Assembly: GCA_020725805.1 (NCBI GenBank)
Contig: DYEF01000022.1
Span: forward strand, 1-59,265
Reading direction: 5' to 3'
DNA length: 59,265 nt
DNA from: Bdellovibrio sp.
GTDB taxonomy: Bacteria; Myxococcota; SpSt-1050
Part shown: piece by piece, positions 1 to 59,265 of the stretch
How positions within the stretch are numbered: position 1 is the stretch's first letter
Layout: each line of letters opens with the position of its first letter
Made by a program: the position numbers and the translations under genes
The notes under the pieces: model-generated
What the model was told of the DNA's origin: nothing
The model's input: the letters and a program-made list of their open reading frames with translations, nothing else
Database searches by the model: none

Positions 1-62
1 TCTAAAAATACCAAAATTTTGGGGTATATTCAGAAAATTTAAAATTTTTTTATCTTGGTTTT

Positions 63-845
63 TTAAATTCGCAATCCGTCGGGAACAGGTTTCCCCCTGA
101 AGTGAATGACGGAATTTTCGTCCTCCTCGAAGTAACCGAGAGAAAGATACTCGATTGTCAGAGGAAAAATCTTCCAGTCTCCGTTTTCCTTCAGTCTGTT
201 TTGATTCAATTCTTCCGCATTTTTTACCATAGATTTGTCCTTCGGATTAAACCCGTCGGGCAAAATTACCTCAACTGGTTCAGAAATCATCAGAAGTCTG
301 CCGTTGTCAACAATCTCCTCAACAATATGGGTACTGGAATGTATGTATTTTTCTCCAGCAAGTATTGCATCTCTTACAGCGTGGGCCCCTGTATATTTTC
401 TCGTTTGGTCTGCATTTCTGATACTCAGATCGGCCGGATGCACGTTTACGGTCAGGTACCGGTTGATAATTACACCAGACAGAATACTCATATATCCTGC
501 GAGGACAATTATGTCCGGATTGTATTTTTCGATTTTTTTGAGTGAAATTTCATCAAATTCCGGCCTGACGGACAAATCTTTCTTCGGCAAGCCCTTTCTC
601 CTGTAAAATTCTTCTATGTTATTTGTCTCAACGGGAATGTTATATCTCTCCCCGATTTTTCCGGCATTTGATGAAGGATTGTCGGTCAGAATACATTCAA
701 CCTTGAATATGTATTTTCCCTCCCTTTGAAAGAGCTGTTCCTGATGTTCGATGATTTTTATAAGATTTGTACCGGACCCCGACATCATAGCAACGACTCT
801 TATCTCTTTTTCCTTCCGGTCGATTAACTTTTTTAAATATGCCAT
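63..845 (-). CDS. purN: PurN-like phosphoribosylglycinamide formyltransferase
   Basis: A cytoplasmic formyltransferase that would move a formyl group from 10-formyl-THF onto glycinamide ribonucleotide in purine synthesis. Counting from the start chosen here (260 aa), the nucleotide loop SGSGTN is at 22-27. The catalytic set lines up with E. coli PurN N106/H108/D144 as N134, H136 (in NVHPADL) and D180 (in THIVEEIVDNG). The His-to-Asp spacing of 7 is kept. It is longer than E. coli PurN because of insertions around 80-100 and a C-terminal extension. The reading frame runs open to a TTG at 905, but the ATG at 845 has GGAG five bases upstream and is preferred. It stands alone and divergent from gspC. 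The family is confident; the exact substrate is slightly less so because of the extra segments. Confidence 0.8.
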   Translation of the reverse strand: MAYLKKLIDRKEKEIRVVAMMSGSGTNLIKIIEHQEQLFQREGKYIFKVECILTDNPSSNAGKIGERYNIPVETNNIEEFYRRKGLPKKDLSVRPEFDEISLKKIEKYNPDIIVLAGYMSILSGVIINRYLTVNVHPADLSIRNADQTRKYTGAHAVRDAILAGEKYIHSSTHIVEEIVDNGRLLMISEPVEVILPDGFNPKDKSMVKNAEELNQNRLKENGDWKIFPLTIEYLSLGYFEEDENSVIHFRGKPVPDGLRI

Positions 846-1247
846 AAGATCTCCGGTGAAAGCTGTGAAATTATCTACTATGATTTCAGAACGGATGCAA
901 ATCAAATAATATCCGATTACAGGCAGATTTCAGAACAATATATTAAATTATACATTCTCACCCGTTTTTACACCGGCTACAAAATGACAAAAAATCATTA
1001 CGGTTTTGACAATTTGTCAAAACTGAAGGGCAATTACACCTTTTGAAACGTGGCTAATACCAGTAATAATACAGCCTGCACAACTACTTATACCTGGCAC
1101 CATTGGTTAGTATACTTCAAAATGTTACGTTATATCATATGGTTAGAATAATTTTGCCCGTGGTTCCGGACATTTTATTTAGTTGGTTACATCGTAATAT
1201 CTTCCCGAAATAATTCTGGAACACGAATTGATATGTAAAAAACCGCC
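846..1247. other. Divergent intergenic region between purN-like gene and gspC
   Basis: About 400 AT-rich bases with no convincing gene. It should hold the promoters for the purN-like gene and for the type II secretion operon. I see one perfect inverted repeat (1003-1023) and three copies of TGGTTA at 1104, 1140 and 1184. No -35/-10 pair is clear enough to call. A weak TTGAAA plus TAATAC pair with an 18-base spacer lies near 1043-1072. Confidence 0.5.
1003..1023. promoter_or_regulatory. Perfect 9+3+9 inverted repeat, possible operator
   Basis: The arms GTTTTGACA and TGTCAAAAC flank the three bases ATT. Both arms contain TTGACA/TGTCAA, so the dyad reads as a -35 hexamer on each strand, but no good -10 lies 16-18 bases away on either strand. 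No T-run follows, so it is not an intrinsic terminator. A dimeric repressor site for gspC or the divergent purN-like gene is the simplest reading. Confidence 0.35.
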
Positions 1248-2165
1248 ATGGTTATTATATCATTTATTAAAAAGAATTTATGGATTCTGAATCTCTTCTT
1301 TATACTTCTTATCAGTTTTCTGATTTCACAGTTTTTTTCAACCTTCGTCGAATTCAGGTTGCGCCTTCCCCCTGATATTCCGAAACTCAAATCTCCCGTA
1401 ACGCCGTCGATCCAGAATATGCCGTCCGAACAGTCCAGAATCGAGGATATAAAGAGCAAAAATTTCCTGAAAACAGTAGTCGCCGGACCGCCGCCTGCCA
1501 TAGATACCTCTGTCGAGGTAAACGATGAAGGATTGAACTCGGATCTTCCGATAGCCGGCAATATTAATTACAGGCTTGTTGGTACGGTGGTCTCAAAAAC
1601 AGAAGAATATTCGCTGGCCATCCTGATTGACAACAGTACAAATACAACCGGTGTCTATTCCGTAGGTGACCAGCTTCAGGATGCAGTTATAACGAGCATC
1701 GAAAGAAAGCGGATGTATTATAAAAGGGGTAAGAGAATCGAATATCTCGACCTCGAAGAAGAGGGTAAGGAGAAGATAAGCAAGATTCAGCCCGCCCAGC
1801 CTGCACCGGTTTCGCCGGCGGGAGAGGGTATAAGCAAGATTGCAGAAGGGAAATATGTGGTTTCGCAGAGTGAACTGGAGAAGACACTTACCAACCTCAA
1901 TGATGTTGCAATGCAGGCTCGAATTGTCCCCAATTTCGAAGGGGGTAAGGCAAACGGGTTCAAGATTTTTAATATCAAGGCAAATTCGATCTATGAAAAG
2001 ATAGGGTTGAAAAACGGTGATGTGATTCAGAAAATAAACGGATTTGAGATAAACAGCCCTGATAAGGCATTCGAGGTTTATCAGAAGCTGAAGGATTCCA
2101 AGGCTATCAATATCGATATAAGCAGAGATGGCAGGAATATGTCATTTGATTATACAATAAGATAA
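1248..2165 (+). CDS. gspC: Type II secretion protein GspC
   Basis: Inner-membrane component that links the cytoplasmic-membrane platform to the secretin GspD. The 305-aa protein has a short cytoplasmic N-terminus and one membrane segment (about 10-29). A homology-region-like beta domain lies at about 100-165 (around YRLVGTV and YSVGDQL), followed by a Pro-rich hinge and a C-terminal PDZ domain (about 205-303, with ENG-type loop around GLKNGDVIQKING). The ATG at 1248 is the first possible start after an in-frame TAA at 1236, and there is no clear Shine-Dalgarno sequence. It is first in a twelve-gene operon and lies 18 bases before gspD. Confidence 0.9.
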   Translation: MVIISFIKKNLWILNLFFILLISFLISQFFSTFVEFRLRLPPDIPKLKSPVTPSIQNMPSEQSRIEDIKSKNFLKTVVAGPPPAIDTSVEVNDEGLNSDLPIAGNINYRLVGTVVSKTEEYSLAILIDNSTNTTGVYSVGDQLQDAVITSIERKRMYYKRGKRIEYLDLEEEGKEKISKIQPAQPAPVSPAGEGISKIAEGKYVVSQSELEKTLTNLNDVAMQARIVPNFEGGKANGFKIFNIKANSIYEKIGLKNGDVIQKINGFEINSPDKAFEVYQKLKDSKAINIDISRDGRNMSFDYTIR

Positions 2166-2183
2166 GAATCAGGAGTATATTTT

Positions 2184-4757
2184 ATGAATAGATGGATTTT
2201 ATCTTTCCTTGTTTTGCTCATTTTGGTTGCCTTTTCGTCGGGTCTGATTGCGCAGACCGAGAACAGGCCAAAGTTCAATATACCTACCAAAGGGATTCTG
2301 AAAGGGAAGGATGTTCTCAATCCTCAGGTGTCCAAGAAGAAGAGACCGCCGTCGCAGGAGGCAGCCGAACCGGAGAAGGATACAAAGGCCGAGGTCAGAA
2401 AAGAAGAGACGGTTCCCAAGGGGAATGTGCTCAAGGGAGAGGAGAAGGCGGAGATTCTGGAGGCCAGCGAGTCCTCAAGCTGCCTCAAGAGCCGCGGAAA
2501 AGGTCCGTATAAGCTCGATTTCAACAAGGCAGATATTATCGATATCGTAAAATTTATCTCCGAACTCACCTGTAAGAATTTTATAATTCCGGATAATCTC
2601 AGGCAGGGGAAAATTACCATTATGTCTCCCGAACCGATTAGTGCCGAGGAGGTTTACAGGGCATTCCTGTCGGCCTTAGAGGTAAACAAGATTACTATTG
2701 TGCCCGCCGGTAAGTATCTGAAACTTATGGGACAGAGGGAGTCCATATCTGCCACTATACCGACTATTGTAGGAGATGAAAAGTATCCGGTCGACGACCG
2801 TATGATTACCAAAATCGTAAGAGTAAAGTATGTTGACCCGAATACATTACTACCGACCCTCAAACAGCTTGCCAGTAAGGACGGCGATATATTTCTGTAT
2901 GCACCTACCAATGCACTCATAATAAGTGATACTGGGAATAATCTGCACAGGCTCGAGAAGATAATGGAGGAACTCGACAAGCCCGGATTTGTTCAGGAGA
3001 TTCACCTCTATCCTCTGACCTATGCAGTGGCCTCCCAGATGGCCGAGAAACTCACTAATATTTTCGATGTAAAGGGTGGTCAGCAGGGTGGTCCGGCACC
3101 GGCCTTCAGACCTGCGCCTGCCCCGGGTGAACCGCCTGCTTCGGCAAAAGAGAAGAAGGATGATGAGGATACAAAGATTTCGAAGATAATTGCAGATGAC
3201 AGGACCAACAAACTTATCATCATTGCAACAAAAAAATCCTTTGAGGATATTGTGGAAGTGATAAAGAAACTTGATGTGCCCGTACCGGGTGAGGGTCAGG
3301 TTCACGTATATTACCTGCAGTATGCCGATGCTGACCAGCTTGCCAATACTCTTTCACAGCTTGCACAGGGATATAAGGGTGCGAAGGGGGCGTCAACCCC
3401 GAAACCACCCACAGCCGCACCTGCCGCTCCGGGTGCCTCTGCCGAACTCTTTCAGGGAGATATCAAAATTACGGCAGACAAATCTACGAATTCCCTTCTC
3501 ATCATAGCAAATCAGAACGATTACAAGAATCTTGTCAGGGTTATCGAAAAGCTTGATGTGAGAAGAAGACAGGTCTTTGTTGAGGCAGTAATTATGGAGG
3601 TTTCTCTGGACAAGCGAAAGAGTGCGGGACTAGCCTTTAATGCCGGAATGGGAATGGAATACGACGGACAGAAATTTCCTGTCTTTGCCGGTACAATGCT
3701 GGGCGGACTCAACTCGCTCGTGCTGGAACCATCTTCACTTGCTCAGCTGGGCGGATTTGTATCGGGTGTGCAGGGACCTCCTGTGGAGGGAGTTGAACTG
3801 GGCGGGGCCACAAAAATCAGTCTTCCGAGTTTCGGGGTCATTCTCAGGGCACTTCAGGCAAACTCTGATGTAAATGTGCTTTCTACACCGCATATTCTCA
3901 CAACAGACAATGAGGATGCGGAGATTCTGGTAGGGCAGAATATACCTTATCAGGCGGGATTTACCTCTTCACTCGGAGGTGCGAATCTGACCTCGTGGAC
4001 ACCCATCGTTTCGATTCAGAGACAGGATGTCGCTCTCAAGATGAAGATAAAGCCCCAGATTAACCAGAGCGATTATGTGAAACTCAATATCGAGCAGGAG
4101 GTATCGGAAGTGGCGGGGACCGACCCTGTGCTTGGTCCGACTACAACAAAGAGGTCAGCAAAGACCGTGGTAGTGGTAAAGGACCAGCAGACGGTGGCAA
4201 TCGGCGGACTTATGAGGGATAATCAGTCGGTATCTGTCTCTAAGGTCCCGATTCTGGGAGATATACCGATTATAGGTTGGCTCTTTAAGAACAAGGAGAC
4301 AAAGACCACAAAGACTAATCTGCTTCTGTTCCTCACACCCTATATAATCAGTGACAAGGAGGATTTCAGACGTATTTTCGAGAGAAAGATGAGAGAGAGA
4401 AAGGAGTTTATAGAACGTTTCTACGGGGCGGGAGCCGAATTCGATATATATATTGACTACAACAAGAAACACGGTCCGTTCTTTGAGATGAACAAGAAGA
4501 TGAATTCCGAACTGGATAAACTCGAGAACGGCGGCAAGGGGAAGGATGACGAGATACTTATTACACCTGAATCGGATATCGAAAAGCTGAAGGAAGGCGC
4601 CAGACAGGAATCCCAGCATGGGAAAAATAGCGAGATAAAACTGAATCCTGTGGCAGATAATCCTCAGGAAGTAAAACAGGAAGTAAAGGAAGAGAATAAG
4701 ACAGAGAAGAGTGAAGAAACAAAGCCTGAAGAAAAAGAACATATAGAGGTTAAATAG
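2184..4757 (+). CDS. gspD: Type II secretion secretin GspD
   Basis: Forms the multimeric outer-membrane channel of the type II secretion system. The protein has 857 aa and a Sec signal peptide at 1-24 (ends LIAQ). A Lys/Glu/Pro-rich linker follows at about 30-95. The N0 domain starts at about 105 (YKLDFNKADIIDIVKF). Three KH-like N1-N3 repeats come next, each with an RTN- or STN-type NxLII motif (for example ADDRTNKLIIIA and ADKSTNSLLIIA). The secretin domain (about 475-720) contains VLSTPHILT and VPILGDIPIIGWLF. A Lys/Glu-rich tail of over 100 residues has no membrane-spanning character. AGGAG lies eight bases before the ATG. The linker and tail are low-complexity and probably disordered. 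Confidence 0.95.
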   Translation: MNRWILSFLVLLILVAFSSGLIAQTENRPKFNIPTKGILKGKDVLNPQVSKKKRPPSQEAAEPEKDTKAEVRKEETVPKGNVLKGEEKAEILEASESSSCLKSRGKGPYKLDFNKADIIDIVKFISELTCKNFIIPDNLRQGKITIMSPEPISAEEVYRAFLSALEVNKITIVPAGKYLKLMGQRESISATIPTIVGDEKYPVDDRMITKIVRVKYVDPNTLLPTLKQLASKDGDIFLYAPTNALIISDTGNNLHRLEKIMEELDKPGFVQEIHLYPLTYAVASQMAEKLTNIFDVKGGQQGGPAPAFRPAPAPGEPPASAKEKKDDEDTKISKIIADDRTNKLIIIATKKSFEDIVEVIKKLDVPVPGEGQVHVYYLQYADADQLANTLSQLAQGYKGAKGASTPKPPTAAPAAPGASAELFQGDIKITADKSTNSLLIIANQNDYKNLVRVIEKLDVRRRQVFVEAVIMEVSLDKRKSAGLAFNAGMGMEYDGQKFPVFAGTMLGGLNSLVLEPSSLAQLGGFVSGVQGPPVEGVELGGATKISLPSFGVILRALQANSDVNVLSTPHILTTDNEDAEILVGQNIPYQAGFTSSLGGANLTSWTPIVSIQRQDVALKMKIKPQINQSDYVKLNIEQEVSEVAGTDPVLGPTTTKRSAKTVVVVKDQQTVAIGGLMRDNQSVSVSKVPILGDIPIIGWLFKNKETKTTKTNLLLFLTPYIISDKEDFRRIFERKMRERKEFIERFYGAGAEFDIYIDYNKKHGPFFEMNKKMNSELDKLENGGKGKDDEILITPESDIEKLKEGARQESQHGKNSEIKLNPVADNPQEVKQEVKEENKTEKSEETKPEEKEHIEVK

Positions 4758-4762
4758 ATACT

Positions 4763-6463
4763 ATGGAACTCTTGGGTGAAATTATTGTAAGGGAGTTTTC
4801 ACTGGACCCCTCGAAGATAGAGGAGGCTCTGGAGGTTCAGAGACAGAAGGGCGGGAGGATAGGTGAGATTCTGATAGGTATGAGGGTAATCAGCGAGATT
4901 CAGCTGACGAAGGCGCTCTCGCTGCAGTCAGGAGTTCCGGTTGCGGATAAGGTGAATGCAGATAAGGTCGATATCGAGCTTATAAAGGATTTTCCGATTA
5001 ATTATCTCAAACAGCACAGGCTGATACCGGTTGAACTGACCGGAGATTATCTTACGATTCTCCTCAGTGACCCTTATAATCTGACTCCGGTAGATGTACT
5101 TGCGCAGAAATTCAGAAGGCCGTACAGACTGATGCTTGCCTCTCCGGAGGAAGTGATTTCTGTCATAAACAGGGTCTTTGACCGCAAGTCTCAGGAGGCT
5201 GAGGCAGTAATGGACGATATGGCGACTGCCAATTTAGGGGACCTCGCATCGGAACTCAATGAACCTCAGGACCTTCTCGACGCCGGGGATGAGGCGCCGA
5301 TCATCAGACTTGTCAACTCGCTCTTTGCACAGGCGATAAGGGAGAGGGCATCCGATATTCACATTGAGCCTTACGAAAAGGAGATAGTTGTGAGATTCCG
5401 CATAGACGGAGTCCTCTACGAGATAATAAAGCCCGCCAAGAGGTTCCATTCGAGTATATGCTCCAGAGTAAAAATTATGGCCGGACTCAATATTGCCGAG
5501 AAACGTCTTCCTCAGGACGGGAGAATCAGATTCAAGATTGCAGGGAAGGATATCGATGTCCGTGTGAGTGTTATCCCGACCGCCCACGGTGAGCGCATCG
5601 TTATGCGACTTCTGGACAAGAGTGCGGTACTTCTGGACCTCGAACAGCTCGGGATATTCGATGACAAACTCAGACAGGTTAAGGAACTCATCAGACGGAG
5701 TCACGGGATTATACTTGTAACAGGTCCCACCGGCTCCGGAAAGACTACTACTCTGTATGCAGCACTTACCGATATCAATTCACCCGATATAAATATCCTG
5801 ACCGCAGAAGACCCCATAGAATATCAGATAAAGGGGATATCCCAGCTGCAGGTAAATCCGAAGATAGGGCTTACATTTGCCGGTGCACTGAGGTCGTTTC
5901 TGAGGCAGGACCCCGATGTGATACTGGTGGGAGAGATAAGAGACCTCGAGACGGCGGAGATTGCGATTCAGGCATCACTTACAGGACATCTCGTTTTATC
6001 GACCCTGCATACAAATGATGCGGCAACTGCCGTAACACGTCTGGTCGATATGGGTGTCGAGCCGTTTCTGGTCGCGAGTTCACTGCTGGCTGTTATGGCT
6101 CAGAGACTGGTAAGGGTTATCTGCCCCGATTGCAGGATTCCGTATATGCCTACTTATGAGGAAATGGCAAAGATAGGACTATCCCCCGATGCTGTAAAGA
6201 AGAAAGGTTTTATTTACAAAAGTCAGGGCTGTCCGAAGTGTATGAAGACCGGTTATACAGGGAGAATCGGGATATACGAACTTCTGAACATCGATGATGA
6301 AATCCGTCATATGATTCTCAAGAATACCGATTCGACGCAGATAAAGAAGCTTGCTGTCTCCAAGGGTATGGATACATTGAGGGATGATGGTGCCAAGAAG
6401 GTCCTCGAAGGAATGACCACTATAGATGAAGTCCTGAGGGTAACTCAGGAAGATGTCTTTTGA
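4763..6463 (+). CDS. gspE: Type II secretion ATPase GspE
   Basis: Cytoplasmic hexameric ATPase that powers pseudopilus assembly. The 566-aa protein starts with an MshEN/GspE N-terminal domain (RIGEILIGM...). Walker A is GPTGSGKTT at about 320-328, followed by an Asp-box region (ILTAEDPIEYQ). The Walker B/His-box segment is DPDVILVGEIRD through STLHTNDA. A zinc-binding pair of CxxC motifs (CPDC and CPKC) separated by some 30 residues precedes GRIGIYELL. All catalytic motifs are present. The start follows the gspD stop by five bases; GAGG in the end of gspD is a distant ribosome site, so translation may be coupled. Confidence 0.95.
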   Translation: MELLGEIIVREFSLDPSKIEEALEVQRQKGGRIGEILIGMRVISEIQLTKALSLQSGVPVADKVNADKVDIELIKDFPINYLKQHRLIPVELTGDYLTILLSDPYNLTPVDVLAQKFRRPYRLMLASPEEVISVINRVFDRKSQEAEAVMDDMATANLGDLASELNEPQDLLDAGDEAPIIRLVNSLFAQAIRERASDIHIEPYEKEIVVRFRIDGVLYEIIKPAKRFHSSICSRVKIMAGLNIAEKRLPQDGRIRFKIAGKDIDVRVSVIPTAHGERIVMRLLDKSAVLLDLEQLGIFDDKLRQVKELIRRSHGIILVTGPTGSGKTTTLYAALTDINSPDINILTAEDPIEYQIKGISQLQVNPKIGLTFAGALRSFLRQDPDVILVGEIRDLETAEIAIQASLTGHLVLSTLHTNDAATAVTRLVDMGVEPFLVASSLLAVMAQRLVRVICPDCRIPYMPTYEEMAKIGLSPDAVKKKGFIYKSQGCPKCMKTGYTGRIGIYELLNIDDEIRHMILKNTDSTQIKKLAVSKGMDTLRDDGAKKVLEGMTTIDEVLRVTQEDVF

Positions 6464-6473
6464 GAGGTAGAAA

Positions 6474-7694
6474 ATGCCGGTATTCGAAGTCAGAGGATTT
6501 GATGCGCAGGGCAGGGCGATAAAGGACGTCTTTGATGCCGACAGTGAGAAGGCATTGAAACTCCAGCTCAAACGCGACGGTATTTTCATAGAACATATTA
6601 CCGAGCGCGGTGCAAAATCGGGGAAAAAGGGTGAACTGGATTTCTCGAAATATTTCGAGAGGATAACCATTGCAGACCTCTCTGTCGTGACGAGACAGCT
6701 TGCGACCCTTATCAAGGCCGGAATTCCTCTTGTGGATTCGATAGCGGCGCTCGTTGACCAGACCTCCAATATCAAGTTCAAACAGGTCCTCTCGGATATC
6801 AAGAACAGACTCAATGAAGGTTCCAACCTCGCTGATGCACTTGCCCATTATCCCAACATCTTTTCGAACCTTTATGTGAATATGGTGAGGGCGGGCGAGA
6901 CATCGGGAACACTCGAGATAGTCCTCGAAAGGATTGCCGATTATACTGAGAATCAGGCGAGACTCAGGGCAAAGATTACCGGAGCGCTGACATATCCGGT
7001 CATAATGCTCCTTGTTGCTGTCGGAATCATCTCTTTCCTCTTTGTGGCGGTGGTGCCGAAGATTACAAGGATTTTTGAGGAGATGAAGGCGTCTCTCCCG
7101 CTCCCGACCAAAATACTCATAGCTGTCTCTTCGTTCGTGAGGGATTACTGGTGGCTTCTGATTCTTCTTGCCGGTATAACTGTTTACTTTATTGCCAGAT
7201 ATATACGGTCTCCAAGCGGAAGGATAAGATTCGACAGGCTTATGCTGAGGGCACCGATTGTCGGCGAGATTACGAAAATGCTTGCAATGGCACGGTTTTC
7301 GAGGACGCTCTCGACATTGCTCAGGTCGGGTGTACCGATTCTGCAGTCGATGGATATTGTGAAGAACATTCTGAACAATCAGATTCTGGTTTCGGCGCTC
7401 GAGGAGGCAAGGAATTCCATCCGTGAGGGAGAGAGTATCGCCATACCGCTCAAGAAGAGCGGACAGTTCCCGCCCCTTGTGATTCATATGATAGCGGTAG
7501 GTGAGAAATCGGGACAGCTCGAGGATATGCTGAATAATGTTGCAGATACCTATGACTATCAGGTCGACGCGAGACTGAGCGCCCTTACATCACTGCTGGA
7601 ACCAATTATGATTCTGAGTATGGGTGCCGTGATTTTCTTTATGGTCATCTCGATTCTTTTACCGATTCTGCAGCTTAACGAATTTATTAAATAG
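6474..7694 (+). CDS. gspF: Type II secretion inner-membrane platform protein GspF
   Basis: Polytopic platform protein that couples the ATPase to pseudopilin assembly. The 406 aa form two tandem T2SSF domains. Membrane segments lie near 170-190, 225-243 and 377-402. Characteristic motifs are RQLATLIKAGIPL and MVRAGETSG in the first half, and RTLSTLLRSGVPIL, MIAVGEKSGQLE and LLEPIMIL in the second. Length and motif order are those of typical GspF/PilC. It lies ten bases after gspE with AGAGGTAG as the ribosome site. A long antisense frame exists over this gene but has no coding character. Confidence 0.95.
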   Translation: MPVFEVRGFDAQGRAIKDVFDADSEKALKLQLKRDGIFIEHITERGAKSGKKGELDFSKYFERITIADLSVVTRQLATLIKAGIPLVDSIAALVDQTSNIKFKQVLSDIKNRLNEGSNLADALAHYPNIFSNLYVNMVRAGETSGTLEIVLERIADYTENQARLRAKITGALTYPVIMLLVAVGIISFLFVAVVPKITRIFEEMKASLPLPTKILIAVSSFVRDYWWLLILLAGITVYFIARYIRSPSGRIRFDRLMLRAPIVGEITKMLAMARFSRTLSTLLRSGVPILQSMDIVKNILNNQILVSALEEARNSIREGESIAIPLKKSGQFPPLVIHMIAVGEKSGQLEDMLNNVADTYDYQVDARLSALTSLLEPIMILSMGAVIFFMVISILLPILQLNEFIK

Positions 7695-7706
7695 GAGGAG
7701 AGAAGA

Positions 7707-8150
7707 ATGTTAAGGAGCAAAAGAGCAGAGCAGAAGAGAAGATTTCTGGGTGAAAAGGGTATGACACTTCTTGAAATTATGGTGGTCATAACGATCATTG
7801 GCATTGTTATGAGTATCGTGGGAGTGGCTGTTATGAAACAGCTCGAGAAATCCAAGAAGGATGCCGCCTGTCTCCAGATCCGTAATTTTGAGGAGGCACT
7901 CGACCATTATAAACTCGAGAAGGGAAGTTATCCTTCGACCGAGGAAGGTCTCTCTGCCCTTGTTCAGGCAGGAAAACTAAAGGGTAAGGCCGTCCCGAAG
8001 GACCCGTGGGGGAAGGATTATGTCTATATCTATCCGGGACAGAATAATCAGGATGGCCCCGATATCGTCTCCTACGGTGCCGACGGAAGAGAGGGAGGAA
8101 GCGGAGACGGTGAAGACCTCAATAACTGGGGACCGCCCTGTGTGAAGTAG
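7707..8150 (+). CDS. gspG: Major pseudopilin GspG
   Basis: Major subunit of the type II secretion pseudopilus. Class III signal: a basic leader ends in G18, then MTLLE, so processing would leave Met at +1 and Glu at +5 (E23). A hydrophobic helix follows (about 24-45). The globular part carries typical GspG landmarks: SYPSTEEGLSAL, KDPWGKDYVY and the calcium-loop-like end YGADGREGGSGDGEDLNNW. Its 147 aa are normal for the family. AGGAGG lies just upstream of the ATG. The peptidase needed to cut it (GspO/PilD) is not in this window. Confidence 0.95.
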   Translation: MLRSKRAEQKRRFLGEKGMTLLEIMVVITIIGIVMSIVGVAVMKQLEKSKKDAACLQIRNFEEALDHYKLEKGSYPSTEEGLSALVQAGKLKGKAVPKDPWGKDYVYIYPGQNNQDGPDIVSYGADGREGGSGDGEDLNNWGPPCVK

Positions 8151-8162
8151 GCGGCTTATGTG

Positions 8163-8816
8163 ATGAGAGTCAGGGAGTGCGGACTGACACTTATAGAGTT
8201 TGTCGTGGTGATTGCCGTTATGGCATTCGTAATGGGAGTGTCCATTATGTCACTGAATAATGTTACATCGTCTGATATGCGTTCTGCCGCAACTCAGGTC
8301 TCATCTGCACTGAAATATCTCTATAATTACTCGGCACTTACATCGAAATACTGCAGGTTCGGGATAAGGCTTCAGGAGAATCTCTATTCGGTTGAATGTT
8401 CCGATACCCCTTTTTATCTCAAAAAGACGAAGCTGACTGTTGTCGGAGATGAGGTCAAAAAGGAAGATGAGGATGAAAAGGAGGTCAAAAAAAGCAGTCT
8501 CTTTGAGGACCCTTCACAGGGGATTCTCAAGGAACAGAAGGCAGAATTTGCAGAACTGAAGTCCAGATTTGTCCGGTCAAAGTCACTGCCGGGCAACATA
8601 TATTTCGATTCGATGATTGCCAGTCATATTACGGACAGAATCTTCAAGGGGAATGAGTTTGTTTATTTTTTCCCGGGCGGGCTGACGGAAAATGCCTATA
8701 TATATCTCTCCGACCAGAAACAGAATATCTATACCGTAAGGCTCTATTCATTAAGCGGCAGGGTCGAGGTCTTTAACAGATTCATAGAACCGGAAGAGGA
8801 GAAGGAAGAGGAATGA
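8163..8816 (+). CDS. gspH: Minor pseudopilin GspH
   Basis: Pseudopilin with leader cleavage site CG|LTLIE and a hydrophobic helix after it. A globular domain follows that carries an unusual charged insertion (about residues 95-115, runs of E, D and K). The frame also allows a GTG at 8160, but the adjacent ATG at 8163 is a better start, with AGGCGG about ten bases upstream. The C-terminus is acidic (EEEKEEE) and its TGA overlaps the gspI ATG. GspH is assigned by operon position (after G, before I) and pseudopilin leader rather than by a distinctive globular motif. Confidence 0.8.
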   Translation: MRVRECGLTLIEFVVVIAVMAFVMGVSIMSLNNVTSSDMRSAATQVSSALKYLYNYSALTSKYCRFGIRLQENLYSVECSDTPFYLKKTKLTVVGDEVKKEDEDEKEVKKSSLFEDPSQGILKEQKAEFAELKSRFVRSKSLPGNIYFDSMIASHITDRIFKGNEFVYFFPGGLTENAYIYLSDQKQNIYTVRLYSLSGRVEVFNRFIEPEEEKEEE

Positions 8817-9484
8817 CGATAAGAGAGACAGAGAGAGGTTTTACGCTTCTGGAGGTAATGATATCTCTGGCGATTCTCTCGGTCGCCCTGTGCGCGGTGA
8901 TAGGTGTAAATATCGGAGCAATGGCGATATCGGGCAAATCCAAAGGTATAATCATCGCGGCATCTCTTGCCCGTTCGAAGATGTTTGACCTCGAGGAGGA
9001 ACTCAGGATAAAGGGATTTCCGGACTTCGATGAACAGCTGGACGGGGATTTTGATGCAGAAGGTCACCCGGAATACAAATGGGTGGCACAGGTTATAAAA
9101 ATCAAACTTCCGGAATATTCGGCCCCTCAGGATATTGCCTCGGTTGCACAGCAGAACCAGGGTTCGTCATCACTCGGGATCGCCCCTACGACCATCTCTC
9201 CCGAGATGTCTGCCGCCATGGCAGGTCTTCCGATGTTTATAAAACAGATTGAGAATGCGATAAGGGAAGTAAAGGTTACTGTAATATGGCTCGAGCAGGA
9301 GAAGGAACAGAATCTCACTGTTACGACCCACTTTGTAAATATCCCGGGGATGGAGATGGGTGTCGGCGGGGATATCATTCAGCAGGTCTCCGGCGGTTCC
9401 TCAGGGACGCTTATGCCTTCTTCCGGCACAATGAATCCTTCTGTCAATATGCCAAAACTTAATCCGGGAGGGACCATAAGATGA
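8813..9484 (+). CDS. gspI: Minor pseudopilin GspI
   Basis: Pseudopilin with leader cleavage at RG|FTLLE and a following membrane helix (VMISLAILSVALCAVIGV). The globular part ends in a Gly/Ser/Pro/Met-rich tail (about 190-223) that is longer than in typical GspI. It overlaps the gspH stop and the gspJ start by four bases each (ATGA), so translation of H, I and J is coupled. It would sit in the tip complex of the pseudopilus with J and K. Assigned from leader motif plus operon position. Confidence 0.8.
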   Translation: MTIRETERGFTLLEVMISLAILSVALCAVIGVNIGAMAISGKSKGIIIAASLARSKMFDLEEELRIKGFPDFDEQLDGDFDAEGHPEYKWVAQVIKIKLPEYSAPQDIASVAQQNQGSSSLGIAPTTISPEMSAAMAGLPMFIKQIENAIREVKVTVIWLEQEKEQNLTVTTHFVNIPGMEMGVGGDIIQQVSGGSSGTLMPSSGTMNPSVNMPKLNPGGTIR

Positions 9485-10134
9485 ACAGCAGGGGTATGAC
9501 TCTTCTGGAGATAATAGTCTCGGTCAGTATTGTGGCCGTTATGGCATCACTTGTCTATGGCAGCGCAAGAAGACAGATGGAGGCACGGGAACTCGCATCG
9601 AGGCTCGAAGAGAGATATTCGATGGTCCGGATTACACTTGGCAGAATCACCAGAGAAGTCTCTATGGCCTTTCTCTCGAATCATATCTCTTTGGACAAGC
9701 GGAGTCAGACAATCTTTAAGGGAGTAAATGAGAGTCCGATAAACAGACTTACGTTCAGTTCGTTCTCCCATCAGAGGCTGAGGTCGGATGTCCACGAGTC
9801 AGACCAGAATGTGATAACATATTACGGCAAACAGGACAGGCAGAACAGCTCTCTTACGAATATAATGAGATATGAGAAGAGGATTATCGACGACAAGCCC
9901 GATGAGTACGGAGAGGGTGAGGTGCTCGCACGGGGTGTCGTGGGTCTCAGGTTCAGATATTATGACGAGGAGAAGAAGGAATGGGTGGATTCGTGGGATA
10001 CAATGGGTATTGAACGCGGCAACAAACTTCCGAGGTATGTTGAGGTAACCCTTACCATACTTGATGAGGACGGGAAGGAGATATCCTTTGTATCCAAGGC
10101 GAAGATTCAGATTCAGAAACCACTCTCATTCTGA
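9481..10134 (+). CDS. gspJ: Minor pseudopilin GspJ
   Basis: Tip-complex pseudopilin. The leader is only five residues long (MNSRG|MTLLE), followed by a hydrophobic helix and a Gln/Arg-rich helix (RRQMEARELASRLEER). Length 217 aa, as expected. A GspJ-like pattern appears around LRFRYYDEEKKEWVDSWDT and LPRYVEVTLTI. ATGA overlap with gspI. The gspK start follows the stop by seven bases. Confidence 0.85.
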   Translation: MNSRGMTLLEIIVSVSIVAVMASLVYGSARRQMEARELASRLEERYSMVRITLGRITREVSMAFLSNHISLDKRSQTIFKGVNESPINRLTFSSFSHQRLRSDVHESDQNVITYYGKQDRQNSSLTNIMRYEKRIIDDKPDEYGEGEVLARGVVGLRFRYYDEEKKEWVDSWDTMGIERGNKLPRYVEVTLTILDEDGKEISFVSKAKIQIQKPLSF

Positions 10135-10141
10135 GGCAGAT

Positions 10142-11389
10142 ATGTTCAGACCAAAGACCAGAAGTTCGAAAGGAATGGCAATGCTGATGGTTGTTACCAT
10201 TATTGCCATACTTGCGACTATGGCTATGGATTTCTCGCATGAGGCGATGATAAATCTTCAGCTGACATCGACCTTCAGGGATGAGGTCAGGGCATATTTT
10301 CTGGCACACTCCGCCCTGAACATCTCCCGCCTGATTCTGTTTTACCAGAAACAGCTTGATGCGATGCTTAAGGGCAACAATCTTGCACAGATGTTCGGAG
10401 GGAGTATCCAGCTCTGGCGTCTGATACCTGTGGACAGTGAATTTACCAGATCATTTGCCAGCGGAGACATCTTTTCGTCCTTCGGTTTTGAGGAAATAAA
10501 GACAGAGAAACCGCCGGTTATCAGTAATCCTCAGGAGGAAAAGAAGGGAGAGGAAAGGGCTTTTGTAGGCAAGTTCGGTGATTTCGAAGGTTATTTCAAG
10601 GCAAGTATATCCGATGAGGAGTCGAAGATTTCTGTCAGGAATTTCGATGCTACACCCTCGCTCAGGAATTTTGCAATGACCCAGCTGATGCTCCTTCTGA
10701 TACCGCAGCAGTATAATCCTATGTTCGAGAACAGGGATATGGACAATCAGTATACTACAAGGGAAGACATCATTGCGGCACTAAAGGATTATCAGGATGC
10801 GGATGACAAACAGTTCGATTTTCTTACACAGCAGGACATAGGACCTCCGGAGGACCTGTTCTATTCCTCTCTCGAAAAACCCTACCAGACCAAGAATGCC
10901 CCGTTTGACTCTCTGGAGGAACTCAGGATGGTTAGGGGAGTAGGAGACCTCTTCTTCTATAATTTTTCGGACAGGCTGACCATATATCCTGTAAAGAAGT
11001 TCAATCTTGCAAGCCTCGATGACCGCATGATTCTGAGTATCATCTGTATGTTTATCAAAGATAAGAATCATCCTGTATGTACGGACCCTACCTTTACCTC
11101 ACAGCAGAATCTCTTAAAGAGGTTTACCGAGTTCAAACAGCTGAAGATGCAGATGAATCCGCTTTTTGTCGTATCGGTTCAGGATATCAAGGAGTTCTGT
11201 GCTGCCGAAGGTATTGTGCTTCAGGAGGCAATACTCGGTGTGGGGAAGATGGAAGACCTTCTGTCGATGGAGAGTTCCTTTTTCAGGATAGAGACAATAG
11301 GTGTGGTCGGGAGTGTCAGAAAGAGGATTACCGCTGTCATCTACGCGGAAAAATCTAAATCCGAATTACTTTATTACAGAGAGGACTGA
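10142..11389 (+). CDS. gspK: Minor pseudopilin GspK
   Basis: Large minor pseudopilin that caps the pseudopilus tip. The open frame extends back to 10061 inside gspJ, but the ATG at 10142 is chosen because it gives the short basic leader MFRPKTRSSKG before the hydrophobic helix. GAGG lies at the gspJ stop. After cleavage, position +5 is Met rather than Glu, which is usual for GspK. The 415-aa protein contains the helical-domain signature LRMVRGVGD seen in the family and NFDATPSLRNF. Assigned from length, the missing E5 and operon order. Confidence 0.85.
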   Translation: MFRPKTRSSKGMAMLMVVTIIAILATMAMDFSHEAMINLQLTSTFRDEVRAYFLAHSALNISRLILFYQKQLDAMLKGNNLAQMFGGSIQLWRLIPVDSEFTRSFASGDIFSSFGFEEIKTEKPPVISNPQEEKKGEERAFVGKFGDFEGYFKASISDEESKISVRNFDATPSLRNFAMTQLMLLLIPQQYNPMFENRDMDNQYTTREDIIAALKDYQDADDKQFDFLTQQDIGPPEDLFYSSLEKPYQTKNAPFDSLEELRMVRGVGDLFFYNFSDRLTIYPVKKFNLASLDDRMILSIICMFIKDKNHPVCTDPTFTSQQNLLKRFTEFKQLKMQMNPLFVVSVQDIKEFCAAEGIVLQEAILGVGKMEDLLSMESSFFRIETIGVVGSVRKRITAVIYAEKSKSELLYYRED

Positions 11390-11391
11390 GT

Positions 11392-12804
11392 ATGGGAAGA
11401 AGATATATGTCAGTCAGGTTTGAGAGTGATGCCTACTTTGGTATCATTGCCGAGGAGGCAAAGGGCGGGCTCAGAATAATCGAGCAGAGAAGAATTGAGG
11501 CAGGAAGTGAGAATCTCTCTGAAAACGGTTTTGACAGGGACGCCTTAAAGAGGCTTTTTGCGGATGCAAATGTGCAGGAATATACAGTGGTAATGCCTTA
11601 TCAGGAAGTCCTGACCGGTATTCTGGAATTTCCTCTCACCGACAGACGCAAGATAGAGAACGCCCTCAGATTCGAACTCGAAAACGAGACTATGGAGAGT
11701 CCCGAGAATCTCGTCTCTGATTACAGGATTATCGGGCATCAGGACGGAAAGACCAGAGTAGTCTATTATGCTGCCTCGAGGGAAAATGTCAGGAAAATCC
11801 TTTCCGAACTTTCGACGATAGCTATAGACCCTGCATACCTTGTCGGTCAGCAGAATCTCTATTCGGGGCTATACAGGACTGTATTCGAGAAGAATCAGGC
11901 CGGAAGCGTAAAACTCTTTCTGGATGTCTCGGGTGAGCTTCTGACACTCTCCTTTGTGGATTCCGAAGGTCTTTCATTCGGCAGGGTCCTGAGAATACAC
12001 AACTTGGCTCTCGAGACACAGGTTATAAGGAATTTTATCGTCGCCACAATTCAGTATTACAGGATTCGTGCCCAGAAGGAGATCGCAGAGACATTTATTG
12101 TGGCAGATGATGAATCCCAGAGGCTTGTTTATGAAATACTTACCCGTGATATCGGACTCAATACAATCTCGCGACTGAGTTTTAAGGACTCTGAGTCGAG
12201 GGAGATAGAGCCCGGATTTGTAATGCTATATGCCGCTCTGAACGGGAGGGTAGAGCTGACCAGAAGGCAGATCGTAAACTTCCGTAAAGACGAATTTGTG
12301 TATAAGGGTGAGTATGATTTTCTGAAAAAGCAACTCCTCAAATACGGGATTGCAGCGGCAATTGTCGTTATTCTGGCATTGAGTCTTACGGTTTACAAAT
12401 TCAGGATGCTCAAAAAATATGACGAACAGCTGAACAGTTCGCTTCAAGAGGTTACAAAACAGATACTCGGCAAGCCTTATGATAATTTCACCACAGCCCT
12501 TGCCGTGATAAAGAGTAAGACAGAGCCGAAGAATCTCTCCATACCTACCAATTCTGCCTTTGACTATTTTATGTTTTTTTCCGATGCGTTTCCGCAGGAA
12601 GTGGACGTGAATATCAGGGCACTTGAGATAGGAGACAAGAAGATCAGGATGGAAGGTGAAACGGATTCCTTCGAGTCTGTCGACAGGGTGGTGAATTCAC
12701 TCAAGAAGAACAGTTGTTTCAAGGAGATCACAAAGGGGAAGGTCAAGAAATCACCCGATGGCAAGAAGATTGATTTTGACCTCTCGATAACCCCGTCCTG
12801 CTGA
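11392..12804 (+). CDS. gspL: Type II secretion assembly protein GspL
   Basis: Bitopic protein whose cytoplasmic actin-like domain (about 1-310) recruits GspE. It is followed by one membrane helix (about 317-335, KYGIAAAIVVILALSLTVYKF region) and a periplasmic ferredoxin-like domain. Length 470 aa. The N-terminus (RYMSVRFESDAYFGII) is PilM-like. Its position between gspK and gspM supports the name. It lies two bases after the gspK stop, so coupled translation is likely. Confidence 0.85.
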   Translation: MGRRYMSVRFESDAYFGIIAEEAKGGLRIIEQRRIEAGSENLSENGFDRDALKRLFADANVQEYTVVMPYQEVLTGILEFPLTDRRKIENALRFELENETMESPENLVSDYRIIGHQDGKTRVVYYAASRENVRKILSELSTIAIDPAYLVGQQNLYSGLYRTVFEKNQAGSVKLFLDVSGELLTLSFVDSEGLSFGRVLRIHNLALETQVIRNFIVATIQYYRIRAQKEIAETFIVADDESQRLVYEILTRDIGLNTISRLSFKDSESREIEPGFVMLYAALNGRVELTRRQIVNFRKDEFVYKGEYDFLKKQLLKYGIAAAIVVILALSLTVYKFRMLKKYDEQLNSSLQEVTKQILGKPYDNFTTALAVIKSKTEPKNLSIPTNSAFDYFMFFSDAFPQEVDVNIRALEIGDKKIRMEGETDSFESVDRVVNSLKKNSCFKEITKGKVKKSPDGKKIDFDLSITPSC

Positions 12805-12813
12805 GGAGATAAT

Positions 12814-13386
12814 ATGAAGAAGAAACTGATACAACTCCGAGATTCGGTAAAGCTCTGGTACGAAGGACTTTCACAGAAGGAGAAGATGTTTGTCGTTGTA
12901 TTCCTGTCCTCTCTTCTGGCTGTTCTGATTGCATTATCTGTGATATTCGTATCTTCCGCACTGAACAGCCGTTATATGGATATAGAGGAGAAGGAGAAGA
13001 AACTCAAAGACATAATTTCGCAGAAGGATAAGTACAGGGAGGCCGAACAGGCCCAGAAGCAGTTCGAACAGAGACTTAAGAGCAACAATGTAAATCTCTT
13101 TTCCTTTGTCGAGGAGATAAGCCGCAAGCTTCAGGTAGATATCTCGGATATGAACGAGAGGGAGAGCCCGGTCCAGAAGGGAGATAAGATAAGGGAGCAG
13201 ACACTCGAACTTAATATTTCCAAAATTCCGATGGACAGGCTCGTGGATTTTATGAAAGAGATAGAGAAGAGCCAGTACCTCATCAAAATCAAGAAGCTGA
13301 AAATCAACACACGTTATGAAAAGGAGAACCGGTCGCTAAATGTAAATATGATTATAGCAACATATAAACCTGTGGGTAAGGAATGA
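12814..13386 (+). CDS. gspM: Type II secretion protein GspM
   Basis: Small bitopic partner of GspL. The 190-aa protein has a short cytoplasmic N-terminus that includes WYEGLSQKEKMFV, a typical GspM opening. A membrane helix follows (about 27-48), then a coiled-coil stretch rich in K/E/Q (about 58-92) and a periplasmic ferredoxin-like domain. GAGGAG lies before the ATG. The next gene starts four bases after its stop. Confidence 0.85.
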   Translation: MKKKLIQLRDSVKLWYEGLSQKEKMFVVVFLSSLLAVLIALSVIFVSSALNSRYMDIEEKEKKLKDIISQKDKYREAEQAQKQFEQRLKSNNVNLFSFVEEISRKLQVDISDMNERESPVQKGDKIREQTLELNISKIPMDRLVDFMKEIEKSQYLIKIKKLKINTRYEKENRSLNVNMIIATYKPVGKE

Positions 13387-13390
13387 GTCT

Positions 13391-14272
13391 ATGAGATTAA
13401 GGAAGATTATTATATATACCGGATATACGGCGGCATTCTTTGTAAGCCTTTATCTTTTTATAATTCTCTCTCTCCCGGATGAACAGATAGCAGCATACAT
13501 AAACGAAAAATACATAAAGCCTTCGGGTGTGAATCTTTCGTACAGGAGTGCCAGAATTTCATACAATCTGAACATCGTCTTTAGGGAGACGGAAATCGAG
13601 ATAACTGATATGAATCAGAAGCTGCAGCTCGACAGACTCGAGGCCGGTATATCAGTTGCCGGCTATATCTTCGGCAAAAGGCCTTTTGTGATAAAGGCTG
13701 AAGGATTCGGAGGAACTCTCAGGGCGGAGGCGGGGAGCAAAAAGGATAAGGTATTTATCTATGTCGATGCAAGTGATATCGATACCCTGAAGCTGGATAT
13801 ACTGAAGGAGAAGACAGGGCTCAATATTAAGGGTACATTCAGTCTGAATGCAGATATTATCTATGATAAAAAGGAATCGAAGAACAACAACGGCAGGATA
13901 AGTATTGAATTTAAGGGGTCAGAGATAAAAGGTGGCAGGATTATGGGATTCGAAATACCTCCTGTCAATACAGGGGATTTAAAGGGGGATATAGAAATAA
14001 AGGAAGGAAAGTTCAAGATTACTAATTTTAAGTCAAAGGGGAAGGACATAGAACTCAGACTTTCAGGGGACGGGAATTTCCAGTCTCCTCCCGCACGGAG
14101 TAATCTGAATCTGTCACTCAAAGTAAAGCCTGCACAGGCATTTATAGACAGGGAAGAGAAACTGAAGACAGTTCTTTTCGGGATAGGAAACTCGCTCGAC
14201 AAGGAAGGGTTTTATAACTTTTCCGTAAGAGGCACGCTCTCAAGCCCTTCGTTTAGTATAGAGAAAAAGTAG
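13391..14272 (+). CDS. gspN: Type II secretion protein GspN (myxobacterial type)
   Basis: Membrane-anchored periplasmic protein. It has an N-terminal membrane helix (about 8-28) and then a mostly beta region with AsmA-like long-strand repeats. It resembles the GspN annotated at the end of myxobacterial and deltaproteobacterial gsp operons. GspN is not essential in many systems and its role is poorly defined. Features seen: SLPDEQIAAYINEKY after the helix, a hydrophobic/charged beta alternation, and SLKVKPAQAF near the end. It is the last gene of the gsp run. A small GTTAC-TGA-GTAAC hairpin follows at 14285-14297 without a T-run. Confidence 0.75.
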   Translation: MRLRKIIIYTGYTAAFFVSLYLFIILSLPDEQIAAYINEKYIKPSGVNLSYRSARISYNLNIVFRETEIEITDMNQKLQLDRLEAGISVAGYIFGKRPFVIKAEGFGGTLRAEAGSKKDKVFIYVDASDIDTLKLDILKEKTGLNIKGTFSLNADIIYDKKESKNNNGRISIEFKGSEIKGGRIMGFEIPPVNTGDLKGDIEIKEGKFKITNFKSKGKDIELRLSGDGNFQSPPARSNLNLSLKVKPAQAFIDREEKLKTVLFGIGNSLDKEGFYNFSVRGTLSSPSFSIEKK

Positions 14273-14380
14273 ATTGTCATACAGGTTACTGAGTAACGTA
14301 AGTGTACCGAACCGACCCGTTTTATCTTGCCTTAATCAGAATTATTTTGTAAATACTGCTTAATTCAAAGGAGGTTTGAT

Positions 14381-15580
14381 ATGAAGGCACTTCTTGTTAT
14401 TATGGATGGGCTCGGGGACAGGACGGATAAGACTCCTCTCAACGTGGCAAATACACCCTGTCTTGATTCATTCGCAAAGAAGGGTATGACCGGTCTTATG
14501 TATCCTATCGGAATCGGATTTATTCCGGGTTCTGATACAGCGCATCTTGCTATTTTAGGATATGACCCGTTTGTCTATTATAAGGGAAGGGGTGCTTTCG
14601 AGGCACTCGGTGCGGGTTTTGAATTAAAGGACGGCGACGTGGCGTTCAGGGTGAATATGTCAACCGTCGATGATAACTGGAATGTCCTCGACAGGAGGGC
14701 GGGAAGAAACGATTTCGGTATGAAGGAATTATTTGCAGCGATTGACAATATGGAGATAGACGGTGTCAATATCAGGGTGACCCATACGGTGGAGCACAGG
14801 GGTGCAGCATTATTTTCGGGTGCAAATCTCTCGGTCAAGGTCTCTAATACAGACCCTCACAGGGAGAATGCGAAGGTTGAACACGCCGGGGCACTCGATA
14901 AGAGCGGAGAGCATATCGCAAAGGTTCTGAATGAATTTACCAGAAGGGCCTACGATATATTGAAGAATCATCCCGCAAATAAGGAAAGGGCAGCAAAGGG
15001 GATAAAGGTTGCCAATATTCCTCTCCTGCGCGGTCCCGGTGAGTGTTTCAGGCCCGAACCTTTCGAGAAAAAATTCGGAGTCAAGGCGGTCTGTGTAGCC
15101 GGAGGCGCCCTCTATAAGGGAGTTGCGAGATATCTCTCGTTCTATACGCCGGATATCGAAGGGGCGACAGGCACCAAGAATACAAATCTTGTTGCCAAGA
15201 AGAATGCTGTCCTGAAGTATATGAATGATTATGACTTTGTTTTTGCGCATCTGAAGGGGACTGATTCCTGCGGTCACGACGGGGATTTTGAAGGGAAGAA
15301 GGCATTTATAGAGAGGGCTGATAAGGAATTCTTCGACGGGCTTCTTGACAAGTTCGATGTAGTGGTTGTAACAGGTGACCATTCGACTCCCTGTGTGGCA
15401 AAGCGGCACTCGATGGACCCGGTTCCTCTCCTGTTTTATGCCAGGGATATCAGACCCGACGAGACAACGAGATTGTGCGAGGCACAGGCCTATAAGGGCG
15501 GTCTTGGCAGAATACTCGGAAAAGACCTCGTTCCGATAATTATGGATTATATCAACAAATCCAATATGTTTGGCGAGTAG
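14381..15580 (+). CDS. apgM: 2,3-bisphosphoglycerate-independent phosphoglycerate mutase, archaeal type
   Basis: Interconverts 3- and 2-phosphoglycerate through a phosphoserine enzyme. It belongs to the alkaline-phosphatase superfamily form common in archaea and scattered bacteria (ApgM). The 399 aa include the metal ligand in MDGLGD (D9), the nucleophile Ser51 in IPGSDTAHL, and the second metal site in KGTDSCGHDGD and VTGDHSTPC. A strong AAGGAGG stands before the ATG. A gap of 108 bases separates it from gspN, so it may have its own promoter. The thermonuclease gene overlaps or abuts its stop. Confidence 0.9.
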   Translation: MKALLVIMDGLGDRTDKTPLNVANTPCLDSFAKKGMTGLMYPIGIGFIPGSDTAHLAILGYDPFVYYKGRGAFEALGAGFELKDGDVAFRVNMSTVDDNWNVLDRRAGRNDFGMKELFAAIDNMEIDGVNIRVTHTVEHRGAALFSGANLSVKVSNTDPHRENAKVEHAGALDKSGEHIAKVLNEFTRRAYDILKNHPANKERAAKGIKVANIPLLRGPGECFRPEPFEKKFGVKAVCVAGGALYKGVARYLSFYTPDIEGATGTKNTNLVAKKNAVLKYMNDYDFVFAHLKGTDSCGHDGDFEGKKAFIERADKEFFDGLLDKFDVVVVTGDHSTPCVAKRHSMDPVPLLFYARDIRPDETTRLCEAQAYKGGLGRILGKDLVPIIMDYINKSNMFGE

Positions 15581-15587
15581 GATTCTC

Positions 15588-16133
15588 TTGAGGTCCGGAA
15601 GAAGGCTCACATCGGTCGGGACAGCAGTTTTTATTGCGGCAGGAATTATCTATTATCTTATTAACGGCAATCTGGGCAGAGAGGAGAAGACCTTCGGGCA
15701 GAATGATGCCGTTGTTGTTTCGGTTCATGACGGAGATACAATAAAGGTAAAGTATGAAGGCAGGACGGAATCGGTACGTTTTATCGGAATAGATGCACCG
15801 GAACTTGATCAGGAAGAGTGGGGGAAAAAGGCACAGGAGAGATTATATTCACTCATTCCTCCGGGCAGTGTCGTGACTCTGGAATTTGATTTAACGAAGC
15901 GGGACAAGTATGGCAGACTGCTCGCCTATATTTTTACAAGAGACGGGAAATTCGTAAATGAACTGATGCTCAGAGACGGACTGGCAATGCTTTATACCTT
16001 CCCCCCGAATGTAAAATATACTGAAAAATTCAGGGAGGCCCAGAGATATGCGCGGGAGAATATGCTGGGAATATGGGGCAAGAACGGCCTCTCAATGAGT
16101 CCTCAGGATTTCAGAAAGAGCCATAAAAAGTAG
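15588..16133 (+). CDS. Membrane-anchored thermonuclease (SNase family)
   Basis: A staphylococcal-nuclease-fold protein, likely a calcium-dependent nuclease facing the periplasm or outside. No ATG is available. TTG at 15588 with AGGA six bases upstream is chosen over a TTG at 15570 that lacks a ribosome site. The resulting 181-aa protein has a basic N-terminus and one membrane helix (about 10-26). Catalytic residues match nuclease D21/R35/D40/E43/R87 at D50, R64, D69, E72 and R110 with the spacing of the first four exactly kept (VHDGDTIKV, VRFIGIDAPE, DKYGRLLAY). It directly follows apgM and is probably cotranscribed with it. Confidence 0.85.
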   Translation: MRSGRRLTSVGTAVFIAAGIIYYLINGNLGREEKTFGQNDAVVVSVHDGDTIKVKYEGRTESVRFIGIDAPELDQEEWGKKAQERLYSLIPPGSVVTLEFDLTKRDKYGRLLAYIFTRDGKFVNELMLRDGLAMLYTFPPNVKYTEKFREAQRYARENMLGIWGKNGLSMSPQDFRKSHKK

Positions 16134-16246
16134 TATGGTTTTCCCCTGAAATTGTGCCAGATATGTTGTAACCTGTTGATATTGTGCGGGTTTTTTGGTG
16201 CCGGGCAGGAATTTTGTTTTACAGGGTGGCCTGCAAAAAATAGTGT

Positions 16247-16275
16247 TTGACATACCTGTATCACTGATATATACA
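16247..16275 (+). promoter_or_regulatory. Sigma70-type promoter of the small RNA candidate
   Basis: Perfect -35 TTGACA at 16247-16252, a 17-base spacer, and -10 TATACA at 16270-16275. Transcription would begin near 16282. This is one of the best promoter matches in the window. No gene with a ribosome site follows before the terminator. Confidence 0.6.
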
Positions 16276-16281
16276 CATTTA

Positions 16282-16376
16282 TGAAACCAATTTATCTTCA
16301 AGGGTGGCGTTGTTCCTTCCTTACTGACCTCCCCCCACACAGTAAGTCTTAAAGACAGCGCCGCCCGATTTTTTTT
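16282..16376 (+). ncRNA. Candidate small RNA, about 95 nt, with C-rich loop
   Basis: A free-standing transcription unit between the thermonuclease and HAD genes. A consensus promoter lies just upstream and a strong intrinsic terminator closes it. The HAD gene beyond has its own promoter. The RNA would fold as a 12-bp outer stem (16302-16313 with 16355-16366, two G.U pairs) enclosing a perfect 7-bp inner stem (16320-16326 with 16340-16346). The inner loop is ACCTCCCCCCACA, and the bulge 5' of it holds TCCTTC. CCUCC is complementary to Shine-Dalgarno GGAGG, so antisense action on ribosome sites is a natural guess. It is not recognisably SRP RNA, 6S RNA or tmRNA. Alternatives are a 23-codon ORF (16281-16352, no ribosome site) or a riboswitch leader. 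Confidence 0.5.
16302..16376 (+). terminator. Intrinsic terminator with nested hairpin and T8 tract
   Basis: The outer arms GGGTGGCGTTGT and ACAGCGCCGCCC pair over all 12 positions (two wobbles). After GA comes a run of eight T at 16369-16376. An inner CTTACTG/CAGTAAG hairpin lies within the loop. It would end the small RNA and could also stop read-through from apgM-thermonuclease. Confidence 0.7.
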
Positions 16377-16406
16377 GAATAGACCGGTAATTGTCCGAAT
16401 TTTTAT

Positions 16407-16435
16407 TTGATTTAATCTCTGTCATAAACTATAAG
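16407..16435 (+). promoter_or_regulatory. Promoter of the HAD phosphatase gene
   Basis: TTGATT at 16407-16412, a 17-base spacer, TATAAG at 16430-16435. The start would fall near 16442, leaving a leader of only about 17 bases with GAGGGAG before the ATG. It makes the preceding RNA unlikely to be an obligatory leader of this gene. Confidence 0.5.
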
Positions 16436-16458
16436 TCTTCAAGTGAGGGAGTTAACCG

Positions 16459-17166
16459 ATGATCAAGGCACTTTTCTTTGATTTTGACGGAGTTATAGTC
16501 GATACCGAACCGCTGCACTACGAGGGTTTTTTGAGGGTGATGAAGAAGTTCGGATATTCGATGACCTATGAGCATTATAAGAAAAATTATCTGGCCTTTC
16601 AGGACAGGGATTGTTTTATCGGAATACTGAATGAACTGAATATGAAATATGATGATAAATTTCTCGATGAACTGATTGAAGAGAAGGGCAGGTGGTTCTT
16701 TCCTCTTTTGAGCGAACTACCTATCAGAATCAGGGGAGAGAAGAGCGATGAAGGGGCAATTCTGACGTTTGAGGGACTGCCTGAGTTCGTAAGGGAGGCC
16801 TCAAAAATATATAAACTCGCAGTTGCCTCGGGTGCGCAGAGAAATGAGATCGAGGTCATTCTTAAAAGGCTCGGGATTTCTGAATGCTTTATGTTTATCG
16901 TTGCCGCGGGAGATTATGTAAAAGGGAAACCTGACCCGGAGCCCTATCTAACGGCTTACAGAAAACTCTCACAGATTATCAGTGATATAGATATTTCTGA
17001 ATGCGCAGGTGTTGAGGATTCATTCTTCGGAGTAAAGGCAGTTAAGGCTGCAGGTATGAAATGTCTGGCAGTTACAAATTCGTATTCCCGGGAGATTCTC
17101 TCGGAGTACGGTGCTGATCTGGTTGTCGGGAAACTTTCGGTGGATTTACTCCCGCTAAGATTATAG
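16459..17166 (+). CDS. HAD-superfamily phosphatase/phosphomutase (beta-phosphoglucomutase-like)
   Basis: Cytoplasmic haloacid-dehalogenase-type hydrolase with a helical cap. Motif I is DFDGVIVDTE (nucleophile Asp in the first DxD). Motif II is VASGAQ, motif III lies around KGKPDPEPY, and motif IV is GVEDSFFGVKAVKAAGM. Length 235 aa fits beta-phosphoglucomutase, phosphoglycolate phosphatase and similar small-molecule phosphatases. The residues that would separate these cannot be judged here. Its own promoter and a GAGGGAG ribosome site precede the ATG. Monocistronic. Confidence 0.8.
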   Translation: MIKALFFDFDGVIVDTEPLHYEGFLRVMKKFGYSMTYEHYKKNYLAFQDRDCFIGILNELNMKYDDKFLDELIEEKGRWFFPLLSELPIRIRGEKSDEGAILTFEGLPEFVREASKIYKLAVASGAQRNEIEVILKRLGISECFMFIVAAGDYVKGKPDPEPYLTAYRKLSQIISDIDISECAGVEDSFFGVKAVKAAGMKCLAVTNSYSREILSEYGADLVVGKLSVDLLPLRL

Positions 17167-17275
17167 ATATTCTTTCCTGTTCTGAAGACGGTTCAAAAGA
17201 AAAATTCATTTTTTCCTTTACTTTATCTGATAGTTTTTTTATTTTATAACCTTCCGAAGTAATAAAGGAGTGGAT

Positions 17276-18493
17276 ATGTTTATTTCAGCGTACGGATTGA
17301 CTGATGTCGGCAGAAAAAGACCGCATAATGAGGATTATTTCCTTGTTGATGAGGATAACAAGATTTATATAGTGTGTGACGGAATGGGAGGAGCAAACGC
17401 GGGAGAGGTTGCATCCCGGATGGCAGTTGAAATTATAGGCGGCAGGGTCAGGGAAAGAATAGAAGAGATAAGGGAACTGAGTTCACAGAATACATTCGAT
17501 TCGAAACAGAAGATAAAGAACATTATCAGTGAGGCCGTCTCTGAGGCAAGTCTCAGGATTTTTGAGATTGCTTCGAAGGAAGAGTCCAAGAAGGGTATGG
17601 GGACTACGCTTGTTATGCTGATAATCTGCGGTGAGAATGCTTTCATCTCGAGTGTCGGAGACAGCAGGGCATATCTCATAAGGGATAATCAGGTATATCA
17701 GGTTACGGAGGACCATACGCTCGTCAATGAGCAGTTGAAGCGCGGGCTCATCACACCCGAAGAGGCAAAGAATGTAACTTACGGTAATGTCATTACACGT
17801 GCAGTAGGTGTTATGGAGTCCGTTATGGTAGATACAACACATATCGAACTGATGGCAGGCGATATCTTCCTTCTGTGCAGTGACGGTCTGCACGGATATA
17901 CAGAGGATAAGGACATTCTCTCCTTTGCCTCGCTCGGCACACTTCAGGAGATGGCAGCATCTGCTATCGAGTTTGCAAATCAGAGAGGCGGAAAGGATAA
18001 TATCACAACGATTTATGTAAGAGTCTCGACAGAACTGAAGACAGAGGTCCCTGCATCGGATAAGATAAGACTACTGAAATCCGTAAGGCTCTTCAAGTAT
18101 TGTACCTATCAGGAGATTATGAAGGTATTGTCGGTCGCAACTATCGAGACTTTCGAAAAGGATGAAATTATCCTTATGGAGAATGAGCCCGGCGAGGAAT
18201 TTTATATTATTCTCTCGGGAGAGGTTCAGGTAACGGGCAACGGAAAACTTATTGCAAGGCTCGGGGTAGGGAAGCATTTCGGGGAGATGGCACTGATCGA
18301 CCTCGCCCCGAGGTCCGCATCGGTCGTAACAACCGAGACATCAAAACTGATAAAGATCAAGAGAAAGGATTTTGTGGCACTGATAAAGGAGGATACGCAT
18401 CTGGGTATCAAACTCCTCTGGTCGTTTTTGCAGGACCTTTCGGACAGACTCAGAATTACCAACATCGAACTTATAAAGCATCTCACTCAGTGA
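17276..18493 (+). CDS. PP2C-type Ser/Thr phosphatase fused to a cyclic-nucleotide-binding domain
   Basis: A 405-aa cytoplasmic signalling protein. The N-terminal PP2C domain (about 1-245) has all metal-site motifs: RPHNEDYF, CDGMGGANAGEVAS, SSVGDSRAYLI, CSDGLHGYTED and GGKDNIT. The C-terminal CAP-like domain (about 275-390) has a canonical phosphate-binding cassette, HFGEMALIDLAPRSASV, with the Glu and Arg that bind cAMP or cGMP. The phosphatase is thus probably gated by a cyclic nucleotide. Start: ATG at 17276 with AAAGGAG five bases upstream, preferred over GTG 17270. The FHA protein encoded at 32578 is a possible reader of the phosphothreonine it removes, but that link is inference. Confidence 0.9.
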   Translation: MFISAYGLTDVGRKRPHNEDYFLVDEDNKIYIVCDGMGGANAGEVASRMAVEIIGGRVRERIEEIRELSSQNTFDSKQKIKNIISEAVSEASLRIFEIASKEESKKGMGTTLVMLIICGENAFISSVGDSRAYLIRDNQVYQVTEDHTLVNEQLKRGLITPEEAKNVTYGNVITRAVGVMESVMVDTTHIELMAGDIFLLCSDGLHGYTEDKDILSFASLGTLQEMAASAIEFANQRGGKDNITTIYVRVSTELKTEVPASDKIRLLKSVRLFKYCTYQEIMKVLSVATIETFEKDEIILMENEPGEEFYIILSGEVQVTGNGKLIARLGVGKHFGEMALIDLAPRSASVVTTETSKLIKIKRKDFVALIKEDTHLGIKLLWSFLQDLSDRLRITNIELIKHLTQ

Positions 18494-18571
18494 GGAATTT
18501 ACGATAGAAGCGCTTTATTTTTGCAACCATTATTCCGGGCTTACATCTAATAATACTACGGAGGTGTTTTT

Positions 18572-18982
18572 ATGGCATTTACTGTAAGGTGGAAGAAGGA
18601 TATGCTCTTCGAGGGTGAAACTCCCGATGGCAATAAGGCATTGATGGATACTTCGAAGGAACACGGAGGAAGTAATTCGGCCGCAACACCTATGCAGCTT
18701 GTTCTGCTCGCCCTCGGCGGTTGTACCGGAATGGATGTAATTGCCATTCTGAAAAAGATGAAGGACCTTCCGGAGGAGTTTTTTATGGAAATCGATGCCG
18801 AGAGGGCAGAGGACCACCCCAAAATTTACAAGAAGACCACTATCAGATATGTTTTCAGAGGCAACCTGAAAGAAGAGAATGTAAAAAAGGCCATCGAACT
18901 TTCACAGAATAAATACTGTTCTGTCTCTGCGATTCTCAAGGGCGTCGGAGAGGTGAATTATACCTATGAAATAAGGAGGTAG
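18572..18982 (+). CDS. OsmC-family peroxiredoxin-like protein
   Basis: Small cytoplasmic thiol peroxidase-like protein of 136 aa. The two family cysteines are Cys51 (LGGCTGMDV) and Cys116 (NKYCSVSA), spaced as in YhfA/OsmC proteins. TPMQLVLLALGGC is the typical core. It probably reduces organic hydroperoxides. It lies four bases before trxB, so its reductant could be the thioredoxin system. GGAGG precedes the ATG. Confidence 0.85.
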   Translation: MAFTVRWKKDMLFEGETPDGNKALMDTSKEHGGSNSAATPMQLVLLALGGCTGMDVIAILKKMKDLPEEFFMEIDAERAEDHPKIYKKTTIRYVFRGNLKEENVKKAIELSQNKYCSVSAILKGVGEVNYTYEIRR

Positions 18983-18986
18983 GTGT

Positions 18987-19949
18987 ATGGATTTTAAGGT
19001 CTTATCTCACAGAAAAGGACCTGAAACCGATGATGTGAGGAATCTTATTATTCTCGGAGGTGGTCCGGCAGGTCTTACAGCAGCTATTTATTCAGCCCGG
19101 GCAATCCTGAAACCTTTGCTGATTGAATCGGGTGTTATGGGAGGGCAGGCAGCGATAACAGATATTCTGGAGAATTATCCGGGCTTTCCTGACGGAATAG
19201 GTGGTTCGAAACTCTCGCAGCTCTTCGAGATTCAGGCAAAGAAATTCGGTACGGAGATAGTAATGGATGAGATTTCATCCGTGAGCAGAGATGGGGATTT
19301 ATTTGTTCTGAAAGGGTATGATAAGGAATACAAAAGCAGGGCAATTATTATTGCAACCGGGGCATCTTATAAGAGACTTGGTGCCAGAGGGGAAGAAGAG
19401 TTTATTGGGAGGGGTATATCCTTCTGTGCTACCTGTGACGGGGCATTTTTTAAGGATGCAAAGATCGCAGTTGTCGGCGGGGGAGATTCTGCGGTCAAGG
19501 AGGCTATCTTTTTAACCAGATTTGCAAGAGAGGTTCATATAATTCACCGCAGGGATGCGCTGCGTGCAGAGAAGATTATTCAGCAGCAGGCCTTTTCGAA
19601 TCCTAAAATAAAGTTCAAATGGAGTACCGTTGTTGAGGAATTCATAGGAGATGACTCGGGTATTAATAAACTGAGACTGAAGGATTTGAAGAACAATACA
19701 ATCTATGAAGAGGATTTTGAGGGGGCATTTATCTTTATTGGTCACAAGCCAAATACTGAACTCTTCAGGGGACTCGTCGAAATGGATGAGAACGGTTTCA
19801 TAATTACCGATGAAAATATGAGGACCTCCCAGAAAGGTATCTTTGCTGCAGGCGATGTCAGGAAGAAGAGCCTCAGGCAGGTGATTACAGCCGCGGGTGA
19901 CGGTGCGGTTGCTGCCTTTATGGCAGAGGAATACCTGAATCACGGATAA
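18987..19949 (+). CDS. trxB: Thioredoxin reductase
   Basis: FAD flavoenzyme that passes electrons from NADPH to thioredoxin. In this 320-aa protein the FAD loop is GGGPAG at 24-29, the redox disulfide is CATC at 147-150 (ISFCATCDGAFF), the NADPH loop is VVGGGDSA, and the FAD-binding end is GIFAAGDVR. It has a short N-terminal extension of about 18 residues before the first strand. AGGAGG stands upstream. Cotranscribed with the OsmC gene. Confidence 0.93.
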   Translation: MDFKVLSHRKGPETDDVRNLIILGGGPAGLTAAIYSARAILKPLLIESGVMGGQAAITDILENYPGFPDGIGGSKLSQLFEIQAKKFGTEIVMDEISSVSRDGDLFVLKGYDKEYKSRAIIIATGASYKRLGARGEEEFIGRGISFCATCDGAFFKDAKIAVVGGGDSAVKEAIFLTRFAREVHIIHRRDALRAEKIIQQQAFSNPKIKFKWSTVVEEFIGDDSGINKLRLKDLKNNTIYEEDFEGAFIFIGHKPNTELFRGLVEMDENGFIITDENMRTSQKGIFAAGDVRKKSLRQVITAAGDGAVAAFMAEEYLNHG

Positions 19950-20255
19950 AAATTCTGTAAAACCTGTAAAAACATAAAGGTCAACAAACTTAAAAAACGA
20001 GTTTAATGTAATGGTTTAACCTATTGATATTATTGGTATAACTTTAGGTGAAACTATCAGGTGCCAGAGGTGGTGATTTCTGAAAGTACTGGTTCTTTTT
20101 ATTCAGCGCTTTACGCTAAGGTTTTAACAGGCGGCGGAGTCAGTTGTCATGTCGTATATGTATCTAAGGCCTGCTGTTTTGGACTTTTCAGGAAGATCTG
20201 CCTGAAATTCCGGATGATTTGGTCTTTTGTAAGATTTCAATTACTTGTGAAAGCC
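19950..20255. other. Intergenic region between convergent genes, no gene seen
   Basis: About 300 AT-rich bases. They contain an extended -10 (TGGTATAAC, 20034-20042), a 20-base imperfect palindrome at 20187-20206 (TTCAGG/CCTGAA around AGATCT) and a short AGCG/CGCT hairpin near 20103-20115. The 16-base string around TAACCTATTGATATT resembles TAACCTGTTGATATT near 16170. A GTG-started frame (20061-20321) is Cys/Phe-rich, overlaps the opposite gene and is not believed. No intrinsic terminator for either neighbour. Confidence 0.5.
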
Positions 20256-21872
20256 TTATTTTTTGCCCAGAAATATAGTAAGAAGCTGGTCGAGTTTTGT
20301 GTCTTTCTTACCTTCCCTTAACGCCTGACTTATCTCACCGGTCATAGGTCTTTTTGCGAAGAACTTCTCGGTCTCCAGAAGGATTTCATTTATTCTCTGG
20401 TTGTTCGGGAAGAGGTTTCTGATGCTGCTGATGAGATTCTCCCTCTCTCTTGTGTTTGCCTCTACGAAATTTATTAGGAGCAGGTATATGTGAGCAATGA
20501 CACACCGCGGATTTTGTGATATTGCTCGTTTGATATAAAGTTTGCCAAGAGTCTCCCTCGAACGTTGTGCCTCTTCGGGATTGAGGTAGAGTGATATTCC
20601 GTATGAGGCGACATACTCAGGTTTTTGTCCTCCGAATTCGATCGCCTTTCTGAATGCCTCGAAGGCTTCTTTAAAGTTTCTCTTGGCAAGAAAAATTTCA
20701 CCACGGGTAAATTCGAGTTCGGCCTTTCCTTCGTCAGGTGCTGACTTGCCGTAATATGCTGAAATAACGGAATTATATTCCTTTCTGCTCTTTTCGGATA
20801 TAAGGGTGTTGTATGCCTCCTCTGCAAAATATGACAGCTGGTCTATTCTTACTGAGAGTTCTTCATCGATATTGGCATCGTTTTTAACTGTATTCAGACG
20901 TCTCAGAATATTCTGATATGCACTCTTTATCTGCTCTTCTGTTGCAGTCTTTTCTATCTGAAAGAAGTCAAAATAATCCATCGTCTGATAGCGTGTATAT
21001 ATATCGTTAATCCATCTTATATCCTCGAATGCGCTGATTGGTGCAATGGTCGTCTTTTCGTCCTGAGTCTTCTCTTTTTTTTCTTTTTCCTCCGTCAGTT
21101 CGGAAGGTTTATAGATTCCTGAAAGTCTGATATAGTTCTCGTCTGATTCTGAAGTCTCTGAAATGTCCAGAGCAGATACATCAATCAGTTCTGTCAGAAA
21201 AAGAAAATATATAAGTTGCCCAATTTCTGTATCTGAGAGAATCTTCAGGTTTATCAGTTGTGTGACCGGGGTTTTGATTCTGATGTTTTCAATGACGGTT
21301 GTCTCCTCTGCATTAACAGGGAGTGAGAAGAGAGTTATATCCAGTTCTTCCTTCCTTGTTACAACAGTATTGGTTGTTATCGGCAGGAGTTTCTGGATAT
21401 GCTCCCTGTTGAGGGACTTGATTCCGTTGTAGATAATTTTCAGGGTAGAAATATTTTTTATACTATTCGTAGCTGGTACTTCCTTCTCCTCCCTGATACT
21501 TACATCTCCTTCACTTATTTCGAAAAACTTGAGTGCCTTCTTGTAGAACTGAATATTTATCGCCTGCTCCATCTGTTCCTTTGTAATCAGTCCCTTTCTG
21601 AGAAGTATCTCTCCCTGACGTTCACCGGTCTTTGCCATCTCCATCAGAGATTCGTCGTATGCCCTGTTGTCTATCATTCCGAGTTCCACGAAGACCCGGC
21701 CAAGTGGCATTGTCGTCTTCTGCTCCCTGATTGCAGCAGGCTTCCCCTTCGAAAGAGTGAGAGTGTGGGTATTGCTTTTTGTAACAACGGTTATCGACCC
21801 TGTAAACCCCTTTTTGTAGAAATTGTAGAGAATGTGACCGAAATCGCCTCTTCTGGAAATTTTATAATCCAT
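20256..21872 (-). CDS. DUF4388-like, degenerate J-domain and TPR protein
   Basis: A 538-aa, probably cytoplasmic protein with a mosaic architecture common in Myxococcota-like genomes. The N-terminus (about 1-160) looks like a DUF4388/PATAN region (GHILYNFYKKGFTGSI, LTLSKGKPAAI). It includes an MshEN-like LGRVFVELGMID...GEILLRKGLITKEQMEQA. Residues about 300-365 form a J-like domain (YFDFFQIEKTATEEQIKSAYQ...). The HPD tripeptide is absent, so Hsp70 stimulation is unlikely. TPR-type helices follow (RGEIFLAKRNFKEAFEAFRKAIE). It is divergent from the Glt/Nfs-like locus across 96 bases. A signalling or assembly adaptor is a reasonable guess. Confidence 0.65.
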   Translation of the reverse strand: MDYKISRRGDFGHILYNFYKKGFTGSITVVTKSNTHTLTLSKGKPAAIREQKTTMPLGRVFVELGMIDNRAYDESLMEMAKTGERQGEILLRKGLITKEQMEQAINIQFYKKALKFFEISEGDVSIREEKEVPATNSIKNISTLKIIYNGIKSLNREHIQKLLPITTNTVVTRKEELDITLFSLPVNAEETTVIENIRIKTPVTQLINLKILSDTEIGQLIYFLFLTELIDVSALDISETSESDENYIRLSGIYKPSELTEEKEKKEKTQDEKTTIAPISAFEDIRWINDIYTRYQTMDYFDFFQIEKTATEEQIKSAYQNILRRLNTVKNDANIDEELSVRIDQLSYFAEEAYNTLISEKSRKEYNSVISAYYGKSAPDEGKAELEFTRGEIFLAKRNFKEAFEAFRKAIEFGGQKPEYVASYGISLYLNPEEAQRSRETLGKLYIKRAISQNPRCVIAHIYLLLINFVEANTRERENLISSIRNLFPNNQRINEILLETEKFFAKRPMTGEISQALREGKKDTKLDQLLTIFLGKK

Positions 21873-21900
21873 ATAAAACCCTAAACATAAGTTAAAAACC

Positions 21901-21930
21901 TTGACATAGCCAAGTCATTTGTAGTAATAA
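21901..21930 (+). promoter_or_regulatory. Promoter of the Glt/Nfs-like locus
   Basis: Perfect -35 TTGACA at 21901-21906 and -10 TAATAA at 21925-21930 with an 18-base spacer. Transcription would start about 30 bases before the VWA lipoprotein ATG, which has AAGGAG seven bases upstream. The -10 is weak, suggesting possible activation. A weaker opposing pair for the divergent gene lies in the same spacer. Confidence 0.45.
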
Positions 21931-21968
21931 TTATACCAATGCATATTTAAATTGCAAGGAGAAATATA

Positions 21969-23990
21969 ATGAATAGTTCTCAGAAAGGTAAAAAGACGGT
22001 TATTTTGGGGCTGAGTATTTTTATGACTGTATTGTTTGCGGTTGCTCTTTCCTGTCAGGATTATTACTTTTTCAATCTTCCGCAGAAGCCGACTACCGAA
22101 TTCAATGATTTCAAGAGCATCGAGACAATCACAAAGTCAGACATACTCTTTCTGATTGATAACTCGGGTTCTATGGCTCAGGAGCAGGAGAATCTTGCCA
22201 AAAATCTGGACAAATTCATCAACGGAATTATCAGCGCACAGAACGATTTCCATATAGGAATAATTACAACCGATGTGGACTATCTGCCGCTTGATGAGTG
22301 TCCGGGCGGGGTCTGTACAAACGGGATGAACTGCATAGAGGCAAAAGAGGTGACCAAGGTCCTGAGGCCCGGGACCAAATACTGTACAAAAAAGTGTACT
22401 ACAGATGCCGACTGCCCTCCGTATGATACATCGAGGAATTCGGTTACTCCGTCGGTCTGTGCCGAAGTCGAGGGATTCGAAAAGGGACAGAAATACTGTA
22501 TACCCGAAAATAACGGCAGGCTCAGGTCCTGCAAACCATCACAGCAGACCTGTCAGTATTACAATGGTGAGCATCCGAAGGTTCTAACAAGCAAGGTCAA
22601 ATCCAGTGTGGGGGATAGCAATTTTATCGGCATATTCAGAGACAACGTAAAGGTAGGTATAAACGGTACAGGCTTTGAAAAGGGACTCTCTGCAATCAGG
22701 ATGGCTCTTGACAGGGACTGGAAAGACCCTCTTACAGGTAAGAATCTTTTAGAGAACGAAAATCTGGGATTTCTGAGGCCTGATGCAAAACTTACTATTA
22801 TCGTTCTCACTGACGAAGAGGACTGCAGTTATATACCTTATGACCCGACTTTTAACGAAGATACGAATGACAGGTGTTATCCCAATCCGAATACCTGTCA
22901 TCCGGACTGCCAGCCTATGCAGCCGGATTTCTCAAGCACACCTCCCTGCCCCTATGGTGCAACACCTACAATGGCAACGGAGGATTCCGATTATGCAAAG
23001 GCGGGTCAGCAGTATTGTATGAAGGAGTGTACATCCCCGTCTGACTGCTCCAGCTACAGATGGTCAAAGCCCCAATGCGGGAAGGTGGCGGGATTCGACC
23101 AGAGCAGAAATTTCTGCTTCTGTGATTTCAAGGAGCCCATTTCGAATACATCAAGCAAATTCGATAGTCTTATTTCTGTGGGTGAATTCATTGATTTTCT
23201 GAAAAATCTCAAGGGGAATGCCGGTGTCAATATGGCTGTGATTACGGGCGCCAAGGTCTTCAAGGACGACAGCAATCAGAAGCCTTCCGGTGTTGAGGAG
23301 TGTGCTTCAGTAAATGGTGTTGCCTGTGGTGCCAGCAGGTATTTCGAAGTGGCTAAGGGACTTGATAAATATTATCTGGATTCCATCTGCAAGGAAGATT
23401 ACGGCCAGACAATGATTGATATTGTGAATATCCTGATTGCATCGAATGAAGTGACTCTCGGAGGTAAACCGACCGACCCGTCCTGTCTTATGGTAAAGGT
23501 CAATAACGAAGATGTCGAGAGATGCGAAATCGGGACTTTGCCGTGCGGTCAGGATGCCGGCACGGTAGATGCAGGTGGTGGCGGCGGAGATGAGATGACT
23601 CTCGAAGGATGTCTGACAGGTAAATCACTTTCAGGTTTCAACTACTGTCCGAATAAGGCAAAGTGTCTGGATAAGGACGGAGTTGACTGTATAGATACAA
23701 ACAGCCTTGAAAATACCTTAAAGAAGGTCTGTAATTCATATTTTGCCTGCCAGTGTCAGGGGCAGAAGGATTCGAGCGGCAATCCGGTTCCCTGCAACAG
23801 ACCTATCTACTGGCAGTATCTCCCCTCAGAGTGTGATGCAACGAATCATCAGGACAAAGTGAAGTTCTACGGCTGTGGTCTCGGTCCGGGAGATAAGTTA
23901 CAGATAAATGCACTTATAGGCAAGGATGACGGTTCGGGTAATATTACCTGTAATACGGGTAGCAGTTCATCTGCCGATGCAGGGAAATAA
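21969..23990 (+). CDS. CglB-like Cys-rich VWA-domain lipoprotein
   Basis: Outer-membrane or surface lipoprotein candidate, 673 aa. The signal peptide ends in a lipobox, ALS|C29. A von Willebrand A domain begins at about 57 with a complete MIDAS start D64-x-S66-x-S68 (DNSGSM). The later acidic turn is LTDEEDC. Some 40 cysteines, many in Cx2-12C clusters, are inserted in and after the VWA domain and imply an extracytoplasmic disulfide-rich fold. In Myxococcus, CglB is a VWA lipoprotein adhesin that works with the Glt complex. The match in fold, anchoring and gene neighbourhood suggests an equivalent here, although this protein is longer. Other VWA lipoproteins of unknown role exist in these phyla, so orthology is unproven. 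Confidence 0.65.
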   Translation: MNSSQKGKKTVILGLSIFMTVLFAVALSCQDYYFFNLPQKPTTEFNDFKSIETITKSDILFLIDNSGSMAQEQENLAKNLDKFINGIISAQNDFHIGIITTDVDYLPLDECPGGVCTNGMNCIEAKEVTKVLRPGTKYCTKKCTTDADCPPYDTSRNSVTPSVCAEVEGFEKGQKYCIPENNGRLRSCKPSQQTCQYYNGEHPKVLTSKVKSSVGDSNFIGIFRDNVKVGINGTGFEKGLSAIRMALDRDWKDPLTGKNLLENENLGFLRPDAKLTIIVLTDEEDCSYIPYDPTFNEDTNDRCYPNPNTCHPDCQPMQPDFSSTPPCPYGATPTMATEDSDYAKAGQQYCMKECTSPSDCSSYRWSKPQCGKVAGFDQSRNFCFCDFKEPISNTSSKFDSLISVGEFIDFLKNLKGNAGVNMAVITGAKVFKDDSNQKPSGVEECASVNGVACGASRYFEVAKGLDKYYLDSICKEDYGQTMIDIVNILIASNEVTLGGKPTDPSCLMVKVNNEDVERCEIGTLPCGQDAGTVDAGGGGGDEMTLEGCLTGKSLSGFNYCPNKAKCLDKDGVDCIDTNSLENTLKKVCNSYFACQCQGQKDSSGNPVPCNRPIYWQYLPSECDATNHQDKVKFYGCGLGPGDKLQINALIGKDDGSGNITCNTGSSSSADAGK

Positions 23991-24012
23991 ACAATCATAT
24001 AAAGGAGTATTT

Positions 24013-24795
24013 ATGAGAAATTCCTTTTTTGCATTATTGATTATTGTTTCAATGTTAGGTTTACCGGTCTATGCGCAGGAGACAGCCGGTGAGGAGAGCA
24101 AGGGTGCACAGAAGACAGTAAAGAAGGCCGAAAAGGTCAAACTCGAAGACAGGATTAAGGCTGTGCAGGGGAGAATGTTTCTAAAGAAGGGCAGAATCGA
24201 GATAGCCCCATCTTTTATTCTCGGACTGAATGACCCGTTTTCCCAGAATTTGGGAGGACAACTGAATCTCGAATATTTTATAGCCGAATCATTCGGGATT
24301 AATGCAAACTTCGGATATGTTACGGATATAACTGCAGATAATTCCACATTCGTTTCGCCGAAGACATTTCTGGAGAAGAATGAGCTTGCGGTTCCTGAGA
24401 TGGGTAAAATGAAATACTATGCCGGCGGCGGTGCCACGTGGTCGCCCATTTACGGAAAGGTCAGTTTCCTGTCTCAGCTGATTGTTCACTTTGACGCATT
24501 TATAAGTCTGAACTTCGGTATTGCAGGGGTTGAGTACAGGGGATGGGAAGGTGAGATGAATAACCGTGTCGAAAAGGATATGGGAGGAATGAGGTTTATG
24601 AGTTCGGTTGGTGTAGGCGAGAGAATCTTTCTGAACAGATGGCTCGTTCTGAAATTCGAACTGAAGGATATCATCTACACAATGGACCTCAAACCCAAGT
24701 ACTATCCCGACGGAATTACTGATATCCAGAATAATATAGTAGGACTTATCGGCATAGGACTTTATTTCCCGATGCAGTTTGAGGAGGAACTGTAA
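24013..24795 (+). CDS. Outer-membrane beta-barrel protein (GltA/GltB or NfsA/B-like)
   Basis: A 260-aa protein with a signal peptide (MRNSFF...VYAQ, about 1-22), a Lys/Glu-rich periplasmic linker (about 25-50), and alternating beta strands to the end. It resembles the OMP_myx_plus barrel family found in Glt and Nfs clusters. Landmarks are GRIEIAPSFILGLNDPFSQ, YFIAESFGINANFGY and VGVGERIFLNRWLVLKFELKDIIY. The frame opens at 23926, but ATG 24013 with AAAGGAG and a proper signal peptide is the real start. Only one such barrel precedes the TPR gene here, where Nfs/Glt have two (A and B). Confidence 0.7.
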   Translation: MRNSFFALLIIVSMLGLPVYAQETAGEESKGAQKTVKKAEKVKLEDRIKAVQGRMFLKKGRIEIAPSFILGLNDPFSQNLGGQLNLEYFIAESFGINANFGYVTDITADNSTFVSPKTFLEKNELAVPEMGKMKYYAGGGATWSPIYGKVSFLSQLIVHFDAFISLNFGIAGVEYRGWEGEMNNRVEKDMGGMRFMSSVGVGERIFLNRWLVLKFELKDIIYTMDLKPKYYPDGITDIQNNIVGLIGIGLYFPMQFEEEL

Positions 24796-24834
24796 TTTGA
24801 CCCTCCTGTTTTTACCGAAAATTAAAGGAGTAAG

Positions 24835-26661
24835 ATGATGACGATATTCAGAAGGATATTTATTTTATGCATTGTGTTTCTTTTCTGCTCGTCGGCTTAT
24901 GCACAGATAAAGTTTGAGGGGCTGGACCTCGATATGGACGATGCAGCTCCCAAAAAGAAGGAGGCGCCCAAAAAGGCTGCTCCGAAGGAAAAGGAGAAGA
25001 AGCCCAAGAAGACCGAGACGCCGGCTGCTCTTCCCAAGGAGAAGGAGAGTGCTCCTTCGGCCATCCCTGAGGAGCTTATGCCTTCGAAACCCGAAAAGTC
25101 AAAGGCTGTGGTGGCTCCTCCTCTCGAGGAGAAGAAACCTGCGGCTCAGCCGGCCTTCAGAGGTGCAATAACCTTCGATGCCCTTGACCTCGGAACTTCA
25201 CAGGCCGCAGACAAGGCAAAGATGGACAAGGCCCTTTCCCTTATGAAACAGGGCGAATTTCAGAACGCAACCATTCTCTTCTATGAGATATTGTCTGACC
25301 CCAAGAATATGGAATTCCATCAGGCGGCCGAGTACAATATTGCAAAAGCGCTTTACCGTATGAAAAAGTACTATTCATCTCTGAGCTATTTCGTTCAGAT
25401 AATAAATAAGGGAACAGCGCACAGATTCTTCCAGTCATCGGTTGAATGGGGAATTTTCATAAGCCAGAAGCTTGCCGATGATTCATCACTGTTGCAGGCA
25501 CTTGCAAAATATCCGGATGTGGATTTTCCGGCAAAGTACAGGGACCAGTCTCATTTCCTGCTCGCAAAGTATTATTACGAAAAGGATGATTTTCAGGCCT
25601 CGAGGGTAATGATAAACAGAATTGCGGAGAATTCGCCGCTATATCCCAAGGCCAGATATCTGGAAGGTATAATTCTCTACAAGGAAAACAGGCTCCAGGA
25701 TGCGGTTAACGTATTCCGTGATGTAGTAAAACTTACAAATCCGAAAAAGGGACTTGTCTATGACGAGCAGCTCAGAGAGAATGCGTTTCTGCAGCTTGCC
25801 CGTATCCACTATCAGGCAGGTCAGTTCAAGACATCTGTCTACTACTTCGATAAGATCAGCCGTGATTCCGATAACTGGCTTGAGTCACTATTCGAATCTT
25901 CATGGGCCTACTTCAGAATGGGGGATTATGAAAAGGCACTCGGAAACCTGATCACCCTGTCATCTCCCTTCTTCAAGGATGAATTCTTCCCCGAATCCAC
26001 GATCATCAAGGCGGTTATCTACTACGACAACTGCCGTTATCCCGAAGCGGCTTCGTTTGTCGATGAGTTTATGGAGACTTACCAGAACCTCTATGAGGAA
26101 CTCAACAAGATCGTTGTACAGAAAATGAGTGACGATAAATATTATGAGTATTTTCACAAGATGGAGATGAGTCTGGATTCAGGTGCCGGTAAGAAGGATA
26201 TCAAACGAAGGATAATAGCGAGTGTGCTCAGTAATAAGATTGCGAAGAGGTACAACGAGGCCCTTGCACAGATAGACAAGGAGATTCAGTCCATTACGAA
26301 GCAGAGCGGGTACTGGAGAAATTCGCAGATAGCAAAGAAGGCAATTGCGGATCTGCAGAACGAAAAACGGAGACTGATGTCACTGGCCGGTGCCGTTATG
26401 AAGGATTCCGTTGTGCTTCACAGGGACGAACTGAGAGAACTGATTCAGCAGGCTCTGAGAATCCAGCTCGAGGTCGAAACGGCAAAGAAGAATCTTCTGG
26501 AATCCAAACTGAAGGGTCAGGATTTCTCGGTTCAGATACTCAACAAGAAGTATACAGGCGCTACCGAGGACCACGAACTTTACTGGCCGTATGAGGGTGA
26601 ATACTGGAGAGACGAACTCGGTACTTATCATTATACAATGCTCAAAGGTTGCAATAAGTAG
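24835..26661 (+). CDS. Periplasmic TPR protein (GltC/NfsC-like position)
   Basis: A 608-aa exported protein. The signal peptide ends SSAYAQ at 24. A Lys/Pro/Glu-rich disordered stretch spans about 35-110, then comes a long array of TPR-like helical pairs (for example AEYNIAKALYRMKKYYSSLSYF, LAKYYYEKDDFQAS, LQLARIHYQAGQFKTSVYYF). The last third is a charged helical, coiled-coil-prone region. AAAGGAG precedes ATG 24835, with a second ATG directly after. It lies between the barrel and the giant TPR gene, the place of GltC/NfsC. The name is by position and architecture only. Its stop region is tandemly duplicated. Confidence 0.6.
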   Translation: MMTIFRRIFILCIVFLFCSSAYAQIKFEGLDLDMDDAAPKKKEAPKKAAPKEKEKKPKKTETPAALPKEKESAPSAIPEELMPSKPEKSKAVVAPPLEEKKPAAQPAFRGAITFDALDLGTSQAADKAKMDKALSLMKQGEFQNATILFYEILSDPKNMEFHQAAEYNIAKALYRMKKYYSSLSYFVQIINKGTAHRFFQSSVEWGIFISQKLADDSSLLQALAKYPDVDFPAKYRDQSHFLLAKYYYEKDDFQASRVMINRIAENSPLYPKARYLEGIILYKENRLQDAVNVFRDVVKLTNPKKGLVYDEQLRENAFLQLARIHYQAGQFKTSVYYFDKISRDSDNWLESLFESSWAYFRMGDYEKALGNLITLSSPFFKDEFFPESTIIKAVIYYDNCRYPEAASFVDEFMETYQNLYEELNKIVVQKMSDDKYYEYFHKMEMSLDSGAGKKDIKRRIIASVLSNKIAKRYNEALAQIDKEIQSITKQSGYWRNSQIAKKAIADLQNEKRRLMSLAGAVMKDSVVLHRDELRELIQQALRIQLEVETAKKNLLESKLKGQDFSVQILNKKYTGATEDHELYWPYEGEYWRDELGTYHYTMLKGCNK

Positions 26662-26679
26662 AAAGGTTGCAGTAAGTAG
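26644..26679 (+). repeat. 18-bp tandem duplication spanning a stop codon
   Basis: Two copies of AAAGGTTGCARTAAGTAG (R is A in the first copy, G in the second), at 26644-26661 and 26662-26679. The first copy encodes the last residues and stop of the TPR gene; the second follows directly in the same frame and ends in the same TAG. One difference in 18 bases suggests a recent slippage event. Confidence 0.9.
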
Positions 26680-26715
26680 AATGATTTGTGTGTATTTAAG
26701 TAGTAATGTATTTTT

Positions 26716-26779
26716 ATTCAGGGTGGCATAATTTGAAGCTGTATCCGAGGTTTAATATTTATTTCCTGAATATGTCAGG
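26716..26779 (+). promoter_or_regulatory. Alternative hairpins in the leader of the giant TPR gene
   Basis: ATTCAGG (26716-26722) is a perfect complement of CCTGAAT (26765-26771). The same CCTGA can instead pair with TCAGG (26775-26779), which lies just before the ribosome site GGGAGG. The two hairpins exclude each other, so they could tune translation. No known riboswitch class is recognised. Confidence 0.25.
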
Positions 26780-26795
26780 ACAGGGAGGATTCCTT

Positions 26796-29700
26796 ATGAA
26801 AAGGATTTTCGGTTTGGTTTTTATCTCTTTTTTGCTTCTGACCTTTATGAGTCAGGATCTTCTTGCCCAGAAGAAGGGTAAGGGAGCCCAGAAACCACAG
26901 GAGCAGGTGAGACCTGACCTCAAATTTGAGGACCAGTTTTTCAAGGTCGGGACCGAAATGGAGGAGATTCGGGACAAGGAACTCGAGACTATGAACCGTA
27001 TGCTTAAACTCGGCGTCTCGGATGAGGAGAAACCGAAGATTCTCTTCAGAATGGCAGAGATATACAGTGAAAAGGCCAAATTCAGATGGATGAAGATTAT
27101 GGAAAAGACGAGCGAGGAGGCCCAGTATGAAAAGCAGCCCGAAAAGCTGAAGATGATTCAGAAGGAGAAGGAGGCCTTAAAGAAACAGCAGGAGAATTTC
27201 AGACAGAAGGCCCTCGAGATGTATAAGGCTCTTATCGATAAATATCCGACCTACCCGAGAATCGACGAGGTATATTTCTACTACGGATTCAATCTTATGG
27301 AGATGGGAGAACAGGAAGAGGCTCTGAAGATGTACAGGACTTTGATAAAGGACTATCCGGATTCAAAGTATGTGCCCGATGCCTACGTCAGTTTCGGTGA
27401 ATACTATTTCAATAAGGGTGACCTGCAGAGGGCGATCGAGGCCTATAAGAGGGCAACGAAGGATGAGAGTGCAAGGGTTTATGGTTATGCAATGTATAAA
27501 ATGGCGTGGGTTTACTACAATCTGGGTGAATGGGACAGGGCTCTCGATGTGTTTGAGAAGGTTATTATCTATTCTCTGACGAATCTCGAGGAGAACAAGG
27601 AGAACAAGCTGACGCTCCAGAAGGAGGCAATGAAAGACTTCGTCCTTACCTATTCCAATGCAGGAAACGTGAGTGATGCCAAGGAACGTTTTATGAGAAT
27701 AGCCGGCCCCGATAAATATCTGGATATGATACGGACACTGGCTCAGTTGCTCTTTGATCAGGGTAAGGATAACGAGTCCATCGAGATACACAAACTGCTT
27801 ATCGCCGAAAAACCGGATGATATGAGAAATCTCTCCTATCAGGCAAGGATTGTCGAATCCAACGACAGAAGGGCGAACAAGAGGCAGGCTGTGGAGGAGG
27901 CGAGAGTCCTTGTAGATATGTTCAAGAATATCAGGACCAAGGTACCCGACAAGAAGCTTATAGAACAGACTGCCGACCCCAATGAAAAGAAGAGACTTGA
28001 GGAGATGCGGAAGAATTACAAGGAGGCCGAGGACCTTACAGAGGCTTTGCTGAGAAAACTTGCAACTACATATCACAACGAAGCAAAGAAGACGGGCGCA
28101 GAGAAGACTTACTTTATGGCACACGAACTCTACGGGGATTATCTGGAACTCTTTCCCAATGCCAAGGACGCATATACCCTCAACTTCTATTATGCCGAAC
28201 TTCTCTACAAACTGAAAAAGTGGGAGAGTGCAGGAGATGCATACCTGAAGGTCGTCAAGATGGACCCCAAGGGCGAACTGAATCTGGACGCCATTCATTC
28301 GGCTATAGTATCCTATAAAAATGCTGCAAAAGGCATCAAACTCCCTTCATCGAAGGTCAAGACACCTGTCGAGATGCCGCCGATTCAGAAGAAGAGAATC
28401 GATGCTATGCAGAAGTATATCGGAATATTCTCTCAGGATAAGAAACCCGACAAGATGGCTCAGGATAAGTGGAGCGAACACAGGGAGAGACTGCCGGATA
28501 TTTCTTATGAGATAGGTTATCTCTTCTACTCCTACAACTACTTCAAGGAGGCAAACAGGCTCTTTGCCGATGTGGCTCTGAAATACCCCGACAGCAAGGT
28601 TGCCGAATATGCCGTAAACCTTATTCTCGATTCATTCAACCTTGCTCAGAACTGGGCAGAACTAAATAAGTGGACGAGGGAATTCCTCAAAAATCCGAAG
28701 ATCGCCAAAGGGAAGGTTCTGGAAGACCTGAAGAGACTCGTTGCAGAGTCGGCGTTCAAGCTCATAGAGGATTACGAAAAGAAGGGTGAGTATGAAACAG
28801 CGGCAAAGAAGTACTATGAATTCCAGCAGGAGTTCCCCGATACGAAGATGGCAGATACGGCACTCTACAACGCTGCGGCAAATTACAGTAAGGCCCAGAA
28901 GTTCGAGGATTCAATCAAGATGAGGATTCTGCTCGTGGAGAAATATCCCAAATCCAGTCTTGCACCCAAGACGCTCTATTCGGTTGCCGAATCGTACAGG
29001 GATGAGGCCGATTATGAGAACGCGGCGAAGTATTACCTGAAGTTCGTGGAGATGTTTCCCAAGGAGAAGGATGCCCCTACGGCACTCTTCAATGCAGGTA
29101 CATATCTACTGGGTCTGGATATGTATCAGGAGGCCATTGATGCAAGACGCAAATACATAAAGGAGTATCCCAAGGAATCCGATATACCGGAGGTCCATCT
29201 CTCCATTGCCAAGATATATAACATTATGAAGGACAAGAAGAAGGAACTCGAGGTATATCAGGAATACGAGAAGAAATACTCAAAAGCCGATATGAACAAA
29301 CTGCTTCCGGTCATTGTAAAGCAGGGACTTCTGTTAAGGGAACTTGGCAATCAGAAAGAGGCAGAAAAGAAATTCGATCAGGCAATTAAGATTTATGACA
29401 AGAGCAAGGAGAAGGATAAGTTCTCTCCTGAGGCACTTGAGGCTGTTGCCCATTCAAAATTTATTATGGTAGCACCGATCTTTGCCCAGTTCGATGCCAT
29501 AAAACTCGAGATGCCCGAGGCTACATTCAAAAAACGTTTTTCGGATAAGACAAAAGCAATGGAAAAGGTCTATAAAGCCTATGCAGATATCGTCAGTATC
29601 AAGGTCGCGGAATGGGCAATTGCAAGTCTCTTTAAGATAGGTGAGGCATATGAAAGGTTCATTAAGTCATTCCTTGAAATGCCTGTGCCAAAGGAACTGA

Positions 29701-30197
29701 AGACGAAACAGCAGAAGGACCTCTACAAGCAGATGATTCGTGAACAGACGATGCCGCTCGAGGAGAAAGCTGTTGCACACTATCAGGCGGCTCTCTCAAA
29801 GTCGTCCGAACTGGGGGTCTTCAATAGCTGGTCGGTTGAATCACTGAAGAGGCTTTACGAACTCAGACCGCAGGAATATCCGTCCGGAGACGAGATAAAA
29901 CCGCAGGCCGATAACTTCAGACAGGTTCTGGAATCGAATCCGTTTGCAGTTGCACTCGACTGGGACAAGAGGGTAAAGGAGATGAGAACCCAGAAGAAGG
30001 AGGCGGAGAAGCAGAAGCCCGCAGAGGGTAAGGCAGAGGAAAAGGAAGGACAGAAACCAGCTGACGACAAGAAGAAGGAGGCGGATGCTAAAAAGGATAT
30101 GAAGGATACTGCATCGAAGAAGGAGCCTGAACAGGAACCCAAGGCCACTCAGGAGGAAAAAGGTGATTCAAAGACAGAGGAGGATGGCAATGAATAG
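26796..30197 (+). CDS. Giant periplasmic TPR protein (GltD/AgmU, NfsD-like)
   Basis: A 1133-aa exported protein. The signal peptide is MKRIFGLVF...LLAQ (about 1-25), which fixes the start at ATG 26796 (GGGAGG upstream) although the frame opens earlier. Nearly the whole chain is tetratricopeptide-type helical pairs, often with the YPDSK/FP-type turn of periplasmic TPR proteins (LIDKYPTYPRIDEVYFYYGFNLMEMGEQEEALKMY, FADVALKYPDSKVAEYAVN, FQQEFPDTKMADTALYNAA). A Lys/Glu-rich tail covers the last 100 residues. Size, content and position before a TPR lipoprotein, a small protein and an FHA protein match GltD (AgmU) of the Myxococcus gliding machine and its paralogue NfsD. Orthology is inferred. Confidence 0.65.
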   Translation: MKRIFGLVFISFLLLTFMSQDLLAQKKGKGAQKPQEQVRPDLKFEDQFFKVGTEMEEIRDKELETMNRMLKLGVSDEEKPKILFRMAEIYSEKAKFRWMKIMEKTSEEAQYEKQPEKLKMIQKEKEALKKQQENFRQKALEMYKALIDKYPTYPRIDEVYFYYGFNLMEMGEQEEALKMYRTLIKDYPDSKYVPDAYVSFGEYYFNKGDLQRAIEAYKRATKDESARVYGYAMYKMAWVYYNLGEWDRALDVFEKVIIYSLTNLEENKENKLTLQKEAMKDFVLTYSNAGNVSDAKERFMRIAGPDKYLDMIRTLAQLLFDQGKDNESIEIHKLLIAEKPDDMRNLSYQARIVESNDRRANKRQAVEEARVLVDMFKNIRTKVPDKKLIEQTADPNEKKRLEEMRKNYKEAEDLTEALLRKLATTYHNEAKKTGAEKTYFMAHELYGDYLELFPNAKDAYTLNFYYAELLYKLKKWESAGDAYLKVVKMDPKGELNLDAIHSAIVSYKNAAKGIKLPSSKVKTPVEMPPIQKKRIDAMQKYIGIFSQDKKPDKMAQDKWSEHRERLPDISYEIGYLFYSYNYFKEANRLFADVALKYPDSKVAEYAVNLILDSFNLAQNWAELNKWTREFLKNPKIAKGKVLEDLKRLVAESAFKLIEDYEKKGEYETAAKKYYEFQQEFPDTKMADTALYNAAANYSKAQKFEDSIKMRILLVEKYPKSSLAPKTLYSVAESYRDEADYENAAKYYLKFVEMFPKEKDAPTALFNAGTYLLGLDMYQEAIDARRKYIKEYPKESDIPEVHLSIAKIYNIMKDKKKELEVYQEYEKKYSKADMNKLLPVIVKQGLLLRELGNQKEAEKKFDQAIKIYDKSKEKDKFSPEALEAVAHSKFIMVAPIFAQFDAIKLEMPEATFKKRFSDKTKAMEKVYKAYADIVSIKVAEWAIASLFKIGEAYERFIKSFLEMPVPKELKTKQQKDLYKQMIREQTMPLEEKAVAHYQAALSKSSELGVFNSWSVESLKRLYELRPQEYPSGDEIKPQADNFRQVLESNPFAVALDWDKRVKEMRTQKKEAEKQKPAEGKAEEKEGQKPADDKKKEADAKKDMKDTASKKEPEQEPKATQEEKGDSKTEEDGNE

Positions 30198-32220
30198 AGT
30201 ATTTGCAATAATAATTATTGTTTTACTTGCATCTGTTTTTGCCGGTTGTCCGGGTAAGTCGAGAGAGAAGGCCGTTCAGGTTGACAAGGTTGTAACAAAA
30301 GAGATAAGTCATTCTGATTTCGAATCTGTTGTGGCTCTTTACAAGGAGCAGGAACAGAGTGGTGTAATAAATTATGATGAACTGATATCCAGATTCAAGT
30401 CTTTTGAATCTTCCGGTGCCTCAAATCCCGAAATCTTTTATAATCTGGGATATCTGTATGAGAAGAAGGGGGATCTCGAGAACGCGGAAAAGTATTACAA
30501 GATGGCATCTGCCAAGATGGATATTGCACTCGAAAATCTGATCAATGTTTACCGTAAGGGTAATAAGCTGAATCAGGCCGCCGAGATTGCAAAATCACTC
30601 TTGAAAAAAGATGAAAAATCGGCCAGATACAACGTTATTCTTGCTTCAATATACAAGGAACAGAACAAGCCTGAGGACGCTGTAAAATACTGCAGAAAGG
30701 CTCTGAGATACGACCCGACCAATCTTGAGGCATACAGGGTTCTCTCGATGGTTTATTACAACGCAAACAAGCTTCAGCTGGCGAGGCTTACCTGTATTCA
30801 GGGACTTAAGATTGATGCAAATGACCCGGGTCTCAATAACATTCTGGGTATGATACTCCTCAAAATGGATGATGAGTCGGGCGCCCTGAATCAGTTCCTT
30901 AAAGTTGTCAGCCTCAAAAAGGATATGATAGATGCCAAGATGAATATCGGTGCCATTGCCCTTAAATACAGCAATTACGACGGTGCGATAAAACAGTTTA
31001 CAGAGGTATTAAGTTATGAGCCCAGAAACAGGGATGCACTGCTTGGTCTCGCAGTGGCTTACAGGGGTAAAAAACAGTTCGAGGACGCCAAAAGGACTTA
31101 TGAGACAATGCTGAAACTGAACCCGAAGGATACTGCCCCGATGATGAATATGGGAATTCTGATGTACAAGGGGTATGAGAACTATGATGAGGCTATCAAG
31201 TGGTTTGAGATGTACAAAAACACAATGGGGACGAACCTCGGTATGAAGGACCCGGTCTACCAGTACATAAAAGAGGTTAAGGAGAAGGGCGCACTTGCCA
31301 AGGACGCCAAGGACAAGGAAGAGAGAATGGTGCTGGTCAATCAGGCTATAGAGAAGGATAAGGATAAGGCGGTAGAAGAGGCATACAATAAGGTGCTTGC
31401 AGAACTTCTGGACCCGCCGATCAGAAAGGCCTGCGAAAAGACCGTTGCAAAACTCGTAAAGCCGATGGATGACAAGAAGGCAGAGAAGGATATAAGGGAT
31501 AAGGTTTTGCAGGACTCCTTCAATGCAGTCAAAAAGGGTATTCTTGATCAGGTGGATAAATCCCTGAAAGAGGAGATATACGCCGTTGCTCCGGAGGCAA
31601 TAGAGGCGGATATTATTCAGGCCTCATTCAAAATTACGGATAAGAAGACAATCCCGGAGGCTGCGAAGAAGATGCTCCCGGAGATGTCCTATCAGTTCTT
31701 CAAGAAGAATCTGCTGCAGATGCTGAATAAGGATGTGCTCGAACAGCTTGCAATGGATCAGGCTCCAAAGACAGCAGAAAAGATCTATTCCGAAATAATG
31801 ACTCAGTATGCGACTAAGGTTCTCGAAGAGAAGAAGAAGGCAGAAGAGGAGGCAAAGAAGAAGGCCGAGGAAGAGGCAAAGAAGAAGGCAGAAGAAGAGG
31901 CAAAAAAGAAGGAGGCGGAAGAGAAGAAGAAGGCGGAAGAACAGGCCAAAAAGGAGGCTGATGAGGCAAAGAAGAAGGAAGAGGAGGCAAAGAAGGCCGA
32001 ACAGGTAGCCCCTGCACCTCAGAAGACCGAACAGGCACAACCTCAGGCGGGGACGGCTCAGCAGCCGGCAGAAGAGAAGAAGACCGAACAAAAACCTGAG
32101 GAGAAGAAGACAGAAGAAAAGAAACCGGAGGAGAATAAGGATTCACAGCCTCCGGCGACGGCTCCGTCACCGAATCCGGCAGATAGTAAGTCATCAGGGG
32201 GAGAAGAAGAAGATGAGTAA
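30190..32220 (+). CDS. TPR lipoprotein (GltE/AglT, NfsE-like)
   Basis: A 676-aa lipoprotein. The signal peptide ends VFAG|C20. ATG 30190 is chosen because AGGAGG lies six bases upstream; it overlaps the end of the preceding gene by eight bases. Seven or more TPR units cover about 70-350 (YNLGYLYEKKGDLENAEKYYKMA, YRKGNKLNQAAEIAK, MNIGAIALKYSNYDGAIKQF). A helical region follows, then a highly repetitive AEEEAKKK helix (about 540-605) and a Pro/Glu/Lys-rich tail. Placement after the giant TPR gene and before the small and FHA genes matches gltE (aglT) and nfsE. Confidence 0.65.
   Translation: MNRVFAIIIIVLLASVFAGCPGKSREKAVQVDKVVTKEISHSDFESVVALYKEQEQSGVINYDELISRFKSFESSGASNPEIFYNLGYLYEKKGDLENAEKYYKMASAKMDIALENLINVYRKGNKLNQAAEIAKSLLKKDEKSARYNVILASIYKEQNKPEDAVKYCRKALRYDPTNLEAYRVLSMVYYNANKLQLARLTCIQGLKIDANDPGLNNILGMILLKMDDESGALNQFLKVVSLKKDMIDAKMNIGAIALKYSNYDGAIKQFTEVLSYEPRNRDALLGLAVAYRGKKQFEDAKRTYETMLKLNPKDTAPMMNMGILMYKGYENYDEAIKWFEMYKNTMGTNLGMKDPVYQYIKEVKEKGALAKDAKDKEERMVLVNQAIEKDKDKAVEEAYNKVLAELLDPPIRKACEKTVAKLVKPMDDKKAEKDIRDKVLQDSFNAVKKGILDQVDKSLKEEIYAVAPEAIEADIIQASFKITDKKTIPEAAKKMLPEMSYQFFKKNLLQMLNKDVLEQLAMDQAPKTAEKIYSEIMTQYATKVLEEKKKAEEEAKKKAEEEAKKKAEEEAKKKEAEEKKKAEEQAKKEADEAKKKEEEAKKAEQVAPAPQKTEQAQPQAGTAQQPAEEKKTEQKPEEKKTEEKKPEENKDSQPPATAPSPNPADSKSSGGEEEDE
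31832..31996 (+). repeat. Low-complexity repeat encoding AEEEAKKK helix
   Basis: Imperfect tandem GAGGCAAAGAAGAAGGC units inside the TPR lipoprotein gene. The purine-rich strand encodes a long single alpha helix or coiled coil. Such a segment may span the periplasm and is prone to length change by slippage. Confidence 0.8.
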
Positions 32221-32234
32221 AATAATATTATTAT

Positions 32235-32263
32235 TTGAATTGCATTACCAATGGTGTTATAAT
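32235..32263 (+). promoter_or_regulatory. Internal promoter before the small secreted protein gene
   Basis: TTGAAT at 32235-32240, a 17-base spacer, and a perfect TATAAT at 32258-32263. It lies in the only sizeable gap between the GltE-like and GltF-like genes, so it would allow the F-G-H part to be expressed apart from the upstream genes. Confidence 0.55.
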
Positions 32264-32286
32264 ATTAATTGTAAGGAGGGAGCAAG

Positions 32287-32562
32287 ATGAAAAAGCTTCT
32301 TTTCTTTATTTCCTTATTCCTGATTATGTTTGCCTACAGCCTTGCGTTCGCAGAAGATGAGGAGAGTGCAACTGTCTCCGACGGGCAGTCCCTGTACAAG
32401 AAGAAGACTGTCTATGATTTCGAAGATGACCTTATTACAGGTGACCTGACGAAGCCTGACGGTGAATACATTCAGAGTGCTGCAAAGGTAAAGCATCAGA
32501 ATCTCATCAAGTACAGAGAGGATTTTAAGAATAAGATTCTGGGATCTGTCTCTGACCTATAA
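32287..32562 (+). CDS. Small exported protein (GltF/NfsF position, CglF-like)
   Basis: A 91-aa protein with a clear signal peptide (MKKLLF...LAFA, about 1-22). The mature part is about 69 residues and has the pattern YKKKTVYDFEDDLITGDLT, then a KxxNLIKYREDFKNKIL end. I recall small proteins with this FEDD...G.L..PDG pattern next to FHA/PglI genes in Myxococcota, where some are called CglF. That memory is not checked. AAGGAGG precedes the ATG. The FHA gene starts 15 bases later. Confidence 0.5.
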   Translation: MKKLLFFISLFLIMFAYSLAFAEDEESATVSDGQSLYKKKTVYDFEDDLITGDLTKPDGEYIQSAAKVKHQNLIKYREDFKNKILGSVSDL

Positions 32563-32577
32563 CTGAAAGGGTTTAAT

Positions 32578-34425
32578 ATGGGCAAAAAGATTTCATTCAA
32601 GGTTTATTACGGAGATGAACTTATCAGCGAAGAGACCTTTTCGGAGAATATTATCAAGATAGGCAGACTCTCTTCCGTGAATCTCAAACTCGAAGACCCT
32701 ACAGTATCGAGGGTTCACGCACAAATAGAAACTACATCCGATGGTTTTTTTATCAAGGATATGGGTTCATCTGCCGGTACAATGCTGAACGGTGAAAAGG
32801 TTGATAAGGCTGTTCTCAAAGACGGTGATGAGATTCTCCTCGGTAAGACAAAACTTCTCGTCTCGATTGAAGAAGAAAAGGCCAAGGCACCTGTCATTTC
32901 TGTACCCGCAGCAAGTGCAGCAAAGAGTAATAAGCAGGAGGTGTCCGAAAAACCTGCCAGAAAAGAGGAATCAGAGGTAAAGCCGGCAAAAAAGCAGGCT
33001 CCAGCACCGGTAAAAATGGCAGATGATGAGTCAGAGGAGGAAGAGAAGGACCCCTATGGCAACAGGGCTATCGAGATAAAGTTTTTGTGGTATCAGGAGA
33101 TGGTGGATGTAAAGTATTTTACATATCCCCAGAAGGTTACTATTGGTTCGACCAGCAAATGTGATTTTTATCTGATTCCGGATGAAATCTCTATCCCCGA
33201 GTATCCTGTTATCAGGACAGTAAACAGGGAGTATCAGCTTACTTTCCCGAAGAATGTCGAGGGAGATGTCTACATCGGGGAGAGCTCCAAATCATTTCAG
33301 GACCTTATAGCCGAGAAGCGTGCAACACCGGACCCGTCAATACCTGACTCGTTTGTCTATACGCTACCTCCAAACTCGATTACAAGAATGTACATAAACA
33401 ATGCCATTCTTCAGTTCAGATTTACTCCTCCTCCCGGAAAACTCCCGCTCGGTCTCGGTACGAATATCGATTACAACTATCTCAATGCCCTGATAGTGGC
33501 CGTATTCTTTATGGTGACCTCTCTCGTGAGTATGTATCTCTTCCCCTATGATATGAAGGCAGAGACGGAACAGGCGGTCAAAAACCCCAATAAGTTTGTC
33601 AATTTCATAATGACTCCTGCAAAGAAGATGGAAGATGATAAGGAGATGAAGAAACTAAAGGAGATGCCCAAACAGGGAGAATCCGGAGCCAAGGCAGCAG
33701 GAAAAGAGGGAAAGATGGGTAAGAAGGATGCCCCGGAGGTCTTCAAGAGGTCGGCCGTAAAGGCAATCAAACCCGATGACAGGGAGATTGTCCAGAAGGT
33801 AGGCGTACTTAAGATGTTTGGCAAGAGCGGTGGTATGTTTGCCGGCGGCTCGACGCTCTTCGGAGGAAAAGGGCTTGGCGGAGACCTGCAGAATGCAATC
33901 GGCGGACTCTTTGGTTCGCAGATAGGTGATGCAAGAGGTTCTGGTGGTCTCGGTCTCAGGGGTGTTGGTCCGGGCGGAGGTGGTTCGAGTCTCGATTCAA
34001 TAGGTATCGGCTCGGTCGGCACCAGAGGAAGAGGCGCAGGGCAGGGCGGTTACGGTTACGGTGTCGGTTCGATAGGTGGCAAGAAAGAGCACGATATAGG
34101 AATATCCGGCGGAACACCTATGGTTCTTGGTTCACTTGACAAGGAACTAATCAGAAGGGTCATACGTGCACACGCAAACGAGATAAGATACTGCTATGAA
34201 CTTGAACTGGCAAAGAATCCGGGTCTGTGGGGAAAGGTTTCTGTAAATTTCGTAATATCCCCGACAGGTTCGGTTCAGTCAGCGAAGGTCAAGGAGACCA
34301 CAATAAACAACCAGAATGTCGAGAACTGCATAGTGGGTAAGATTAAGGGCTGGAAATTCCCCGAACCCAAAGGCGGCGGAATTGTTATTGTGACTTATCC
34401 TTTCATACTAAAGAGAACAGATTAA
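32578..34425 (+). CDS. FHA / transmembrane / AgmX-PglI tail protein (GltG/PglI, NfsG-like)
   Basis: A 615-aa bitopic protein. The N-terminal cytoplasmic FHA domain (about 25-97) keeps the phosphothreonine-binding residues R30, S44-R45-x-H47 and N71-G72. A Pro/Lys/Glu linker follows, then a second beta domain (about 160-285) and a membrane helix (about 301-322). Next are a charged periplasmic stretch and a Gly-rich flexible region (about 415-510). The C-terminal TonB-like domain of the AgmX/PglI type includes AHANEIRYCYELEL, WGKVSVNFVISPTGSVQSAKV and IKGWKFPEPKGGG. This order is that of GltG/PglI. It would connect cytoplasmic phospho-signals and the inner membrane to periplasmic partners. Confidence 0.8.
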   Translation: MGKKISFKVYYGDELISEETFSENIIKIGRLSSVNLKLEDPTVSRVHAQIETTSDGFFIKDMGSSAGTMLNGEKVDKAVLKDGDEILLGKTKLLVSIEEEKAKAPVISVPAASAAKSNKQEVSEKPARKEESEVKPAKKQAPAPVKMADDESEEEEKDPYGNRAIEIKFLWYQEMVDVKYFTYPQKVTIGSTSKCDFYLIPDEISIPEYPVIRTVNREYQLTFPKNVEGDVYIGESSKSFQDLIAEKRATPDPSIPDSFVYTLPPNSITRMYINNAILQFRFTPPPGKLPLGLGTNIDYNYLNALIVAVFFMVTSLVSMYLFPYDMKAETEQAVKNPNKFVNFIMTPAKKMEDDKEMKKLKEMPKQGESGAKAAGKEGKMGKKDAPEVFKRSAVKAIKPDDREIVQKVGVLKMFGKSGGMFAGGSTLFGGKGLGGDLQNAIGGLFGSQIGDARGSGGLGLRGVGPGGGGSSLDSIGIGSVGTRGRGAGQGGYGYGVGSIGGKKEHDIGISGGTPMVLGSLDKELIRRVIRAHANEIRYCYELELAKNPGLWGKVSVNFVISPTGSVQSAKVKETTINNQNVENCIVGKIKGWKFPEPKGGGIVIVTYPFILKRTD

Positions 34426-34438
34426 AGACGGAGTTTAT

Positions 34439-35182
34439 ATGTCAGGAAAGAAGATTCTTGGTGTCTTGATTATTCTTTTATTTTCAGTATCTCTTTATGC
34501 CCAGACCGAAGGTGCCCAGTCAGAGTCCGCTCCCGTGACTTCCCAGAAAGTCAAGAAAATCAAAGAGGTGCATAAAGGTCTCTTCATAAATACCGACCTT
34601 GCATACGGGCTTGCTCTGTCTTCCGATATCTCCGGACTCTCTTCGGGTTTTTCGAACTCGGTTACGGTAGGATATGACATAATGGATATACTCTCAGTAG
34701 AGGCAGGCTTTTATTCGTTCTTCATCTCGGCCGATAATGCCACAGGTTATGCCTACGGATACGGATACAATAAAGACGGAGACCTCGTATATTTCGATGC
34801 CAATAAGTGCAAGAAGGAATTCGGGGATAAAATCGATGTGGATAAATGTTCGGAATCATATCCTAAATATCTCTCAAACGATATCGCAGCAAAGCTCCTC
34901 GGTCTATCCGTAAAATTTGCCTATCTCTCAACCGAGAGACTCTTTATGTATGTAAGGGGCGGCGGCGGATTTGCATTTTTATCTCCCGATAAAAACTATA
35001 AGAGTGACGGAACTGAGCTCAGTATGAGCGGGTCATCTCCCGCTTTTGACGGTGGTCTGGGGGCAGAATATTATACGACTCTCAGACATTTCTCTGTATC
35101 ACTCGAGGCAAGGGCATATTATTTTCTCGGAATCGGGACTCTCTATCTGACCCTTCAGCCTTCGATCAAATATACATTTTGA
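34439..35182 (+). CDS. Outer-membrane beta-barrel protein (GltH/NfsH position)
   Basis: A 247-aa protein with a signal peptide (MSGKKILG...LYAQ, 1-22) and alternating amphipathic strands ending in the aromatic terminus SIKYTF, a barrel-assembly signal. Tyr/Gly-rich strands such as TGYAYGYGYN, and two cysteines (about 122 and 134) in one loop, are visible. It closes the locus, as gltH/nfsH do after gltG/nfsG. No substrate can be read from it; it may be a structural barrel of the complex. Confidence 0.65.
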   Translation: MSGKKILGVLIILLFSVSLYAQTEGAQSESAPVTSQKVKKIKEVHKGLFINTDLAYGLALSSDISGLSSGFSNSVTVGYDIMDILSVEAGFYSFFISADNATGYAYGYGYNKDGDLVYFDANKCKKEFGDKIDVDKCSESYPKYLSNDIAAKLLGLSVKFAYLSTERLFMYVRGGGGFAFLSPDKNYKSDGTELSMSGSSPAFDGGLGAEYYTTLRHFSVSLEARAYYFLGIGTLYLTLQPSIKYTF

Positions 35183-35266
35183 TTTTATACGGAATACCAC
35201 AGATTTAATTTGACTCATTTGTCTTTTGGGTCGATATTAGGAATTAGAAGAAATACCTGTGTTGCT

Positions 35267-35295
35267 TTGACAATTGATATATTGTGTGATAGTAA
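35267..35295 (+). promoter_or_regulatory. Promoter of the deo operon
   Basis: Perfect TTGACA at 35267-35272, a 17-base spacer, then TAGTAA at 35290-35295, a weak -10. The transcript would start about 20 bases before the deoC ATG, which has GGAGG upstream. Confidence 0.45.
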
Positions 35296-35321
35296 AATCT
35301 CCCTTTTACGGAGGCAAAGCT

Positions 35322-36113
35322 ATGACCAGAGAAGTGATAGATAATCTGATTTTACGGAAGGAAGAATTGTTCGATGAGGTTAAATCAGAACTCAGGATGA
35401 GCCTTGATAACAGTTTTATCAGGTCGCTCGAAATCCGTTCTGCAAGAAAGCCGGAGAATTATGACGATATAGCAGCCTTCATTGACCATACTATTCTCAA
35501 GCCGGAAGCAAGTCTTCCCGATGTCAGAAAGGTGGCAGAAGAGGCATTGAAATACAGGTTCGCAACCGTTTGTGTAAATTCATCCAATATCAGACTGGTA
35601 TCCGAGATACTCAAAGACTCTGAAGTTCTTCCGATCTCGGTTGTAGGTTTCCCGCTTGGGGCTATGGATTTTATCTCAAAATCCTATGAGTCAGTCAAGG
35701 CAGTGAGGGACGGAGCGAGGGAAATCGATACCGTGATAAATATAGGAAGACTGAAATCTAAGGACTACAGTTATGTCCTGAAGGATATATATGCAGTAGT
35801 GGAGGCAGTAAGGCCCGTTCCGGTTAAGGTGATTATTGAGACCTGTCTTTTAACCGATGAGGAGAAGGAGATTGTCTCCTTTCTGTGTGCCGAATCGGGT
35901 GCTGCATTTGTCAAGACTTCGACCGGATTTTCGACAGGCGGGGCAAAGGAGGAGGATATCAGGCTTATCAGAAGGGTTGTAGGTTCAAGATGCCGTATCA
36001 AGGCCTCCGGCGGAATCAAGACACTTTCTGATTTGCGCAGAATGCTGGCAGCAGGTGCCGACAGAGTGGGTGCATCACAGTCAGTAAAGATTATTGAGGA
36101 GATGAAAGACTGA
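35322..36113 (+). CDS. deoC: Deoxyribose-phosphate aldolase
   Basis: Splits 2-deoxyribose-5-phosphate into glyceraldehyde-3-phosphate and acetaldehyde. The start is ATG 35322 (GGAGG upstream), giving 263 aa. DHTILKPEAS opens the barrel at about 55. The Schiff-base lysine is K198 in FVKTSTGFSTGG, the second lysine is K227 in IKASGGIKT, and D136 matches the catalytic aspartate. The N-terminal helix of about 45 residues is longer than in E. coli DeoC. First gene of deoC-deoB-pdp-GH57. Confidence 0.93.
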   Translation: MTREVIDNLILRKEELFDEVKSELRMSLDNSFIRSLEIRSARKPENYDDIAAFIDHTILKPEASLPDVRKVAEEALKYRFATVCVNSSNIRLVSEILKDSEVLPISVVGFPLGAMDFISKSYESVKAVRDGAREIDTVINIGRLKSKDYSYVLKDIYAVVEAVRPVPVKVIIETCLLTDEEKEIVSFLCAESGAAFVKTSTGFSTGGAKEEDIRLIRRVVGSRCRIKASGGIKTLSDLRRMLAAGADRVGASQSVKIIEEMKD

Positions 36114-36114
36114 T

Positions 36115-37284
36115 ATGAAACAGGTTGTCCTGATTGTCCTCGACAGCGTCGGAATCGGTGCGATGCCCGATGCAGATATGTATAAAGACAGTGGTGCCGA
36201 TACTCTCGTGAATATGGGGAAGAAGAGGGGATTCTTGAACCTCCCTAACCTTGCATCCTTGGGACTGGGTTATATTATCTCTGATTACATAAGCGGAATT
36301 CCGAAAGTGGAGAGACCCTGTGGTTCATTCGGGATACTCAATGAAAAGAGCAAAGGTAAGGATACCACGACCGGGCACTGGGAGATGAGCGGTATAATAC
36401 TTGATGAACCGTTTGCACTATTCCCGCAAGGATTTGACAGAGACATAATCGATGAATTCAGCAGAAGAACCGGCAGGGGAGTCATAGGCAATAAGGCTGC
36501 GAGCGGGACTGAGATTATTGCCGAACTGGGTGAGGAACATATGAAGACCGGAAAGTGGATTGTCTATACCTCTGCTGATTCGGTATTCCAGATAGCCTCC
36601 CACGAAGAGATTATACCTCTTGATGAGCTGTACAGAGGTTGTGAGATTGCAAGGGATATATGCGACAGACTCAGGATAGGAAGGGTAATTGCCAGACCTT
36701 TTGTCGGTCGTCCCGGTTCATTTAAGCGGACTTACAACCGTAAGGACTTTTCGATGCTTCCGCCTCATAAGACAGCACTTGACCTCCTCTCTGAATCGGG
36801 AATAAAGGTTACAGGAATAGGCAAGATTTATGATATATTTGCCGGCAGGGGTGTTACAGAATCAATACACACGGACGGCAATGCAGACGGGATCGAGAAG
36901 ACAGTCAGGGCTGTATCCGAAGAGCGTGGGTTTATATTCGTCAATCTGGTAGATTATGATATGGTGTACGGACACCGCAGGGATATTGAAGGTTATGCCG
37001 GTGCACTCGAATACTTCGATTCGAATCTTAAACGGATTATGGATAAAATCGATGATGAATCCATTCTGATTATTACGGCGGACCACGGTTGTGACCCGAC
37101 ATTTACGGCTCACACCGACCATACCAGAGAGCGTGTCCCGCTCCTTGTCTATTCTCCGTCGGCAAGAGAAGGCGTTTTCCTTGGCGTAAGAGATACATTC
37201 GCAGATATAGGTAAAACGGTACTTGAATGGTTCGGAGTCAGCAATGGTCTGCCCGGCAGGTCGTTTCTGCCCGAAATAAAATAA
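36115..37284 (+). CDS. deoB: Phosphopentomutase
   Basis: Interconverts (deoxy)ribose-1-phosphate and -5-phosphate, feeding DeoC. In this 389-aa alkaline-phosphatase-fold enzyme the metal ligand is D10 in VLDSVGIGAMPDA, the phosphorylated threonine lies in KDTTTGHWEM (84-86), and the second metal cluster is ADHGCDPT with HTDHTRE. It begins two bases after the deoC stop, so translation is probably coupled. Confidence 0.95.
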   Translation: MKQVVLIVLDSVGIGAMPDADMYKDSGADTLVNMGKKRGFLNLPNLASLGLGYIISDYISGIPKVERPCGSFGILNEKSKGKDTTTGHWEMSGIILDEPFALFPQGFDRDIIDEFSRRTGRGVIGNKAASGTEIIAELGEEHMKTGKWIVYTSADSVFQIASHEEIIPLDELYRGCEIARDICDRLRIGRVIARPFVGRPGSFKRTYNRKDFSMLPPHKTALDLLSESGIKVTGIGKIYDIFAGRGVTESIHTDGNADGIEKTVRAVSEERGFIFVNLVDYDMVYGHRRDIEGYAGALEYFDSNLKRIMDKIDDESILIITADHGCDPTFTAHTDHTRERVPLLVYSPSAREGVFLGVRDTFADIGKTVLEWFGVSNGLPGRSFLPEIK

Positions 37285-37295
37285 GGAGATTTGAA

Positions 37296-38615
37296 ATGTA
37301 CAGGATGTATGAATTAATCAAGAAGAAGAGAGACAAAAAGGAACTTACCTCCGAAGAAATCAAATGGATAATAAACGGCTATACAAAGGGCGAAATACCC
37401 GATTATCAGGTCTCGGCACTTCTTATGGCGATATATTTCAACAGTCTCAATGACAGGGAACTCTACGAGTGGACGAATGCAATGATAAAGACCGGTGATG
37501 TGATAGACCTCTCTTCGATAAAACTCCCGAAGATCGACAAGCATTCGACCGGCGGGGTCGGTGACAAGACGTCTTTCATTCTTGCACCTATTGCTGCGGC
37601 CTGCGGGATTGTTGTGCCTATGGTCTCGGGAAGAGGTCTGGGACATACAGGCGGGACTCTCGACAAACTCGAATCCATTCCCGGTATAAAGACAGAAATC
37701 TCCAATAAGGATTTTGTCTCTATCCTTCAGAAACACAGAATCTGCCTCATAGGGCAGACAAAGAATCTGGTTCCTGCAGACAAGAAACTTTATGCGTTGA
37801 GGGATGTGACCGGCACAGTCGAATCGATTCAGCTAATCTGCTCGTCTATTATGAGCAAGAAGATATCCGAGGGGATTGACGGCCTTGTACTGGATGTCAA
37901 GGTGGGTCTTGGTGCCTTTATGAAGACTATGAAGGATGCCCGTTCCCTTGCCCTTACTATTGTCAATCTCGGCAAGAAGATGAATAAAAAGGTAGTGGCA
38001 CTGATAACCGATATGAATCAGCCGCTCGGACAGAATATCGGTAATGCCCTCGAGCTCATCGAGTGTTTTGATATCCTGAAGGGTAAGGTGGTCAATGACC
38101 TCTCCAATCTCTCCTGTGAACTGGCGGCGCATATGCTCGTCCTCGGAAAGGTGGCCGACAACATTCAGACGGCAAGGTCAAAGGTTGCCAATTCGATTGT
38201 ATCCGGAGAGGCCTTAATCAAGATGAAGGAGATGATAGAGGCTCAGGGCGGTGACCCATGTGTAGTGGATGATTATACCCGTCTCCCGCAGGCTAAGCAT
38301 ACCAAGATATTTATTGCAAAGCAGAAGGGAATCATACAGGAGATAAATGCCGAGGAGGTTGGTCTTGCGGCGATGTCACTTGGTGCAGGCAGGGAGAAGG
38401 TCGATTCGAAGATAGACCACGCAGTCGGTTTTGTCCTCCTGAAAAAGGTCGGAGACAGGGTCAATAAGGGAGACCCGCTCCTCGTGATTCATTATAATGA
38501 CGGCGAAAGAATAAAGGAAGTACTCGAGTCAGTTCAGTTCAGGCTCGACAGGGCTTTCAAAATCGATAAAAAGCCTGTAAGACCACCTAAACTGATAAAA
38601 GAGATAATCAGATAA
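37296..38615 (+). CDS. pdp: Pyrimidine-nucleoside (thymidine) phosphorylase
   Basis: Cleaves thymidine, deoxyuridine or uridine with phosphate to a base and (deoxy)ribose-1-phosphate, which DeoB and DeoC then process. The 439-aa protein has the family signature SGRGLGHTGGTLDKLES, the phosphate-binding KHSTGGVGDKTS, and YALRDVTGTVESI. The frame extends back into deoB, but ATG 37296 with AAGGAG is the start. The pyrimidine-nucleoside type (Pdp/DeoA family) is clear; exact base preference is not. Confidence 0.93.
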   Translation: MYRMYELIKKKRDKKELTSEEIKWIINGYTKGEIPDYQVSALLMAIYFNSLNDRELYEWTNAMIKTGDVIDLSSIKLPKIDKHSTGGVGDKTSFILAPIAAACGIVVPMVSGRGLGHTGGTLDKLESIPGIKTEISNKDFVSILQKHRICLIGQTKNLVPADKKLYALRDVTGTVESIQLICSSIMSKKISEGIDGLVLDVKVGLGAFMKTMKDARSLALTIVNLGKKMNKKVVALITDMNQPLGQNIGNALELIECFDILKGKVVNDLSNLSCELAAHMLVLGKVADNIQTARSKVANSIVSGEALIKMKEMIEAQGGDPCVVDDYTRLPQAKHTKIFIAKQKGIIQEINAEEVGLAAMSLGAGREKVDSKIDHAVGFVLLKKVGDRVNKGDPLLVIHYNDGERIKEVLESVQFRLDRAFKIDKKPVRPPKLIKEIIR

Positions 38616-38642
38616 AATTTTGATTTTGACCGGAGGAATCTT

Positions 38643-40766
38643 ATGGATAAGATGAATCTGATATTTGTTGTACATAATCATCAGCCGGTTGGCAATTTCG
38701 GACATGTATTTGAAATGGCTTATGAAAAGAGCTATAAACCTTTTATTGATGTTCTCGAGAAATACCCTAAGATAAGGATAGGTCTTCATATATCCGGACC
38801 GGTCTATGAATGGATTATGGCAAACAGACCGGAATTTATCGAAAAGCTGAGAGGCCTTTGCGCAGAACACAGGATAGAGATGCTCTCGGGAGGTTTCTAT
38901 GAACCTATGCTTTCGATACTTTCCGAAAAGGATATAAAAGGCCAGATAAAAATGATGAACGATTTCATATCAGGACAGTTTGGCCAGAATCCCAAAGGGA
39001 TGTGGCTTACAGAAAGGGTCTGGGAACCCGCTCTCCCGGCATTTCTGGATGGTACCGGTATTGAGTATACTCTGGTCGATGATGCTCACTTTACCTATGC
39101 CGGGAAGAAACCGGATGACCTTGGCGGTTACTATGTGACCGATAAGGCGGGTAAGATGCTTCTTATCTTTCCTATTGCCCAGAGACTCAGATATGCAGTA
39201 CCTTTTGCAGAGCCGGAGGAGACACTCAGGATACTGAGAGATGCACACAACAGGGGGTTTGCAGGCATTTGCTACGGGGATGACGGTGAAAAGTTCGGAA
39301 TCTGGCCAAAGACATTCGAATGGGTATATGAAAAGGGCTGGCTCAACCGTTTCTTCGAGGCCATCTCGTCCAATGACTCGTGGCTGAATATGTCGCTCCC
39401 ATCTGAATTTATATCACAGTATGCTCCGACTGAACGGATATACCTCCCAACTGCATCGTATCAGGAGATGATGGAGTGGTCCCTTCCGTCGGATGCCATT
39501 CCGGTATATGAGGAATTTCTCAGATACCTGAAGGATAATAACCTCTTTCATAAGTACGAGCCTTTTGTAAGGGGCGGTATATGGCTCAATTTTTTGTCAA
39601 AATACCCCGAATCCAACAGGATTTACAGAAGAGTCCTCAAACTCTCCGAAAGGATAGATACGATAAGGAGTCAGAAAGTCAGAGATGAGGCAAAGAGACA
39701 TATATATATGGCGCAGTGCAACTGTTCTTACTGGCACGGGCTCTTCGGAGGTCTCTATCTCAATTATCTGAGAAACGCCCTTTACGAAAATGTTATAAGG
39801 GCGCACAGGATTCTGGATGAATACAGGGGAGGCCAGTGGGCTGTCTCCGAGATAGTGGATACGGATGATGACCTCAATAACGAGATTACGCTTGATTCGA
39901 ACGATATATACTGCATTATCAAACCTTCTTTTGGTGCATCAGTTGAGGAGATTGATTTCAAGGATGTCAGTTTCTGTCTCACAAATGTACTCGGCAGAAG
40001 ACCGGAAGGGTACCATCACAAGCTCTTTATGAAGAACAATTCAACGGACAGTGGTCAGGTAAAATCCATCCACGATATTGTAAAGAGCAAGGAGAGCGGG
40101 CTGGAAAACTATCTCATTTATGATAAATATCCGAGATATTCGTTTATGGACCATTTTATCGGTAAGAACTGTGATGTTAATTCAATCCGTAATGAGTCAT
40201 ATACCGAACTCGGGACACTGATAGGCAGTCAGTACAGGTACAGGAGAAAGGACCGCAAGGGGGCGGCGAGTGTTGAGTGTGAGACCGAGGGATTAATAAG
40301 GGTGGAGGGAATGGAACTGCCTGTGAGTATGAGTAAGAAGTTCAAACTCTCTGCATCAAGACCGGAGCTTGGGGTCTTATATAGGATAAAGAACTGCTCT
40401 AAAAGCAGTATCGACTGTTACTTTGCCGTGGAAATGAATATGTCGCTTCTGGCCGCAGATGCACCTGACAGGCTGCTCGTAATACCGACCGAGAATATGA
40501 GAGTCGAAAGATTCAGGGATATTATAACAGCGATAGGCATTTCACGTTTCTGGTTGTCGGACGGTTATCTGAAGAGGAATTTTGTATTGAATTCAGACAG
40601 GATATTCAATCTCTGGCACTTCCCGGTAGAGACCGTCTCCCAGTCGGAGGATGGTTTCGAGAGAACATATCAGGGCTCTGCATTTATCCTTGTCTTTGAT
40701 ATGAGTCTTAAGCCGGAGGAGGAATTCTCTCTCTCTGTCAATCTCTCTGAAGAAGAGATTAAATAA
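38643..40766 (+). CDS. GH57 alpha-glucan enzyme (4-alpha-glucanotransferase/alpha-amylase type)
   Basis: A 707-aa enzyme without a signal peptide, hence cytoplasmic. The GH57 conserved regions are in order: HNHQPVGN (11-18), GGFYEPM (83-89), WLTERVWEP with nucleophile E124, and YGDDGEKFGIWP with acid D214, close to E123/D214 of the Thermococcus enzyme. A long C-terminal beta domain follows (DUF1925/1926 type, from about 400). It would remodel glycogen or maltodextrin. GGAGG lies before ATG 38643. It sits 27 bases after pdp and is probably in the deo transcript. Amylase and glucanotransferase cannot be separated from sequence alone. Confidence 0.85.
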   Translation: MDKMNLIFVVHNHQPVGNFGHVFEMAYEKSYKPFIDVLEKYPKIRIGLHISGPVYEWIMANRPEFIEKLRGLCAEHRIEMLSGGFYEPMLSILSEKDIKGQIKMMNDFISGQFGQNPKGMWLTERVWEPALPAFLDGTGIEYTLVDDAHFTYAGKKPDDLGGYYVTDKAGKMLLIFPIAQRLRYAVPFAEPEETLRILRDAHNRGFAGICYGDDGEKFGIWPKTFEWVYEKGWLNRFFEAISSNDSWLNMSLPSEFISQYAPTERIYLPTASYQEMMEWSLPSDAIPVYEEFLRYLKDNNLFHKYEPFVRGGIWLNFLSKYPESNRIYRRVLKLSERIDTIRSQKVRDEAKRHIYMAQCNCSYWHGLFGGLYLNYLRNALYENVIRAHRILDEYRGGQWAVSEIVDTDDDLNNEITLDSNDIYCIIKPSFGASVEEIDFKDVSFCLTNVLGRRPEGYHHKLFMKNNSTDSGQVKSIHDIVKSKESGLENYLIYDKYPRYSFMDHFIGKNCDVNSIRNESYTELGTLIGSQYRYRRKDRKGAASVECETEGLIRVEGMELPVSMSKKFKLSASRPELGVLYRIKNCSKSSIDCYFAVEMNMSLLAADAPDRLLVIPTENMRVERFRDIITAIGISRFWLSDGYLKRNFVLNSDRIFNLWHFPVETVSQSEDGFERTYQGSAFILVFDMSLKPEEEFSLSVNLSEEEIK

Positions 40767-40828
40767 TCTCAGGCCTTTTCTCCTTCAATAGGCAGTTTTG
40801 ATGAATTTTTCTCTTAACAAATCCCGCC

Positions 40829-41302
40829 TTATTTCTGAAATTCCCTTATGTGCAGGTTTATATAATATTCCCACCGGGATTTTCTGGGGAAGTGGACTGC
40901 AAAGAAGACGAGAGAGAGAAAGAGCATCAGGTAAAGGTCCATCTTCATACCTGTAAGGAAATATTCGGTTATCCCTATTATTGCAATCGCCTCACATAAG
41001 GCAAAGGTAATAATAGAAGACGCCTTGAGACGGTTCATAAGGTGAATGAAGGTGGTTCTCTCCTGCTTTTGCAGAATTATGCTTCGTATTATTCTGATAA
41101 GGAATGCAATCAGAAGTGCAACGCCAAGAAAAATATATCTCACCGAAGGATTCGGTAAATTCTGCTTCTCGAATTCAATCATATTTCCGACCACAAGATA
41201 GATAGGAATACTTGCTATTATACTGAATCCTATCGTCAGTATTTGCTTATACTGATTCTCAAAGAGTCTTTTCTCCTCTTCTGATAAAAATGTAAAATTC
41301 AT
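40829..41302 (-). CDS. Small polytopic membrane protein of unknown function
   Basis: A 157-aa protein with four predicted membrane helices (about 22-42, 53-74, 92-112 and 120-138), a charged N-terminus (SEEEKRLFENQYKQ) and a basic C-terminus. I do not recognise the family. It overlaps the preceding small gene by four bases (ATGA) and ends the long minus-strand operon, converging on the GH57 gene with a 62-base gap and no intrinsic terminator. Confidence 0.65.
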   Translation of the reverse strand: MNFTFLSEEEKRLFENQYKQILTIGFSIIASIPIYLVVGNMIEFEKQNLPNPSVRYIFLGVALLIAFLIRIIRSIILQKQERTTFIHLMNRLKASSIITFALCEAIAIIGITEYFLTGMKMDLYLMLFLSLVFFAVHFPRKSRWEYYINLHIREFQK

Positions 41303-41601
41303 AGATTCTCCCCGTTGGTTCTGATTGTGATGGAATCCTCATCGAAGTGGTCATCAGTTTTTGCCTCGAATGAATCGTATGGTATTACTTCAATAAGTTC
41401 GGAGATGTTTCTTGTAAGAAACTCCTGAATGGCATTATACGATTCGTAATTGTCTCGGCCTGATTTTACGATGACCGGAATTGTGCAGTCAGTTGTATTC
41501 TCGAGGGAACACACCCTGCTGATTATTATCTCTTCCACACCAAGGGCTCTCAGTTCACCGATGTGTTTATTTACTTCATTTGCTATTTCTTCTCTTTTCA
41601 T
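41299..41601 (-). CDS. Small protein, possibly a degenerate nucleotidyltransferase fold
   Basis: A 100-aa cytoplasmic protein. ATG 41601 has GGGAG upstream and lies within the end of obgE (26-base overlap); a longer frame to 41637 lacks a ribosome site. It occupies the place after obgE where rsfS is often found, but it does not look like RsfS. The layout (helix, LGVEEIIISRV strand, a second strand TIPVIVKS, a helix, and ELIEVIPYDSF) resembles a minimal nucleotidyltransferase domain. The GSxxxR and DxD catalytic motifs are missing. That fold call is a guess. Confidence 0.55.
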   Translation of the reverse strand: MKREEIANEVNKHIGELRALGVEEIIISRVCSLENTTDCTIPVIVKSGRDNYESYNAIQEFLTRNISELIEVIPYDSFEAKTDDHFDEDSITIRTNGENL

Positions 41602-42613
41602 TCTCTTTTTCTCCCGCTTTTTTGAGTGTTTTTGCAACGGTGCTGATAAGTTCCCCTATACCTTCTCTTGTGACTCCGCTTATGGGAATTACCCTGTATC
41701 TCTTCTTCTTTGCTTTAATTCTATCTACGACTTTCTTTATCTCACTTTTATCTGCAATCAGGTCGATCTTGTTGACGGCGATTATCTGTGGCCTTTTGAG
41801 AAGCTCGGGATTGTACATTTTGAGTTCATAGTTGATATCGTCGATGTCTTTGATGATATCTCTGTCGGGGCTGTAGGCAACAATATGCACAAATATCTTA
41901 CACCTCTCGATATGTCTCAGAAATCTGTCACCGAGACCCACCCCCTTGTGTGCATCCCTGATGAGACCGGGAGTATCTGCCATTACGAAGGAGAGTTCAT
42001 CCGAATATCTTACGACTCCGAGATTGGGTACGAGTGTCGTAAACGGATAATCCGCGATCTTGGGGCGTGCGTTCGAAACTACGGAAATCAGGGTGGATTT
42101 ACCTGCGTTCGGAAGTCCTATGATTCCTACATCTGCAAAGAGTTTCAGCTCGAGTCTTACAGTAATCTCCTCTCCTACCTCACCTTTAGTGGCAATCCTC
42201 GGGGCCTGATTAGTGGAAGATTTGAAATGGATATTCCCGAAACCGCCTCTTCCTCCCTTTGCGATGACCTCGCTCTGGCCATCGTATGTAAACTCCGCAA
42301 TCAGTTCATTTGTCTCGTCGTTAAAAACAAGTGTCCCGACAGGTACCTTAATAATCAGCGGTTCGGCATTTCTGCCATACATATCCGAGCCTTTACCGTG
42401 TTCACCGTTTGCCGCAAAATAGTGTCTTCTGTATCTGAAGTCCACAAGGGTTGTCATCTGTGAGTCGGCTATGAATATTATATCACCGCCTTTGCCTCCG
42501 TCTCCGCCGTCCGGACCCCCGAATGGTCTGTATTTCTCCCGTCTGAAGCTCATACACCCGTTGCCGCCTCTCCCTGCCTTCAGATATATTTTTGCCTCGT
42601 CAATGAATTTCAT
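41576..42613 (-). CDS. obgE: GTPase ObgE/CgtA
   Basis: Essential ribosome-assembly and stress GTPase. Of its 345 aa, the Gly-rich Obg fold covers about 1-158 (AGRGGNGCMSFRREKY, GGPDGGDGGKGGD, KGGRGGFGN). The G domain follows, with G1 GLPNAGKST, G3 DTPG and G4 NKID. It has no TGS-like C-terminal extension. The stop of the SDR gene overlaps its start by four bases. A long plus-strand frame across it is a shadow. Confidence 0.95.
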   Translation of the reverse strand: MKFIDEAKIYLKAGRGGNGCMSFRREKYRPFGGPDGGDGGKGGDIIFIADSQMTTLVDFRYRRHYFAANGEHGKGSDMYGRNAEPLIIKVPVGTLVFNDETNELIAEFTYDGQSEVIAKGGRGGFGNIHFKSSTNQAPRIATKGEVGEEITVRLELKLFADVGIIGLPNAGKSTLISVVSNARPKIADYPFTTLVPNLGVVRYSDELSFVMADTPGLIRDAHKGVGLGDRFLRHIERCKIFVHIVAYSPDRDIIKDIDDINYELKMYNPELLKRPQIIAVNKIDLIADKSEIKKVVDRIKAKKKRYRVIPISGVTREGIGELISTVAKTLKKAGEKENEKRRNSK

Positions 42614-43551
42614 AGTCTGTTTATGTTGGTTGCGAGTCTTATCTCACGGATAATATCGCTGATTTTGTAGGAAGGGAGAAATGAAAGCCTCTCTCTTATC
42701 CTGCTGTCGTCCACCATACAGGGATATTTGAGAAAATCGACCTGCTCCGGATGAAGTGAGGTCAGTCCGGCCGCAAATAGTGCCTTAAATGTTGTTTTCT
42801 CAAAAAGAGGAAGTATGGGCAGATGGGTAATCCCGATCTCTTTGAGTAAAGTCAGAAGCGGTATCTGGTCCTGTCCTGATATGTTGAAAATCCCCCGTTC
42901 CCTGTTTTTCATAATCATCTCTATTGCACGGAATAAATCACGGATATGCATAATCTGAATCATCGGATTAAAACCCGCAACTGTGGGTACAATTTTGCTT
43001 CTTATGTATTGCATAATTCCGTTACTGATATTCATCCCCACAATATGGCAGGGTCTGAGAATGGTAGTCAGCATTGAAGGGGCCTTCCAGAAGTATGACT
43101 GGACAAGCAGGTCCGTCTCCACAAGGTCTCTCAGAATCGGGATATTCTTGGAGCCGTATAACTGGTGGCTCTCGGGGATAAAGAGCGGATTGTCCGGAGA
43201 AGGTCCGTAAATATCTGCGGATGAGAGAAATATAAACTGCGGGACCTTGTATTTCAGGGAGAGTTCGAGCAGATTGGAAGTGCCTGTCAGGTTGAATTCG
43301 TAGTGTTCCTTCGAACCGACCCTTGGATTGTGAATGATATTCAGATGAATGACCATCTTGATATAATATTTTCTGAATATCTCTTCGATTTTCTTACGTC
43401 TGATGTCAAGCTGGAAATGGATTATATCTTTTGGTCTGTCACTGAATTCCCTTCTGTCGAGGCCGATAATCTTGTGTTCCCTGTGAAGGTATGCCGCCAG
43501 TTCCTTTCCGAAATTTCCGCAGATTCCGCTTATAAGAATGTATTCTTTCAT
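42610..43551 (-). CDS. NAD-dependent epimerase/dehydratase-like SDR protein
   Basis: Extended short-chain dehydrogenase/reductase, 313 aa. The nucleotide loop is SGICGNFG (GxxGxxG), acidic GLDRR ends the second strand, and FLSSADIYGP is typical of sugar-nucleotide epimerases. The catalytic YxxxK is not canonical: the likely site reads LYGSKN, with Lys at +3 rather than +4. It may be non-catalytic or act on an unusual substrate. It lies three bases after the acyltransferase gene, so a lipid or glycolipid role is plausible. Confidence 0.7.
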   Translation of the reverse strand: MKEYILISGICGNFGKELAAYLHREHKIIGLDRREFSDRPKDIIHFQLDIRRKKIEEIFRKYYIKMVIHLNIIHNPRVGSKEHYEFNLTGTSNLLELSLKYKVPQFIFLSSADIYGPSPDNPLFIPESHQLYGSKNIPILRDLVETDLLVQSYFWKAPSMLTTILRPCHIVGMNISNGIMQYIRSKIVPTVAGFNPMIQIMHIRDLFRAIEMIMKNRERGIFNISGQDQIPLLTLLKEIGITHLPILPLFEKTTFKALFAAGLTSLHPEQVDFLKYPCMVDDSRIRERLSFLPSYKISDIIREIRLATNINRL

Positions 43552-43554
43552 AAT

Positions 43555-44427
43555 TTACCAGAAGACTGATTTTCTCTTTTTAAGACCTGTGTATATCATA
43601 GACTGAAGCGTTGACCTTACTTCAGAGACATTTCTCATCAGAATATCTTCATCACCCTCGGGACTTTCGGTAAAGGTCATCGGTCTGCCGAAGTGGATTC
43701 TGTATCTGACAGGGTAGGGCAGAATACCTACCGGAAAGAGCCACGGGAATGTCGGTGTAATAGGGAAGGCCGGCATTCCGAAGATGGCACCTATCTTTTT
43801 CAGATTGGCAAAGGACGGCTGCTGTTCTTCTGACCCGATTACTGCAACGGGAATAATAGGTGTCTTTGTAGCCATTGCTATTTTCATAAATCCGGTACCG
43901 AATTCCTGTAACTGATATCTCTTGTCGAAGGTCTTGTTGATTCCCTTCACGCCCTCGGGGAAGACAAGAAGACTCTCTTTCATATTAAGAAGTTTTATTG
44001 CATTTTCGGGAGTCCCGACTATCTGTCCTGTGCGTGCAAAGAAGGTGCTGACAAAGGGGAGCGTTGGTGCCCACTTCTCAACCATCGAACGGACAAGTCT
44101 CGGAGGATCTTTTTCGAGCAGAAGGGAAGCGGCAATCAGAAAACCGTCAAAAGGGAGCTGACCCGCGTGATTTGCAACGAACATAATATTTCTGTCAGGT
44201 ACATTCTCTATATCAAATACCTGAACCCTGAAGTAATACCGGTAGATTATGTATGCCGGCAGAGCGGCATATTTAAGTGTTTCCGGCTTGAAACCAAACG
44301 GGTCATAACCGAATTCATTGACCGGTGTGGGGAGTTGCTTTATCTTTTCTTCAATATCAAAGCCCAGCACTTCACTGGTCAGCTTCTTGAGTTTTGAATC
44401 GATTCTTTTTGCAAGAAGATTTTTCAT
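43555..44427 (-). CDS. PlsC-type lysophospholipid/glycerol acyltransferase
   Basis: Membrane-associated acyltransferase, 290 aa. Motif I is NHAGQLPFDG, where the His and Asp are spaced more widely than the usual HX4D. Motif III is FPEGVKGINK, followed by GFMKIAMATKTPIIPVAVIG. The N-terminus is helical and basic. It resembles the LPLAT subgroup with NHxGxLPFDG found in actinobacteria and myxobacteria. It overlaps the HxsD-like gene by four bases. The acceptor is unknown. Confidence 0.8.
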   Translation of the reverse strand: MKNLLAKRIDSKLKKLTSEVLGFDIEEKIKQLPTPVNEFGYDPFGFKPETLKYAALPAYIIYRYYFRVQVFDIENVPDRNIMFVANHAGQLPFDGFLIAASLLLEKDPPRLVRSMVEKWAPTLPFVSTFFARTGQIVGTPENAIKLLNMKESLLVFPEGVKGINKTFDKRYQLQEFGTGFMKIAMATKTPIIPVAVIGSEEQQPSFANLKKIGAIFGMPAFPITPTFPWLFPVGILPYPVRYRIHFGRPMTFTESPEGDEDILMRNVSEVRSTLQSMIYTGLKKRKSVFW

Positions 44428-44873
44428 TTCTTCTCTTGTATCTTCTTCTTCGGGCTTTTACCTTTTGTGCTTTTGCCGGATTTCTTTTTCTGCTCTTCCC
44501 ACGGAGTGGCAATCCCGAGCGGGTCATCGATATAATCCTCATCCGTTACCGGACTCTCTGCCGAATTGTCAATTGCCCCGAACTGCGCTCCGAGAAGTGC
44601 CTTCCCGAGAATATATTCTCTGAGTTTCTGATTCTCTTTTGCTATTTTGAGTCGTAAGGTCTGATTGATTAATTCCTGTTCTATCCTGCGCATCAGGTCG
44701 TCAGTCTGTTTCCTGTCAAGAGCTGTATCGGATGTGAGCTGCATAACAATACTGTCTTTTTTTCCGCTTTTGAGCTTGACGTAATACTTTTCGAGCAGAA
44801 GGTAGGCGACAGAATATACAGCGTCCTGAGGATAAAATTTTGTGTCTATTTCGAATTCGTAAGTCTTTGACAT
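44424..44873 (-). CDS. HxsD-like protein
   Basis: A 149-aa cytoplasmic protein. The first 95 residues look like the HxsD family of His-Xaa-Ser peptide-maturation systems: FYPQDAVYSVAYLLLEKYYVKL at the start and ELINQTLRLKIAKENQKLRE later, comparable with the family's LLNDYxLRE motif. The C-terminal 50 residues are a Lys/Ser-rich tail. No radical SAM partner (HxsB/HxsC) or HxsA substrate is nearby. It starts 22 bases after the porin stop. Family assignment is from memory of motifs. Confidence 0.5.
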   Translation of the reverse strand: MSKTYEFEIDTKFYPQDAVYSVAYLLLEKYYVKLKSGKKDSIVMQLTSDTALDRKQTDDLMRRIEQELINQTLRLKIAKENQKLREYILGKALLGAQFGAIDNSAESPVTDEDYIDDPLGIATPWEEQKKKSGKSTKGKSPKKKIQEKK

Positions 44874-44895
44874 ATAAACCTCTTAAAAAACCTGA

Positions 44896-46614
44896 TTAAA
44901 AGTTAAGATTTATCATACCAAAACCAAAGTGGACGAAATCATTGCCCAGAACTACCTGATTACCCTGTGCATCCTTATAGAGATAACTCGACTGGTTTAT
45001 CTGATAATCGAGCGGCTGGGATAAGGCATAGCCGGCAGATAAAGTCAGGTTTTTGTTGTAGGTAAACTTAATTATAAGGTCTGTCTCCCAGCCCAGATTT
45101 CTGCCGTTTTCACCCTTGGGGTCATAAAGTGAAAGGTTGTATCGTCCGTCATATACAATTCCCTTCGAGGATGCCAGCATAAAATAGTAGTAATTCAGGG
45201 CGATATTCAGTCTCGGCAGCGGATAGATACCTATACCGCCTCTTGGAAGGATTATATTTGAGAGAGCTGTCTGATTCATAATTCCGTATCTGCACTCATT
45301 TGTGCCGTAGAACTGTAAAAACTGCAGTGACTGGTCCTTTGAACCCGAATCGCCCGTTGCATAGGCAAATCCGCCCCATACATAAGGTGACATATTCAGG
45401 GGGAGATGGTATTTGAGTGTTAAATCTGCTGCACCTGCTATATGGTCTCTTCCCCGGTTCTTACCAATCTGAAACATCATTTCGGCATTGACCTTTAGTT
45501 TGCTGAAAACAGAATCCGTTCTGATGCCGAGCGTCCCTACGTTAATATCCTCACCTGATGAGGATGTTACATCCGGACCTACGCGGTTGTAAAAGCCGTA
45601 GCCATCTATAACTATATCATCGGTTATCTTTCCGGAATAATATAGCCCTATCAGGTCATCTCCCGGTGTCTTGTAGAGTTTGTTATTGATTCTCAGAACT
45701 TCGGATTCCCTGATTTTAGAGTAAATAAGGTGAAAGTCGTGCTTTGTAATGCTGTATTTCAGGATAGCGGCTGTAGAGGGTTCTGACTCAATGAACCATT
45801 TTTTATCTGCACCAAGGAATCTGCCGTCTCCGTAATTAAGCTGCAAAAGTCCTGCCTTAAGTGTGAGAGGAATATCCCTGAAGTTACCGATTTCCACGGA
45901 TGCCTCATATGTGCCCAGACCGTGATTGCCCTTGTATAGTGAGTTGTAAACCGTATCCAGAGGTACTTTCAGTGAGGTAGTCTTTGTCTCGGTAAAAACG
46001 TTCAGATTCTGGTCTCCCCAGACCTGTGTGTGTCTGAGTTTGTAGGTGGCTGACAGCCTGTTTTTATAGCTGACGCTTCCGCCGAATACGGACCTCTGGA
46101 GTATCCTCATCTCAGAGTCGTCATTTGCACTGTTGTAATCGGTCATATTGTCTGTAAGCTCACCCCTGATGAGTGTTTCGAAACTGAATCTGAATACTGT
46201 ATTCTCGTCATAGACAAATCCGGGTCCGTTGATTGCCTTCAGCTTTTCCGCCTCTTCTCTCTGCTTTGCGTATTCGTCGATTTTTGCTTTTACTGTCTCT
46301 TCAGATATGGATTTGGCCTTTTCCTGAATATTCTTATCTGTGGTCTCGAGTATCCTCTTTTCCAGTTCCTCAAGTATTTTTTTGTTTTCTTCCTGTGATG
46401 TCTTTATTGCTTCCTCGATTGCCTTTTTGTTTTCCTCCAGAAGTTTCGGTCTTTCTTCCGAGAAGAACTTGTTGATTGCTTCAGTTGAAATCTGGTTTAC
46501 TGTCTCTTCTGTGAGCTTGACCGGCTTCTTCGGTGCCTCCTGAGCAAAAACCGAAACAGAGGCAAAAAGGAGAATAAATAAGGGAATAATAAGTCTCTTG
46601 GTTGAATTAATCAT
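44896..46614 (-). CDS. Outer-membrane porin with periplasmic coiled coil
   Basis: A 572-aa protein. The signal peptide (1-24) ends SVFAQ. Residues about 30-125 form a Glu/Lys-rich coiled coil, perhaps binding peptidoglycan or a periplasmic partner. The remainder is a large beta barrel of alternating strands, with an alginate-export-like look, and ends in NLNF, a C-terminal aromatic barrel signal. It lies directly after the pentaheme cytochrome gene, so an electron-conduit or substrate-channel role is possible. Substrate unknown. Confidence 0.75.
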   Translation of the reverse strand: MINSTKRLIIPLFILLFASVSVFAQEAPKKPVKLTEETVNQISTEAINKFFSEERPKLLEENKKAIEEAIKTSQEENKKILEELEKRILETTDKNIQEKAKSISEETVKAKIDEYAKQREEAEKLKAINGPGFVYDENTVFRFSFETLIRGELTDNMTDYNSANDDSEMRILQRSVFGGSVSYKNRLSATYKLRHTQVWGDQNLNVFTETKTTSLKVPLDTVYNSLYKGNHGLGTYEASVEIGNFRDIPLTLKAGLLQLNYGDGRFLGADKKWFIESEPSTAAILKYSITKHDFHLIYSKIRESEVLRINNKLYKTPGDDLIGLYYSGKITDDIVIDGYGFYNRVGPDVTSSSGEDINVGTLGIRTDSVFSKLKVNAEMMFQIGKNRGRDHIAGAADLTLKYHLPLNMSPYVWGGFAYATGDSGSKDQSLQFLQFYGTNECRYGIMNQTALSNIILPRGGIGIYPLPRLNIALNYYYFMLASSKGIVYDGRYNLSLYDPKGENGRNLGWETDLIIKFTYNKNLTLSAGYALSQPLDYQINQSSYLYKDAQGNQVVLGNDFVHFGFGMINLNF

Positions 46615-46633
46615 TGTTGACTCCTTGATGGAA

Positions 46634-47485
46634 TTACTTTTTATTCAAAGTCCTTCTCCACTTATAATACTGGTATAGATAGTATAAAACCCCCGTTATG
46701 GCAAGCATAATTATAATTGCAATGGCAATTGTAATAAGTCTTCTGACCTTTATCCTTTCAAGTTCCGAATTTATCTCCTTCCTTATATGTCCCGAGAGAA
46801 GGAGGATGTAGTTCGAGTTTGAGGAGATATCGGCTCTTATGAATCTGTGACGCTGTGATTTCATGTTTTCACGTGACAGATTTATCTTGGACGTATATTT
46901 CTCGTAGATTTCGGGCATCTCGGAGCGGAATCTGTTAAGATGCGATTCTGTGGCGAGTAGTATTGTCTCAGCCTTTCTGAACTCATCCTTGACCGGAGCG
47001 ATATCCGGATATCGGTGGCAGGATGAACACCTGTCCGGTCTGATTATATCCAGACTTGCCTTTTTTATTCCGTGACTGTAATGGCAGTATACACAGTCGA
47101 GTTTGTTCTTGTGAACACCATTTAGCAGGTCTTCATATTCCTGTTTGTGGCAGTTGCCGCATATCTCATTTATTTTATGCCTGTCATACTTTGGTTTTTT
47201 GTAAAACGGACATGCGGAGAATATCCTGTCTTTTGGGCTCTCCGTCTTTTTCAGGATATAAGTCTCTTCCTTATGACAGCTGGTGCAGAATTTGCCGTTT
47301 TTGAAATGTACCGACTGCCGTTCCTGAATAACAGGCATAAAATCCTTCTTTTCGAGTACGAGCGAGGTATGACAGCTGTAACAGCTCTCGGTCTCATTTT
47401 CGTCACCTGAACTGACCCTGAGGTGATAGTATGTCTCGCCGTAAAGCATCATTGCAGCCAGATTTGCAAAAATATAAAGAGACAT
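46634..47485 (-). CDS. Membrane-anchored pentaheme cytochrome c
   Basis: A 283-aa exported cytochrome with five CxxCH heme sites: CYSCH, CTSCH, CGNCH, CVYCH and CSSCH, all in the first 165 residues. A helical periplasmic stretch and a membrane helix near 250-270 follow, with a basic end (YKWRRTLNKK) on the cytoplasmic side. The hydrophobic N-terminus is short and lacks a basic n-region, so a weak signal or anchor is all that is seen. Its start overlaps the preceding stop by one base (TGATG). It resembles cytochrome c3/NrfH-type electron carriers; the partner reductase is not in the window. Confidence 0.85.
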   Translation of the reverse strand: MSLYIFANLAAMMLYGETYYHLRVSSGDENETESCYSCHTSLVLEKKDFMPVIQERQSVHFKNGKFCTSCHKEETYILKKTESPKDRIFSACPFYKKPKYDRHKINEICGNCHKQEYEDLLNGVHKNKLDCVYCHYSHGIKKASLDIIRPDRCSSCHRYPDIAPVKDEFRKAETILLATESHLNRFRSEMPEIYEKYTSKINLSRENMKSQRHRFIRADISSNSNYILLLSGHIRKEINSELERIKVRRLITIAIAIIIMLAITGVLYYLYQYYKWRRTLNKK

Positions 47486-49224
47486 CAGAATCTGATTTCG
47501 TCGATTTCGACTATTGTCTGGTCCTTAACGGACAGGATTTTCAGTGGCCTGACAATTTCACGGATATTATTGGTTTTGAGTTCTCCGGCCGAACCAGTAA
47601 TACCCTGAATATTTTTGAGGGCATCTTTGAATTCATCTCTCGTCTGGGGTTTTTTGTTGCGGAGAATATTGAGTGTAATGAGAATCGAGTCGTAAAACTG
47701 AGAGTCAATCAGGTTGGGCTTTGTCTGATATCTTAAAGAGTATTCAGATACATACTTTTTGGTTGCCTCGTTCTCCGAATCAGCAAAGAATCCGTCTATA
47801 AAAATTGCGTTTTCGGCATATTTGCCCATTCTCTTTATAAGTTCATCGGAGTTCCATCCGTTTGCTCCCAGAAGCTGGACAGGTTTTATCTTGTTTATAC
47901 CGAGAACCTTCTGGGCATTCTCGAGTTCCTTTTTGCGGGCATTGGTAAACATAACATCCTCATAGGCAATAGCCGGGACAACGAGCGAGGCCTTGTCGTA
48001 GTAGTCCGGAATGAAGAGTGCATCGAAGTCGACAATTGGAGGGAAGTTGGCCTTCATCTTTTTTAAGAGAGCCTCCAGCCTTGCACCTGATAACCCCTCT
48101 GCCCATTTAGGCAGTTCTATATCTTCCGTCTTCTTCTTGGTCCGGAGTTCGGGATAGAATTTACCTGTGATTTTTCTTGCAGGGGCAGTAAATGTGGTCT
48201 GGTCGACCTCATAGTACTCGACGCCGGTAATCTCCTTGTTGTTTCTGTCTATCTCGTCCCAGAAGTAGTTTGTGAGTTCGACGCCGTAGTTATTGTTCGG
48301 ATAGATTATCCCGAATGTCTCGAGTTTGAGTTTTTCTACGGCGTATCTTGCCAGATATGTTGCCTGCATCTTGTTGGTAAGGCAGTTTCTGAATACGTAT
48401 TCACCTGTCTCGGTTATATCGTCCTTTCTGGAGAGTATCATTACCGGAACTTTGTATTTATTCGAAAGATATGCAACTTTTACGCTTTCCTGAAGAAATA
48501 CAGGCCCCAATATCGCCAAAACATTTTCCTTCATTATAAGTTCGCTGGCTGCCTTCTCTGCCTTGTTCTCATCACCTTCAGTATCCCTGAATACAAGTTC
48601 CAGACCGTCATTGCTCACATATCTCAGGTCATTTTCGTCGGGATTCTCGACCCTAAGAAAGCCGCTGAAGAGCTCCAGATTTTTTATAAACTGTTCTCCG
48701 AAGGTTTTGTATTTACCTGAAAGAGGGAGCAGAATGCCGATTTTATTCGGAGAGACGTTTACTATGCTCTGAATGTTCTTTTCTATGAGCGAAATCTCCT
48801 TTATGAATGCAGAATTGGGAAATTCTTTTCTGAACGTGGCTATCTCACTGCTTAGTTTGTATGTCTCACCGAAATGGAGATAATATCTGATCAACCTGTA
48901 TCTTAAGACCTCTTTTGCCTCATTGTGGGTCACTTCCGTCAGTTTTTTTATTTCCTCGAATTTGATTCTGTCTGCAAGTTCCGAGAGTCTTTTCAAAAGG
49001 TCTTTCGTATTCTGTGTACTGCTGTTCTTCTCATAATATCTGATAAATTCTTCCGCCTCAGGTGAATATCTGACGGACTCGGCTGTCTTTACGGTATTTG
49101 CAGGTAATTCCTGCTTTGAAGGGTTACTGCTCTTTTCTGCCATCAGCTCTCTTTTCGTGCAGATAAAACCCGAGAGAATAGTAAGAATTACCGTAACAGA
49201 AAAAATAATGTGAATTTTTCTCAT
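47485..49224 (-). CDS. LpoA-like periplasmic binding protein
   Basis: A 579-aa exported protein. The start is ATG 49224 with AAGGA upstream, rather than the first ATG at 49242. A hydrophobic signal segment covers about 5-22, with a cysteine (GFIC) that is not a good lipobox. A helical, TPR-like region at about 45-150 is followed by a type-1 periplasmic binding fold (IGILLPLSGKYKTFGEQ, AILGPVFLQESVKVA, FGIIYPNNNYGVELTNYF). TPR plus PBP fold is the architecture of LpoA, activator of penicillin-binding protein 1A. A branched-chain amino-acid receptor relative is the alternative. First gene of a nine-gene minus operon. Confidence 0.65.
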   Translation of the reverse strand: MRKIHIIFSVTVILTILSGFICTKRELMAEKSSNPSKQELPANTVKTAESVRYSPEAEEFIRYYEKNSSTQNTKDLLKRLSELADRIKFEEIKKLTEVTHNEAKEVLRYRLIRYYLHFGETYKLSSEIATFRKEFPNSAFIKEISLIEKNIQSIVNVSPNKIGILLPLSGKYKTFGEQFIKNLELFSGFLRVENPDENDLRYVSNDGLELVFRDTEGDENKAEKAASELIMKENVLAILGPVFLQESVKVAYLSNKYKVPVMILSRKDDITETGEYVFRNCLTNKMQATYLARYAVEKLKLETFGIIYPNNNYGVELTNYFWDEIDRNNKEITGVEYYEVDQTTFTAPARKITGKFYPELRTKKKTEDIELPKWAEGLSGARLEALLKKMKANFPPIVDFDALFIPDYYDKASLVVPAIAYEDVMFTNARKKELENAQKVLGINKIKPVQLLGANGWNSDELIKRMGKYAENAIFIDGFFADSENEATKKYVSEYSLRYQTKPNLIDSQFYDSILITLNILRNKKPQTRDEFKDALKNIQGITGSAGELKTNNIREIVRPLKILSVKDQTIVEIDEIRF

Positions 49225-49256
49225 ACCAAATATTCCTTGCATAAAAGGTAAATTAC

Positions 49257-49285
49257 AATTTATCCGTATGTTAGAAAAAATTCAA
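49257..49285 (-). promoter_or_regulatory. Promoter of the LpoA-like/cytochrome/obgE operon
   Basis: On the minus strand: TTGAAT (49285-49280), a 17-base spacer, TAAATT (49262-49257). It lies about 30 bases before the chosen start. Both hexamers match four of six consensus positions. Confidence 0.4.
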
Positions 49286-49409
49286 GAATAAATATGAGTG
49301 CAGAAAGAATCAGGATGAGGTCAGAAAATCATTGATGTAAATACCGGATTGCTGTTTTAATATCAAACCTGCGAAAACTTTATTTGATTTTGGGGATTTT
49401 TTTATATAA

Positions 49410-50357
49410 ATGAACACTATGGCTGAATTTGATTTTATCAGAAAGATACACAGAAAGATTAAGGTCAGATCAAATGACGTTATAATAGGGATAGGTGATG
49501 ACTGTGCGCTGATAGATAACGGTAAAAAACTCCTTGTTACGGTCGATTCACAGGTAGAGAATATTCATTTCAGAAGGGACTGGGGAAGACCCGAATATCT
49601 GGGAAGAAAACTTGTGAGGGTAAACATGTCCGATATCTTTGCAAAAGGAGGAATTCCGAAGTATGCACTTCTGTCAGTCGGACTCAGCGATAAAAAACAG
49701 AGCAGTTTTATCCCCGGATATATAGACGGGGTAATTTCCGAACTCAATATTAATAAAATTCAGCTCATCGGGGGGAATGTCTCTTCCGTAAAGTCAGACC
49801 TCTTCTTTGATCTTGTAATGATAGGGCAGGTTGATGGTAAAAATCTGAGATTGAGAAAAGGAGCAGGGGCGGGTGATATTATTGCCGTAAGCGGCACGCT
49901 TGGCAATGCCTCTGCCGGAGTAGAGATACTGAGTAAGGACAGAGCTCCTGCAGGAAGGTACCGGGGACTCACCGATGCGTTTTTCAGTCCCGATATCGTA
50001 TATTACGGAAACAGAAAATTCTGGGATTATGTTACATCTTCGATTGATATAAGTGACGGTCTGACAGGTGATCTGGGGCATATTCTTGAGAGCAGCGGGT
50101 GCGGGGCGGAGATAGACTCAGATTCTATACCGGTTTCGGAGGAACTGCGGCATTACTGCAGGGAGAACGGGAAGGATATTTTTCATTTTGCACTCTCGGG
50201 CGGCGAAGACTACAGATTACTCGTGACACTCAGAAAGAATATCCCCAAAAAACTCATTAAAGAAAACGGATTCTTTGTCATAGGTAAAATAGTCAGAAAG
50301 AAGGGTCTGAGAATAAGAGGATTGAAAAAGAGGTATAACTCATTTGAACATTTTTAG
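49410..50357 (+). CDS. thiL: Thiamine-monophosphate kinase
   Basis: Phosphorylates thiamine monophosphate to thiamine diphosphate. The 315 aa have a PurM-like fold. Landmarks are the opening MAEFDFIRKI, IGIGDDCALID, TVDSQVENIHF, NMSDIFAKGG, GGNVSSV, and SIDISDGLTGDLGHIL with LSGGEDYRLL. Two ATGs (49410 and 49419) are possible; the second gives the usual family start. No strong ribosome site is seen. First gene of a four-gene plus-strand run. Confidence 0.92.
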   Translation: MNTMAEFDFIRKIHRKIKVRSNDVIIGIGDDCALIDNGKKLLVTVDSQVENIHFRRDWGRPEYLGRKLVRVNMSDIFAKGGIPKYALLSVGLSDKKQSSFIPGYIDGVISELNINKIQLIGGNVSSVKSDLFFDLVMIGQVDGKNLRLRKGAGAGDIIAVSGTLGNASAGVEILSKDRAPAGRYRGLTDAFFSPDIVYYGNRKFWDYVTSSIDISDGLTGDLGHILESSGCGAEIDSDSIPVSEELRHYCRENGKDIFHFALSGGEDYRLLVTLRKNIPKKLIKENGFFVIGKIVRKKGLRIRGLKKRYNSFEHF

Positions 50358-50411
50358 TTTTTGACTATGTTTTTCAGGAGTGCTATAAAACGCTCCAAGG
50401 AGGTTTTGAAT

Positions 50412-51188
50412 ATGAAAAATATCATTATTGTAATATCCCTGCTGGCATTCTCTGCCTGTCCGTCGCCCAATTACGTTCCTGCCGAGTTTCAGTATTCCGA
50501 ATATCAGTGTCCTGAACCAATCGGTATGATTGTAAGGGAGAACTGCCGTGAAAATGTCATCAAATATCAGGCCGAGGACTTAAATGTCGGTGCGAAGGTC
50601 TCTGCTGCACAGATTGCGACAGCAGAGGGTTCATATAAGAGCGAGACGAAGGTTCTGCAGGAGGCGAGTGAATTTATGCAGTTCTTAAAAGACCAGCAGA
50701 CGAGCCTCTGTAATGATTACAATACCTGCAAACTTACTACACAGGAATACAAGGAGAGGAAGGACCGTATCAATAAGACTTTTACGACGGTTTATGCCCT
50801 GACCAAACAGATTAAGGTATCTGACCTTGACCCTGAGATAAGAAAGGACATACTCAAAAAGATTCTTGCTGCAATCGATGAGTATAATAAACCTCTGTCA
50901 AAACCGGAACCTTTAGATAAGACATCTGAAAAGAAGGTAAAGTTCAAAGCGGCGCCCGCCAAGGCAAGGGATTTTTCCCAGCCGCAGGGGAGCGGAATAA
51001 ATAATGAGAATCCGTATAATCTCCCCAAGTCCGATTCGAAAACCGAACCCGATATGAATGAATCCCTCGACGAGGCACAGAAGCAGATGCTGAAGATGCA
51101 GAATAAGGCTATTGAAATGCAGAAGAAGGTAATGGAGATGCAGAAGGGTTTTGAGAATAATGCTGATGAAGGCGGTGAGGAATATTGA
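50412..51188 (+). CDS. Lipoprotein with C-terminal coiled coil, unknown function
   Basis: A 258-aa lipoprotein with lipobox FSA|C at about 16. ATG 50412 follows AAGGAGG and gives a proper signal peptide, so the longer frame from 50361 is rejected. The mature part has four further cysteines (YQCPEP, RENCRE, SLCNDYNTCK) that could pair, helical segments, a Pro/Lys-rich linker and a Met/Gln/Lys heptad coiled coil at the end (MLKMQNKAIEMQKKVMEMQ). Family not recognised. It overlaps the ispG TTG start. Confidence 0.7.
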   Translation: MKNIIIVISLLAFSACPSPNYVPAEFQYSEYQCPEPIGMIVRENCRENVIKYQAEDLNVGAKVSAAQIATAEGSYKSETKVLQEASEFMQFLKDQQTSLCNDYNTCKLTTQEYKERKDRINKTFTTVYALTKQIKVSDLDPEIRKDILKKILAAIDEYNKPLSKPEPLDKTSEKKVKFKAAPAKARDFSQPQGSGINNENPYNLPKSDSKTEPDMNESLDEAQKQMLKMQNKAIEMQKKVMEMQKGFENNADEGGEEY

Positions 51189-52234
51189 TAATCCGCAGGA
51201 AGACACGTCAGATTAAACTGGGCAGGATACTTATCGGGGGAGATGCGGATATCTCAGTTCAGTCGATGTGTAACACCCGGACTGAGAATCTGGAAGAGAC
51301 GTTAAGACAGATCAAGGAGCTCGTATCGGCAGGGTGTGATATAGTAAGGGTGGCCGCCAACAATAATGATGCCGCTAAGGCAGTCGGCGATATCAAAAAG
51401 GAGTTGCCTGATGTGCCGCTTGTGGCTGATATCCACTTCGATTACAGGCTTGCCCTAAGTTCAATCAAAAGAGGTGCAGATGGTATCAGAATAAATCCCG
51501 GTAATATCGGTCCGAAGGAGCGTGTAAAAGAGGTCATCAGGGCTGCAAGAGACCACAATACCGTCATCAGAATAGGTGTTAACAGCGGTTCTCTTCCGCA
51601 TGATTCTGCTAATGTTTCAAGCACAACCGATGCAATTCTTCTTGCGGCAGGAAGGTATATCGACCTTTTCTCTTCTCTCGGTTATGAAAATATTAAGGTA
51701 TCCCTTAAGAGCAGTAATGTTCTGGAGACGATAGAGGTCTATCAGAGATTCTCTGAGATTTATGATTTTCCTCTGCATCTTGGTATTACGGAGGCAGGAA
51801 CACTTTTATCAGGTACGGTGAAATCTGTCCTTGGCATAGGAATTCTTCTTTTTGGAGGTATCGGGGATACTCTCAGGGTTTCGCTCAGTGCCGACCCGGT
51901 CTATGAGGTGGATGTCGCACTGAAGATGCTCAAGGCTCTGGGACTCAGAAGGGGAGGAGTAGATATAATCTCCTGTCCCACCTGCGGAAGGACGAACGGG
52001 GATATTATCGGGATATCCGGTGAACTTGAGAAGAGGGTGCGAAATATCGGTAAGGATATTAAGGTGGCGGTTATGGGGTGCGAGGTAAACGGGCCCGGTG
52101 AGGCAAAAATGGCAGATATTGGAATTGCGTTCGGCAAATATGATGCCCTCCTGTTCAAGAAAGGCAGGATTCTGAGAAAGGTTTTGAAGGAAGAGGTAAT
52201 CGACGTACTTCTTAAGGAAATTGAGAATTTCTGA
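51185..52234 (+). CDS. ispG: 4-hydroxy-3-methylbut-2-enyl-diphosphate synthase
   Basis: Fe-S enzyme of the MEP isoprenoid pathway. The 349-aa protein is the short bacterial form. The TIM-barrel N-terminus contains VQSMCNT, VADIHFDYRLAL and RINPGNIG. The [4Fe-4S] ligands are in SCPTCGRT and MGCEVNGPGEA. The start codon is TTG, sharing bases with the previous TGA (TTGA), with GAGG six bases upstream. Confidence 0.95.
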   Translation: MIIRRKTRQIKLGRILIGGDADISVQSMCNTRTENLEETLRQIKELVSAGCDIVRVAANNNDAAKAVGDIKKELPDVPLVADIHFDYRLALSSIKRGADGIRINPGNIGPKERVKEVIRAARDHNTVIRIGVNSGSLPHDSANVSSTTDAILLAAGRYIDLFSSLGYENIKVSLKSSNVLETIEVYQRFSEIYDFPLHLGITEAGTLLSGTVKSVLGIGILLFGGIGDTLRVSLSADPVYEVDVALKMLKALGLRRGGVDIISCPTCGRTNGDIIGISGELEKRVRNIGKDIKVAVMGCEVNGPGEAKMADIGIAFGKYDALLFKKGRILRKVLKEEVIDVLLKEIENF

Positions 52235-52236
52235 AT

Positions 52237-52890
52237 ATGCATGAAATCAGACTTGCAATTGTGGAAGACAGTAAGAGATATGCAGAGCAGATAAGAAAAT
52301 ATCTGAGGACAAACAGGCAGATTGTACAGATAGATCTCTTTGGTACAATTACCGAATTTAGGAGGGTATCTGATATTTCCGTTTATGATATCGTTCTGCT
52401 GGATATCAATCTGCCGGACGGGAGCGGTATTGACCTGATTCAGTTCATCAAAAACAGTTCTCCGGATACAGAAATTATAATTCTTACCACCTATACTGAT
52501 GAAGATAAACTCTTTCTGGCTCTCCGCTTTGGCGCCTCCGGATATATAACAAAGAATAACAGTGCAAGGTATATAGAAGACGGAATAAGCGAGGTTCTCT
52601 CGGGTGGTGCTGTCATATCTCCTGATATGGCGGGGAGATTTCTGAACTATTTTTCTTCGGGTAAGAGGGAAATAAAGACAGAGGAGCAGTCTGTTGAACT
52701 GACCCGGGAGGAGATAGAGGTAATCGGGATTCTTGCGAGGGGGCTGACAAACCGAGAGATAAGCGAGGCTTTGCGTCTTAAATACAGGTCTGTGAAGACT
52801 GTTCTCTCAAAAATCTACAGAAAATTCGGTACATCTTCACGCTCGGAGGTCGTAAGAAGGGCTGTGGAGATGGGGATAATCAGTATTTAG
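52237..52890 (+). CDS. NarL/FixJ-type response regulator
   Basis: A 217-aa two-component regulator. The receiver domain (about 1-120) has an acidic pocket in VEDS, the phospho-acceptor Asp in VLLDINLPDGSG, Thr in ILTTY and Lys in YITKN. A LuxR-type HTH follows (about 150-215: LTREEIEVIGILARGLTNREISEALRLKYRSVKTVLSKIYRKFG). No histidine kinase is adjacent, so it is an orphan in this window. It starts two bases after ispG. Its stop overlaps the stop of the opposing tetR. Confidence 0.88.
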   Translation: MHEIRLAIVEDSKRYAEQIRKYLRTNRQIVQIDLFGTITEFRRVSDISVYDIVLLDINLPDGSGIDLIQFIKNSSPDTEIIILTTYTDEDKLFLALRFGASGYITKNNSARYIEDGISEVLSGGAVISPDMAGRFLNYFSSGKREIKTEEQSVELTREEIEVIGILARGLTNREISEALRLKYRSVKTVLSKIYRKFGTSSRSEVVRRAVEMGIISI

Positions 52891-53516
52891 ATACGGTTTG
52901 TCTTTTTTATTCCGTTCATCAGTAGTTCTCTGATGTTTTCGATCTTCTCTCTTATGGTTCCCCTGACCATAAATTCTTTGCCAAGCACCTTATGTACCAT
53001 ATTGGTTCCTGCGAGTATGAACATAATTGCGCCCATGCTGAAATTCATAAGTGTTACGGGGTCATATCTGTCAGTGATTATGCCCTCCCTCTGGGCGTCT
53101 TCGAATATCTTTTTAATCAGCCTGAGTTCCTTTGCTATTATATTCTTGTGAAACCACCGGGAGATTTCAGTATTGGTGACAATCTCTCTGGCAATGAGGG
53201 GCGGCAGATTCTGGTTCTTTTCATAGAATTCCTCATAGACATCAAACAGGGCAGAGAATTTGTCTTTTGAGGAAATCAGGTCATTCTCACTTATCTCCTT
53301 AAGCCTTTTTAACATTGGCTCGGTTTTGGTTTTGATAAGTTCCTTATAAAGCTCCTCTTTGCTGTTGAAGTAGTAATTGACAAGGGCAATATTTGCATTG
53401 GCTGCCCTGCATACATCTCTTATGGAGGTGTTTGAGTATCCTTTCTCGGTAAAGAGCTTTTCGGCATAGCAGAGGATTCTTTCTCTTACGTTCAGGTTTT
53501 CGGATTTACTGGCCAT
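52887..53516 (-). CDS. TetR-family regulator of the efflux operon
   Basis: A 209-aa repressor. ATG 53516 has GGGAG upstream and overlaps the acrB end by 11 bases. The HTH lies at about 27-52 (GYSNTSIRDVCRAANANIALVNYYFNSKEELY). The C-terminal helical domain would bind a ligand and resembles the AcrR/CerR-type C-terminal group. It is last in tolC-acrA-acrB-tetR, so it would be coexpressed with the pump it is likely to control through the dyad at 59050-59080. Confidence 0.88.
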   Translation of the reverse strand: MASKSENLNVRERILCYAEKLFTEKGYSNTSIRDVCRAANANIALVNYYFNSKEELYKELIKTKTEPMLKRLKEISENDLISSKDKFSALFDVYEEFYEKNQNLPPLIAREIVTNTEISRWFHKNIIAKELRLIKKIFEDAQREGIITDRYDPVTLMNFSMGAIMFILAGTNMVHKVLGKEFMVRGTIREKIENIRELLMNGIKKTNRI

Positions 53517-56500
53517 TACTGTCAACTCCCTTGAATTTTTCGGCAAAAGACTGGAAATAGGAGAATATCACCGGAACTATTACGAGAGTCAGAATGGTAG
53601 ATGTAATAAGACCTCCTACAACGGCAATTGCCATAGGCGCCCTTATCTCCGCACCGAGTGCTTTCCCGAGTGCAACAGGGAGCATACCGAAAATCATGGC
53701 AAAGGTTGTCATAAGGATAGGTCTGAGTCTTATGGTACCGGCACTGATAATGGCCTCGTTGAGAGGCATTCCGCTTGCTCTGCCCTTTAGTGCAAAGTCT
53801 ATGAGAAGAATAGCATTTTTGGTCACGAGACCCATAAGCATAATAAATCCGATCATAGTCGTCATTGAAAGATTATAGCCCGAAAATAGAAGCAGGCCTA
53901 TGGCTCCGATTAGTGAAAACGGCAGCGAAAACATAATTGTAAAGGGATGGATGAAGCTCTCAAACTGGGATGCCAGAATAAAATAGATCATTATAATTCC
54001 GAGTAAGAGTGATTCGAAGAGTGACTGGAAGTTCTCCTTCATAAAGTCAGCCTGTCCTGTAAATCTGTATGAATATCCTTCGGGAAGTTTCCCTTTGAGC
54101 ATATTATTGAGTTCGGTTACAGCCTCACCAAGGGCTTTTTCCTTTGTAAAATTGGCAAATATGGTTACAACCCTCTGCCCGAACAGCCTGTTGATGCTCT
54201 GTGCTGATGTGCCGGGAGTCTCGCTGACGATATTTCCTATCTCCACAGGGAACTGGGCCATAGTTCTCAGTTTCAGTTTTTTGATCTTATTGATATCGGA
54301 AATGGTCCTGTCATCGAGTTTTATTCGTATGTCGTAAGAGTTGCCGCCTTCTTTATATTCCGAAATCTTATCTCCTGCGAGCATAAGTCTCATTGAGGAA
54401 CCTATCATTGCCGGCAGAATTCCTATCTGAGACGCCTTTTCACGGTCGATAGTCAGGGAGAGCTCCGGCTTGGATTCCTTGTATGATATATCGATATCTG
54501 TATAACCTCCGGCCTTTATCATCTGTGATTTGATATCTTCTGCTATCTCCTTTAGTTTGGAGAGGTCGTTGCCGAGAATATTCAGCTGCAGAATTGCTGC
54601 AGAAGAACCTACTTCAACCGCCTGCCTCTGTACAACTGATATTGTAGCCTTGTCATAATATCTGAGTGATTCTCTGACTTCGTCCATAATCTCAGTCTGA
54701 CGTTTCTTTCTCTCTTTAATGGGTTTCAGTTTTACGACTATCGAGGCAGTCTCTTTCTTTTCGAGTTTCCCTCCGCCGATTGTGGAAAAGATGAAGAGAA
54801 CATCGTCTCTTCTCGAAATGATATCTGAAATCTCCTGAGCTGCCATTGCGGTATGTTCGAGGGAACTTCCCGCATTTGTCTCGATATTTACCTGAAATTC
54901 TCCCTGATCTGTAATCGGCATCATCTCCTGCTTCAGAAAGGAGGCCATATACATTGTAAGGACAAAAGATATTATAGCTATAAAGAGTGTGGTTTTTCTG
55001 TTATTGAGTGCCCATCCTACAATCTTTCCGTAGAATCTGTCGAGCCAGTCAAGAGCCTTTTCGACGTTGATCGTAAAGAAATTTCTCAAAGGCAGTTTCA
55101 TAAATCTCGAAGAGAGCATCGGTGTGAGAGTAAATGATACAAAAAGTGAAATCATAACCGCTACAACCACAGTTATTCCGAACTGTTTCATAAATCTGCC
55201 GACCATACCATGTGTAACCGCAACCGGAAGAAAGACCGCAACTATGGAAAATGTGGTGGCCATAACGGCGAGTCCAATCTCGCTTGTCCCTGAATATGCC
55301 GCATCCATTCTGTTCTTCTTCTTCTCAAAATGTCTGAATATGTTTTCGAGCACAACTATTGCGTCGTCCACGACGAGACCGACTGAGAGGGAGAGTCCCA
55401 TAATTGTGAGATAATTTAAGGTAAAACCGAGTGCCTTTATTGCTGCGAATGTCCCAATAATAGATGTGGGAATTGCAATCGCGGCAATTATTGTCATACG
55501 GATATTTCTCAGAAAGACGCCGATAATGGCAATAGCAAGGAGTGCTCCCAGATACAAATCAAAGATGGCGTCATCTATCGAATTCTCTATAAATACGGCA
55601 TTGTCGAATATTGTTTCTACCTTTACCCCTGACGGAGCAATTTTGTTGAGCTCAGGAATAATTGTTCTGATTTTCCTTGCCATCTCAACGGTATTTGTAC
55701 CGGGCTGTTTGGTTATCACGAGAGAGAGGGTCTTCTTACCCTTAAGAATAGAACGGGATTTTTCCTCTGCAAGTGAATCCTCGACTGCTGCAAGGTCCTT
55801 TATTCTGATTATCGAACCGTTTATATTTGTTACCATTATGTTTCTGAGTTGCTCGAGGTTATCTATTGTGCCTTTGGATTTTACAGATATCTCATAATCT
55901 GAAATATTAAGATTTCCGGCAGGGATATCTATATTCTGCGCCCCGAGTGCCCTTACAATATCATCGATTGTAAGATTATGTGCGTTTAATTTATCTGCTT
56001 CGGGTCTTATCCAGATTGTTCTCTCTCTGCCTCCTATAATCTCGACATTGCCGACTCCGTTTATGATCTGGATCTGTTTCTTTACCACCTTATCTGCAAA
56101 ATCATAAAGGTCTGTCTCGGTAATTCCGCCTTCACTGATTATTCCAAGAGATATAACCGGCATTGCACCCATATCCACTTTCTGAATTACGGGCGGGTCA
56201 AGGTCGGACGGCAGTTCTCTCTGAACAGTAGTAATCTTATCCCTGACTTCCTGTGCCGCTATGTTAATGTCCTTATCAAGGTCAAACTGTATGACTACGT
56301 TCGATACGTTCTGGAGACTCTGCGAACTTACCATCTTTATATTGCTTATCTGATTGACAGCCTCCTCGATTTTTCTGGTAACCTTTGTCTCGATGGTCTC
56401 CGGATCCGCCCCGCGGTAGATACTGGTTACAGTTATTATCGGGAAGTCAATATTGGGGAACATATCTATTGCAAGTTTCAGGTATGCATATACCCCGTAG

Positions 56501-56568
56501 GTAATAATCGCCAGTATCATCATTGTGGTGAATACGGGGCGTTTTATGGATATCTCTGCAAGTTTCAT
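53506..56568 (-). CDS. RND efflux pump inner-membrane transporter (HAE1/AcrB type)
   Basis: Proton-driven trimeric exporter of hydrophobic compounds, 1020 aa. The opening is MKLAEISIKRPVFTTMM, with twelve membrane helices around two large periplasmic loops. The paired aspartates of the proton relay are in VGLVVDDAIVVLENI. The second half mirrors the first (GLVTKNAILLIDFA). Length and motifs are those of HAE-1 pumps rather than heavy-metal pumps. It lies nine bases after acrA. Confidence 0.93.
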   Translation of the reverse strand: MKLAEISIKRPVFTTMMILAIITYGVYAYLKLAIDMFPNIDFPIITVTSIYRGADPETIETKVTRKIEEAVNQISNIKMVSSQSLQNVSNVVIQFDLDKDINIAAQEVRDKITTVQRELPSDLDPPVIQKVDMGAMPVISLGIISEGGITETDLYDFADKVVKKQIQIINGVGNVEIIGGRERTIWIRPEADKLNAHNLTIDDIVRALGAQNIDIPAGNLNISDYEISVKSKGTIDNLEQLRNIMVTNINGSIIRIKDLAAVEDSLAEEKSRSILKGKKTLSLVITKQPGTNTVEMARKIRTIIPELNKIAPSGVKVETIFDNAVFIENSIDDAIFDLYLGALLAIAIIGVFLRNIRMTIIAAIAIPTSIIGTFAAIKALGFTLNYLTIMGLSLSVGLVVDDAIVVLENIFRHFEKKKNRMDAAYSGTSEIGLAVMATTFSIVAVFLPVAVTHGMVGRFMKQFGITVVVAVMISLFVSFTLTPMLSSRFMKLPLRNFFTINVEKALDWLDRFYGKIVGWALNNRKTTLFIAIISFVLTMYMASFLKQEMMPITDQGEFQVNIETNAGSSLEHTAMAAQEISDIISRRDDVLFIFSTIGGGKLEKKETASIVVKLKPIKERKKRQTEIMDEVRESLRYYDKATISVVQRQAVEVGSSAAILQLNILGNDLSKLKEIAEDIKSQMIKAGGYTDIDISYKESKPELSLTIDREKASQIGILPAMIGSSMRLMLAGDKISEYKEGGNSYDIRIKLDDRTISDINKIKKLKLRTMAQFPVEIGNIVSETPGTSAQSINRLFGQRVVTIFANFTKEKALGEAVTELNNMLKGKLPEGYSYRFTGQADFMKENFQSLFESLLLGIIMIYFILASQFESFIHPFTIMFSLPFSLIGAIGLLLFSGYNLSMTTMIGFIMLMGLVTKNAILLIDFALKGRASGMPLNEAIISAGTIRLRPILMTTFAMIFGMLPVALGKALGAEIRAPMAIAVVGGLITSTILTLVIVPVIFSYFQSFAEKFKGVDSNGQ

Positions 56569-56577
56569 AAATCACCT

Positions 56578-57672
56578 CTATTTGATTACTGGTTTTACAG
56601 ACCGCCCCTCTTTGAGGACATTCAGCCCCGATGTTATGATGATGTCGTCATCCGAAAGACCGGAAATAATTCTCACTGATACAGAGTTCAGTTCCTTGAA
56701 GCTTATTTCACGTGCTTTTGCAGTATTACTGTTTGAGACGAATACAATCCCTTTACTGTTTTCGGCCGATAAAATATATTTTTTGTCCAGAATATATGTG
56801 TTTCTGATTGATTCCGAGAAAATTTTGGCTGTCCCGAATAGCCCGGGTTTGAGTTCGTGGTTGTATTTTTTGTTGTCTATCCTGATAATCACCTGTGAAG
56901 ACATACTCCTCGGGTCTACGTCCTTTACAATCCTGTAAACCGGTTCCTCGATCTTTCTGGATATATCGCTGAGTGTAATCTCTACTTTCTCCCCTTCCCT
57001 GAAATTGCTGAGTTCTGAAGCAGGAACTGACAATTTGAAGAGGAGGTTATTTATGTCGATGATTCTGAACATAGGAGTGGGCGGCATCATATTGACCCTT
57101 GTCCCCAGAGATACGAGCCTGTGTGTTACATAGCAGTCAAACGGTGCACGGATGAATGAATCGTCGAATCTCTTTTTGGCCATATTGAGTCCGTCGAGTG
57201 CCATCTTCATCTGATTCTCGGTAATCTGGTGTTTGAGCTTCATCCCTTCGTACTGTGCCTCCGATATACTCTTTGATTCGAACAGCTTCTGTGTTCTTTC
57301 AAAATCGATCTTGCTCTGCTCGAAGGCAAGTCTGGCAGATTCATACTGGTTTTTTGCCTGCGATAGTCCTATCTCGAATTCCTGCTGGTCGAGAATTGCG
57401 AGCAGTCCTCCCTTTTTCACGAAACTCCCTTCTTCGGTATATATCTTTGCGATTACACCGGAGACGGCGGGCATAACCGTTACATCCTGCTCGGAAAAGA
57501 TGGTCCCCGAATATTCGATATAGTCAGGGGATTTGATATCCTTTGCCCTTATTGCAGATACGGTCAGAGTTTCCGACGGATTATCGGTATTTTCACTGCC
57601 GGCTCTGTCCGGTTTTTTACAGGAAAATGAAACGAGTGTTAATAATATCAGTACTGCAAAAATTCTTTTCAT
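56578..57672 (-). CDS. RND efflux periplasmic adaptor lipoprotein (AcrA type)
   Basis: Membrane-fusion protein joining the RND pump to TolC, 364 aa. Lipobox VSFS|C at about 18. A lipoyl-like barrel half (VTVMPAVSGVIAKIYTEEGSFVKKGGLLAILD) is followed by an alpha hairpin (about 95-150) and the second lipoyl half (DSFIRAPFDCYVTHRLVSLG). Beta-barrel and membrane-proximal domains complete it. It overlaps the tolC stop by four bases. Confidence 0.92.
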   Translation of the reverse strand: MKRIFAVLILLTLVSFSCKKPDRAGSENTDNPSETLTVSAIRAKDIKSPDYIEYSGTIFSEQDVTVMPAVSGVIAKIYTEEGSFVKKGGLLAILDQQEFEIGLSQAKNQYESARLAFEQSKIDFERTQKLFESKSISEAQYEGMKLKHQITENQMKMALDGLNMAKKRFDDSFIRAPFDCYVTHRLVSLGTRVNMMPPTPMFRIIDINNLLFKLSVPASELSNFREGEKVEITLSDISRKIEEPVYRIVKDVDPRSMSSQVIIRIDNKKYNHELKPGLFGTAKIFSESIRNTYILDKKYILSAENSKGIVFVSNSNTAKAREISFKELNSVSVRIISGLSDDDIIITSGLNVLKEGRSVKPVIK

Positions 57673-58997
57673 AAATCCTCCTTCTCGTTTATTGCCTTCT
57701 TAAGGTATTCAAGATTCAGAAAATATGTATAAAGTGAGTTTGTATAATTTATCTTTGAGGTCGTAAGCATCGTTTCCGAATCCAGAACCTCGGTTGCAGT
57801 AATCTGGGCATTTTCGTATTTTTTGACAGAGATTCTGTAAACTTCTTCAGCGAGTTCGATTGATTTTTTGTTGCTTGCAATTGCCTCGAATGAATTCTTT
57901 GCCCTGAAATATGCGTTTTTTACATCCAGAACCACTCCGTCGGACATTGCATAAAGCCCGTTCTTTCCTTTCTGTATCTCTGAGGAATTTGCCTTCAGCT
58001 GGAAATATGTTGTCCCCCATTCCCAGAAAGTCCAGCTTAAAGAGACCCCGATAAACCAGCTCTCCTCCTTCTGAAAGGCATTTCCCCACTGATGCGAATA
58101 TGTAAAGAGGCCTGCCACGGCAGGAATAAGAGTCCCTATCGTTGCCTGTCTTTTTGCCTCGAGCATATTAATCCTGAGCCTGAGTCCTTTGAGGTCTGCT
58201 CTGTTTGAAAGCGCCTTCTCAATGCAATCGTCGAGCCTGTAATCAAAAGAGGCCGGCTCGTTTGTATATGTATCTTTCAGTTCTATTTCGGCATATTTAT
58301 CCCTTCCTGTGAGTATATTCAGTGATGCCTTCAGGATTTCGATAGCGGAATTGATTTCATTTAGTCCGTCTTTTACCTGAGCAAGCTTTACGTCTACCTT
58401 CATAACATCATCTTTCTGAACCATCCCGTTTTTGTAGAACTGCTCTGTCTTTTCCCGATATGCTTCAATAAGTCTGATAGACTGCAGCAGATTCTCTCTT
58501 GTCTTCTGAAGTTTTAAAAGATTAAAATATGCCTCGGCAACTCTGTATTTTATCTCCTTCATCTGATTGCTGAGGTCGAGCGAAGATGCCTCTTCATTGA
58601 GTTTGTTGATTCTGTAAACCTGATACATAGAGTAGAGCGGGGTAATAGGCTGGGTTATTGTGAGTGATAAATCCTTTGTATCCTGATCCATTACATGCAT
58701 TTTATCCGGTATGCTTATGCCCATATTGGCAAACTGTGGAGGAATCTGAAAACCGAAGGATATGTCGGTTGGTTCGTTCCAGTGAAGGTATTTGGCGGAG
58801 GCTGAGAATTTCGGCCCCATATTGGAAAGTGAGGACAGTTTGTTGTAATTTGCAATCTCGGTATCCTGTCTTGATATCTGTATGCTTCTGGAGTTTTTAA
58901 TTGCAAGTTCATAAAGCTCATCGAGAGTAAAACTCTCCGCTGCCAGATAGAAAGGAATAAGGATAAAGGCAGAAAACATTAAAACTGCTTTTTTCAC
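57669..58997 (-). CDS. TolC-family outer-membrane efflux channel
   Basis: Outer-membrane channel of the tripartite pump. GTG at 58997 with GGGAGG six bases upstream is preferred to the ATG at 59033, because it yields a normal signal peptide (MKKAVLMFSAFILIPFYLAAES). The 442-aa protein has two OEP repeats with long helices (LDELYELAIKNSRSIQISRQDTEIANY and SLNILTGRDKYAEIEL in the first; CIEKALSNRADLKGLRLRI and DSETMLTTSKINYTNSLYTYFLNLEYLKKA in the second). First gene of the efflux operon. Confidence 0.9.
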   Translation of the reverse strand: MKKAVLMFSAFILIPFYLAAESFTLDELYELAIKNSRSIQISRQDTEIANYNKLSSLSNMGPKFSASAKYLHWNEPTDISFGFQIPPQFANMGISIPDKMHVMDQDTKDLSLTITQPITPLYSMYQVYRINKLNEEASSLDLSNQMKEIKYRVAEAYFNLLKLQKTRENLLQSIRLIEAYREKTEQFYKNGMVQKDDVMKVDVKLAQVKDGLNEINSAIEILKASLNILTGRDKYAEIELKDTYTNEPASFDYRLDDCIEKALSNRADLKGLRLRINMLEAKRQATIGTLIPAVAGLFTYSHQWGNAFQKEESWFIGVSLSWTFWEWGTTYFQLKANSSEIQKGKNGLYAMSDGVVLDVKNAYFRAKNSFEAIASNKKSIELAEEVYRISVKKYENAQITATEVLDSETMLTTSKINYTNSLYTYFLNLEYLKKAINEKEDL

Positions 58998-59049
58998 AAC
59001 AGACCTCCCTATGAAAGGTATAAGCAGATGCAATTCTGTCCGATGCAGA

Positions 59050-59080
59050 ATTAAACATCTGTTTAAAACAAGTGTTTAAT
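59050..59080. promoter_or_regulatory. Probable TetR-family operator
   Basis: A 31-base dyad: ATTAAACATCTG, a 7-base centre, CAAGTGTTTAAT. The outer eight bases of each arm match perfectly, and two of the next four are mismatched. It overlaps the -10 of the tolC promoter and the expected start site, so a bound dimer would block transcription. The tetR gene at the end of the operon is the obvious candidate repressor. Confidence 0.6.
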
Positions 59081-59105
59081 ATAGATATATTTTTGGTTTT
59101 GTCAA
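59078..59105 (-). promoter_or_regulatory. Promoter of the tolC-acrA-acrB-tetR operon
   Basis: On the minus strand: perfect TTGACA (59105-59100), a 16-base spacer, TATATT (59083-59078), five of six in the -10. The start would lie inside the dyad operator. The leader to the tolC GTG is about 75 bases. Confidence 0.6.
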
Positions 59106-59149
59106 GGGTAAAATGAAGAAATATCTGGAAATACCCCAAAATTTTTCAT
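59102..59149 (-). CDS. Possible 15-codon small ORF upstream of the efflux promoter
   Basis: GCGGAGGATTT directly precedes an ATG that opens MKNFGVFPDISSFYP and stops on a TGA overlapping the -35 hexamer. The ribosome site is as good as any in the window, but it needs a transcript from further upstream. It may be the start of a decayed gene or a chance match. Confidence 0.25.
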   Translation of the reverse strand: MKNFGVFPDISSFYP

Positions 59150-59203
59150 AAATCCTCCGCAAAACTAAATCTTAGCTGGTTTTTATTCACTTTTTTCTCT
59201 TTA

Positions 59204-59265
59204 CTAAGCATCTGCTTTATCCAGATCAATAATGATTTTAAGTACTTCAGATAATCCGTCCCCAA
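59204..59265 (-). CDS. 3' end of an upstream minus-strand gene (partial)
   Basis: One frame entering from the window edge is open and ends GDGLSEVLKIIIDLDKADA then TAG. The composition looks like a protein C-terminus. Another frame is also open, so the call is tentative and no family can be named. Confidence 0.35.
   Translation of the reverse strand, partial: GDGLSEVLKIIIDLDKADA

Follow-up and report, generated by a model that had tools for sequence, protein, structure and literature searches.

Related small RNAs

Small RNAs that expose a C-rich or otherwise pyrimidine-rich motif are, as a general kind, common in bacteria. The cyanobacterial sRNAs Yfr1 and Yfr10 are short transcripts of their own with an exposed pyrimidine motif, ACUCCUCACAC, which a stem-loop of Yfr10 carries in its loop (PMC2190773, PMC6778093). 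The alpha-r14 ('cuckoo') sRNAs of the alphaproteobacteria, e.g. NfeR1, present an anti-Shine-Dalgarno (anti-SD) motif in hairpin loops (PMC10746234), and RoxS and FsrA of B. subtilis bind mRNAs via C-rich regions or seeds (PMC8216469).

Based upon its promoter, fold and conservation, the locus described here very probably specifies an independent small RNA. It lies in the first third of the window, by which we mean the whole stretch of 59,265 nucleotides that was analysed. Its loop, ACCUCCCCCCACA in the RNA, resembles the ACUCCUCACAC motif of Yfr1 and Yfr10, but the two motifs are not the same. Yfr1 moreover is a cyanobacterial RNA of 54-69 nt with two hairpins and the motif unpaired between them, and no ACUCCUCACAC between two stem-loops was found here, motif and layout both being different. 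The alpha-r14 RNAs possess three hairpins each with CCUCCUCCC, whereas the present RNA has one nested hairpin with ACCUCCCCCCACA; an unpaired CCUCC-type motif, as in their anti-SD loops, is predicted by the fold. RoxS and FsrA come from another phylum and differ in architecture, and the present RNA has no Rfam match. A long stem with an internal loop is also seen in 6S RNA (RF00013), but the RNA described here is half as long and its closing stem is a terminator. A 6S identity was rejected: there is no RF00013 match at this locus, and the separate, bona fide 6S RNA of this genome is located on another contig (G000:C52:1735-1922, 89.5 bits).

Layout and predicted fold

The features of the locus are listed below, with identities to the sister species, the MAG 'Deltaproteobacteria bacterium SKW273' (isolate SKW273).

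15570 to 16133, + strand: upstream gene, staphylococcal-nuclease-like protein (SNase; PF00565, E = 6e-23), with an orthologue upstream in the sister species
16234 to 16246, + strand: A-rich stretch (AAAAAATAGTGTT region) directly 5' of the -35 hexamer, possibly an UP-like element
16247 to 16275, + strand: promoter, with TTGACA at 16247-16252, a 17-nt spacer and TATACA at 16270-16275
about 16282 to 16376, + strand: predicted small RNA of ~95 nt, its 5' end placed from the promoter
16302 to 16313, + strand: 5' arm of the outer (terminator) stem, GGGTGGCGTTGT, which pairs with ACAGCGCCGCCC at 16355-16366; 12/12 identical
16314 to 16319, + strand: 5' side of the internal loop in the predicted fold, TCCTTC; 5/6 identical
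16320 to 16346, + strand: apical hairpin with a 7-bp stem, CTTACTG (16320-16326) and CAGTAAG (16340-16346), both arms identical
16327 to 16339, + strand: apical loop of 13 nt, ACCTCCCCCCACA, the C run of which differs in length by one in the sister species (C6 against C5)
16347 to 16354, + strand: 3' side of the internal loop in the predicted fold, TCTTAAAG; 7/9 identical when counted as 16347-16355
16355 to 16376, + strand: intrinsic terminator found by the stem and T-tract scan, consisting of the outer-stem 3' arm ACAGCGCCGCCC (16355-16366), GA and T8 (16369-16376)
16459 to 17166, + strand: downstream gene, HAD-family hydrolase (PF13419, E = 2e-26), with a 73% identical orthologue in the sister species

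A sequence-only reading of this DNA had proposed a consensus promoter, TTGACA-17-TATACA, and this is indeed present. It matches the consensus at 10 of 12 positions; with 13 promoters of such a pattern found against 7.7 expected in 5 kb, the pattern alone is not significant in this DNA. Both hexamers are, however, unchanged in the sister species (-35 6/6, -10 6/6) against 11/17 in the spacer, and 10 of the 12 aligned bases of the A-rich stretch are the same. The same reading had singled out a 12-bp stem with T8 as the sole strong intrinsic terminator. Scanning both strands of the window for stems with 10 or more pairs and a loop of up to 60, followed by at least 7 T in 8, returned this site alone. 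Its 7-bp hairpin with a C-rich loop was likewise recovered, whereas the TCCTTC 'bulge' is better described as the 5' side of an internal loop.

The fold of the predicted RNA (16282-16376) has an energy of -30.1 kcal/mol, as compared with -14.5 +/- 2.6 for shuffled sequences (z = -6.13; 0/200 shuffles as good), while the opposite strand is unremarkable (z = -1.1). MFE and centroid folds coincide. From the outside inwards they consist of an outer stem of 12 bp, to which a 13th pair, U.G, is predicted to be added, the internal loop (TCCTTC / TCTTAAAG) and the 7-bp hairpin with its 13-nt loop, the whole being followed by T8. The CCUCC-type motif is unpaired in both folds, and UCCUUC, on one side of the internal loop, forms a second pyrimidine patch. 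Loop and patch could each pair with SD-type G-rich sequence. At the level of sequence, the locus has both a promoter and a terminator of its own, as expected of an independent sRNA. We propose that a stand-alone regulatory RNA of ~95 nt is transcribed from this promoter and ended by this terminator, the long stem of which would double as the body of the RNA.

Conservation in the sister species

A DNA search of relatives located a homologue on contig JAOAFA010000072.1 of the sister species, the only genome of the same genus that was searched (E = 4e-29, 81% over 139 bases). In this one relative the hairpin core of the RNA is conserved more than its flanks, with 61/66 identical positions against 60-65% in the promoter spacer and the 5' tail (12/20); the downstream spacer is unalignable. 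For scale, identity is ~72% in the coding DNA of the neighbouring genes and 95% in a tRNA-Arg from the intergenic DNA that was sampled. As to the compensatory changes that the sequence-only reading had called for, the stems are kept with a single base changed, an outer-stem pair going from U-G to U-A; this change is one-sided and comes from a comparison of two sequences only. The conservation of loop and internal loop comes close to that of the stems, as would be expected of binding sites. The terminator stem is kept as well. Its T tract reads TTATTGTTTT, and since the U tract is thereby interrupted, termination may be weaker in the sister species. Promoter, stem and terminator spotted by eye in raw sequence can gain backing from a single sister genome.

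Possible targets and mode of action

Such an RNA would most likely act in trans and independently of Hfq. Its loop, ACCUCCCCCCACA, may initiate pairing with G-rich stretches in or close to the ribosome binding sites (RBSs) of a few mRNAs, which would then block their translation. Anti-SD action of the C-rich loop stands, in our judgement, at about an even chance. The explanation as a whole, a stand-alone, trans-acting and Hfq-independent RNA whose loop blocks the RBSs of few mRNAs, is the best that we can offer, and our confidence in it is evenly divided. No Hfq match was obtained in this genome or in that of the sister species, and five control genomes each gave one; Hfq is thus unmatched in a genome that nevertheless has 6S RNA.

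It had been claimed that the C-rich loop is complementary to GGAGG. The unpaired CCUCC bears this out, but a target screen of start regions did not rise above its shuffled controls. In this comparative duplex screen of 175 orthologous start regions, conserved pairing was no better than that of shuffled loops: -16 kcal/mol was attained in both genomes by a single pair, as compared with a mean of 1.2 for full shuffles and 2.1 for shuffles that keep ACCUCC. Since the screen took in ~1.5 Mb of the window's genome and ~0.7 Mb of the sister genome, which is a minority of the genes, it could have overlooked a small regulon; a broad one that relies on strong, conserved pairing appears less likely. Extended complementarity near an ATG was found at 18 sites in the window's genome and 11 in the sister genome, with no gene in common, and no pair of orthologous RBSs emerged from pattern searches of the two. 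Both genomes have many SD-type start sites (GGAGG), and complementarity to CCTCC is unspecific because SD sequences share GGAGG. The longest complement, TGTGGGGGGAGGT (L040), was rejected as a target as it lies within a reading frame. We also considered a more far-reaching possibility, namely a new Hfq-independent sRNA family of one deep deltaproteobacterial lineage, in which the two pyrimidine patches mimic the 16S anti-SD and the RNA serves as a broad translation regulator or SD competitor rather than acting on one or two mRNAs. This we regard as improbable.

The RNA may also be independent and yet use its loop differently, either as a protein binding site or for pairing with another RNA, such as a G-rich sponge or a coding region. 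There is precedent for the latter in RosA, a G-rich RNA that titrates the C-rich sRNAs RoxS and FsrA (PMC8216469). Partners of either type are consistent with the conservation of all unpaired parts of the hairpin, not of the loop alone, and with the absence of RBS target enrichment among the 175 start regions. Against them, the loop carries the CCUCC of the anti-SD, and we hold this alternative to be possible but rather doubtful.

Relationship to the neighbouring genes

The window and the sister species have the gene order SNase - RNA - HAD - PP2C/cNMP - OsmC - TrxB in common, the OsmC-like and thioredoxin-reductase-like neighbours being named from sequence resemblance. The PP2C/cNMP gene (17270-18493) codes for protein phosphatase 2C and cyclic-nucleotide-binding domains in one protein, and its association with the RNA locus is kept in the sister species. 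Elsewhere in the window, a type II secretion secretin (GspD-like) is encoded at 2184-4757, and from reading them we have the impression that the frames beside it, to about 14 kb, are more of such a cluster.

With this order kept, with the HAD gene on the same strand and with its start codon 82 bp past the T tract, the RNA might be a leader or attenuator of that gene, the terminator hairpin governing read-through. In the sister species, however, ~560 bp of unrelated sequence separate the two, and the close, constant linkage expected of a leader or riboswitch is therefore not seen. Within the RNA, fold prediction offers no antiterminator as a competitor, the centroid being the MFE fold, and no riboswitch or T-box family was matched. 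A leader function is accordingly unlikely, and the conservation of promoter and hairpin as a unit upholds the earlier view that the RNA is independent and not a leader. The downstream gene had also been credited with a promoter of its own; there is a candidate, TTGATT-17-TATAAG (16407-16435), but it is weak, with a 9/12 match. On the other side, the distance from the SNase end to the RNA promoter is ~110 bp in the window against ~1.4 kb in the sister species, where the gap (L009 6100-7440) is without a long reading frame. Since the HAD start and the SNase end lie ~560 bp and ~1.4 kb from the RNA in that genome, neither gene is tied to it.

A small peptide, encoded alone or in addition to an RNA function, would have to start at the ATG at 16281-16283, which opens a 23-codon frame (MKPIYLQGWRCSFLTDLPPHSKS). 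In its favour, the sister species keeps the TATGAAA at the predicted 5' end and shows the same frame up to the C run. There, though, the one-base difference shifts it; the residues of the first codons differ (KPIYLQ against KIILLL), and the ATG, being at the presumed 5' end, is without an SD. The conserved part has almost no synonymous changes, and the constraint therefore acts on the RNA, which leaves the peptide very unlikely. On the antisense strand, the reading frames that run across the RNA measure 82 aa in the window and 132 aa in the sister species; they were discarded, as the frame is not kept and they look mechanical.

The hairpin follows the SNase gene on the same strand and might simply serve to terminate it, or be a chance structure. 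This is scarcely credible, as SNase ends ~1.4 kb upstream in the sister species, a conserved promoter lies directly 5' of the hairpin, terminators need no conserved loops or internal loops, and none of 200 shuffles folds as well.

Distribution

With a covariance model derived from the two sequences, the RNA was detected in only the window's genome and its sister among 195 genomes of the phylum, the 193 others giving none. The third genome of the class had no RNA by this model, nor did a genome of the same order (G002), in which a 43% HAD homologue sits within a much longer open frame. In total, nine stretches were recovered when ~85,000 species genomes were scanned for the motif ACTGACCTCCCCN{1,4}CACAGT; when scored with the covariance model, the SKW273 contig (108 bits) was the sole true homologue and the others remained below 17 bits. 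Two hits of the motif in viral contigs were judged to be chance. Rfam gave no credible family at gathering or loose thresholds, and the matches to CRISPR-DR44 (E = 0.59) and, on the other strand, mcrA (E = 0.24) were likewise put down to chance.

The RNA thus appears to be detectable in one genus only, and would represent a new, genus-restricted sRNA among the already known sRNAs with C-rich loops. A well-delimited small RNA without an Rfam match, from a little-sampled lineage without an Hfq match, offers a concrete test of chaperone-free C-rich sRNAs; otherwise, it is a further example of a bacterial sRNA at genus level.

Identity to the sister species is 86-95% in three further intergenic blocks of the window's genome (L090:16652-16768, L126:8341-8424 and L148:18674-18715), none of which has an Rfam match. 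They show little structure and no long frame in common, which suggests that they are probably promoters or leaders.
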